A stretch of 36,769 bases of DNA from Sedimenticola thiotaurini (GTDB lineage: Bacteria > Pseudomonadota > Gammaproteobacteria > Chromatiales > Chromatiaceae), in NCBI GenBank assembly GCA_011051715.1, contig DRKP01000082.1, positions 1 through 36,769 on the forward strand, in the 5' to 3' direction. Below the pieces are notes generated by a model. That model was not told where the DNA came from. It saw nothing but the letters and a program-made list of their open reading frames with translations, and ran no database searches. This document shows positions 1 through 36,769 of this stretch, piece by piece (position 1 is the stretch's first letter; each line of letters starts with the position of its first letter). The translations under genes were made by a program, and so were the position numbers.

Positions 1-1157
1 AAAGAGACAAACGCCCATAAATAGGGGATCCAAATAAAGCCTATCATGGAGCCTGCAAGGACAAATATAACTCGAATAATCGAAAAGGATGATGAAATAT
101 AGGTGAGTATTTTTATGTTGCCGCTTGCCTTGAAAAGTTCAGGGGAGAATGCAATTGTTGTGCCGAAGATGCTGCCAATACAGAGAACGGCAAGGACGGG
201 GGATGCTTCGATCCAGTTCTCACCAAAAAGGATGAGAATGATTTCTTGTGAAAAAATAGCGATATAGCCAAGAATTGGCCAGAAGATGAATAGTAGAACA
301 TCGGTCATGTCCAGAAAACTGGTCGATAGTACTTCGTCCCCCTCAAGATGCTTCTTGGAAAAATGTGGCAGAAGAATAGGTTTAATCCCTCCAATGACAA
401 GATTTCTCACCATATTGAGAAGACCGAGCCCACGATTGAATATACCGACGTAGTGCATATCCAGAACCTTTCCTATGATCAGGTCGGGCGCTGACGTTCC
501 CAGGGAGCTGCTGAGATTCGTGATGGTGTTGTAGGAGCCATATCCAACCACGGAGCGCCAGTTGGAGAGGGTAAGCGAGAAAGAGAGTCTGTCTCTGCGA
601 TAGAACTGGCTCATCAAGACGGAAGTGGCTGTACCGGCGACTGAACCCCATGCGAGACTCATGTAACTGAAGTCATGGTATGCAAGTAAAATGGATACAA
701 CTGGCTGCACGAGGGAGGAAAGAAGCTGGATGCGCATAATCAGGTCGAAACGCATCTCTTTACGGAGCAGGGCGAGGGTGATGGCGCCGAACGGAATCAG
801 GAAAAAGTTGAACGCAATAAGGGGCAATATCTTCTCGAGGCCGGGCTGTCCATAGAAATCCGAAATGGGTTTGGTAAGGAGCAACAGGACTATGCCGAGT
901 GTCCATGAAAGGAGCAGGGAAAGGGTAAAGCCGGTTCGGATCTTCTCCTGTGAAATATCCTTTTCCTGGATGAGATACTCACCGATACCGAAATCCCGCA
1001 ACATCTGGCCCAGTGCGACGAAGGAGATGGCAACTGAGAAAATGCCGATCTCCTCCGGCATCAGCAGTCTGGCGAGAATGATTGATGAAACGAACTGGAT
1101 CGCCATTGCCCCATACTGGTTGAGGTACGACCAGAACATGGAGGCACGAAGATTCAT
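1..1157 (-). CDS. Lipid-linked oligosaccharide flippase (MOP superfamily, WzxC-like), C-terminus cut by window edge
   Basis: I translated this frame from the minus strand; it begins MNLRASMFWSYLNQYG and stays open to the window edge, giving about 385 residues. It is a run of hydrophobic helices with short polar loops. The N-terminal pattern (FWSYLNQYGAMAIQF, then LARLLMPEEIGIFSVA) is typical of polysaccharide biosynthesis flippases, which move undecaprenyl-diphosphate-linked repeat units across the inner membrane. It is the last complete-start gene of the minus-strand EPS cluster, 46 bp after the TPR gene. I see no clear Shine-Dalgarno sequence before the ATG at 1157; the ATG at 1139 is an alternative. 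Base composition is much more AT-rich than elsewhere in the window (about 40-48% GC by eye), as is common for Wzx genes and suggestive of transfer. Family assignment is firm; the transported glycan is unknown. Confidence 0.85.
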   Translation of the reverse strand, partial: MNLRASMFWSYLNQYGAMAIQFVSSIILARLLMPEEIGIFSVAISFVALGQMLRDFGIGEYLIQEKDISQEKIRTGFTLSLLLSWTLGIVLLLLTKPISDFYGQPGLEKILPLIAFNFFLIPFGAITLALLRKEMRFDLIMRIQLLSSLVQPVVSILLAYHDFSYMSLAWGSVAGTATSVLMSQFYRRDRLSFSLTLSNWRSVVGYGSYNTITNLSSSLGTSAPDLIIGKVLDMHYVGIFNRGLGLLNMVRNLVIGGIKPILLPHFSKKHLEGDEVLSTSFLDMTDVLLFIFWPILGYIAIFSQEIILILFGENWIEASPVLAVLCIGSIFGTTIAFSPELFKASGNIKILTYISSSFSIIRVIFVLAGSMIGFIWIPYLWAFVS

Positions 1158-1203
1158 GGAAGGGTGATATGGGAACGTTGGGGTGGTAGAAGGGGATGAA
1201 GAG

Positions 1204-1869
1204 TTACAATTTCAGTCCCATTTTCGAGAGGCGTTGCTTCAATCCTTTGAGTGGATAGCCGCGCTTATATGCCTTGCGGGCATATTCAAGTGCCTTGTCG
1301 TTCTCTCCCATGTCGAGGTAGAGCAGACCCATGTTGTAGTACAATTCTGCGGATTTTTTCCCCAGCTTTTCCGCCGTCCTGTATCGATCCAGGGCATTGT
1401 CGAATTCTTTCAGCCGGTGAAAATAGATACCTTCCAGGAGATAGATCGTGCCGTCAGTAGGGTTGATTGCCTTGGCCCTGTTGAAGTAGCACTCCAGGGG
1501 AGGACCATAGGTTCTGGACTCAAGAAGATGCAGTCGCATCATGGCATAGAGGGCGGGATGGTGGTTGGGAAATGCCCGCAATGTATATCCGATATTGTCG
1601 AAAAGAGATTTTCTGTTCGTAAGAGCCAGATTTCTGATTTGTGGGGTGAAGTGGTATTGCTCGACGATGCCCAGTTTCTTCGAACGGGCGAAGTGATCCG
1701 TATAGTCGAAAGGACCATAGTTCGAAGGCGGTCCGCTGCAGGGACGCCCCTCCTGGTCGGTGCCCGGCCAGCCGAGCGCTGCCAATGATGGAGAGGAGGT
1801 AAAAAGCAGGAGCAGGAACAGGGATGCCGGTAACACTCCATTCCGGAACAAGAGAGTAGGGCCGTTCAT
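1204..1869 (-). CDS. Secreted tetratricopeptide-repeat protein
   Basis: This encodes 221 residues from the ATG at 1869. Three ATGs stand in a row (1875, 1872, 1869); the AGAG just after the upstream stop is best spaced for the third. The N-terminus has a hydrophobic segment (VLPASLFLLLLFTS) followed by a likely signal-peptidase site, so the protein is probably exported. The C-terminal half has at least two TPR units (GTIYLLEGIYFHRLKEFDNA and ELYYNMGLLYLDMGENDKA). TPR proteins act as scaffolds, and exosortase-A EPS loci commonly carry one. It starts 11 bp after the PLP decarboxylase stop and precedes the flippase, so it is very likely co-transcribed. The open frame continues upstream of 1869 into the decarboxylase gene, but that extension is not credible coding sequence. 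No enzymatic motif was found. Confidence 0.8.
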   Translation of the reverse strand: MNGPTLLFRNGVLPASLFLLLLFTSSPSLAALGWPGTDQEGRPCSGPPSNYGPFDYTDHFARSKKLGIVEQYHFTPQIRNLALTNRKSLFDNIGYTLRAFPNHHPALYAMMRLHLLESRTYGPPLECYFNRAKAINPTDGTIYLLEGIYFHRLKEFDNALDRYRTAEKLGKKSAELYYNMGLLYLDMGENDKALEYARKAYKRGYPLKGLKQRLSKMGLKL

Positions 1870-1879
1870 CATCATCTCT

Positions 1880-3115
1880 TCAAACAAGCATCTCTCGAAT
1901 GGCGGGGTGACTGAGGAAGTATTGCGGACTGGCGGAAAGGCCATAGGCGCCGGACTGGAAGACAACGATGAGGTCGCCGGTCCTGGCACGGGGAAGATCG
2001 ACCTTTGCAGCGATGATATCGAGCGGTGTACACAGGGGACCGACGATGTTGACTGTTTCGGTTCGGGATTCATTCATGCGTGTGCCGATTGCGACCGGAT
2101 AGTTTTTTCGGATCACCTGACCGAAGTTTCCCGAGGCAGCCAGATGGTGATGAAGGCCGCCGTTCGTCACCAGAAATATTTCTCCCCTGGACTCTTTCCG
2201 GTCCACCACTTCACATACGTATATACCCGACTCACCGACGAGATAACGACCCAGCTCGATGACGGGTGTCGCCTCCGGCAGTCTCCTTTTCAGGATGCCG
2301 GTCAATTCGAACAGGTGTTCGGAGATTGGTTTCAGGTCGAGGCGGGTATCACCAGGGAAATAAGGGATGCCGAAGCCGCCGCCCATATTGAGCCATCGGA
2401 GCGGTGTCGATGCATGGTCCGCCAGTCGGCATGCCAGGTCCAGGGTCTTTTTCTGGGCCTCGATGATGGCCTCCTGGCGGAGGTTCTGGGATCCACTGAA
2501 GATATGGAAGCCGCGCCAGTCCAGGTCCAGGGACTCCACCTTCTTCAGGGCGGCGGGTATACGCTCGGCGTCGATGCCAAAGGGTTTGGCTCCACCACCC
2601 ATCTTCATTCCCGAGGATTTCAGTTCGAAGTCGGGATTGACCCGGATTGAGAGAGCAGGGCGTATACCGAGCTCGTTACCGATGGCGGCGAGTCTCTCGA
2701 TTTCGCCTTCGGATTCAGCATTCACGATGACACCGCAGGCGGTGGCAGCACGCAGCTCCATGTCCGTCTTTCCCGGACCGGCGAAACTGATATGATCAGG
2801 CTCGATTCCGGTGTCCATTGCCAGTTGCAGTTCGCCCAGCGATGCCACGTCAAGCCCGTTCGTTCGCGCGGAAATATAGTCGACCACGGCGGGCATCGGG
2901 TTGGCCTTGATCGCGTAGTGAAGATGGACCGCTTCCGGGAGGGCATCTTTGAGCCCGGCAATCCGGTCGGCGATCAGTCCCCTGTCGTAGGCGTAGAAGG
3001 GTGTTCCCCCCGCCCTTGCAGAAAGAAGGGGGAGTGGCACCCCACCCACGAGCAGGCAGCCGTCCCTGGATGGAAACTGCGACATGGGGGCATGTACGGG
3101 GCGTGCTTTTTCCAT
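1880..3115 (-). CDS. PLP-dependent decarboxylase, exosortase A system-associated
   Basis: This 411-residue protein is a fold-type III (alanine racemase-like) PLP decarboxylase related to diaminopimelate/ornithine decarboxylases. The PLP lysine lies in HYAIKAN near residue 70. The glycine-rich GGGFGIPY and the C-terminal GPLCTPLD and SGAYGLSAS motifs are those of the exosortase-A-linked subfamily rather than LysA. The family decarboxylates an amino acid, probably while making an EPS substituent or a carrier-linked building block; the substrate is not established. The start is GTG at 3118 or ATG at 3115; I chose ATG. It lies downstream of the HzsA-like gene after a 279-bp gap that holds a candidate promoter, and 11 bp upstream of the TPR gene. 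The pairing with the AMP-forming ligase at 6502-8088 is the usual signature of the exosortase A locus. Confidence 0.9.
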   Translation of the reverse strand: MEKARPVHAPMSQFPSRDGCLLVGGVPLPLLSARAGGTPFYAYDRGLIADRIAGLKDALPEAVHLHYAIKANPMPAVVDYISARTNGLDVASLGELQLAMDTGIEPDHISFAGPGKTDMELRAATACGVIVNAESEGEIERLAAIGNELGIRPALSIRVNPDFELKSSGMKMGGGAKPFGIDAERIPAALKKVESLDLDWRGFHIFSGSQNLRQEAIIEAQKKTLDLACRLADHASTPLRWLNMGGGFGIPYFPGDTRLDLKPISEHLFELTGILKRRLPEATPVIELGRYLVGESGIYVCEVVDRKESRGEIFLVTNGGLHHHLAASGNFGQVIRKNYPVAIGTRMNESRTETVNIVGPLCTPLDIIAAKVDLPRARTGDLIVVFQSGAYGLSASPQYFLSHPAIREMLV

Positions 3116-3176
3116 CACTCTTAGAAATGATCTCGATTCAGGACAGCCCGCTGCCCGGGCCGGGAAACGGCAAAAT

Positions 3177-3205
3177 AGTATAACGCACTCTCATTGTCCT
3201 GTTAT
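3177..3205 (-). promoter_or_regulatory. Candidate sigma-70 promoter for the decarboxylase-TPR-flippase genes
   Basis: On the minus strand, ATAACA (4/6 match to -35; plus-strand 3200-3205) is followed after 17 bp by TATACT (5/6 match to -10; plus-strand 3177-3182). This places a start site near 3170, about 50 bp before the decarboxylase ATG. It sits in the 279-bp gap 3119-3397, where I see no gene. The gap suggests the last three EPS genes can be transcribed independently of the ligase and HzsA-like gene. Confidence 0.4.
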
Positions 3206-3397
3206 CGGCAGCAGCCTGGGAATATGCAGAGGGAAATGTCCTGCAGCGACAGGTTCCGGTCATGATGCGGGGGCAGGGTTGTGATGGCCCATTTACGGCT
3301 GCCCAGGGTTGTTCAGGGTATTCTTCACTACCACCCCGGGGTTGCCCAGAACACTGAAGAATCAAGTGGTTGGAGAAAGTACAGGCCAGGATACCGG

Positions 3398-6300
3398 TTA
3401 TTTCGCAGGCTTGTCTCCGAAGCGGGACGAGCCCTCCATGTCGTATATTCTTGGCCGCTCGGAAGTGGCCTCCCCTGTTTCATAGTTCCTCGCCAGCCAG
3501 GCAAGATCACGTGTCAGGCGGGTCCTGTTGCCGGCCTGGTCCTCCACTTCCACAAGGATCTCCCCATTACGGTCGGAAAGGGGCTCCGGCAGGGTGACGT
3601 GTACGATACCCTGCTCATCCGGCAGCGGAGGAGTTGGGAGGCAGCGGCGGTCGTCTCCCAGACAGATGCGCAGGGAGCCGGCCTTCACCCCGGATGGAAT
3701 ATCGGCCACGCCGATATGGAGGCGGATCAACTTGCCGTTGTCCAGGTCCCCCGCCAGTGTCAGGGTCGGCGGTGTGGTATCGAGCAGGTAGCCTCTTCCA
3801 CCCGGCGCGCCGATATCGATCCAGCGCGCCAGCATGCCCAGTTCCTCGCTGGTCATTTCCGTAGGATGATCCGGACCGAAATCGACGTCGTTCCACGCCT
3901 TGTCCTTGGGGCCGTACTGGTCGTCACTGCGGTTGTCGGTGCGCTGGTTGGCGGCCTTCCAGTAGAGCAGACTGCCCCGGGAGTTCATGAAGCGCATGTA
4001 CTTGGTCAATTGCGGGCGCCTGAGAATTCCGTTGCGCCCCGTTCCCTTGTGGCGCAGGGCCTTGGGGACACAGTTCTGCCAGCGGTCGGCGACCAGGCAG
4101 CGCCAGGTGGATCCCTTGCCGGTGCCGGGGACATCCAGCTTCAGCCCGGCCGCCGCATCGGAGCCCGAATGGCAGCTGGCGCAGCGGCGCCGAAGGATTG
4201 GCAGGATGTCCCGGTCGAACTCGATCTGCAGGCCAAACCCCTCTGCCTGGCGGATTTCCGGTTTCCCGGGAGGGCCGCCCGCCAGCAGAGGTACCGTGCC
4301 CTGACCCAGCAGGACGGGGCGGTAATCCTTCCGGTAGGCTATGGTGCCGCCAAAGTCCTTTCCCGGCTTTCCATGGACATGGCAGCCGCCGCACACCTTG
4401 ATCTCGCCCGGGGCGAGATGCTGCCAGCTCTGGTCACTGTTGAGGGTTCGGCCCTGGCAGTCGACGGTCTGCATCAGGTAGGGCATGTTGGCGGGAAACC
4501 GGACCAGGAACGAGCTGTCGATATCGCCGTCGGAATCCCTGACCGGTTTTCCCTGCCCGGTGAAGTGGCGTACCGGAAACTCCCCCAGGATAACGACCCG
4601 TTCGCCGGCGGGGGTAAACAGCCTGCCCCACTCCTTGCGGATATTGGGCTGCACGCCGAGAATCCGCATGCCACAGATCTCCCCGTCTTCATAGTCGACG
4701 GTATCCGTGCCCTGCAGGCTCCACTGGTTCTCCCCCTCGAACGGCAGTCCACCCAGCGGGCGTGTCTCGCGGTTGATGACGGAGGCGGCTCCCAGCAGGC
4801 CGAAAGGCGTCCCTTTCGGAAGATAGTCGGTATTGGCGGCGCGCAGATGGGCGGCTGGCCGGTCGGCGGGCCTCTCCACCCCGTATATCTCCGAATAGGG
4901 GATGGCGGGGCGGGCCATCAGTTCATGCCACTTCCTGCTGTCCACCACCCGGATCATGTCGGAGGGGTGTTTCGATGTCTTGTCGGTGCCGATCTCGTAG
5001 ATCCCGGCATCGCACCCCGGGTTGTCCCTTCCAAGATAGGTCATGACATTGAGTGGGACACCCTGGCCGGAGCCATCGATCAGGGGAGGGCGGGGGCGCT
5101 TCAGGATCCAGCCGCTGGCAACCGTGCTGCACGGTCCCTTGCCCCAGGTGACCAGGAGCCGGTTTCCGGGGGCACCCCATGGGTGCCCCAGTTTACCGGC
5201 AAATGCCAGGGGGTCGGCGTACTCCGGATCGGAATACGCGGGCTTGGGCATGCCACGGGCAAAGGTGTCTTCACTGGTCGCCCAGGAGGCGAGGTTGACC
5301 ATGCCGCGGGGGCGGTAGATGTCGCCGATGCCCGGTTTGTCGTCCGGTCCGATCCCTTCCTGGCCCTCCGGGGGCAGCGGAAATCCCACGATGATTCCGA
5401 GACCGTTGTTGTTGGCCCGGTAGTAGTCGGTCACCCAGACACGACCGTCGCTGCTCTGACCGGCAAAATGGGCCGCCTTGTGATTCTGCCCGAAGCGACC
5501 GGTGTAGTTGGCCCTGTGCTGGCCATAGAGGGCGAATGGAACGGAACCGTCGGGATACTGGCTGTAGAGATGGAAGAAATTGGCCAGGGTGCCGAATCGT
5601 CCGGGCGATCCGTTGGTGGTGCGAAACGGGAGGGCACCGAACAACTGCCAGCTGGAGTAGCTCAACCGTCCATCGAGCAGTTGAAAGGGGTGTTGCTGCC
5701 CTCCCAGGCCATGATAACCGGTCAGTTCGATGTTCTTTCCGTTCGTGTCCATCACATGGATGCGGGCGATCCTGCGATTGCTGTCGGTCGCTCCGAACAC
5801 CAGTGTCTGGTAAGGGTTCCCGCGCGTCGAGGTGAAGGCGATGCGCCCGTCCGAGAGCCATGCGGGACCCGAGTCGAAGGTTTTCGGTTCATGGGGAAGC
5901 GTGGCGACCCGGCCACTGTCGATGTCGACGATCAGCAGACGGGACTGCTGTGCGGCCAGACGTTTGACGGGGAGTGTGGCCCAGAACATCTGCTTCTTGT
6001 TTTCCGCTGCCGGATCGAGAATCGGTGCTGGAAACCTGAACTTGTAGGGCTTCAGGGATCCTTCGAAGAGGGCGAACAGGACCCGTCTGCCGTCGAAGGA
6101 GACAGCGGGATCCATGGCGGCACAGGCCTGTTCCATGCTGGAACGGCTGGAACAGTCGTAGAGCACACGTTCCTCCCCTGACGGGGCGCGGTAGACCAGG
6201 TCGCAGGGGCCGGAAAACCCGCCGAAGAAATGGGAGACGTCGGGCAGGACATCGTAGATGTCCGCCCCTCTCATCACCCGGGATGCCGGCTTTTTTTCGC

Positions 6301-6505
6301 CGTCGATGACCACGGTGCCCTTCAGTGTCACCTGGCGGTCGGTACGCTCACAGCGGATGTAGACGATGGGATAGGAGATTCCCCCGTGGCCGGCAGGGGA
6401 AGAGGCGGCGGAGGCGTGGAGGGGCCAGAGCAGCAGGGCAACCGGGAGAAGAAGCGCCAGTATCAGGCCATGGTGGGTTCCACTTCCTCCTGTGTTCCGC
6501 TTCAT
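3398..6505 (-). CDS. Secreted dihaem c-type protein related to hydrazine synthase alpha subunit (HzsA-like)
   Basis: This encodes 1035 residues. A signal peptide is evident (basic MKRN start, hydrophobic LILALLLPVALLLWPLHASA), so the protein is periplasmic or extracellular. Residues ~130-360 look like a WD40/TolB-type propeller (SDGRIAFTSTRGNP, DGRLSYSSW, SDGRVWVTDYYR). Two haem-c motifs follow: CGGCH at 705-709 and CASCH at 775-779. The order and flanking pattern (propeller, APGEIKVCGGCH, then FDRDILPILRRRCASCH) match the HzsA-related family. HzsA of anammox bacteria takes part in N-N bond formation, but most relatives have no known reaction, so catalysis here must not be assumed. The stop of the upstream ligase overlaps this start (ATGA at 6502-6505), so the two are translationally coupled and the protein belongs to the EPS operon. 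Possible roles are redox modification of the glycan or electron transfer. Confidence 0.8.
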   Translation of the reverse strand: MKRNTGGSGTHHGLILALLLPVALLLWPLHASAASSPAGHGGISYPIVYIRCERTDRQVTLKGTVVIDGEKKPASRVMRGADIYDVLPDVSHFFGGFSGPCDLVYRAPSGEERVLYDCSSRSSMEQACAAMDPAVSFDGRRVLFALFEGSLKPYKFRFPAPILDPAAENKKQMFWATLPVKRLAAQQSRLLIVDIDSGRVATLPHEPKTFDSGPAWLSDGRIAFTSTRGNPYQTLVFGATDSNRRIARIHVMDTNGKNIELTGYHGLGGQQHPFQLLDGRLSYSSWQLFGALPFRTTNGSPGRFGTLANFFHLYSQYPDGSVPFALYGQHRANYTGRFGQNHKAAHFAGQSSDGRVWVTDYYRANNNGLGIIVGFPLPPEGQEGIGPDDKPGIGDIYRPRGMVNLASWATSEDTFARGMPKPAYSDPEYADPLAFAGKLGHPWGAPGNRLLVTWGKGPCSTVASGWILKRPRPPLIDGSGQGVPLNVMTYLGRDNPGCDAGIYEIGTDKTSKHPSDMIRVVDSRKWHELMARPAIPYSEIYGVERPADRPAAHLRAANTDYLPKGTPFGLLGAASVINRETRPLGGLPFEGENQWSLQGTDTVDYEDGEICGMRILGVQPNIRKEWGRLFTPAGERVVILGEFPVRHFTGQGKPVRDSDGDIDSSFLVRFPANMPYLMQTVDCQGRTLNSDQSWQHLAPGEIKVCGGCHVHGKPGKDFGGTIAYRKDYRPVLLGQGTVPLLAGGPPGKPEIRQAEGFGLQIEFDRDILPILRRRCASCHSGSDAAAGLKLDVPGTGKGSTWRCLVADRWQNCVPKALRHKGTGRNGILRRPQLTKYMRFMNSRGSLLYWKAANQRTDNRSDDQYGPKDKAWNDVDFGPDHPTEMTSEELGMLARWIDIGAPGGRGYLLDTTPPTLTLAGDLDNGKLIRLHIGVADIPSGVKAGSLRICLGDDRRCLPTPPLPDEQGIVHVTLPEPLSDRNGEILVEVEDQAGNRTRLTRDLAWLARNYETGEATSERPRIYDMEGSSRFGDKPAK

Positions 6506-8088
6506 GGCATGAACAGATCCCGGTGTTCCATGGCAAGGCTCTTGCGGTCGATCTTCCCGTTCTGATTCCTCGGTAATCGTGAAAGGGAGACGATTTTCTG
6601 TGGAATCATGAAGTTGGGAAGGCTCTGTTTGCAGTGTGAGAGGATCGTATCGACGTCCACCCCCTCCTTTACCGTCACTGTCAGGAGTATAGCCTGACCC
6701 AGGCTCGGGTGGGGGATTCCGATGGCTGCGGCCTCCATCACCAGTCCTGATTCATAGACCACCTCCTCCACCTCCGTCGGACTCACCCGGTAGCCGGAGG
6801 TCTTGATCATCTCGTCCTTGCGACTGATGAAGTAGAGATATCCCTCCTCGTCCCGCTTCACCTGGTCGCCGGACCAGACCGCCGTCTCCGCCAGGGGCAG
6901 GCCGCCTGGACGGCCCGGGGCCGGCCGGAAACGCTCGGCGGTCTTCTCCGGGTCGTTCCAGTAGCCCAGCGCCACCAGGCTGCCGCGGTGGACCAGTTCT
7001 CCCGGCTCGCCCGGGGCGCACTCGCTGCCGTCCTCCCGCACCACCAGGATCTCGGCATTGGGGATGGCCCTGCCCATGGATTCGGGGCGCTTGTCGACCT
7101 GGTCCGGAGGCAGGTAGGTGGAGCGGAAGGCCTCGGTGAGGCCGTACATGAGATAGATCCTGGTCTGCGGCAGGGCCTGTTGCAGCGTGCGGGTCACGGT
7201 GACCGGCATGGCCCCTCCGGAGTTGGTGATATAGCGCAGGGATTCGGCGGCCTCGCGCGGCCAGTCGAGCTGGGCCAGCTGGGTCCACAGGGGAGGGACC
7301 GCGGCGAGTCCGGTGATCCGGTGTCTGGCCACGGCCCGGATCACGTCCCGCGGCAGCAGGTAGTCCATGAGCACCGCCGAGGCACCGACCGAGAAGGCGG
7401 TGGTGAGCTGGCTCAGGCCGTAGTCGAAACTGAACGGAAGCACCGCCAGCAACCGGTCCTGCGGGGTGTTGTCGAGGTATTCGGCCACGCTGCGGGCACC
7501 GGTCACCATGTTGCGGTGGGAGAGCACCACCCCCTTGGGGCGGCCGGTGCTGCCCGAGGTGTAGAGGATGGCCGCCATGTCGCTGTCGATGCGCGCCGGC
7601 TCCGGTATCCTTGGGGCCTGCTCCAGGAGTTCGTCCCAGGCGCGGCATTCCAGGCCATCGGGAACCCCGGCAGCAGGGGCACCACCGGTGACGACCAGGG
7701 TGTGGAGGTCACGGCAGCTCTCCAGGACCGGGGAGAGCAGGGTGAGACGATCTGCGGAGGTGACCAGCACGCGCACATTGCAGTCCTGCAGGATATATGC
7801 GACCTGCGCCGGCTTGAGCAGGGGGTTGACCGGCACGAAGACTCCGCCGGCGCGGGCCGCTCCGAACAGGGCGACCACGGTTTCCGTCACCTTCGGGAGG
7901 TAGACCGCCACCCGTTCGTCCCGTTGCAGCCCCAGATCCTGCAGCGCCGATCCGAAACGCTCCACCAGCTCCGCGAGCTGCCCGTAGTCGAGAGTCTCCT
8001 TTCGGCAGGTGATGGCCGGTGCCTCGGGGGTGCGATCCGCGCTGTGATGGATGAGCCGATGGATCAGGGTGGCGGGTTGTCGGTACAC
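6502..8088 (-). CDS. Acyl-CoA ligase (AMP-forming), exosortase A system-associated
   Basis: This is a 528-residue ANL-superfamily adenylate-forming enzyme. The ATP-binding P-loop TSGSTGRPKG lies at residues 177-186, a YLMYGLTEA motif near the middle, and the C-terminal catalytic lysine is in NGKIDR near residue 512. Length and motif order are full. The sequence fits the ligase that accompanies exosortase-A EPS clusters and is thought to activate a carboxylate for transfer to CoA or a carrier protein. The start is GTG at 8088 with AGGAA about 6 bp upstream. It is the first gene of the minus-strand EPS block, coupled by a 4-bp overlap to the HzsA-like gene. The phosphopantetheinyl transferase at 20942-21610 could serve a carrier protein used with this ligase; no carrier gene is visible in the window. 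Confidence 0.9.
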   Translation of the reverse strand: MYRQPATLIHRLIHHSADRTPEAPAITCRKETLDYGQLAELVERFGSALQDLGLQRDERVAVYLPKVTETVVALFGAARAGGVFVPVNPLLKPAQVAYILQDCNVRVLVTSADRLTLLSPVLESCRDLHTLVVTGGAPAAGVPDGLECRAWDELLEQAPRIPEPARIDSDMAAILYTSGSTGRPKGVVLSHRNMVTGARSVAEYLDNTPQDRLLAVLPFSFDYGLSQLTTAFSVGASAVLMDYLLPRDVIRAVARHRITGLAAVPPLWTQLAQLDWPREAAESLRYITNSGGAMPVTVTRTLQQALPQTRIYLMYGLTEAFRSTYLPPDQVDKRPESMGRAIPNAEILVVREDGSECAPGEPGELVHRGSLVALGYWNDPEKTAERFRPAPGRPGGLPLAETAVWSGDQVKRDEEGYLYFISRKDEMIKTSGYRVSPTEVEEVVYESGLVMEAAAIGIPHPSLGQAILLTVTVKEGVDVDTILSHCKQSLPNFMIPQKIVSLSRLPRNQNGKIDRKSLAMEHRDLFMP

Positions 8089-8217
8089 CTGTGTTTCCTG
8101 TGCGCTGTTTCCAGGTTGGCGGGATGCGGATTATATCGGTATTCTCATGTTGGCGGCAGCGGGATACCGCGACTGAAGGGGACTCTGAACAGCCCGTCGA
8201 TCCGGTGAACGACCGGT

Positions 8218-8283
8218 CATGCCGGCGAAGGCGGGGATACGGAAGATTCGAGTGCCTGGATTCCGGCCTGTGCCGGAATGACG
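8218..8283. repeat. REP-like palindromic repeat
   Basis: Two arms face each other: TCATGCCGGCGAAGGCGGGG at 8218-8237, and GATTCCGGCCTGTGCCGGAA from 8259 with ATGACG completing it at 8283. Each arm contains its own GC-rich dyad and the pair is inverted overall. The same core recurs at 21752, 21935 and 23273. It lies in the 375-bp divergent spacer (8089-8463) between the ligase and the serine protease; I see no gene there. Confidence 0.7.
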
Positions 8284-8463
8284 AGGAAGAGTACCTGAAA
8301 TACGAGAAAGGGCGCCGGACTGACAAGGAGCGGATGAACAAGAACCGGATTGATGGGAAAGTCTGCCGGATTGCTGAGCAGGGGAGTCGTTTGCGGTTTC
8401 TCCGGACGAGGGATTGCACGAATGTCTGGAGCCGGCAGGGGTGCAGGAGGAGGAGTGTTTTCG

Positions 8464-9252
8464 ATGTATTGCGGTAAGGTGGCCCCGCGGGGGATCCTCA
8501 TTGGCCTGCTCCTGCTGCTGGCTGCGCAGGCATCCGCCTCCGGCCTGCCCGACACCATCGACCGGGTCCGCCCCTCGATCGTCGCTGTCGGCACCTATCA
8601 GCCGACCCGCCGGCCACCGGCCAACTTCGTCGGAACAGGGTTCGTGGTGGGCGATGGCCGGCAGGTGGTGACCAACTACCATGTGGTACCGCAGGTGATC
8701 GACTACGCGAAAAAGGAGCGCCTGGTCATTTTCCACGGTCGGGGCAGGCGGGGCAGGGTCCGTGCTGCCCGCATGGTGGGGAGCGATCCGGAGCACGATC
8801 TGGCGCTGCTCGAGATCGAGGGCGAGCCGTTGCCGCCGCTCGAGCTCGGAGACTCCTCCCGGGTCCGCGAGGGGGAGGAGATCGCCTTCACCGGATTCCC
8901 CATCGGCATGGTGCTGGGGTTCTATCCGGTCACCCACCGGGGAATCGTCTCCGTCATCACACCGATGGTGATACCGGCCATGTCGTCGCGCCAGCTGACG
9001 GCGGAGCAGATCAAACGGTTGCGCAAACCCTTCGACGTGCTGCAGCTCGATGCCACCGCCTATCCGGGCAACAGCGGCAGCCCGGTCTACGATCAACGGA
9101 CGGGACGGGTGATCGGGGTGGTCAACAGTGTTTTCGTGAAGAAGGGCAAGGAGTCGGCCCTCAGCCGGCCGACCGGGATCAGTTATGCGATACCGGTCCG
9201 GTACGTGAGAGACCTGCTGTCCGCGGGAAGAAAGCGGTCCGGGCGCCAGTGA
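8464..9252 (+). CDS. Secreted trypsin-like serine protease
   Basis: This encodes 262 residues from the ATG at 8464, chosen because a strong AGGAGGAGGAG (8445-8455) sits 8 bp upstream; the frame is open further upstream but without a comparable site. A signal peptide (ILIGLLLLLAAQASASG, residues 11-27) points to export. The chymotrypsin-fold triad is complete: His73 in TNYHVV, Asp112 in EHDLALL and Ser204 in GNSGSP. There is no PDZ domain, so it is not a classical DegP. It resembles stand-alone S1C proteases that process exported proteins. It is 16 bp upstream of the beta-propeller gene, probably in the same operon, and divergent from the EPS operon. A role in processing secreted or EPS-associated proteins is inference from context. 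Confidence 0.85.
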   Translation: MYCGKVAPRGILIGLLLLLAAQASASGLPDTIDRVRPSIVAVGTYQPTRRPPANFVGTGFVVGDGRQVVTNYHVVPQVIDYAKKERLVIFHGRGRRGRVRAARMVGSDPEHDLALLEIEGEPLPPLELGDSSRVREGEEIAFTGFPIGMVLGFYPVTHRGIVSVITPMVIPAMSSRQLTAEQIKRLRKPFDVLQLDATAYPGNSGSPVYDQRTGRVIGVVNSVFVKKGKESALSRPTGISYAIPVRYVRDLLSAGRKRSGRQ

Positions 9253-9268
9253 CGGAAATCGTTTGGGG

Positions 9269-10510
9269 ATGCCTCTTCGGAATGCCGGAACCATGCTGAC
9301 CTGGCTCTGGCGGGGAGGGCGGCTCTATCTGATCGTGACCGGACTGGTCTTCAACCTGGTGCTGGTTTCGGCTGCCACCTACCTCCTCTCCGCCCGGGTC
9401 GCCGAGCACTGGCGCTGGAAGCAGCTGGTGCGCTGGTGGGAGGGGCCGGCGGACCGCACGGCGACGACCGTTGTCGAGCCGGTGGCCGGGGGTGCCGCCA
9501 ACCCGGGCTATGCACGCCTGCCGAAGGGGAAATGGGTCAAGATCCATCAGCAGCAACCGGACGATGCGGTCCGTTTTTCCCGCCAGCGTCATGCCGGCAG
9601 CGCCTTCGACCGCAGGCGCGGCGAGCTGCTCCTGTTCGGCAGCGACACCCATGGCCGGAACTGGGACAACGCCGTCTACCGGTTCAGCATGTCCCGCCTG
9701 CAGTGGAGTCGGTCCTATCCTCCGGACGGCCCGGAGACCTACCGGGTGAACGGGGAAGGGATCCCGGTTGCGGGAGCGAACGGAGACCATCCCTGGGCGA
9801 TGCACACCTTCGATGCAGTGATGTACGACCAGGAACAGGATGCGTTGATCGTCGCCAGTTACCCGAAGCATCTGAAACCCGGCCGTTTCGGAAACTGGAT
9901 GAAGGGAGTCTGGGAAGGGATCAGGAGGCATCCGACCTGGATCTTCGATCTGAAGTCCCGGCAGTGGCACTATGCCAGAGGCAAAGCGGTGGACTTCTTC
10001 CCCTATGCGACGGCATACGACTCCACCAGGGGGGTCGCAGTGGGGTTCCAGCCCTATGGGATCTATGAATTCCGGGACGGGAGCTGGAACAAGGTCGGCA
10101 GGCAGACCTACTATGCCTATCACACCAATGCGGTCTATGACAGTGGTCGTCACCGGTTCATGATCTACGGGGCCAACGACAAGCGTGATGCCATCTATGT
10201 CTATGTGCCCGGAGACAACCGGGCGAGAGAGATGCCGACGCCGGGCGTCCGTCCCCCGGGAACACAGCACCAGCCGATGGCCTATCACGAGCGCCTGGGC
10301 AGGGTGGTGGTACTGATCGACGGCGCAGACAGGGCATCCACCTGGACCTACGACCCCTCCGCCGACCGCTGGCAGCGGATCGAAGGGGCGGATTTCCCCT
10401 TCCCCGTGGGGATGGACTACATGATGCAGTACGACCCGGTAAACGACCTGCTGGTCCTGGTCGCCAGCCCGCAGGGGGAGGAGACATCGGTCTGGGCCCT
10501 GCGGCTGTAG
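9269..10510 (+). CDS. Membrane-anchored beta-propeller (Kelch-like) protein of unknown function
   Basis: About 413 residues. A single N-terminal transmembrane segment (YLIVTGLVFNLVLVSAATYLL) is followed by a large periplasmic domain. That domain contains repeated blades of the form D..R..LLLFGSD, FDAVMYDQEQDALIV, ATAYDSTRGVAVGF, NAVYDSGRHRFMIYG, MAYHERLGRVVVL and MQYDPVNDLLVLV, the look of a six- or seven-bladed Kelch-type propeller. No catalytic motif is recognised; such domains usually bind carbohydrate or protein. The start is uncertain: TTG 9263, ATG 9269 and ATG 9293 are all possible. It follows the serine protease closely and converges on the beta-helix gene, whose N-terminal architecture is the same (short cytoplasmic tail, one membrane helix, periplasmic beta domain). 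The two may act on the same surface polysaccharide, which is inference. Confidence 0.7.
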   Translation: MPLRNAGTMLTWLWRGGRLYLIVTGLVFNLVLVSAATYLLSARVAEHWRWKQLVRWWEGPADRTATTVVEPVAGGAANPGYARLPKGKWVKIHQQQPDDAVRFSRQRHAGSAFDRRRGELLLFGSDTHGRNWDNAVYRFSMSRLQWSRSYPPDGPETYRVNGEGIPVAGANGDHPWAMHTFDAVMYDQEQDALIVASYPKHLKPGRFGNWMKGVWEGIRRHPTWIFDLKSRQWHYARGKAVDFFPYATAYDSTRGVAVGFQPYGIYEFRDGSWNKVGRQTYYAYHTNAVYDSGRHRFMIYGANDKRDAIYVYVPGDNRAREMPTPGVRPPGTQHQPMAYHERLGRVVVLIDGADRASTWTYDPSADRWQRIEGADFPFPVGMDYMMQYDPVNDLLVLVASPQGEETSVWALRL

Positions 10511-10535
10511 GCCGCACCTGCAACCCGGGATCGAT

Positions 10536-12116
10536 TCATTTCGCGGGTTCCCCGGGGCCGGCGGGATTGCATACCCTGCCGGCGGAGTACTGGATCGGTC
10601 CCATGTCGATCGGTGGGGTGCGGGCGGTGCCGCAGAAATCGTCGTCCAGTCCCTCCACATCGATCCCGCGCCCGAGCAGTTTCGGGCCGGGGAATTCGGC
10701 GGTGGGTGACAGGTCTGCCGCCGCAGGGGCGGTGAACCAGCGCTCGAAGGGACATCCCGACAGGATCGGAATCTCCCTGAAACAGCCCCGGTAGACCAGG
10801 TTGTTGGCGGACAGTGCAAGGCCGTCGTCCCTCTCCCTGATCCGGCCGGAGATCAGGTTGTTGGCGATACTCGCAGTGGAGGAGGAGAAGCGGACATCGA
10901 TGCCGAGCGAGTTGTGGATCAGGTTGTTGAAGATGCCGGTCTGATAGGCGCGGTTGAGATAGATCCCGACGTCCCGGGAGCAGTTGAGGATCACGTTGTT
11001 GCGCATGATCCCGTTGGTGAACTCCCGTTCGCAGCTGCCGTCGCGGCAGAATTGCCCGCCGGTTCCACCGCCTCCGAACGACAGCCCGATGCGTACGCCG
11101 CGATCCGCGGGCAGGTTCATCTCGCAGATGACGAGGTTGCGTTCGAACACCCCGTCGCGGCCATTGCCCTTCATGAAGGCGCCATAGCTGATGCGATCAC
11201 TCCGCTTCTTGGAGAAATCGGCGATCAGGTTGCCGCGGACGACCCAGCCATTCACGTTGTCGATGTTCAGGAGGGTGACCGGATTGCCGGTATCCCGCGG
11301 GCGGCTGTTGACGAAGGAGTTGTACTCGATGAGGCCATGGTCGGGATAGCGCTGCTTCCCCGCCACCTTCGTGCCGTTGACCTTGACCGGGGCATTGAAA
11401 TCGGCGAGGCGGCTGTTTCTCAATACGAAGCCACGACCCCGGCCGACCACATGGAAGGCGTGTTCGCAGCGGCTGTCGCTGCTGCAGGTGCCACGGATGT
11501 CGAGATTCTCGAACACCCAGTAGGGTGACAGGACATGGAATCCTTCCAGTGTCTCCATATCCAGTCGGACGTCACCCAGGCGGCGTGCCCTGATGGAGAC
11601 CGGCGCGTCGGCGGTGCCACCCCGGACCAGGGGAATGCTCCTGCCCCGCAAGCGGTAGACCCCCGGTTCCGGCTCGATGGTGTCCCCGGGGCGGGCCGAC
11701 CTGATCGCGGCCAGCAGTTCCCTGGTGCCGGACACCCGGATCGTGGCCCCCGAGCCGGTGCTGGTACTGGTGGTGCGCTGCGAACCCACCGGCCTGCCCC
11801 TGCGGTCGTAGGCCTGCCGGGAGTACAGCCTGGTCGGCGAAGCGCCCTGGCCACGCCACTCCTCCAGCGTGGGAAAGGGTGCTGGCCCGGCTGCGGGAGC
11901 CGCGTCCCAGTCGGCGACGAGACCGCTGTCGAGGGTGATCCTGGCGAGTTTCCTTCTCAACCCGTACGACTGGTAGGCGTACCGGTTCGCCGCCTTTTCC
12001 AGCAGCAGCCATGGCGACTCACCGATGGCCAGGAAGACCCAGGCAACGGTTGCGATTGCCAGCAGGTTGGCGATCACGCCGCTGACGAGCAGGTATCGGA
12101 GGAGCCTTCTGTACAT
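10536..12116 (-). CDS. Membrane-anchored right-handed beta-helix protein (chondroitinase-B/PL6-like fold)
   Basis: About 526 residues from the ATG at 12116; the frame extends to a TTG at 12137. An N-terminal membrane helix (LVSGVIANLLAIATVAWVFLAI) is followed by a linker and then a long run of parallel beta-helix rungs with asparagine-rich turns (FENLDIRG, LRNSRLADFNAPVKV, IEYNSFVN, VRGNLIADFSKK, RNNVILNCSRDVGIYLN, FNNLIHNSLGIDV). The opening pattern, TRELLAAIRSARPGDTIEPEPGVYRL, is that of polysaccharide lyase family 6 and alginate-type beta-helix enzymes. Several Cys pairs suggest disulfides in the periplasm. It may cleave or epimerise the polysaccharide made by the neighbouring genes; activity is unproven and catalytic Lys/Arg residues cannot be assigned by eye. 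It lies 54 bp after rmlD on the same strand. Confidence 0.7.
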   Translation of the reverse strand: MYRRLLRYLLVSGVIANLLAIATVAWVFLAIGESPWLLLEKAANRYAYQSYGLRRKLARITLDSGLVADWDAAPAAGPAPFPTLEEWRGQGASPTRLYSRQAYDRRGRPVGSQRTTSTSTGSGATIRVSGTRELLAAIRSARPGDTIEPEPGVYRLRGRSIPLVRGGTADAPVSIRARRLGDVRLDMETLEGFHVLSPYWVFENLDIRGTCSSDSRCEHAFHVVGRGRGFVLRNSRLADFNAPVKVNGTKVAGKQRYPDHGLIEYNSFVNSRPRDTGNPVTLLNIDNVNGWVVRGNLIADFSKKRSDRISYGAFMKGNGRDGVFERNLVICEMNLPADRGVRIGLSFGGGGTGGQFCRDGSCEREFTNGIMRNNVILNCSRDVGIYLNRAYQTGIFNNLIHNSLGIDVRFSSSTASIANNLISGRIRERDDGLALSANNLVYRGCFREIPILSGCPFERWFTAPAAADLSPTAEFPGPKLLGRGIDVEGLDDDFCGTARTPPIDMGPIQYSAGRVCNPAGPGEPAK

Positions 12117-12170
12117 CGTCGGGGGCCGGTGAGCCAATGTGGCGGCTATCCCCTTTCCAGGGGGCAGGGA

Positions 12171-13085
12171 TCAGCCGGCACACAGCTCCAGCGTCTGCCT
12201 CCACCCGGGCATCTCCAGGCCGAACTCCCGTTGCAGTTTCGCGCCGGACAGTACCGAATATCCCGGCCGTGGCGCCGGTACCGGGTAGTCGCTGCTGGGT
12301 ATGGGCAGCAGCTGCGTCAGTTTTCGCCGCTCGTCCTGGGTCGTGTCGAGGATCGCTCGCGCGAAGCCGTACCAGCTCGTCTCGCCGTTGCAGGTGACGT
12401 TGTAGATGCCGGCCTTGCCGGTCAGCTGGCCGTGCAGGTCCGGGCGGCTGTTCCGAAGCGGCGCCCGGGCCAGGATCTGCGCCGTGCTTTCGGCAATCAT
12501 CCGGCACCAGGTCGGACTGCCGATCTGATCGTCAACGATCTTCAGCGTCTCCCGTTCCCGCGCCAGGCGCAGCATGGTGAGGAAAAAATTGTGTCCCCGG
12601 GCGCCGTAGACCCAGCTGGTGCGCAGGATCAGCCAGGCCCCGCCCACCGCCTCGATGGCGCGGTCGCCGGCCAGCTTGGTGCGGCCGTAGACGTTGATCG
12701 GGTTGGGCTCGTCCTCTTCCGTGTAGGGGCGGTCGGCGCTGCCATCGAAGACATAATCGGTGGAATAGTGGACCAGGGCGGCGTTCAGGCGCTTCGCCTC
12801 CTCGGCCAGGATGCCCGGTGCAGTGCCGTTGACCGCCATCGCCAGGTCCGGCTCCTCCTCCGCCTTGTCGACGGCGGTGTAGGCGGCGGCGTTGACGATC
12901 AGCTCCGGTTTCACCTCGCGGACCACCGAGCGGATGCTGTCCGGATCGGCCAGGTTGAGGGCGAGCCGGGTGTTGACCTGGTCGGCCACCATCACCCCGC
13001 CCAGGGTGGCGAGGGTTCGCTGCAGTTCCCAGCCGACCTGGCCATTGTTGCCGATCAGAAGGATGGAGGGGCGTTGGTCTTTCAT
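12171..13085 (-). CDS. rmlD: dTDP-4-dehydrorhamnose reductase
   Basis: This 304-residue short-chain dehydrogenase catalyses the last step of dTDP-L-rhamnose synthesis, the NAD(P)H reduction of dTDP-4-keto-L-rhamnose. The Rossmann motif GNNGQVG is at 12-18, STDYVFDG at 108-115 and the catalytic pair Y133-x3-K137 is in VYGRTKLAG. The start is ATG at 13085 with AAGGG upstream; a longer frame to 13130 runs into a degenerate repeat and is rejected. It belongs to the rmlB-rmlA-rmlC-rmlD group but is separated from rmlC by 155 bp carrying repeat remnants. Confidence 0.93.
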   Translation of the reverse strand: MKDQRPSILLIGNNGQVGWELQRTLATLGGVMVADQVNTRLALNLADPDSIRSVVREVKPELIVNAAAYTAVDKAEEEPDLAMAVNGTAPGILAEEAKRLNAALVHYSTDYVFDGSADRPYTEEDEPNPINVYGRTKLAGDRAIEAVGGAWLILRTSWVYGARGHNFFLTMLRLARERETLKIVDDQIGSPTWCRMIAESTAQILARAPLRNSRPDLHGQLTGKAGIYNVTCNGETSWYGFARAILDTTQDERRKLTQLLPIPSSDYPVPAPRPGYSVLSGAKLQREFGLEMPGWRQTLELCAG

Positions 13086-13122
13086 CGGGTTGGCCCTTCT
13101 TATTGTCCGTTGTTCATAAAGT

Positions 13123-13200
13123 CTCGCCAAGGCGCGGAGAGGATCGATATTTGCTTGCCATTGGATCCCGCCCCGCAGGAGCGGCGCCCCGCCGCGAAAG
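13123..13200. repeat. Remnant of the CTCGC repeat plus a REP-like hairpin between rmlC and rmlD
   Basis: CTCGCCAAGGCGCGGAGAGG begins at 13123 and matches the end of the tandem repeat unit seen at 23327-23710. It is followed by GCAGGAGCGGCGCCCCGCCG from 13175, which contains the hairpin GCGGC-GCCCC-GCCGC (13181-13195). Together they fill much of the 155-bp gap between rmlC and rmlD. A GC hairpin here could also attenuate rmlD transcription or stabilise the rmlC mRNA end; it lacks a U-tract. Confidence 0.5.
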
Positions 13201-13240
13201 ACCCGACTGGCACCGCGCCCTTCGCGCCGGGGGCGACGGG

Positions 13241-13803
13241 CTATCGAGAGAGCCCATCATATCCGGGCAACCGGTCAGACGGCACTTCGGCCAGCGTCGG
13301 GGCGTCCCGGTCCTTGTCGGAGAGGGAGGGCGAGTCGATGGGCCAGTCGATGCCGATGGCCGGGTCGTTCCAGAGGATCGATCCCTCCGTCTCCGGGTGA
13401 TAGTAGTCGGTGCACTTGTAGGAGAACAGCGCGGTCCCGCTGAGGACGCAGAAGCCGTGGGCGAAGTCGGGCGGGACATAGAACTGGCGCCGGTTGTCCG
13501 ATGAGAGCCGCACACCGGCCCACTGGCCGAAGGTGGGGGAGCCGCGACGAATGTCGACGGCCACGTCGTACACCTCGCCCTGCAGCACCTGCACCAGCTT
13601 GCCCTGGGCGTGGGGGTTCTGAAAGTGGAGCCCGCGCAGGACACCGGCGCGGGAGAAGGAGAGATTGTCCTGGACGAAGTCGGCGGTGATGCCGATCCCC
13701 CGGTAGCGTTCCTTCTGCCAGGTCTCCATGAAGAATCCGCGCTCGTCGCCGAACACCTTCGGTTCCAGGATCAACACTCCCGGCAGACGGGTCTCGGTCA
13801 CCT

Positions 13804-13807
<4 letters not shown>
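13241..13807 (-). CDS. rmlC: dTDP-4-dehydrorhamnose 3,5-epimerase
   Basis: This 188-residue cupin enzyme converts dTDP-4-keto-6-deoxyglucose to dTDP-4-keto-L-rhamnose. Family landmarks are visible: [10 protein letters not shown] (21-30), QDNLSFS, then VLRGLHFQ with the catalytic His61, and FAHGFCVLS further on. Length is normal. AGGAG lies 8 bp before the ATG, and the first four bases overlap the rmlA stop (ATGA), so translation is coupled to rmlA. It is followed by the repeat-bearing gap before rmlD. Confidence 0.95.
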
Positions 13808-14717
<910 letters not shown>

Positions 14718-14721
<4 letters not shown>

Positions 14722-15083
14722 GGTTCGATCGTACTCCGTAATTTCTTATACAGTCCCGTCATCAGGCGGCTGGTCTGATCCAGGAGATTGCTCAATTGCT
14801 GATTCGGTGGCATCAGGCCTACCCTGATAGCAATCTCCTGCTGGGTGTCGAGTTCACTGAGAGAACCCCTGGCCATGCTGAGAAAGTTCAACAGCTCTTT
14901 ACGGCTGCTGCGTGCAGCCCCTTCGGCAATATTGCTGGGAATGGATACAGCCGATCTTCGCATTTGCGACACCAAACCAAATAATTCGTGCCGGGGGAAG
15001 TTTTCTGTCGTCCTGTAGATTTCTTCCACGAGATCCATCGCGCTCTTCCAGGCTTCCAGTTGTGCATGTGGCTTCCTTTCCAT
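14718..15083 (-). CDS. Four-helix-bundle protein (S23 rRNA-intervening-sequence / Avd-like family)
   Basis: This encodes 121 residues from the ATG at 15083, chosen because GGAGG lies 5 bp upstream; the ATG at 15095 overlaps that site. The sequence has family landmarks: [40 protein letters not shown] and [14 protein letters not shown]. Members are small helical bundles found either inside 23S rRNA intervening sequences or scattered singly near sugar-nucleotide genes; function is unknown, although the related Avd protein binds nucleic acid. Here it interrupts the rmlB-rmlA junction and is flanked by inverted copies of the heptamer repeat (15121-15147 and 14681-14720). Its end overlaps the rmlA start (ATGA). 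It has nothing obvious to do with rhamnose synthesis and looks like an inserted passenger. Confidence 0.85.
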
Positions 15084-15120
15084 AATAACCTCCATTCCAT
15101 AATAAAATCGTTCCCTCCCT

Positions 15121-15147
15121 ACTCCTCACTCCTCACCCCTCACTCAA
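15121..15147. repeat. Heptamer repeat, copy 2 (CTCACTC/CTCACCC units)
   Basis: ACTCCTCACTCCTCACCCCT followed by CACTCAA. It is an inverted counterpart of copy 1. The rmlB stop codon (15133-15135) and its last three sense codons lie inside it, so the repeat has replaced the native rmlB terminus. Confidence 0.8.
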
Positions 15148-16215
15148 CACCCCCAGCCGCTCCCTCCTATAGCTTCCATCCTGCACCCGGCGGCACCAGT
15201 TGAGGTTGTCCAGGTACCACTGCACCGTCTTGCGCATGCCGGTGTCGAAGGTCTCTTCCGGGACCCAGCCCAGCTCCTGCTCGATCCTGTCGGCGTCGAT
15301 GGCGTAGCGCCTGTCGTGACCGGGACGGTCGGTGACATGGGTGATCAGCTGCTCATAGCGGTCGATGCCGGCGTGGGGGGAGGGGGCCAGCTGGTCCAGG
15401 GTGGCGCAGAGGGTCTTCACCACCTCCAGGTTGGTCTTCTCGTTGTGGCCGCCGATGTTGTAGGTCCGTCCCGGCGTGCCTTCGGTCAACACCTTCCACA
15501 GGGCGCGAACGTGGTCGTCGACGTAGAGCCAGTCGCGGATCTGGTCACCCTTGCCGTAGATGGGCAGCGGCTTGCCATCGAGGGCGTTGAGGATGACCAG
15601 GGGGATCAGCTTCTCCGGGAACTGGTAGGGACCGTAGTTGTTGGAGCAGTTGGTGATCAGGGTCGGCAGGCCATAGGTCTCGTGCCACGCCCGGACCAGG
15701 TGGTCGGAGGAGGCCTTGCTGGCGGAGTAGGGGGAGTTGGGCTTGTAGGGGTCCTCCTCCCGGAACAGGCCGGTCGGACCCAGGCTGCCGTAGACCTCGT
15801 CGGTGGAGACGTGATGGAAGCGGAAATCACGTTTGCCCTCGTCGTCGAGTCCGTTCCAGTAGTGGCGCGCCGCCTCCAGCAGGGTATAGACGCCGACGAT
15901 GTTGGTCTGGATGAAGGTGGAGGGGCCATCGATGGAGCGGTCCACGTGGGATTCGGCGGCCAGGTGCAGGATGGCGTCGGGGCGGTACTGCTGGAACAGC
16001 CGCCGGACCTCGGTTTCGTCACAGACGTCCACCTGTTCGAACCGGTAGTTGGGGTGGTCGGCCACCGCCTCCAGCGATTCCAGGTTGCCGGCGTAGGTGA
16101 GTTTGTCCACGTTGACCAGGGTCAGATCGTGGTGCTCGATCAGGTAACGGATCACGGCGGAGCCGATGAAGCCGGCGCCACCGGTGACCAGCAGGGTCTT
16201 GGGATGGAGGGTCAT
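15133..16215 (-). CDS. rmlB: dTDP-glucose 4,6-dehydratase
   Basis: This 360-residue extended short-chain dehydrogenase converts dTDP-glucose to dTDP-4-keto-6-deoxyglucose. The NAD-binding TGGAGFIG is at 11-18, the catalytic STDEVYG near 137-143 and the Y163-x3-K167 pair in SPYSASK. Length is normal. The C-terminal residues SEG and the stop are encoded by the heptamer repeat; this is beyond the catalytic core and should be harmless. It is first of the rml genes in transcription order, after a 117-bp gap behind the sulfurylase/APS kinase fusion. Confidence 0.96.
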
Positions 16216-16261
16216 GGTGTCGGATGCTCGTTTCTTCTGCCTGTCAGGATGTGTGTTCTTC

Positions 16262-16276
16262 GCGGCGGGGCGCCGC
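16262..16276. repeat. GC-rich hairpin upstream of rmlB
   Basis: GCGGCG-GGG-CGCCGC forms a perfect 6-bp stem in the 117-bp gap between the sulfurylase/APS kinase gene and rmlB. It is followed by the similar GGGGAGCCGCCCCCGG. It resembles the REP-like hairpin at 13181-13195. There is no U-tract, so I do not call it a terminator. Confidence 0.45.
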
Positions 16277-16332
16277 CCCCACGGGTTGGTTGTAGGGGAG
16301 CCGCCCCCGGTGCAAATCGGAATCTTCCGGCT

Positions 16333-18033
16333 TCACTCCCGTTCGTCCAGGTAGCCTTCCTTGAACAGGTACAGCAGCACCATCTGCGCCGCCTGGGCCG
16401 GGGTCAGGTCGCTGGTGTCGATGTCGATCTCCGGGTGCTCCGGTGCCTCGTAGGGATCGCTGATGCCGGTGAACTCGGGGATGATCCCCTTGCGCGCCTT
16501 GGCGTACAGCCCCTTGCGGTCGCGCGCCTCGCACACCTCCAGCGGGGTGGAGACGTGGATCTCGATGAAGGCGCCGTGCTGCTCGATCAGCTCGCGCACC
16601 GCCCGCCGGGTCTCGGTGTAGGGGGCGATGGGGGCGCAGATGGCGACACCGCCGTTCTTGGTGATCTCACTGGCGACGAAGCCGATGCGGCGGATATTGA
16701 TATCGCGGTCACGCTTGGAGAAACCCAGTTCACTGGAGAGATTCTGGCGCACGATATCGCCATCGAGCAGGGTCACCGGCCGGCTGCCGGATTCGATCAG
16801 CTTGGCATAGAGGATGCCGGCGATGGTGGACTTGCCGGAACCCGAGAGGCCGGTGAAGAACAGGGTGAAGCCCTGGGTGGCGCGGGACGGATAGGCACGG
16901 CTCAGTTCCTGGATGACGTTGGGATAGCTGAACCAGTCCGGGATCTCCTGGTTGCAGGTGAGGGCCTGCTTGAGCTGGCTGTTGCTGAAGCTCTCGCCCT
17001 CGATACCACTCTTCCGGAGTTGGCTGACGGGAAGGAAGCGCTTCTTCGACGGGGCGTAGCGCCACTCTTCCGCGGGAACGATGCGGATGCCCAGATCGTC
17101 CTGGTGCTTGAGTGCAAGCTCCTGGGCCTGGTAGGTGGCGTAGTGCCTGGTATCACTGCCGTTCAGGGGCGGGGAGGCATGGTCCGGTCCCACCAGGAAA
17201 TGGCTGCAGCCATAGTTGCGGTTGACGATGGCGTGCCACAGGGCCTCGCGCGGACCGGCCATGCGCATCGCCAGGGGCAGCAGCGACAGGGCCGACAGAT
17301 TGTGTGGAAAATGGTGGCGGATCGCCTTGTAGCAGTGCACCCGGGCGTAGTAGTGCAGATCGCCGGGCTTGGTTACCCCCACCGCCGGGTGCAGCAGGAT
17401 GTGACAGCCATGCTCCTTGGCGGAGCTGAGGATCAGTTCCCGGTGCAGCCGGTGGATGGGATTGCTGGAGTGGAAGGCCAGCACCTGGTTCCAGCCCATC
17501 TTGCGGAACAGGCTGCGCATCTCCTCCGGCGTGTCCCACAGGGTCTCGAACTCGTAGTGGACCGGCAGCTGCACCCCTTCGAGCCGGCCGGAGAGGTAGG
17601 TTCCCTGCACCTGCTCCAGCAGGTGTCGCACTCCCGGGTGGCGGTCGGAATCGGTGCCGTAGACGGCAATCGCCTCGCGCGCCTTGTCCGGCTGCCAGAT
17701 CTCCTCCACGGTCAGGACGGCGGGCATGAACCCCTCCGCATCACGAAGGGCGATCTGTTCACCCGGTTCGATGCCGTCGGCGAATTCCGCCGGCACGTCG
17801 AGGGTGATGGGCATCGGCCAGAGGCGGCCGTCCGGCAGCTTCATGGTATCCAGCACCGCGTCATATTCGGCCTGGCCCATGAAACCGGTCAGGGGGCTGA
17901 ATCCACCATTCATCAGCAGTTCCAGGTCGCAGAGCTGGCGCTTGGACAGGGTGATGGACTTGAACCCGAGGGAGGCCTGCTTCAGCTCCTCGGCACGGTC
18001 GTCGTCCACCAACAGCATGGTTGCTTCATTCAT
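16333..18033 (-). CDS. Sulfate adenylyltransferase-like / adenylylsulfate kinase fusion; sulfurylase active site degenerate
   Basis: 566 residues: an ATP sulfurylase-like domain (about 1-385) fused to an APS kinase domain (about 388-566). The kinase part has an intact Walker A (GLSGSGKST, 395-403), DGD at 424-426 and NIRRIGFVA, so it should phosphorylate APS to PAPS, the sulfate donor. In the sulfurylase part the family motif Q-x-R-N-P reads HSSNP (188-192) and G-R-D-H-A-G reads GPDHAS (282-287). Both signature arginines are gone, while the HxxH pair (His194, His197) remains. The domain therefore may no longer make APS, or may bind another ligand. AAAGGA lies ahead of the ATG. Its place between uppP and rmlB suggests sulfation or another modification of the EPS, which is inference. 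Confidence 0.88.
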
Positions 18034-18068
18034 TGCTCAACGTCCTTTCATATCGTGATAACCCGAAA

Positions 18069-18094
18069 CACCCCTCACTCCTCACTCCCTATCC
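18069..18094. repeat. Heptamer repeat, copy 3
   Basis: ACACCCCTCACTCCTCACTC followed by CCTATC, in the same orientation as copy 2. It fills the space before the sulfurylase/APS kinase gene and contains the uppP stop (18089-18091). There is no inverted partner or small gene next to it, so it may be a scar or an empty site. Confidence 0.7.
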
Positions 18095-18883
18095 CAGCCC
18101 AAGCAGCACCGCCCCCAGAACCAGCCGGTAGAGCACGAACGGGAACATCCCCATCTGTTCGATCAGGCGCAGGAACAGGAAGATGCAGAGGTAGGCGCTG
18201 GCGAAGGAGAGGGCGCTTCCCAGCAGCAGCTCCCGGCCCAGAATGGGTTCGCTGCCCTGGACCACGTCCAGCGCCAGCACCGCGCCCGACATCAGGATGG
18301 TGGGGATCGACAACAGGAACGAGAAACGGGCGGCCGCCGCCCGCGTCAGCCCCAGCATCAGCCCGGCGGTCATGGTGATGCCCGAGCGGGAGGTGCCGGG
18401 AATGATGGCCAGGCACTGAAACAGGCCGATGGTAACCGCATCCCGCCAGTGGATGGCGTGTTCGTCCCGGGTTCTCTTCCCCCTGATGTCGTACCACCAC
18501 AGCAGCAGGCCGAACACGATGGTGGCGATGGCGATCACCAGGGTGGAGCGCAAATCGGTTCCCACCAGGGTCTTGAACAGGCCGCCAACGATCACGATGG
18601 GTACGGTGGCCACGATGATCATCCAGGCGAGTCGCGCGTTCTGCGTGGTCTCCCCGCCGCCCAGGGAGCGCAGCAGGTCGCGGATCATCAGCCACAGATC
18701 GTGGCGGAAATAGATGATCACCGCTCCCAGGGAGCCCAGGTGCAGGGCGATGTCGAACCCCAGGCCCTGATCCACGTACCCGAACAGATGCGGCACCAGG
18801 ATCAGGTGGGCAGAGCTGGAGATCGGCAGAAACTCGGTGAAGCCCTGGATCAGGGAGAGGATCAGTATCTGGGTGGTTTCCAT
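18089..18883 (-). CDS. uppP: Undecaprenyl-diphosphatase
   Basis: This 264-residue polytopic membrane protein dephosphorylates undecaprenyl diphosphate, returning lipid carrier to peptidoglycan and surface-polysaccharide synthesis. Both active-site motifs are present: GFTEFLPISSSAH (14-26) and PGTSRSG (162-168), between strongly hydrophobic helices. Length is normal for BacA/UppP. Its placement in an EPS/sugar-nucleotide run suggests a dedicated copy that supports high carrier flux. It is 55 bp upstream of the sulfurylase/APS kinase gene, with heptamer copy 3 between them. Confidence 0.96.
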   Translation of the reverse strand: METTQILILSLIQGFTEFLPISSSAHLILVPHLFGYVDQGLGFDIALHLGSLGAVIIYFRHDLWLMIRDLLRSLGGGETTQNARLAWMIIVATVPIVIVGGLFKTLVGTDLRSTLVIAIATIVFGLLLWWYDIRGKRTRDEHAIHWRDAVTIGLFQCLAIIPGTSRSGITMTAGLMLGLTRAAAARFSFLLSIPTILMSGAVLALDVVQGSEPILGRELLLGSALSFASAYLCIFLFLRLIEQMGMFPFVLYRLVLGAVLLGLG

Positions 18884-18892
18884 GGGGTTTGA

Positions 18893-18923
18893 TCAACCAC
18901 AGAGAACACAGAGGGCACAGAGG
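18893..18923 (+). repeat. CACAGAG-type dispersed repeat, left arm of cassette
   Basis: TCAACCACAGAGAACACAGA then GGGCACAGAGG; period of about 9 bp (CACAGAGRA, CACAGAGGG). Related copies are at 20548, 21863, 23181 and 32861-33018. Confidence 0.8.
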
Positions 18924-19021
18924 GTTGGATTGCTTTCTGGAACTGTGTTTGTTTTTTGAATCGTGTTTGTAATCTGCATGATATGTTGTCTTCCGGGATT
19001 CGTGTTCGGTCAGTAAAAAAC

Positions 19022-19393
19022 CTATAGGACGAATCTCCTCACTCCCCTGACCAGTCGGTCTACATTGAAATTGATGAGAAGGCCGGTTCTTTTCCTCGAA
19101 AGTTTCATGTAAGTGAGTAGTTGCGCCTCGTGAACTTTGGTCAATGCGTCCACTGCTTTCAGTTCCAGAATCAAGGAATCATTGACGAGTATGTCGATTC
19201 GGTAGCCACAATCCAGTTCGATATCACGATAGGTGATAGGTACGGGTACCTGGGCCCGGCACTGTATGCCTTTCTTCTGTAGCTCGTAGAACAGGCATTT
19301 TTCGTACGCTGATTCAAGCAGGCCTGGCCTCAAGGCTCGATGGACGTCTATCGCGCATCCAATAACCGCATGTGCCAATACATCCCTCTCCAT
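19022..19393 (-). CDS. GxxExxY family protein (PD-(D/E)XK nuclease-like)
   Basis: 123 residues. The name-giving motif is G24-L-L-E27-S-A-Y30. A nuclease-like core follows: D67 in YRIDILV, then E77-L-K79 in LILELKA, the spacing of a PD-(D/E)XK active site. The family is widespread in environmental genomes, usually as single genes of unknown function. AGGGAGG lies 7 bp before the ATG. It sits between galE and uppP, is lower in GC than both, and is bracketed by inverted CACAGAG repeats, so it looks like a passenger rather than an EPS gene. A nicking or repair role in spreading the flanking repeats is possible but speculative. Confidence 0.88.
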   Translation of the reverse strand: MERDVLAHAVIGCAIDVHRALRPGLLESAYEKCLFYELQKKGIQCRAQVPVPITYRDIELDCGYRIDILVNDSLILELKAVDALTKVHEAQLLTYMKLSRKRTGLLINFNVDRLVRGVRRFVL

Positions 19394-19442
19394 ATCTGAT
19401 CCTCCCTGATCATGAATATGCTTACAGAAGCAGTAGCTGTTT

Positions 19443-19463
19443 CTCTGTGCCCTCTGTGGTTGA
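19443..19463 (-). repeat. CACAGAG-type dispersed repeat, right arm of cassette
   Basis: CTCTGTGCCCTCTGTGGTTG plus a final A, the reverse complement of the left arm consensus. It ends 15 bp before the galE stop codon. Confidence 0.8.
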
Positions 19464-19477
19464 AAACGGTTCCATCC

Positions 19478-20464
19478 CTACCCGGAAACCAGCTTCCTCT
19501 CCCAGTTCAGGGCGCTGCTTACGATCGCCTCCAGGTCGTCGTAGCGGGGTACCCAGCCCAGCTCCTCGCGGATGCGGTCGGCGCCGGCGATCAGGACCGG
19601 GGGGTCACCGGGGCGGCGCGGGGCCTCCTCGACCGGCAGGGGGGCGCCGTTGACCTTCTCCACCATCTCCAGCACCTCGCGCACGCTGTAGCCGTGGCCG
19701 TAGCCGCAATTGAGGACGGTGGAACCGCCGCCGGCCTCCAGGTGGTCCAGTGCCCGTAGATGGGCGTCGGCCAGGTCCTCGACATGGATGTAGTCACGCA
19801 CGCCGGTGCCGTCGGGGGTGGGGTAGTCGGTGCCGAAGATGTAGACCTTCTCCCGTTTGCCGACGGCCGCCTCGCAGGCCACCTTGGTCAGCAGGGTGGC
19901 GTTGGGGGTGCTCTGTCCGATACGTCCCTCCGGATCACAGCCGGCGACGTTGAAGTAGCGCAGGGCGACATAGCGCAGGTCGCTGGCGGCGGCCAGGTCG
20001 CGCAGCATCCATTCGCTCATCAGCTTGGAGGTTCCGTAGGCGTTGATCGGCGCCAGCGGGGAGTCCTCCCACGCCCGGTCACTCTCCGGGATGCCATAGA
20101 CCGCCGCGGTCGAGGAGAAGATGAAGTGCTTCACTCCGGCGTCGCGGCAGCACTCCAGCAGGTTGCGGGTGTTGCAGGTGTTGTTGCCGTAGTACTTGAG
20201 CGGATTGGAGACCGACTCGGGTACCACGGTGTGGGCGGCGAAGTGGATCACGGTGTCCACGTCGTGCTGGCGCAGGATACGTGCGACCAGCTCCCGGTCA
20301 CCGGTGTCGCCCTCGATAAGGTCGCCGTACAGCACCGACTCGGCGAATCCGGTGATCAGGTTGTCCAGCGTGACCACCCTGCGCCCCGTCTCACCCAGCT
20401 GGCGCACCACGTGGCTGCCGATGTAACCGGCGCCGCCGGTGACCAGTATTCCCCCTTCGCTCAT
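19478..20464 (-). CDS. galE: UDP-glucose 4-epimerase
   Basis: This 328-residue enzyme interconverts UDP-glucose and UDP-galactose, supplying galactose for surface polysaccharide. The NAD-binding TGGAGYIG begins at residue 9, SSTAAVYG lies at 117-124 and the catalytic Y143-x3-K147 in NAYGTSK. Length is normal. GGGAG lies just before the ATG. It is the first gene of the minus-strand sugar-nucleotide block, with the cassette carrying GxxExxY directly downstream. Confidence 0.95.
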   Translation of the reverse strand: MSEGGILVTGGAGYIGSHVVRQLGETGRRVVTLDNLITGFAESVLYGDLIEGDTGDRELVARILRQHDVDTVIHFAAHTVVPESVSNPLKYYGNNTCNTRNLLECCRDAGVKHFIFSSTAAVYGIPESDRAWEDSPLAPINAYGTSKLMSEWMLRDLAAASDLRYVALRYFNVAGCDPEGRIGQSTPNATLLTKVACEAAVGKREKVYIFGTDYPTPDGTGVRDYIHVEDLADAHLRALDHLEAGGGSTVLNCGYGHGYSVREVLEMVEKVNGAPLPVEEAPRRPGDPPVLIAGADRIREELGWVPRYDDLEAIVSSALNWERKLVSG

Positions 20465-20941
20465 CCTCTCTCCCTGCCGCTGCCGGCGGAAAACAGCTTC
20501 CTGTTCGGCCCAGAGTCCGGCTGTATTTCGATCATCTGCTGCCTTGATTCACCACAGAGGTCACGGCGTCCACAGAGATTCCCGGAATGGAACCGTGGAG
20601 GCCATGAAGCGGTCTCCGCAGTACAAGCCCCTGATCCAGCGGGCGGGGGCATCCGGACGACCCTCTCGTGCCCGTCTATGCCTCTGGAGGGGTGCCCTGA
20701 CGTGCTCGTTCCCTTTGTATACCCCGGGTGTTCTATGTTCGGTTTCCTCGTTCTACGGCTCCCGTGCGCGGCCGATTATCCCGGAAAACGGCCATCGGTG
20801 CGAACGGGAATCCCGGTTCCCTCCGGGGCGAATGCGGAGGCGCCGTCGCACCGCGATTTCCCGAGTGCCCCTGTGCGGCCCGGCGGCGCCCCTGCATTGA
20901 TAGTTGGCGGTCGCCGGGGGGATTTGTTGAGCCGCAGCGGT
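20465..20941. other. Non-coding spacer between the phosphopantetheinyl transferase and galE
   Basis: This 477-bp stretch has no convincing gene. Open frames here have no ribosome-binding site and no recognisable protein. It carries a degenerate CACAGAG repeat (20548-20581: TTCACCACAGAGG, then TCCACAGAGATTC). The galE promoter should lie near its left end, but I see no clear match. Confidence 0.6.
20548..20581 (+). repeat. Degenerate CACAGAG-type repeat
   Basis: Two CCACAGAG blocks separated by GTCACGGCGT. It looks like a decayed single copy of the family seen intact at 18893 and 23181. Confidence 0.6.
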
Positions 20942-21610
20942 TCAGGGGGAGAAGAGGAAGGTCCGCCACTGCTGTACCGGTGGGGGATGGGGAACCGAGG
21001 CCACCGCGGCGATCCAGCCGGGCCGCGGCGTGAAGTGGATGACGCCGGCATCCGGGGGCGGGGGGTGGAAGATGCTGCCCCCTCTGCACTTGACCCGGGC
21101 CTCGAGTGCGGTCCAGTGGTGCAGGAAGGCGTGCTGGAAGGGAGTGTCGTCCAGCGCACCGATCTGGGCCAGGATGTCCGCCGAAAAGATGCGTCGGGCG
21201 ATGGCCCGGGCGTTGGCCCGCTCCCGCTCCGGTTCCAGGTCGATTCCCACCGGCGCGTCTCCGCTGACCACCAGCAGCCCCATTCCGCCGGCGTGGCTCA
21301 GGTTGAAATGAAGCGGGCAGGGATCGGAGAGCAGGGGTTTCCCCGACGGACCATAGTCGAAGGTGATCGCGTCGGCGGTAAGTCCCACATAGCCGCCGAG
21401 GATCCGGCGCAGGGCGCCGCGGGTGGCGGTGAAGCGCCGTGCCTCTTCCGTTCCCAGCATCTTCCGGGCCCGGGAGGCCTCGTCGGCCGAGAGCAGTGGC
21501 GACAGATCGGCACCGGGACGGTCAGGTTCGATGACCCAGAGATGGAGTTCCCCTGCCCGGGGTGGCTCCCCCGGCGCCGGGCTGGGCAACCAGTGGTCGA
21601 TCGGAATCAT
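20942..21610 (-). CDS. 4'-phosphopantetheinyl transferase superfamily protein (Sfp type)
   Basis: 222 residues. It transfers the phosphopantetheine arm of CoA to a carrier-protein serine. Motifs in order: FDYGPSGKPLL, FNLSHAGG (P2), VGIDLEPE (Mg-binding P3) and WTALEARVK (P4; the family form is W-x-x-K/L-E-A-x-x-K). The monomeric double-domain length fits Sfp/Gsp rather than AcpS. It stands alone between repeat-filled spacers. The exosortase-A ligase at 6502-8088 may use a carrier protein activated by this enzyme, which is inference. No strong Shine-Dalgarno sequence is seen before the ATG. Confidence 0.88.
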   Translation of the reverse strand: MIPIDHWLPSPAPGEPPRAGELHLWVIEPDRPGADLSPLLSADEASRARKMLGTEEARRFTATRGALRRILGGYVGLTADAITFDYGPSGKPLLSDPCPLHFNLSHAGGMGLLVVSGDAPVGIDLEPERERANARAIARRIFSADILAQIGALDDTPFQHAFLHHWTALEARVKCRGGSIFHPPPPDAGVIHFTPRPGWIAAVASVPHPPPVQQWRTFLFSP

Positions 21611-21751
21611 GGGGTGGACGGGTGGTCAGGAAATGCTGCCTGTTTACCATAGCGGAGGGCGGGAGCACAGGGGAACCGTGGTCGGGGTGGTGGCGACGGA
21701 TAGTGGCCATCCCTGTGTGGGGGCGAGGATCGTTTCCGGGTTCAGGGGGAC

Positions 21752-21767
21752 TCCGGCCTGCGCCGGA
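21752..21767. repeat. REP-like palindrome
   Basis: TCCGGCCTGCGCCGGA, an imperfect dyad followed by AGGACGAG, the same core as at 8258-8283 and 23273-23290. Confidence 0.65.
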
Positions 21768-21862
21768 AGGACGAGTGGGACTCTTCCGCGCATCTCCATT
21801 CGGTCCCCTCAGCGGTGCCTGCGCAGGGTTTCGCTGATGGCTCCCCCGTTTCCAGCACCAGG

Positions 21863-21893
21863 AATCTCTGTGGTCTCTGTGATCTCTGTGGTT
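21863..21893 (-). repeat. CACAGAG-type dispersed repeat, inverted orientation
   Basis: AATCTCTGTGGTCTCTGTGA then TCTCTGTGGTT: three CTCTGTG units, inverse of the 18893 copy. Confidence 0.75.
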
Positions 21894-21934
21894 GTTTTCG
21901 AGGGCGGGACGGCATCCATGCGGCGGGGCCTGCC

Positions 21935-21960
21935 GGATTCCGCCCTGCGCCGGGATGACG
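21935..21960. repeat. REP-like palindrome
   Basis: GGATTCCGCCCTGCGCCGGG followed by ATGACG, a diverged copy of the 8258-8283 arm. Confidence 0.6.
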
Positions 21961-21999
21961 GGAGGTGGGTGGTTGAACCGGCCGGACGGCAGGGGGTGG

Positions 22000-22365
22000 T
22001 CAGCCGAGCGCCTCCAGGTCCCGCTCCAGCAGGTGACTGTCGCCCAGGTTCAGCTCCACCAGCCGTCGCAGGTGACCGATGCTCTCCATGTCGATGCTCA
22101 TGCAGCGCAGGCCGATACTGTCACGGTCCAGGTGTGCGACCTCGGCCTCCATGCGGATGCGGGAGCTGTTGTCGTCGAGCAGGATGGTCAGGACCACCGA
22201 TGCCCCCCGGTCGATGTTCCAGTCGTCGGGCCGTACCAGCAGGGCGCCGTTGAGGGAGACGTCCACCAGGGTGGTGATGAAGGCCATGTCACCATCGGAT
22301 ACCCGTACCGGGGCGTCGAACAGGACCCGGTGAAAGCGCCTGCGCTCGGTCTCTTGGTCGCTCAT
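22000..22365 (-). CDS. PilZ domain protein (predicted c-di-GMP receptor)
   Basis: This 121-residue single-domain protein has both c-di-GMP contact motifs of canonical PilZ domains: RRRFHR (8-13) and DVSLNG (35-40). The beta-barrel pattern follows through to the helix SIGHLRRLVELNL. Such proteins transmit c-di-GMP levels to motility, EPS or other outputs. It starts 29 bp after the stop of the FHA gene, on the same strand, so the two are probably one operon. The output partner is unknown; with EPS genes on one side and flagellar genes on the other it could serve either. Confidence 0.9.
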   Translation of the reverse strand: MSDQETERRRFHRVLFDAPVRVSDGDMAFITTLVDVSLNGALLVRPDDWNIDRGASVVLTILLDDNSSRIRMEAEVAHLDRDSIGLRCMSIDMESIGHLRRLVELNLGDSHLLERDLEALG

Positions 22366-22394
22366 GGAAAAGATGAATCCTCGATCTGGGTGGC

Positions 22395-23048
22395 TCAGGA
22401 GGCCTCGGCGGCCGCCCTGGTGATGTCTTCGATGAACAGCAGCTCGACGTCGCCGACCTGGAGCCGGTTGCCGTCCTCCAGCCGCACGGTGAGTTCGCCG
22501 ATCGGCTGCCCCTGGATCACCGGCGACCGCTGACCCTCCAGGTGGGAGAGATAGTAGCCGTCGTTGCGCCGGGCGACGATGGCGCGCCCGTCAGGGCTCA
22601 GGGCGAGCCGGGTCAGGGCCCGCTGCAGGGGGATTACCTTACCCAGGTTGGGGCCGCTCATCACCTGCAGGCAGCCGATCGCCAGCTCGGGGGCGGGTTG
22701 CGGTTCCGTCTGTTCCCGCCGGGGCGGAGGCGCCGCCGGCTGCGCCGGTGCCAGGACCATGGCGCTCTCGGCGAAGTGGAGGCTGTACTTGCCCAGGTCG
22801 ATGACGTCGCCATGCTGCAGCCGGCGTGACTCCACCGGCTGGTGATTGACCAGCAGCGGGGTCTCTTCGTCGAACGGCGTCAGCAGGTAGCCGTCCCCAT
22901 CGGGCACCACGTGGGCATGGCGTTCGGCCAGCGCCAGGGTGTCGATGCAGATCTCGCAGTCGCTGCTGCGGCCGATGGAGATCATGCTGCCATCCAGGTG
23001 ATAGACCTGGACCACCCGGTTGCGGAAGAAGAGGGTCAGTTTGGCCAT
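22395..23048 (-). CDS. Tandem FHA-domain protein
   Basis: 217 residues from the ATG at 23048 (MAKLTLFFRN). The frame is open upstream to 23615, but that part is translated from dispersed repeats and is rejected. The first FHA domain (about 1-90) shows the phosphothreonine-binding landmarks: GRSSDCEI with the GR pair, ERHAHV, and a late NHQPVESRRLQHGDVIDLG. A proline-rich linker (about 98-118) leads to a second, diverged FHA domain (about 120-212, ending LEDGNRLQVGDVELLFIED) that lacks the obvious GR...S...H set. FHA domains bind phosphothreonine, so a Ser/Thr kinase partner is expected but none is in the window. Pairing with a PilZ protein suggests phospho- and c-di-GMP signals meet here. Confidence 0.85.
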   Translation of the reverse strand: MAKLTLFFRNRVVQVYHLDGSMISIGRSSDCEICIDTLALAERHAHVVPDGDGYLLTPFDEETPLLVNHQPVESRRLQHGDVIDLGKYSLHFAESAMVLAPAQPAAPPPRREQTEPQPAPELAIGCLQVMSGPNLGKVIPLQRALTRLALSPDGRAIVARRNDGYYLSHLEGQRSPVIQGQPIGELTVRLEDGNRLQVGDVELLFIEDITRAAAEAS

Positions 23049-23180
23049 TGGTATCGGAACGGGATCCCTGCTCAATCTCGGTTCGAGTATAGGTGTCGGC
23101 CAGGAGAGGAAAACATTGAACCGACGGTCGGCGCCGGGTCGCCGACACACGGTCGCACGCCGCCGGTCCGTGCGATCGGG

Positions 23181-23214
23181 ATCAACCACAGAGGACACAG
23201 AGGGCACAGAGGGG
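23181..23214 (+). repeat. CACAGAG-type dispersed repeat
   Basis: ATCAACCACAGAGGACACAG then AGGGCACAGAGGGG: the best-preserved copy in the window, period 9 bp. Confidence 0.8.
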
Positions 23215-23272
23215 ATGAATGCTTGAGAGAGCCGGTGAAGGCCCGGCCATCCAGGCGATTGGAAATTCTGAG

Positions 23273-23290
23273 TTCCGGCCTGCGCCGGAA
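23273..23290. repeat. REP-like palindrome
   Basis: TTCCGGCCTGCGCCGGAA followed by CGACGGAG; TTCCGG and CCGGAA arms with an imperfect centre. Confidence 0.7.
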
Positions 23291-23326
23291 CGACGGAGTA
23301 ACGATAATGACGGAGAAACAATTTCC

Positions 23327-23710
23327 CACTCGCAAAGGCGCAGAGGACGCGAAGATCACGAAGGATCCTGATTCGCAGGGACCAATGCGATCGAAGGGTG
23401 AATACACTGCTTGGCGCTCTTAGCGGCCTTGGCGAGATTAACAGTTTCTCACTCGCAAAGTCGCAGAGGACGCGAAGATCACAAAGGATCCTGATTCGCA
23501 GTGACCAATCCGATCGAAGGATGAATAAAACGCCTGGCGCTATTCGCGGCCTTGGCGTCTTGGCGAGAGTAACAATTATCCACTCGCAAAGGCGCCAAGG
23601 ACGCAAAGATCGCAAAGTATCATTGATTCGCAGCGGCCAATGCGATCGAAGGGGGAATGAACCTCTTGGCGCTCTTCGCGGCCCTGGCGCCTTGGCGAGA
23701 TTAACAGTTA
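23327..23710. repeat. Three tandem copies of a unit of about 127 bp with inverted ends
   Basis: Units begin CACTCGCAAAG at 23327, 23450 and 23581, so lengths are 123, 131 and about 127-130 bp. Each has a left end CTCGCAAAGGCGC (one base differs in copy 2), a central block with GATTCGCAG, CCAATGCGATCGAAGG (CCAATCCGATCGAAGG in copy 2), and a right end CCTTGGCGAGA or a close variant. The left end and the reverse complement of GCGCCTTGGCGAG match at 12 of 13 positions, so each unit can fold into a long hairpin. A fragment recurs at 13123. It ends 35 bp before the stop of the CorC-type gene. Confidence 0.85.
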
Positions 23711-23744
23711 CCCACGATCCCCGCCCGGACTGGCCCGGCCGCGA

Positions 23745-25028
23745 TCAGGCCTCTGCATCCCTCGACGGCTGCGGACGGCGCGGATAGATGCGGACCATCT
23801 TCACGGTGTTGTCCTGGGTCTGCAGAATCTCCACCGGGTAGCCGTTGAGCAGCAGGCTGGTGCCGGGCTCGGGGATGGTCTCCAGGTACTCGATGATCAG
23901 ACCGTTGATGGTCCGTGGACCGTCCACCGGCAGCTCCCAGCCCAGGTTCTTCACCAGCTCCCGGACGTTGACGCTGCCGGCCACCAGGTAGCTGCCATCC
24001 TCCTGGCGCTGGATGTCGGCCACGGTGTCCGACGGGTCGGTGGTGAACTCGCCGACGATCTCCTCCAGCAGGTCGGCGAGGGTGACCAGGCCGAGCAGGT
24101 CGCCATACTCGTCCACCACCAGGCCGACATGCTGCTTGCGGCGCTGGAAGTTGATCAACTGACGGCTGAGCGGAGTCCCCTCGGGGATATAGTAGGGGGC
24201 ATCGACGATTTCGCGGATGGTCTCCCGGGTCAGTTCGCCCTGGGCCAGCGCCTGCATCGCCTTGCGGATGTGGAGGATGCCGACGATGTTGTCGATGCCG
24301 TCGTCGAACACCGGGATGCGGGTATAGGGGCTGTTCTGCAGCTTCTGCAGGATCTCCTCCATCGGTTCCTGCAGGTCGATGCCGTCGACCTCGTTGCGCG
24401 GCACCATGATGTCCTCCACCCGCGCCTTCTCCAGGTCGAGGATGTTGAGCAGCATCTTGCGCCGTTTCTTCGGGATCATCGCCCCCGCTTCCATCACCAC
24501 GCTGCGCAGCTCCTCCTGGCTCAGGGCCTGGCCCTCCATGTCGTCCGGCGATACACCGATCAGCCGCAACAGTTGGTTGGCGATGCCGTTGACGAACCAG
24601 ACCAGGGGGTAGAGCAGCTTCAGCAGGGGCCCGTAGACGAAGGCCGCCGGGTAGGCGAGGCGCTCCGGGTGCAGGGCGGCCAGGGTCTTCGGCGTCACCT
24701 CGGCGAACAGCAGGATCACCAGGGTGAGGATACCGGCGGCACCGGCGATGGCCGCCTCGCCGCCGATGCGGAAGGCGATGATGGTGGCCAGGGAGGAGGC
24801 CAGGATGTTGACGAAGTTGTTGCCCAGCAGGATCAGGCCGATCAGCCGGTCCGGCCGCCGCAGCAGCCGTTGCGCGCGCACGGCCCCCGGGTGCCCCTTG
24901 CGGGCCAGGTGCTGCAGCCGGTAGCGGTTGAGCGTCATCAGGGCGGTCTCGGAACCGGAGAAGAAGGCGGACAGCAGGATCAGCAGCAGCAGGATGCCGA
25001 ACAGGGCACCGGTGGAGATGTCGCTCAA
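23745..25028 (-). CDS. HlyC/CorC (CNNM) family transporter
   Basis: 427 residues with the full family layout: an N-terminal membrane domain (DUF21, about 1-180; FFSGSETALMTL and LIGLILLGNNFVNILASSLA are diagnostic), a CBS-pair (about 195-330; VEDIMVPRNEVDGI, YTRIPVFDDGIDNIVGILH, HVGLVVDEYGDLLGLVTLAD) and a C-terminal CorC_HlyC domain (about 345-415; WELPVDGPRTINGLIIEYLE). Closest in form to E. coli YfjD/CorB. The family is implicated in Mg2+/Co2+ export or tolerance; some members were once called haemolysins. The start is TTG at 25028 without a good Shine-Dalgarno sequence; no nearer start is plausible because the first membrane helix follows at once. No link to EPS or flagella is evident. 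Confidence 0.92.
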   Translation of the reverse strand: MSDISTGALFGILLLLILLSAFFSGSETALMTLNRYRLQHLARKGHPGAVRAQRLLRRPDRLIGLILLGNNFVNILASSLATIIAFRIGGEAAIAGAAGILTLVILLFAEVTPKTLAALHPERLAYPAAFVYGPLLKLLYPLVWFVNGIANQLLRLIGVSPDDMEGQALSQEELRSVVMEAGAMIPKKRRKMLLNILDLEKARVEDIMVPRNEVDGIDLQEPMEEILQKLQNSPYTRIPVFDDGIDNIVGILHIRKAMQALAQGELTRETIREIVDAPYYIPEGTPLSRQLINFQRRKQHVGLVVDEYGDLLGLVTLADLLEEIVGEFTTDPSDTVADIQRQEDGSYLVAGSVNVRELVKNLGWELPVDGPRTINGLIIEYLETIPEPGTSLLLNGYPVEILQTQDNTVKMVRIYPRRPQPSRDAEA

Positions 25029-25201
25029 GGAAGGGAGACCTGGTTGCCTGGGGGGACTCCTTTCTAAGTGGCGCCGGAAGCGATGTCAAGGCGTGGCAGC
25101 GCCCCCCGGGCTGTGTTTTCATGGGCGCAGGCCTCCCACCGGTCGCCGCATGGCCGGTTGCGGAGGCGCCCATCGAGCGACATGCCTGGAGGTAAACGAC
25201 C

Positions 25202-25765
25202 ATGGCCGCAGACGACAGCCCAACCCCACTCTCCGACGGCCTGGTGATGGAGGCCCCGATCCCGCTGTCCTGGGAGCCGCTGGCGGGGCCGGCCCCGCTG
25301 GGGACATCGGCGAGAAACGGTCGCCTGCTCCGGGTGGCGCTGCTGTCGGAAGAGCATGGCCACGAGCGCAACGAGGAGGAGGGCGGACAGGTGCCGGAGC
25401 TCCTGCGTCTGGAATACAAGGTCGACCTGCTGCTGGAACTGATGGCAGAGCTGCTGGCCGGCGGACAGGGCGGCCTTCCGCCACGCCAGGCGCGGCTGGG
25501 ACCGAAGGGGATCGCCTGGCTGGAGCCGGAAGCCGTGCCCGCACCGGGGGAGCGGTTGCTGCTGCAGCTGCGCCCCGACCCGGCCCTGCCCGCGCCGCTC
25601 GTGCTGCCGGCCAGGGTGAGCGGCGTGCATGAGGGGGAGGGGGGGAACTGGGTCACCGCCCCCTTCGAGGCGCCGGATCCGGCCGTGGCGGAGGGGCTGG
25701 AGCGGTTGGTGTTCCGTCACCACCGGCGGCAGGTGGCGCGGATGAAGCGGGGTGCGGATGGATGA
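25202..25765 (+). CDS. Atypical PilZ-like protein upstream of fleQ
   Basis: 187 residues; GGAGGT lies 9 bp before the ATG. The N-terminal half ends in a helix rich in Leu and Glu (VPELLRLEYKVDLLLELMAELLA, about 64-86) that could form a coiled coil. The C-terminal half reads as a PilZ-type beta barrel: ARLGPKGIAWLEPEAVPAPG, LLLQLRPDP, LPARVSGV, NWVTAPFEAPDPAVAEGLERLVF and a basic tail RHHRRQVARMKR. The c-di-GMP contact motifs RxxxR and (D/N)xSxxG are missing. This layout recalls the non-canonical, helix-tethered PilZ proteins found in flagellar clusters of xanthomonads. It is encoded immediately before fleQ on the same strand, which supports a flagellar role. Identity is inferred from fold pattern only. 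Confidence 0.6.
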   Translation: MAADDSPTPLSDGLVMEAPIPLSWEPLAGPAPLGTSARNGRLLRVALLSEEHGHERNEEEGGQVPELLRLEYKVDLLLELMAELLAGGQGGLPPRQARLGPKGIAWLEPEAVPAPGERLLLQLRPDPALPAPLVLPARVSGVHEGEGGNWVTAPFEAPDPAVAEGLERLVFRHHRRQVARMKRGADG

Positions 25766-25811
25766 GGTCGGATCTGGTATATCCGTCATTAGTTCGCCAA
25801 ACGACATAATT

Positions 25812-25839
25812 TTGACATGCTTGGGAATTCGTGCTTAAT
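25812..25839 (+). promoter_or_regulatory. Candidate sigma-70 promoter of fleQ
   Basis: TTGACA (25812-25817, perfect -35) is followed after 16 bp by CTTAAT (25834-25839, 4/6 match to -10). It lies in a short AT-rich island between the PilZ-like gene and fleQ, about 65 bp before the fleQ ATG. Confidence 0.5.
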
Positions 25840-25904
25840 TCACTCATATCCCGGCAGATTCCACCGGTCACGGACGACGCTTGAACCACAGGGGCCCCCG
25901 GCGT

Positions 25905-27389
25905 ATGGATGAGAAGGCAGCGAAGAGCGACCAGCTGGCCACCGGCTGCATCTACCTGGCCGATCGTGACCAGGAACGCATCGATTACTTGAGAAACATA
26001 TTTCATTTCATTGATTATTCAATGATCGTGGTGGATTCTCCCAAGGAGCTGGGAAAGGCCCTCGAGGCCGCCGAAGCGGGCTGCTTCACCACCGTCGTGC
26101 TGGGACCGGAGTGGAAGGAGACGGAGCTGAAGGCATTTGGCGAGGCTGTGGCAGAGGCCTCGCCCCGGCCGGCCCTGATCCGCCTCGCCGGTGAGGACGA
26201 TGGCGAGACCGCCGGCGCCACCACAACGGGGTTGCAGATACTGGACACCCTCACCCTGCCCACCCGTTACGACACCCTGCTGGGTATCCTCGACAAGTCC
26301 CAGATCTTCCAGGAGCAGCAGCGCGCGGCCGGCAAGAAGGGCAAGCGCCCGCTGGAGCTGTTCCGCAGCCTCTCCGGCAACAGCCGTGCCACCCGCCGCA
26401 TCAACCGCATGATCGAGCAGGTGGCGGATACCGAGGCCACGGTGCTGATCCTGGGCGAGTCGGGAACCGGCAAGGAGGTAGTGGCGCGCAAGCTGCACTA
26501 CAACTCCAGCCGTCGCAGCCAGCCGTTCGTGCCCATCAACTGCGGCGCCATCCCGCCGGACCTGCTGGAGAGCGAGCTGTTCGGCCACGAAAAGGGGGCC
26601 TTCACCGGCGCCATCACGGCGCGCCAGGGTCGTTTCGAGATGGCGGAGGGGGGTACCCTGTTCCTGGACGAGATCGGCGACATGAGCATGCCGATGCAGG
26701 TCAAGCTGCTGCGGGTGCTGCAGGAGCGCAGCTTCGAGCGTGTCGGCAGCAACAAGACCATCCAGTGCAACGTGCGCATCATCGCCGCCACCCACCGCAA
26801 TCTGGAGCAGCTGATCGAGGAGGACCGCTTTCGCGAGGATCTCTACTACCGGCTCAACGTCTTCCCCATCGACATGCCGCCCCTGCGCGAGCGGGCGGAG
26901 GACATCCCGGTGCTGGTGAACGACCTGATCTCGCGTATCGAGACCGAGAAACGGGGCTCGGTGCGCCTCACCCCGGCTGCGGTGATGGCCCTGACCCAGT
27001 ACCGCTGGCCGGGCAATGTGCGCGAGCTGGCCAACCTGATCGAGCGCCTGGCCATCCTCTATCCCTATGGCGTGGTCGACGTCAAGGATCTGCCGGAGAA
27101 GTTCCGGGTCGGGATCAATATCGTCGAGCAGGTGGGGGACCTGCCGGTGGTCAATGGCACCGGCGAGGACCCGGAGACGGTGGTGGCGGTGCCACGGCTG
27201 CCCACCGACGGCATCGACCTCAAGGCCCACCTCAACAACCTGGAGATGAACCTGATCCGCCAGGCCCTGGACGAGTCCGACGGGGTGGTGGCACACGCCG
27301 CCAAGCGCCTCTCCATGCGCCGTACCACCCTCGTCGAAAAACTGCGCAAATACGGCCTGCAGCGCAACCAGGAGGCGTCGGGGATTTGA
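25905..27389 (+). CDS. fleQ: Sigma-54-dependent flagellar master regulator FleQ
   Basis: 494 residues from the ATG at 25905; a TTG at 25881 in frame is possible. Domains: an N-terminal FleQ-type receiver-like domain without a phospho-acceptor (about 14-115), a sigma-54 AAA+ domain (about 158-395) and a Fis-type helix-turn-helix (about 445-485, [20 protein letters not shown]). Visible motifs are Walker A GESGTGKE (184-191), GAFTGA (231-236), which contacts sigma-54, and Walker B TLFLDEI (251-257). LFRSLSG (152-158) corresponds to the LFRSLVG segment through which Pseudomonas FleQ binds c-di-GMP, so c-di-GMP control is likely. FleQ activates early flagellar genes and in pseudomonads also represses EPS genes. 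A good sigma-54 site lies just downstream, before the FleR-like gene. Confidence 0.93.
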
Positions 27390-27443
27390 CGTTCTCTCCA
27401 CCTCTCTTCCATAACCTGCTGTAAGAAAAGAAAAACGAAACAT

Positions 27444-27459
27444 TGGCACGCTTTCTGCT
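27444..27459 (+). promoter_or_regulatory. Sigma-54 (RpoN) promoter of the fleR-fli operon
   Basis: TGGCACGCTTTCTGCT matches the -24/-12 consensus TGGCACG-N4-YTGCW at every conserved base, and GG to GC spacing is the required 10 bp (GG 27445-27446, GC 27457-27458). It lies 171 bp before the FleR-like ATG and 55 bp after fleQ, where FleQ-activated class II flagellar promoters usually sit. Confidence 0.85.
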
Positions 27460-27510
27460 GCATATCGATCAAGTGTCCAAAGGACGTCTGATCGGAAGCA
27501 GTAGAAAGCA

Positions 27511-27618
27511 ATGACCGGAATTCCCACTTTCTTTCCCGACCCGGCCGCCGCCGGGACTCCACTCTCCGACCATGATTCGTCCCCGCTGCAGGCCGCAGTA
27601 GTGGAGGGGGGGCGATGA
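27511..27618 (+). CDS. Possible 35-residue leader or remnant ORF before the FleR-like gene
   Basis: An open frame starts at ATG 27511 (MTGIPTFFPDPAAAGTP...) and ends in a TGA that overlaps the next ATG (ATGA at 27615-27618). It lies entirely downstream of the sigma-54 promoter. The upstream GAAAG is a weak ribosome-binding site. It is where fleS stands in Pseudomonas, but the peptide shows no kinase motif. It could be a coupling leader, a relic or chance; there is no homologue I recognise. Confidence 0.25.
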   Translation: MTGIPTFFPDPAAAGTPLSDHDSSPLQAAVVEGGR

Positions 27619-28940
27619 GCGCTCACCTGCTGCTGGTCGAAGACGACGACGAGCTGGGCCGGACGCTGCAGCAGGCGCTGCAGCGGGAGGGCTACCGGGT
27701 CACGCTGGTGGCCGACGCGCAGGCGGCCCGGGAGTTGCTGCTGCGGGAGAGGACGGCGCTGGTGATCGCCGAGCTGGGGCTGCGCCGGCAGGACAGCGTC
27801 GATCTGCTGGAGGCGGTGCGCCAGGCGCAGCCGACGCTGCCGCTGCTGTTCCTCGCCGCCGGCGGACAGATGGAGCAGGCGGTGGCGGCCATGCGTGACG
27901 GCGCGGCGGACTGCCTGAGCAAGCCCTTCGACACCGGCCTGCTGCTGGGCAGGGTCCGTGCCCAGGTTCCCCCGGCCCCGGACGACGAGGTGGTGGTGGA
28001 GGACCTGCGCAGTCGCGAGCTGCTGGAACTGGCCGGCCGTGTCGCCCGCAGCAACGCCACGGTGATGATCTGCGGCGAGAGCGGCACCGGCAAGGAGGTG
28101 TTTGCCCGCTTCATCCATCGCCAGTCACCGCGTCGCGACCACCCTTTTGTCGCCATCAACTGCGCTGCCATCCCCGAGAACATGCTGGAGGCGGTGCTGT
28201 TCGGCCATGAGAAGGGCGCCTTCACCGGTGCCCACCAGTCGGCGCCGGGCAAGTTCGAGATGGCTCAGGGCGGAACCCTGCTGCTGGACGAGATCTCCGA
28301 GATGAGCCTCGCGCTGCAGGCCAAGCTGCTGCGGGTGCTGCAGGAGAAGGAGGTGGAACGGGTCGGCGGACGCAGGCTGATCCCGCTGGATGTGCGGGTG
28401 CTGGCCACCACCAACCGAAACCTGCGGGAGGAGGTGGCCGCCGGCCGCTTCCGTGAGGATCTCTATTACCGGCTCAACGTCTTTCCCCTCTACATCCCGC
28501 CGCTGCGTGAGCGCCAGCGCGATCTGCTGCCGCTGGCGCGGTTTCTGCTGCGACGCCACTGCCGGGCCCAGTCCCGGCCGGTGCCGGAACTGGACGAGGA
28601 GGCCGGACGGCTGCTGCTCGGTCACCACTGGCCCGGCAACGTGCGTGAACTGGACAACGTGGTGCAGCGGGCCCTGATCCTGTGCGACGGGGCCCGTATC
28701 GGCGCCGCCGGGATCCGGTTCGAGGCCGATGCCCCGGGGCACGACGTCGCGGCGGGGTCCTCCGGACAGCGGCGCCTGAGCGACGACCTGCGCTCGGTCG
28801 AGGAGCAGATGATCCTGGACGCCCTGGCGGAGGGGAACGGCAGCCGCAAGCAGGCCGCCGAGCGACTGGGGATCAGCCAGCGGACGCTGCGCTACAAGAT
28901 CGCCCGGCTGCGGGACGCCGGCGTCGCCATTCCCGGTTGA
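27615..28940 (+). CDS. fleR: FleR-like sigma-54-dependent response regulator with altered receiver site
   Basis: 441 residues; a strong GGAGGGGG lies just before the ATG. Layout: receiver (about 4-115), sigma-54 AAA+ domain (about 128-370; Walker A GESGTGKE 154-161, GAFTGA 201-206, Walker B TLLLDEI) and Fis-type helix-turn-helix (about 405-435, [19 protein letters not shown]). In the receiver the acidic pocket (E9, D10, D11) and Lys103 (LSKPF) are kept. The acceptor Asp aligns with Glu53 (LVIAELGL), and the conserved Thr of the switch aligns with Ala (LFLAAGG). No fleS kinase is adjacent. FleR normally turns on class III flagellar genes; this version may be constitutively active or regulated differently. 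It drives into fliE, 42 bp downstream. Confidence 0.88.
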
Positions 28941-28982
28941 CAGTCTCTTTCCACATCACGACGACATCGAGGTGGTACGGCA

Positions 28983-29312
28983 ATGAACAACACGACCAGC
29001 ATCGACGCGGTCCTGGCCCAGATGCGTACCCTGGCCTCCCAGGCCTCCGGCGGCATCGGCGTCGAAAAGACGCAACCGGCCGCGGGGAAGGTGGATTTCG
29101 GCCAGCTGCTCGGCAACGCCATCGGCAGTGTCAACCAGACCCAGGTGGAGGCGAGCGGGATGAAACAGGCCTTCGAACTGGGTGACAAGGATGTCGATCT
29201 GGCCGAGGTGATGGTGGCGGTGCAGAAGTCCAGCATCTCCTTCGAGGCCATGGTCCAGGTGCGCAACAAACTGGTGGATGCCTACAAGGAAGTGATGAAC
29301 ATGCCCATATGA
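28983..29312 (+). CDS. fliE: Flagellar hook-basal body protein FliE
   Basis: 109 residues. FliE joins the MS ring to the proximal rod and is exported early. The C-terminal block is diagnostic: GDKDVDLAEVMVAVQKSSIS then FEAMVQVRNKLVDAYKEVMNMPI. Length is normal and there is no signal peptide, as expected for a type III export substrate. GAGGTGG precedes the ATG. It follows the FleR-like gene by 42 bp and is 142 bp ahead of fliF; that gap shows no gene and no sigma-54 site. Confidence 0.95.
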   Translation: MNNTTSIDAVLAQMRTLASQASGGIGVEKTQPAAGKVDFGQLLGNAIGSVNQTQVEASGMKQAFELGDKDVDLAEVMVAVQKSSISFEAMVQVRNKLVDAYKEVMNMPI

Positions 29313-29454
29313 ACGCATGCCGGATTCACGGCCGGGTGAGCCGGACAGCGGGTCGGACGATCCGCATCGGCGGAAGGAATGCCCGGCGCCGGTAACTGGA
29401 AGGACGACACCGGGCAGCCGATCGTCGAACCCATGATTCCCCCGAGGAAGACGA

Positions 29455-31143
29455 ATGATGGAAGTGGTCAACGCTGACAACCCCGCAACGGGCCAGTTGA
29501 CGGTACAGAGCCTGGGCCGGAACCCGATCGTGCGCCAGCTGGCGGTGATGATCGGTATCGCCGCCAGCGTGGCGCTCGGCGTGGCGGTGGTGCTCTGGTC
29601 CCAGACCCCCAACTACAGCCTGCTGTTCGGCAACCTGGCGCCGAAGGATGCCACCGAGATCGTCGCCGCCCTGCAGCAGGCGGGTATCGACTACAAGGTG
29701 GACGAGAACACCGGTGCGGTGATGGTGCCCAGCGCCAGCGTGCAGCAGGCGCGCATGAAGCTGGCCGGCGCCGGGCTGCCGCGCAGCAACAGCATCGGCT
29801 ACGAGCTGCTGGAGAAGGAGACCGGATTCGGCACCAGCCGGGCGCTGGAGAAGGCCCGGTTCCATCGCGCGCTGGAGGGGGAGCTGGCGCGCACCATCGC
29901 CAGCCTGGCCAATATCGAGTCGGCACGGGTGCACCTGGCGACCCCCCGGCAGTCGGTGTTCGTGCGCAAGCAGAAGAAGCCCTCCGCCTCGGTGGTGGTC
30001 AATCTCTACCCGGGACGTACCCTGGAGAAGCAGCAGGTGGCCGCCATCATCCATCTGGTGGCGTCCAGCGTCCCGGAACTGGAGGCCGGCCGCGTCACCG
30101 TGGTGGACAACCGCGGGCGCATGCTCAACGGTCCCCGGGACAGCCTGGAGATGTCCCTCACCAGCAGCCAGTTCGACTACACCAAGCAGCTGGAAGAGCA
30201 CTACCGCGAGCGGGTGACCGGTATCCTGGAACCGATCCTGGGCATCGACAACGTTCGGGCGCAGGTGACCGCGGTGGTCGATTTCACCGTCACCGAGCAG
30301 ACCGAGGAGCGCTTCAATCCCGATCTCCCGGCCCTGCGCAGCGAGCAGGTGGACGAGCAGGCCACCACCGAGAGCCCGGTGCAGGGCATCCCCGGTGCCC
30401 TCAGCAACCAGCCACCGGCCGCCGGCACCGCGCCGGAACAGGCGGTGGCCGGCAACAACGGCGATGGCACGGCACCGCCGGCCCCGGTCAACACCAGCAA
30501 GCGGGCCACCCGCAACTATGAGCTGGACAAGACCATCAGCCACACCCGTCTCTCCACCGGCCAGCTGCGCCAGCTCTCGGTCGCGGTGGTGGTGGACGAC
30601 CGGGTGGAGCAGGGGGCCGACGGCGCGGTGATCCGCACCCCCCGTACCCCGGAGGAGATCAGCCGCATCACCGAGCTGGTGAAGAAGGCGATCGGTTTCG
30701 ATGCCACCCGTGGTGACAGTGTACAGGTGATCAACGCCGCCTTCATGGCGCCGCCACAGGCCGAGCCGCTGCCCGAGCCCCCCCTGTGGGAGCAGCCCTG
30801 GGTGTGGGACCTGGCCAAGCAGGTGGGAGGCATCCTGCTGGTACTGCTGCTGATCCTGTTCGTGCTGCGGCCCACCATGAAGCGGCTCACGGCGCCGCCG
30901 GTGATCGAACGCATCGATGGCGAGGCCGGTGACGGCGACGGCGGCGAGGCGGGCGAGGGCGCCGGCGCCCAGGGGGAGGGCGGTGGTACGCACGGGCTGG
31001 AGAAGAAGGGCCTGGACGCCCTCGGCCTGCCCGGACCGGAGGACTATGAGCAGACCCTGGAGGCCGCCCGGCAGATGGTGGAGGAGGATCCCAAGCGGGT
31101 GGCGCAGGTGGTGAAGAACTGGGTGGCAGAAGATGGCGGATGA
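29455..31143 (+). CDS. fliF: Flagellar MS-ring protein FliF
   Basis: 562 residues; ATGs at 29455 and 29458 are both possible behind GAGGAAG. FliF forms the MS ring in the inner membrane. A first membrane helix (about 25-45, VMIGIAASVALGVAVVLW), the large periplasmic ring-building region (SYELLEKETGFGTS-type block, RVHLATPRQSVFVRKQKKPS), and a second membrane helix (about 459-477, GGILLVLLLILFVLRP) are visible, followed by a cytoplasmic tail that binds FliG. An unusual Gly/Glu/Asp-rich stretch (about 487-515) separates the second helix from the FliG-binding end. The stop overlaps the fliG start by 11 bp. Confidence 0.96.
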   Translation: MMEVVNADNPATGQLTVQSLGRNPIVRQLAVMIGIAASVALGVAVVLWSQTPNYSLLFGNLAPKDATEIVAALQQAGIDYKVDENTGAVMVPSASVQQARMKLAGAGLPRSNSIGYELLEKETGFGTSRALEKARFHRALEGELARTIASLANIESARVHLATPRQSVFVRKQKKPSASVVVNLYPGRTLEKQQVAAIIHLVASSVPELEAGRVTVVDNRGRMLNGPRDSLEMSLTSSQFDYTKQLEEHYRERVTGILEPILGIDNVRAQVTAVVDFTVTEQTEERFNPDLPALRSEQVDEQATTESPVQGIPGALSNQPPAAGTAPEQAVAGNNGDGTAPPAPVNTSKRATRNYELDKTISHTRLSTGQLRQLSVAVVVDDRVEQGADGAVIRTPRTPEEISRITELVKKAIGFDATRGDSVQVINAAFMAPPQAEPLPEPPLWEQPWVWDLAKQVGGILLVLLLILFVLRPTMKRLTAPPVIERIDGEAGDGDGGEAGEGAGAQGEGGGTHGLEKKGLDALGLPGPEDYEQTLEAARQMVEEDPKRVAQVVKNWVAEDGG

Positions 31144-32158
31144 ACAACAGCAGGCCGAATCCTCCGAGCTGAAGGGGGTCGAGCGGGCGGCGATCCTGAT
31201 GCTGGCCCTGGGTGAGAAGGATGCGGCCACCATTCTCTCCCACATGGGGCCGAAGGAGGTGCAGGAACTGGGGCTGGCGATGGCCAGCATGTCCAGCGTC
31301 AGCACCGAGCAGATGGAGCAGGTGATGCGCTCCTTCGTCGACACCCTGCGCAGCCAGACCGCCCTGGGGGTGGACTCGGACGACTACATCCGTAACGTCC
31401 TGACCCAGGCGCTGGGCGCCGACAAGGCGGGCGGCGTCATCGACCGCATCCTGCTGGGGCGCAACAGCAAGGGGCTGGAGCAGCTGAAATGGATGGACCC
31501 CCGTTCCATCGCCGAGCTGATCCGGCTGGAGCATCCCCAGATCATCGCCATCGTGCTGTCGTTCCTGGAGCCGGACCAGGCGGCCCAGGTACTGGAGGTG
31601 TTTCCGGAGCGGGTGCGTCCGGACATCGTGATGCGCATCGCCACCCTCGACGGTATCCAGCCGGCGGCACTGCAGGAGCTGGACGAGATCCTGGAGAAAC
31701 AGTTCTCCGGCGCCAACAACGTCAAGTCCTCCAACCTGGGCGGGGTGAAGACGGCGGCGGACATCCTCAACCTGGTGGACGGCTCCATGGAGAGCAGCAT
31801 CATGGAGCAGGTGAGCAGCACCGATCAGGACCTGGCGCAGCAGATCCAGGACAACATGTTCGTGTTCGACAACCTGATCGACATCGACGACCGCGGCATC
31901 CAGACCCTGTTGCGCGAGGTGGCCTCGGACCAGCTGCTGCTGGCCCTGCGCGGCGCCGACGACGCATTGAAGGAGAAGATCTTCAAGAACATGTCGAAGC
32001 GGGCGGCGGAGATGCTGCGCGACGACCTGGAGGCGGCGCCACCGGCCCGGGTCAGCGACGTGGAGGCGGCGCAGAAGGAGATCCTGGCGGTGACCCGCCG
32101 CCTTGCCGACGCCGGCGAGATCATGCTGGGAGGCGCCGGTGGCGAAGAGTTCCTCTAA
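31133..32158 (+). CDS. fliG: Flagellar motor switch protein FliG
   Basis: 341 residues, normal length. FliG couples the stator to rotation and binds the FliF tail. The N-terminal ERAAILMLALGEKDAATILS, the middle LEHPQIIAIVLSFLEPDQAA and the C-terminal IDDRGIQTLLREVASDQLLL with charged residues KEKIFKNMSKRAAEML are all standard. The ATG lies inside the end of fliF (11-bp overlap), and its own end overlaps the fliH start by 20 bp, so the three are translated as a coupled set. Confidence 0.97.
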   Translation: MADEQQQAESSELKGVERAAILMLALGEKDAATILSHMGPKEVQELGLAMASMSSVSTEQMEQVMRSFVDTLRSQTALGVDSDDYIRNVLTQALGADKAGGVIDRILLGRNSKGLEQLKWMDPRSIAELIRLEHPQIIAIVLSFLEPDQAAQVLEVFPERVRPDIVMRIATLDGIQPAALQELDEILEKQFSGANNVKSSNLGGVKTAADILNLVDGSMESSIMEQVSSTDQDLAQQIQDNMFVFDNLIDIDDRGIQTLLREVASDQLLLALRGADDALKEKIFKNMSKRAAEMLRDDLEAAPPARVSDVEAAQKEILAVTRRLADAGEIMLGGAGGEEFL

Positions 32159-32846
32159 GGGCCCGGTGGGCCGGGTCATCCCGGCGGAGAAGGTGGTGGG
32201 AGTGGAGCAGTGGCGCCCCCCCAGCATGGGGCAGCCGAATGCCAGCCATGTCCCGGGAGAGGCGCAGGGCTCCCTGCTCACCGCCGATCAGCTGGAGCAG
32301 TTGCAGAAGGAGGCCTACGAGGAGGGGTTCGATCAGGGCAGGAAGGCGGGCTTCGAATATGGCCACAAGGAGGCCCTGGCCGAGGGTCGGGAGCGTCTGC
32401 GTCAGTCGGTAGAACGCTTCGATGCCCTGCTGCAGACCCTCGACCGCCCGCTGCGCCTGCTCGACGACCAGGTGGAGCAGGAGCTGATCGCACTGGTGAT
32501 CACCATGGTGCGGCAGCTGGTGCGGCGCGAGGTGCGCATGGACCCGGGCCAGATCGTCGGCATCGTGCGCGAGGCGCTGGCGGTGCTGCCGGTGTCGTCG
32601 CGTAACGTACGCGTGGTGCTGCACCCGGACGACGCCACCCTGGTCCGGGAGATCTTCGACCTGAGTGATGGTGACCTGGGCTGGAAGATCGTGGAGGATC
32701 CGGTGCTCACCCGCGGCGGCTGCCGCATTCTCACCGACACCTCCCAGGTCGACGCCACCCTGGAGGCGCGCCTGGCTGCCGTCATCGCCCCCCTGCTGGG
32801 CGGTGAGCGGGGCGAGGATCAGGCCGAGCAGGAGGGGAGTGAATGA
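32139..32846 (+). CDS. fliH: Flagellar assembly protein FliH
   Basis: 235 residues from the GTG at 32139, chosen because GGGAGG lies 5 bp upstream; a TTG at 32103 would overlap fliG further. FliH regulates the FliI ATPase and links it to the export gate. The N-terminal VIPAEKVVGVEQWRPP, the GxxxG-like helix (EEGFDQGRKAGFEYGHKEALAEGRERL) and the C-terminal RNVRVVLHPDD and VEDPVLTRGGCRI are characteristic. The gene ends just before a dispersed repeat that separates it from fliI by 193 bp. Confidence 0.93.
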   Translation: MAKSSSKGPVGRVIPAEKVVGVEQWRPPSMGQPNASHVPGEAQGSLLTADQLEQLQKEAYEEGFDQGRKAGFEYGHKEALAEGRERLRQSVERFDALLQTLDRPLRLLDDQVEQELIALVITMVRQLVRREVRMDPGQIVGIVREALAVLPVSSRNVRVVLHPDDATLVREIFDLSDGDLGWKIVEDPVLTRGGCRILTDTSQVDATLEARLAAVIAPLLGGERGEDQAEQEGSE

Positions 32847-32857
32847 ATCTCTTTTTT

Positions 32858-33018
32858 CCCAGAGGGCACAGAGACCATCGATGGTTTGCCTCCCGATCCA
32901 TACGCCGGTCTGCCGGCGTACCTGCAGTGGCACATACTCATCCAACCCAGGCGAATGAACCCGGCGCAGCAGGAGCAGTGATCGGGATCTCTGTGCCCTC
33001 TGTGCTCTCTGTGGTGAA
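32858..33018. repeat. Inverted CACAGAG repeats between fliH and fliI
   Basis: AGAGGGCACAGAGA (32861-32874) is the exact inverse of TCTCTGTGCCCTCT (32988-33001); the right arm continues GTGCTCTCTGTGGTGAA to 33018. The 113-bp centre has no gene. The insert accounts for the 193-bp gap in an otherwise tight operon. It could fold into a stem in the mRNA, and the right arm ends 21 bp before the fliI ATG. Confidence 0.75.
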
Positions 33019-33039
33019 CACCCCCCGGGAACAGCCCCG

Positions 33040-34416
33040 ATGAACCCGGAACAGTCCATCAACCGCAGCCCCATCTGGCAGCGGCGCCTGCACGCCTACC
33101 ACTCCCGGCTGGAGCGGGTGCGCGGTCCGGTACTGGAGGGAAAACTGACCCGCATGGTGGGCCTTACCCTGGAGGCGGTGGGCTGCCGCGCCGCCATTGG
33201 TGACCAGTGCGACATCGTCAATGCCGGCGGCCAGAGGGTCGAGGCGGAGGTGGTGGGGTTCGCCGGTGAGAGCCTCTACCTGATGCCCACGGGAGATATC
33301 CGGGGTCTGGAGCAGGATGCCAGGGTGGTGCCCACCGGCAAGGCGGTGGAGGCGGTGGTGGGGGACCACCTGCTGGGGCGGGTGATCGACGGTGCCGGGC
33401 GGCCGCTCGATGGCAAGGGGCCGATCCATGCCGACCAGCGCCGCTCCCTGTCCGGGCAGAGCTTCAACCCGCTGGCGCGCACCCCGATTCGCGAGCCCCT
33501 GGACGTGGGGGTGCGCGCCATCAACGCCCTGCTCAGTGTCGGCCGCGGCCAGCGGCTGGGCCTGTTCGCCGGCTCCGGTGTCGGCAAGAGCGTGCTGCTG
33601 GGCATGATGACCCGCTATACCAATGCCGACATCACCGTGGTGGGGCTGATCGGAGAGCGGGGCCGGGAGGTGAAGGAGTTCGTCGAGAACATCCTCGGCG
33701 AGGAGGGGCTGGCGCGGGCGGTGGTGGTGGCGGTGCCGGCGGACAATCCTCCGCTGCGGCGCATGCACGGCGCCATGCTCGCCACCAGCATCGCCGAGCA
33801 CTTCCGCGACCAGGGCAAGCAGGTTCTGCTGCTGATGGACTCTCTCACCCGCTTCGCCCAGGCCCAGCGCGAGATCGCCCTCGCCATCCATGAACCGCCC
33901 GCCACCAAGGGCTATCCCCCCTCGGTGTTCGCCAAGCTGCCGCAGCTGGTGGAGCGCGCCGGCAACGGTGACAAGGGGGGAGGCTCCATCACCGCCTTCT
34001 ACACGGTGCTGGCCGAGGGAGACGACCAGAACGATCCCATTGCCGATGCCGCCCGGGCGATCCTGGACGGCCACGTGGTGCTGTCGCGCCGTCTCGCCGA
34101 GAGCGGCCACTATCCGGCGATCGACATCGAGGCCTCAATCAGCCGGGCGATGAGTGATATCACCAGCAAGGAGCATCAGGACGCCGCCCGTGGCTTCAAG
34201 CAGCTCTACTCCCTGTATCGCCGGAACCAGGATCTGATCAACGTGGGCGCCTACGAGCGGGGATCCGATGAACGCATCGATGCGGCCATCGAGGCGATCC
34301 CGGCGCTGGAGGCGTTCCTGCGCCAGGACATGAACACCCCGGTCTCCCTGCAGCAGAGCCTGTCCGACCTCATGACCCTGTTCCCGCCGCCGCCGGAGCG
34401 GGGCGGCAAGGCGTAG
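33040..34416 (+). CDS. fliI: Flagellum-specific export ATPase FliI
   Basis: 458 residues, normal length. It powers or energises unfolding of flagellar export substrates as a hexamer. Walker A AGSGVGKS (177-184), [13 protein letters not shown], Walker [18 protein letters not shown] and the FliI/YscN signature [21 protein letters not shown] are all present. The Shine-Dalgarno region is weak (CGGGAACAG), and the upstream gap is filled by a repeat, so expression relative to fliH could be reduced or depend on read-through. Confidence 0.97.
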
Positions 34417-34429
34417 GGCAGCGACCGGC

Positions 34430-34864
34430 ATGTCACCATCGAAACGATTCAGGCCGGTACAGCGCGTCGCCGAGTCCCGCGAGCGGAAGGCGGCCCGGGC
34501 GCTGGGCGAGTCCCGGCGGGAGCTGCAGGAACAGACGCGGCGGCTGGATGAGCTGAAGGCCTACCACCGGGAGTACCAGGAGCGCTTCCGGGGGGCATCC
34601 GCCGGCGGCATCTCCGCGGCCCAGCTGCACGAATACCGTGCCTTCCTGGCCAAGCTGGAACAGGCGATCCGGGAGCAGGAACAGCGGCTTGGTGCCGTGC
34701 GCCAGGAGTGCAGCGGACGCAAGGCGGCCTGGCAGGAGACCCATCAGCGCACCCAGGCCCTGGACAAGGTGATGGAGCGCTTCCAGGCGGAGGAGCGCCG
34801 CCTGCACGACAGCCGCGAACAGAAGGAGCTGGACGACCGCAACCAACGCGGGAGAAAGGGCTGA
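34430..34864 (+). CDS. fliJ: Flagellar export chaperone FliJ
   Basis: 144 residues, almost entirely a charged alpha-helical coiled coil (RFRPVQRVAESRERKAARAL, then LEQAIREQEQRLGAVRQEC). That composition, the length and the position 13 bp after fliI identify FliJ, the stalk-like subunit that fits into the FliI hexamer. No further fli gene follows on the plus strand; the operon meets the convergent fliK/flhB-like pair after 80 bp, with no clear terminator hairpin. Confidence 0.9.
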   Translation: MSPSKRFRPVQRVAESRERKAARALGESRRELQEQTRRLDELKAYHREYQERFRGASAGGISAAQLHEYRAFLAKLEQAIREQEQRLGAVRQECSGRKAAWQETHQRTQALDKVMERFQAEERRLHDSREQKELDDRNQRGRKG

Positions 34865-34944
34865 CGCGGGGTCCCTGACTGCACCAATTCCTTCGCACCG
34901 GGGGTGGCGCTCCTGCAGGCCTCTCACTGGTGGCGACCCTGGCC

Positions 34945-35226
34945 TCAGTACCCCGGTGGCCGGCGCCCCGATACCAGATAGGCGAAGGCGATCACCTCGG
35001 CGATGGCACGGTAGAGGGCCTCCGGGATCTCCTCCCCGAGGGGGATCTGGGCCAGGATGGCGGCCAGCTCCGCGTCCTCCTGCAGGGGCACGTCGTTGGC
35101 CCGGGCCAGCTCCAGGATGCGGCGGGCCACCTCGCCCTCGCCCTTGGCGGTGATGCGGGGGGCGTTCTCCCCGTCGTAGAGCAGGGCGATGGCCCGCTCC
35201 GGCGGTTGTTCCGGCTTCTCCCTCAT
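34945..35226 (-). CDS. FlhB C-terminal-domain homologue (EscU/YscU/HrcU family)
   Basis: 93 residues that match the cytoplasmic end of FlhB only: ALLYDGENAPRITAKGEGEV, then ILELARANDVPLQEDAELAA and the FYLVS-like IAFAYLVSGRR. The membrane domain and the N-P-T-H autocleavage loop are absent, so it resembles the free C-terminal fragment of FlhB. Such short homologues occur beside fliK in many gammaproteobacteria and may modulate the export switch. Its ATG overlaps the fliK stop (ATGA, 35223-35226), so it is coupled to fliK, the protein that triggers the same switch. Confidence 0.88.
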   Translation of the reverse strand: MREKPEQPPERAIALLYDGENAPRITAKGEGEVARRILELARANDVPLQEDAELAAILAQIPLGEEIPEALYRAIAEVIAFAYLVSGRRPPGY

Positions 35227-36461
35227 GCCTGCTCGTCCACCAGGCCGCCGCCGGCGCGGGGCGGCGTACCGGATTGCTCCTCCACAGTTCCCTGTCCGGC
35301 GTGCAGCCGGCCCACCTGGAGGCCGGCCCGCTGCAGTCTCTCCGACAGCAACGGCATCGACTCGCCGATGCGGTGGGCGCTGTCGGCACGGGCGGCGGTG
35401 AAGGTCCCGGACAGGGTGTCCCCGGCCAGGGTCAGCTGAACCCGCAACGGTCCCAGCCCCTTCAGATCCATCTCCAGGCGGACCGTCCAGCGCACCTGGT
35501 CCCGTTCACCCCCGCGGTCGCCCTCCCGCTCGAACCGGAGCAGCAGATGGTCCCAGCCCTCGGGCGTGCGCAGGGGCAGGTCGAACTGCCACACCTGCTG
35601 GCCGCTGTCGGCCGACGGCAGCGAGGCGAGCTGGTGGGTCAGGATGCGGGCAACCCCGCTCTCGCCGGTGGTGAGCAGCTCCGAGACCAGGGCGGGAAGC
35701 GTCGTCTCCGCCATCCGGTGTCCCGAAACGTCCGGAGGCCGGGGCGGCAGGCGCGGTGACCGGGACTGCTCCGTGGCGACACCGCGCAGCTGGGACAGCA
35801 GCCGCAGCAGGGACAGCTTCAGGTCGACGTCCTGGAGCCGTCCCCGCAGCAGGTGGGCCTCCAGGAACAGCCCCGAATGCCGGAATGCCTGGCGGATCGC
35901 CGCGGCGTCGGGCCTGGTCCCCTCCACCGTGGTCCGGGCCAGCACCCGCTCGACGGCGGCGGCCAGCGGTGCCGGCAACGGTCGCTCCGGCGTCCCCGGC
36001 GGCGCACCGGCGGTCGGGGCCGGCACCGGTTGGGCTGTGCTGCCGGTGGTGGGAGATGGACCGGGGGCGGCAGGCGCCGGACGGGGAGAGGCGGCAACAG
36101 CGGTGGACTCCAGTGTCCGCTGAAACTGTTCCAGCAGTGGCGCCAGGGGGCGCTGGCGGGGAAGCGCGTTGCGCAGGGCCGCCGCTTCTATCTCCGCCCT
36201 CGCTGTGGTGGAATCCGTCCGCACCAGTTCCAGACTTCGCCCCGTCTCCACCACACGCAGCTGCAGGACGCTGCCCGGCTGTGGCCGCAGCACCGTCTTG
36301 ACCGGGAGCCGCAGGGAGCCGATGGCCAGGAGCAGGCCATCGCTGCGTCTCTCCACCACCCGTGCCTGCAGAACCTGGCCGCTCCGCAGCGAGGCCAGGG
36401 CGTCGGTGCGAATCTGTTCGACCAGGAGCCTGGGGTTGCCGATGGGATCTGAAATCTGCAT
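35223..36461 (-). CDS. fliK: Flagellar hook-length control protein FliK
   Basis: 412 residues. FliK is the secreted ruler that stops hook growth and switches export to filament substrates. The N-terminal region (LRSGQVLQARVVERRSDGLL) is a small beta domain; residues about 105-165 are rich in Pro, Ala and Thr, typical of the low-complexity ruler part; the C-terminal Flg_hook domain is clear (VRWTVRLEMDLKGLGPLRVQ, then LSERLQRAGLQVGRLHAGQG). It is transcribed opposite to fliEFGHIJ and converges with fliJ. The Shine-Dalgarno sequence is weak; a perfect -10 box lies upstream. Confidence 0.88.
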   Translation of the reverse strand: MQISDPIGNPRLLVEQIRTDALASLRSGQVLQARVVERRSDGLLLAIGSLRLPVKTVLRPQPGSVLQLRVVETGRSLELVRTDSTTARAEIEAAALRNALPRQRPLAPLLEQFQRTLESTAVAASPRPAPAAPGPSPTTGSTAQPVPAPTAGAPPGTPERPLPAPLAAAVERVLARTTVEGTRPDAAAIRQAFRHSGLFLEAHLLRGRLQDVDLKLSLLRLLSQLRGVATEQSRSPRLPPRPPDVSGHRMAETTLPALVSELLTTGESGVARILTHQLASLPSADSGQQVWQFDLPLRTPEGWDHLLLRFEREGDRGGERDQVRWTVRLEMDLKGLGPLRVQLTLAGDTLSGTFTAARADSAHRIGESMPLLSERLQRAGLQVGRLHAGQGTVEEQSGTPPRAGGGLVDEQA

Positions 36462-36493
36462 GGAGGGCTCGAAAGCGGGCGCGGATGATTTGG

Positions 36494-36499
36494 ATTATA
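36494..36499 (-). promoter_or_regulatory. Possible -10 box of fliK
   Basis: Minus-strand TATAAT, a perfect -10 hexamer, 33 bp before the fliK ATG. No matching -35 at 16-18 bp and no sigma-28 box were found, so support is partial. Confidence 0.35.
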
Positions 36500-36521
36500 G
36501 TTGTATTAACCCGGCAACCTA

Positions 36522-36769
36522 ATATGTCGTATTCAGAGCCTCAGGCATCTTCCCTATCAAGGCGCGTGCCGCAGGCAAGGGTGGTTCCATTGGCAAGGCA
36601 CGCAACGCCGGGAGGGGAGATGCCTGAGGCTCCAAACCTGTTGAAATCAAATGACAGGCCGTGCTGTGCGCGCCCGCGGACTGCGTTGTCGAAACTGGCT
36701 GTAGAAGTGCTACAGCGGCGTTTCGACGCCTTGCCGCGAACGCGCACAGCACGGCTGAACACGATATAT
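36522..36769. mobile_element. Hairpin-rich MITE-like element, possibly cut by the window edge
   Basis: ATATGTCGTATTCAG (36522-36536) pairs with CTGAACACGATATAT (36755-36769) as imperfect terminal inverted repeats (13 of 15). Inside are two hairpins: perfect 15-bp arms GAGCCTCAGGCATCT (36536-36550) and AGATGCCTGAGGCTC (36618-36632), then 14-bp arms GCCGTGCTGTGCGC (36658-36671) and GCGCACAGCACGGC (36742-36755). Nested in the second are GTCGAAAC/GTTTCGAC and CTGTAG/CTACAG. No coding capacity is seen, so a transposase would have to act in trans. The right end coincides with the window end, so the true limit is uncertain. Confidence 0.6.

Follow-up and report, generated by a model that had tools for sequence, protein, structure and literature searches.

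The fused gene and its neighbourhood

We analysed a 36,769-nucleotide stretch of the Sedimenticola thiotaurini genome (contig DRKP01000082.1), hereafter called the window. A fused gene is flanked by uppP and rmlB; the surrounding region also contains rmlA, rmlC, rmlD, galE and exosortase-A-associated genes. Its product has the domain order PUA_2, ATP-sulfurylase and APS_kinase, each far above the Pfam cut-off, and matches the NCBIfam model NF004040 (PRK05537, bifunctional sulfate adenylyltransferase/APS kinase) with 817.6 bits against an equivalog cut-off of 669.

15133..16215, minus strand: rmlB, dTDP-glucose 4,6-dehydratase, downstream neighbour (TIGR01181, 510 bits)
16333..18033, minus strand: whole fused gene, 566 aa, ATG start, open frame
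16417..16875, minus strand: APS kinase domain (PF01583), intact, residues 387-539 (Pfam)
16756..16764, minus strand: kinase DGD, residues 424-426
16825..16851, minus strand: kinase P-loop GLSGSGKST, residues 395-403
16897..17544, minus strand: ATP-sulfurylase domain (PF01747), degenerate, residues 164-379 (Pfam)
16969..16986, minus strand: SNSQLK replacing SGTxxR, residues 350-355 (alignment)
17173..17190, minus strand: GPDHAS replacing GRDHAG, residues 282-287 (alignment)
17359..17379, minus strand: GVTKPGD, the kept GxxKxxD loop, residues 219-225
17443..17454, minus strand: HRLH, the kept HxxH, residues 194-197
17458..17472, minus strand: HSSNP replacing QxRNP, residues 188-192 (alignment)
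17569..18015, minus strand: PUA_2 (domain I of ATP sulfurylase), residues 7-155 (Pfam)
18089..18883, minus strand: uppP/bacA, undecaprenyl-diphosphate phosphatase, upstream neighbour (Pfam, NCBIfam)

The left half of the window is an exosortase A/EPS-type region, since it holds genes for an exosortase-A-associated decarboxylase (TIGR03099, 1880-3118) and acyl-CoA ligase (TIGR03098, 6502-8088). A 1035-aa protein encoded at 3398-6505 (minus strand) gives a weak match to PF18582 (hydrazine synthase alpha middle domain, E 1e-9), with 38.5 bits against an NCBIfam cut-off of 800, and also matches PD40. Two small genes on the minus strand accompany the sugar genes: a PD-(D/E)XK_3 (PF13366) gene between galE and uppP (19022-19393), and, with rmlA and rmlB on either side, a 125-aa gene (14718-15095) whose product we take to resemble a four-helix-bundle S23-type protein. 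Flagellar genes (fliF, fliG, a fliI-type ATPase and a fliK-like gene) occupy 29455-36461, with a sigma-54 response regulator ahead of them at 27615-28940.

Anion-site arginines of the sulfurylase domain are missing

The first-pass annotation had read HSSNP for QxRNP and GPDHAS for GRDHAG in the sulfurylase domain, next to a kinase with its P-loop and DGD kept. We find both replacements at residues 188-192 and 282-287, and both kinase motifs in place (GLSGSGKST; LDGDIVR, 423-429). In the alignment with ATP sulfurylases that had been proposed as a check, the same columns of the Aquifex enzyme (2GKS) read FQTRNPMHRVH and VGRDHAS, which rules out an alignment accident as the source of the motif loss. 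The loss also extends beyond what had been noted: the third motif, SGTxxR, has become SNSQLK, while HxxH and GxxKPGD stay. All three anion-motif arginines (R190, R283 and R355) are absent, and Q188 is gone too. Set against PRK05537, the protein shows the score, domain order and HxxH of the family, but its QxRN, GRD and SGTxxR motifs read HSSN, GPD and SNSQLK.

Roles for QxRN, GRD, HxxH and SGTxxR are described in PMC3779200, where the SGTxxR arginine belongs to the pyrophosphate site. An N-terminal domain stripped of its holders for sulfate, alpha-phosphate and pyrophosphate would most likely have no sulfurylase activity, and, as judged from sequence, the sulfurylase half is very probably without catalytic power. 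HxxH, N191, D284, H285 and the GxxKxxD loop are still present, so weak residual activity is possible. The retention of HxxH, N191, GxxKxxD and H285 would also suit a domain that still works as an ATP sulfurylase despite changes in its site, or one that acts on another oxyanion. We consider this very improbable: the three anion-site arginines are all missing, the RNP and GRD loops are described in the literature as strictly conserved across ATP sulfurylases of every metabolic role, and the clade of the window protein has no uniform replacement motif, since position 188 holds H or Q, position 190 mainly S or T, and position 191 N, K, R or Q. For the earlier idea that the domain acts on another substrate, we found no evidence.

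Comparison with characterised enzymes

The predicted fold of the window protein is confident (pLDDT 90.4, pTM 0.79) and matches the structures 1i2d (Z 54.0, 562 aligned, 3.0 A), 2gks (Z 47.6, 522 aligned, 5.1 A) and 3cr8 (Z 38.5, 487 aligned, 3.3 A). The bifunctional enzyme of Aquifex aeolicus (2GKS) has the same architecture, with 40% identity in the sulfurylase and 58% in the kinase. It has all seven of the catalytic positions that we scored (Q188, R190, N191, H194, H197, R283 and H285), whereas four of the seven are intact in the window protein.

The Thiobacillus denitrificans enzyme (3CR8, Q3SM86) shares with the window protein the domain order, live kinase motifs and a degenerate sulfurylase site, with 71% identity in the kinase (168 positions) and 37% in the sulfurylase domain. 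The two sites differ in detail: 3CR8 keeps Q188 and R190 and has Q for N191, Q for H197 and GGEH for GRDH, while the window protein keeps N191 and H197. 3CR8, a two-domain hexameric APS kinase, is reported to lack ATP sulfurylase activity (Gay et al. 2009, by its title; described in PMC13213808). With the same two-domain order and predicted fold, its sulfurylase residues missing and its kinase motifs present, the window protein would appear to be of the 3CR8 kind. By the first-pass annotation, its reading would fall if the motif variant were the norm in a proven active subfamily. The variant is indeed the norm in its subfamily, but activity is not known for any of the members, and the analogue with a solved structure has been reported as inactive.

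In the APS kinase of Entamoeba histolytica (23VK, by name), an inactive sulfurylase-like domain likewise precedes a live kinase. Unlike the window protein, it is a dimer with a short linker, its domain is without the substrate-binding loop, and its N-terminal part is distant. According to PMC13213808, deletion of the domain lowers kcat about 100-fold, with a warning from the authors about destabilisation, and single interface mutations lower it 21- to 60-fold. The Entamoeba interdomain tyrosine corresponds to Y160 of the window protein, which is Y in 34, F in 36 and H in 14 of 95 degenerate proteins; it is not strictly conserved among them, and we rejected it as an explanation.

The ATP sulfurylase of Penicillium chrysogenum (1I2D) is the best sequence match and a near-best structure match of the window protein over its full length, and also its mirror image, with a live sulfurylase and an allosteric kinase-like domain whose P-loop is broken (GYMNSGKDA). 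The window protein falls outside this kind, having an intact P-loop and lost sulfurylase motifs. In the fungal enzymes, the literature has the dead kinase domain serving as an allosteric site (PMC6715247 and PMC3734648 are also cited).

Sources of APS and users of PAPS

The first-pass annotation had suggested that the sulfurylase domain may be a structural or regulatory remainder beside a live kinase, with APS coming from elsewhere, and had proposed a search for a second sat or cysN-cysD. A different contig of the genome encodes one further PF01747 protein, a Sat with the canonical motifs (QTRNPMHRAH, GRDHAG), and aprA is found as two contig-end pieces, probably one gene split by assembly; both genes support that view. 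The other half of the search came back empty: PF01507, which matches in all 14 control genomes, has no match in this genome, rated 99.99% complete, and both CysD and a CysH-type reductase are accordingly missing from the matches. Only one full APS kinase is encoded in the genome, that of the window protein, the other match being a 48-codon stretch (22.9 bits).

A search for sulfotransferases, likewise suggested earlier, yields two genes on other contigs, C49 (Sulfotransfer_1 above cut-off) and C146 (241 aa), and none among the 29 window ORFs scanned with Pfam. The position of the fused gene had been taken as a hint of EPS sulfation. The two sulfotransferases and the missing CysH-type reductase fit sulfation as the use of PAPS; the window ORFs, without a sulfotransferase, do not add to the EPS link, and neither does the nearest relative (L003), in which a ThiF gene lies downstream in place of rmlB. 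An epimerase (L005) or RdgC (L006 and L075) lies upstream in other relatives, so that conserved linkage to uppP and rmlB does not hold in the few examined. Elsewhere among relatives, a sulfotransferase gene adjoins the fused gene (G201), a flippase and a sulfotransferase follow it (G413), or nucleotide-sugar genes are close to it (G159 and G162). The link to EPS thus rests on the rml, galE and uppP genes of the window and on these other relatives, and sulfation of surface polysaccharide is plausible.

The motif loss is shared by a clade

We scanned contigs with the window's own peptides and took the best 80 of 153 loci, in which close relatives are over-represented; two unfused loci (L080 and L082) were excluded from the counts. 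Among the remaining 78 fused loci of these best 80, QTRNP, HxxH and GRDHAG are kept in 7 and not in 71, and wherever the kinase P-loop and DGD are visible they are retained. For the class, sampled evenly, 39 of 70 full-length fused rows score 7 on the seven catalytic positions, one scores 6 and 30 score 1 to 4. The contig-scan set also has rows at 5 and 6, mostly from sulfate-reducer-type MAGs, and the decay is therefore graded in that set. Some entries are common to both data sets: the contig places of L010 and G388 are the same, and in the tree L021 is identical to the G307 protein.

None of the 39 distinct sequences that make up the window's clade keeps R190, R283 or G351, whereas H194 (39/39), D225 (39/39), G282 (37/39) and H285 (33/39) are largely retained. 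All 45 intact relatives still have both R190 and R283, indicating that the motif loss is due to neither chance nor sequencing error. A pseudogene or a sequencing error is likewise out, given the open frame, the low dN/dS in relatives and the clade-wide motif.

This pattern of kept and lost residues would suit a pocket that acts as a ligand sensor: with the adenosine side and the first histidine kept and the phosphosulfate and pyrophosphate side lost, it would bind an adenine nucleotide and thereby tune the kinase. In Allochromatium vinosum Sat, as described in PMC3779200, the equivalents of the kept G282 and H285 bind ribose and those of Q188-N191 bind phosphosulfate, and the fungal mirror case offers a dead domain acting as an allosteric site. 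However, H194, D225 and G282 may be kept for the fold alone, and the ribose contact of residue 283 is a backbone oxygen, so that its side chain tells little. We regard such a sensor as a minor possibility.

Selection on the two halves

When 45 intact and 76 degenerate sequences are compared, 54 of the 56 kinase sites that are conserved in the intact set remain so in the degenerate one (90% or more), as do 28 of 82 sites in the sulfurylase domain. The commonest losses are R283, T352, R190, G351, A196, G289, N191 and H197. Averaged over 92 degenerate sequences, retention is 0.92 for domain I, 0.74 for domain II, 0.54 for domain III and 0.98 for the kinase. Median dN/dS is 0.075 for the sulfurylase domain and 0.035 for the kinase in degenerate pairs (0.099 and 0.073 in intact pairs), values from a rough method on hand-picked pairs (16 degenerate, 7 intact), with dS near or above 1 in many of them and undefined for L003/L004.

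If the sulfurylase domain were a relic in decay that has no role and persists only because a fusion is not easily undone, this would account for the many catalytic-site positions that drift freely and differently in each lineage, and for a sulfurylase dN that is 2.3-fold the kinase dN in degenerate pairs and 1.4-fold in intact pairs. Against such a relic, the domain's dN/dS of near 0.08 is not above that of intact pairs, domain I averages 92% identity at conserved sites, and the domain is present in the relatives examined, although the search itself favoured such relatives. We find a relic improbable; the best reading is that purifying selection maintains the sulfurylase fold, as a scaffold or a kinase-supporting module.

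Degenerate copies accompany another ATP sulfurylase

The even sample covers 369 genomes of the class, of which 71 matched. Five were dropped: G265 (a 132-residue piece), G342, G207 and G386 (unfused Sat), and G106, whose fused gene (L190, G106:C28:75636-76958) has 7 in-frame stops and partly intact motifs and is an apparent pseudogene of the family. G373, with intact motifs, a cut gene and no other sulfurylase found, fell to the length filter. Fused genes were thus counted in 65 genomes, 28 degenerate and 37 intact, with G246 (gene in two contig pieces, 7/7 motif residues) counted as intact and G310 (one 6/7 copy and one 1/7 copy) as degenerate. The 1/7 copy of G310 (L181, G310:C31:24422-25996) adjoins, divergently, cysD (G310:C31:26265-27146) and a frame of 649 aa that contains an APS kinase domain, and the second fused copy of that genome has 6/7 catalytic residues. 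G273 carries two degenerate fused paralogues (L126 and L146) and a separate full-length APS kinase match.

Another ATP sulfurylase is found in 27 of 28 degenerate genomes, but among the 37 intact genomes in 5 (Fisher p 3.5e-12, a value inflated by relatedness; the contrast is clustered by lineage). In the 27 it is an unfused Sat in 22 and CysD in 5, where the equation of an extra PF01747 with unfused Sat is partly taken from match counts. G396, a degenerate fused gene with no other sulfurylase found, is the sole degenerate exception in the class sample. aprA is present in 18 of 28 degenerate genomes versus 1 of 37 intact ones. The contig-scan set (best 80 of 153) points the same way: counted by eye, a second PF01747 occurs in 63 of its 71 degenerate genomes and in none of its 7 intact ones, and most of the 8 degenerate genomes without one are MAGs and may be incomplete. 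aprA exceeds its cut-off in 32 of 43 degenerate genomes, including that of the window, and in 0 of 7 intact ones, among the 50 contig-scan genomes tested. On the tree there are 2 to 3 independent contrasts, too few for a sign test to reach significance; on average the second trait changes in the same direction in 1.6 of them, and seldom in the opposite one. These results show an association of the degenerate state with another ATP sulfurylase, not proof of cause.

The decay arose more than once

We built trees without the motif columns. A quick tree of 141 rows gives 7 state changes, at least 5 of them by well-supported branches, with two 6/7 rows inside a degenerate clade scored as intact. 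There are 6 changes (at least 3) in a 109-row tree, 5 in a careful 42-row tree (3-5 across bootstraps, with starred branches requiring at least 1) and 3 in a class-only tree. Placing all degenerate rows in one clade, a group that was defined once earlier trees had been inspected, is rejected (p-AU 0.0235), and with it a single origin of the decay. The motifs are intact in the Aquifex and fungal enzymes, so loss rather than gain is likely. 3CR8 clusters with three degenerate class-sample proteins (100/99 support), apart from the window's clade; the window protein does not share its degenerate state with 3CR8 by descent within one clade. With separate clades and the one-clade tree rejected, the two seem to have reached the same functional kind separately.

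Discussion

We propose, with a probability of roughly 0.75, that the window protein is a PAPS-forming APS kinase rather than a bifunctional enzyme. APS would be supplied by the separate dissimilatory Sat, by the AprA-containing APS reductase or by both, and the kinase would turn it into PAPS. Sulfotransferases are the most likely consumers of this PAPS, because the genome is without a CysD/CysH-type protein. The dead domain may be kept as an oligomer scaffold or as a support for the kinase, by analogy with the proposal for T. denitrificans and the measurements in Entamoeba. Counting against this explanation are G396, the five intact genomes with another sulfurylase and the non-strict Y160.

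An APS kinase with a dead sulfurylase is already known. What is new here is the repeated loss, mostly where a second APS source exists. In the open-licence literature we found no paper on repeated loss of the sulfurylase domain across lineages or on its tie to an APS source, and none that pairs the word pseudoenzyme with ATP sulfurylase. We give a slim chance to a bolder extension: the domain would be disarmed repeatedly in bacteria where Sat/AprA or CysDN provides APS, and in the window's clade the selective loss, with the residues for sulfate, phosphate and pyrophosphate gone and G282, H285, H194 and D225 kept, would leave a half-pocket. If true, this half-pocket could bind APS or another adenine nucleotide and so gate how far the kinase taps the pool of APS that serves energy metabolism.

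The NCBI equivalog model names the window protein bifunctional, though by its residues the sulfurylase half is very probably dead. Many relatives may be misnamed likewise, as 28 of the 65 class-sample genomes with a fused gene carry a degenerate copy. Wherever degenerate fused genes receive the bifunctional name, genome annotation and metabolic models would count too many ATP sulfurylases. The recurrent loss, linked to the presence of another APS source, also yields a set of naturally occurring pseudo-domains, each at its own stage, for probing what a dead domain contributes to its live partner.

Follow-up and report, generated by a model that had tools for sequence, protein, structure and literature searches.

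Inverted tandem-repeat arrays flank GxxExxY nuclease-like genes and vary with the protein in an arrangement resembling REPtrons

GxxExxY genes from many bacterial phyla and two archaea lie between inverted arrays of short tandem repeats, and the type of repeat follows the encoded protein. Our main reading, to which we assign a probability of roughly 0.6, is that GxxExxY serves as the cognate nuclease for a population of short inverted array pairs, as a non-homologous analogue of the REPtrons, in which a nuclease gene that is single-copy, repeat-flanked, and non-mobile co-evolves with dispersed inverted doublets (PMC3116915, PMC8266576). Gene and repeats are probably a widespread paired system of a selfish kind. 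The open-access literature contains no description of this gene–repeat pairing that we could find, with an earlier account elsewhere being possible. GxxExxY is named there in two papers, incidentally in one of them, and of 49 papers matching the repeat sequences none among the 30 listed concerned bacterial repeats.

The window, by which we mean the whole 36,769-nucleotide stretch analysed, corresponds to contig C82 in a draft gammaproteobacterial genome of 3.39 Mb. Within it, the gap between galE and uppP is filled by a GxxExxY gene and inverted CACAGAG arrays with a 9-bp period (Table 1). The whole element runs from 18893 to 19463, with outer ends TCAACC...GGTTGA; in minus-strand direction, galE terminates 14 bp ahead of it and uppP begins 9 bp beyond it. 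Repeat units lie at 18898, 18907, and 18916 (+) on the left and at 19443 and 19452 (-) on the right. The first-pass annotation, made from the letters alone, had described this location and these flanks correctly to the base, and the D67 and E77-x-K79 that it read in the gene are present with exactly that numbering. It was likewise right that the region is low in GC (47% versus 64% across the window, which places it among the 0.5% of 571-bp windows with the least GC) and that a transposase is missing, scans of 28 window ORFs with Pfam or NCBIfam having identified none.

Table 1. Array elements and the GxxExxY gene in the window
Feature	Position	Strand	Basis
Left inverted array: TCAACC end and three CACAGAG units, 9-bp period	18893..18924	+	
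GxxExxY nuclease gene (predicted), 123 aa, same direction as galE and uppP	19022..19393	-	TIGR04256, PF13366, AF2
Right inverted array: two CACAGAG units and GGTTGA end	19443..19463	-	
Solitary remnant: pair of CACAGAG units at 18-bp spacing	20553..20577	+	
Solitary three-unit CACAGAG array without gene	21866..21890	-	
Solitary three-unit CACAGAG array without gene	23187..23213	+	
Tandem triplet of 123-bp units carrying inverted CGCAAAG/CGCGAAG arrays, a second repeat type	23313..23715	.	
Gene-less inverted array pair in the fliH–fliI gap, arms 32860-32873 and 32989-33013	32860..33013	.	

The same repeat had been reported without the gene at 20548, 21863, 23181, and 32858-33018, and copies are indeed found at all four places, with CACAGAG units lying at 20553 and 20571, at 21866-21890 (-), at 23187-23211, and at 32867 (+) and 32989-33013 (-). 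CACAGAG has 17 matches in the window versus 5.2 expected, a count reached by 0 of 100 shuffles, and CACAGAGnnCACAGAG, with one mismatch allowed, occurs 113 times in the whole genome versus once for a reversed control. Adjacent array pairs in this genome mostly face inward (21 in +- orientation, 8 in -+, 10 in ++, and 4 in --). The loops of its gene-less pairs range from 5 to 230 bp and are mutually unrelated except in tandem clusters. For the second repeat type of Table 1, a matching gene was not found in this genome.

The GxxExxY product matches TIGR04256 with 151 bits (cut-off 35) and PF13366 with 144 bits (cut-off 22), and G24, E27, and Y30 are present. Its AlphaFold (AF2) model has a mean pLDDT of 96 and finds Cas4 SSO0001 as its best structural match (Z of 10.0 over 100 residues), with lambda exonuclease as a Foldseek match; searching solved structures by sequence gave no relative. 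Nearly all of the 136 proteins compared retain D67, E77, K79, Q91, and Y95, and the median dN/dS is 0.087. Judged from these alignments, the putative catalytic residues are conserved under purifying selection, and the modelled fold makes GxxExxY a predicted nuclease of the Cas4/lambda-exonuclease type that is intact and conserved. The likeness to Cas4/RecB-family PD-(D/E)XK enzymes extends to the fold and to the D...E-x-K...Q-xxx-Y order, whereas GxxExxY differs in its length of only 123 aa, its lack of cas genes and of conserved Fe–S cysteines (no conserved cysteine column for a 4Fe-4S cluster in 24 aligned relatives), and its GxxExxY motif. D67 is lost in only two of the 136 proteins, both from one lineage and both also without arrays (L080 and L081, in G388 and G325). 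In this pair, the GxxExxY homologue lies inside a long ORF of a trp operon, and we regard the two as a candidate domesticated, inactive lineage.

We surveyed 397 proteobacterial genomes, 44 of which contain TIGR04256, together with 80 further GxxExxY loci from many bacterial phyla and two archaea; many of the census genomes are drafts. The left flank of each gene was compared with the reverse-complemented right flank, and a best local match above the 99% shuffle level was counted as significant. By this measure, matching inverted flanks occur at 103/129 GxxExxY loci versus 3/115 control window pairs placed 700–900 bp away, and 26 of the 129 genes lack a significant match, so that the census of flanking repeats proposed in the first-pass annotation came out strongly positive. 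Inward-facing tandem units lie within 100 bp of the gene at 58% of loci upstream (left) and 64% downstream (right), falling to about 1% beyond 300 bp, percentages that are indicative because the 80 further loci were picked for resembling the query and because f48, one proteobacterial family, contributes more than its share. Throughout, the arrays around the gene consist of inverted 7-mers at an 8–10-bp period. The unit varies by locus (CACAGAG, CGCAGAG, CGCAAAG, CACGAAG, CACGGAG, ACGCAGAT, CACGAAT, CACGGAA, and CACGGAC), yet within a locus the left and right arms are of the same type, across many phyla and in the two archaea. By mechanical ORF calls, both neighbours lie on the same strand as the gene in 75 cases versus both on the opposite strand in 14, a placement that fits GxxExxY expression by read-through.

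Repeat type and protein identity are correlated (Mantel r of 0.34, 0/2000 permutations), as they are in the cross-phylum set (r of 0.14, 0/2000 permutations). On the protein tree, the distinction between G-tailed and non-G-tailed units requires two changes only, one of them inside f48, and G-ending and non-G-ending units coexist in the same genomes. Where a genome has several genes, the repeat of each copy resembles that of the closest protein relative elsewhere, taken from a different site if one was found, more than the genome-mate's repeat in 17 cases versus 3 (p of 0.003), which separates protein–repeat coupling from genome ancestry and largely from site ancestry. In one such case, f48 genes flanked by CACGAAG arrays pair with a gene from a Planctomycete. 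The sequences compared indicate that the repeat goes with the protein clade rather than with the genome or the site.

The dispersed gene-less repeats also accompany the gene. Among the 397 proteobacterial genomes, the terminal signature ACCRCRRAGnnCRCRRAG is enriched in gene-bearing genomes (Fisher p of 3e-17), and within one family the median array count is 20.5 with the gene versus 0 without it (p of 7e-5). T-tailed dispersed repeats have a median of 46 where a T-tailed gene is present versus 1 (p of 2.5e-5). Gene-bearing genomes contain tens to hundreds of dispersed gene-less inverted pairs of the matching type. In an unrelated genome (G361), near-identical arms surround unrelated loops, which marks the arms as the part that is maintained. 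At one array pair of the same genome (L241, G361:C1:2150110-2153356), a transposase-like insertion, IS630-like by eye, separates arms that otherwise stand about 100–200 bp apart. Four genomes (G005, G108, G147, and G153) have 9–25 terminal array signatures without a detected GxxExxY gene, possibly owing to gene loss or draft gaps.

The trpD–trpC gap of f48 species illustrates how such elements vary at a single site. It holds a gene-bearing element, a gene-less hairpin, or nothing, in which case trpD and trpC overlap as ATGA, and the three states are intermixed on the trpC tree. Close f48 relatives have hairpins that differ in unit and loop at the same position, directly after the trpD stop codon. 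Both arms of these hairpins change together, suggesting whole-element replacement or repeated insertion. In the hairpin at L219 and L229 (G409 and G401), CACAGAG units on the left face CACGAAG units on the right, an asymmetry that recombination between two repeat types could have produced. The comparison of occupied and empty sites suggested by the first-pass annotation recovered gene-bearing, gene-less, and empty states at trpD–trpC; target duplications did not appear, there being no consistent direct repeat beyond chance at 56 element boundaries. Beyond (A)ACC ends that adjoin stop codons in some cases, these boundaries share no fixed target motif, and no fresh insertion was found between close genome pairs. 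We infer the movement of the elements from these distributions.

In the mechanism that we propose, a GxxExxY dimer or oligomer would bind the arrays as DNA and cut or nick them at their outer (A)ACC termini, with the resulting break then being repaired from, or transferred to, another array copy. In this way, intergenic sites directly following stop codons would receive new array pairs or have one pair replaced by another. GxxExxY itself would seldom move, being kept usually as one copy per type, co-directionally within operons, and expressed by read-through. Weighing against this reading are the 26 genes without a significant flank match, the genomes that have arrays but no detected gene, the lack of target duplications and of a fixed target motif, and the gene-less copies outside operons in the window's genome. 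The likeness to REPtrons and REPIN–RAYT systems lies in the single chromosomal nuclease gene per type, which is repeat-flanked, housekeeping-like, and rare on plasmids, in the many dispersed gene-less inverted doublets, and in the co-evolution of repeat and protein. Unlike RAYTs, which are HUH tyrosine transposases, GxxExxY is of the Cas4-like PD-(D/E)XK type; its repeats are tandem 7-mers at an 8–10-bp period instead of GTAG-tagged palindromes, and its genes sit between operon genes. The system is not a REPtron by membership because its nuclease and its repeats are of other kinds: the GxxExxY gene matches PF13366 only and not the HUH Y1 transposase family (PF01797), and the unit is a non-palindromic tandem 7-mer with no GTAG-type REP palindrome. 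The sole Y1_Tnp gene in the window's genome has an internal stop and lies on contig C68, where no arrays are listed. If our reading holds, the widespread GxxExxY family gains a testable role, the dispersed 9-bp-period repeats of bacterial and archaeal phyla are explained, and the REPtron problem, how a domesticated nuclease keeps a short-repeat population, has a second solution that is not homologous to the first. Specificity should be readable by swapping protein and repeat types, since sequence already pairs them.

The first-pass annotation had cast the gene as the active partner and the other repeats as its non-autonomous copies. The first part is strongly supported by the flank census, the covariation of repeat and protein, and the matching dispersed pairs. 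If GxxExxY were the transposase of an autonomous transposon, with the arrays as its terminal repeats and the gene-less copies as MITEs that it moves, the inverted termini, the dispersed gene-less copies, and the patchy presence at one site would all be accounted for, and inverted ends with dispersed non-autonomous copies are indeed shared with the MITEs of DDE transposons. We nevertheless consider this unlikely. No two gene copies of a single genome exceed 68% identity or are recent duplicates, and GxxExxY matches occur in only 8/72,556 plasmids and 0/50,697 phages. There is also no DDE transposase and no shared interior; the missing target duplication and the loops, unrelated to the gene element as well as to each other, count against a DDE transposon with MITEs. 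The second part needs revision in view of the same loops: the gene-less copies do not derive from the gene element by internal deletion, an origin that we rejected. A REPIN/RAYT arrangement fits better than a transposon plus MITEs. An improbability of the same order attaches to an element acting at the RNA level, whose arrays, with the gene forming the loop, would fold in operon mRNA and act in its processing or regulation. The co-directional placement in operons and the complementary arms speak for such an element; against it, the nuclease fold resembles that of DNA nucleases, gene-less copies in the window's genome lie beyond operons, also between divergent and convergent genes, and arm mismatches show no G–U-compatible excess on the sense strand (176 versus 172). 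The lack of a G–U bias speaks against selection for a hairpin in the sense-strand RNA, while single-stranded DNA or a cruciform remains compatible with it.

Still less probable, in our view, is homing, in which GxxExxY would cut gene-less array pairs as its targets and be copied in by repair. This would suit a Cas4/restriction-like nuclease fold and the finding of gene-bearing and gene-less elements at the same trpD–trpC position, yet homing should fill many copies, and one gene stands alongside tens to hundreds of gene-less pairs. We give least weight to a passive association, in which the arrays are insertion-prone extragenic sequences and GxxExxY is autoregulated by them or merely tolerated within them: some arrays do occur without a gene, but the tight symmetric flanking across phyla and a repeat type that tracks the protein rather than the genome speak against it.

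A small ORF in an inverted-repeat loop is also known from the intervening sequences of 23S rRNA that carry the S23 ORF (PF05635; PMC4990558), and a PF05635 gene with such arms occurs in the same window. GxxExxY differs from these in lying in protein operons (galE–uppP), in being a predicted nuclease rather than a helical bundle, and in having arms without a sign of RNA-level pairing constraint. The second cassette (14681-15153), between rfbB and rfbA, holds a four-helix-bundle gene (23S_rRNA_IVP, PF05635/TIGR02436; 14718-15095, -) between inverted GTGAGGA arrays with a 7-bp period. TIGR02436 had been scanned as an intended negative control for flanking arrays, and inverted flanks, with various 7-bp-period units, were found at 23/30 of its loci versus 0/29 controls. 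Because TIGR02436 shows the architecture with 7-bp units, inverted arrays may represent a class rather than one family. More tentatively, at slightly less than even odds in our estimation, short inverted tandem-array elements would form a general class in which unrelated small proteins each manage cognate, co-evolving repeats by a mechanism as yet undescribed. A short solitary array with a 7-bp period (CACTCCT, 18069-18088), of the type of the four-helix cassette arms, lies just downstream of uppP.
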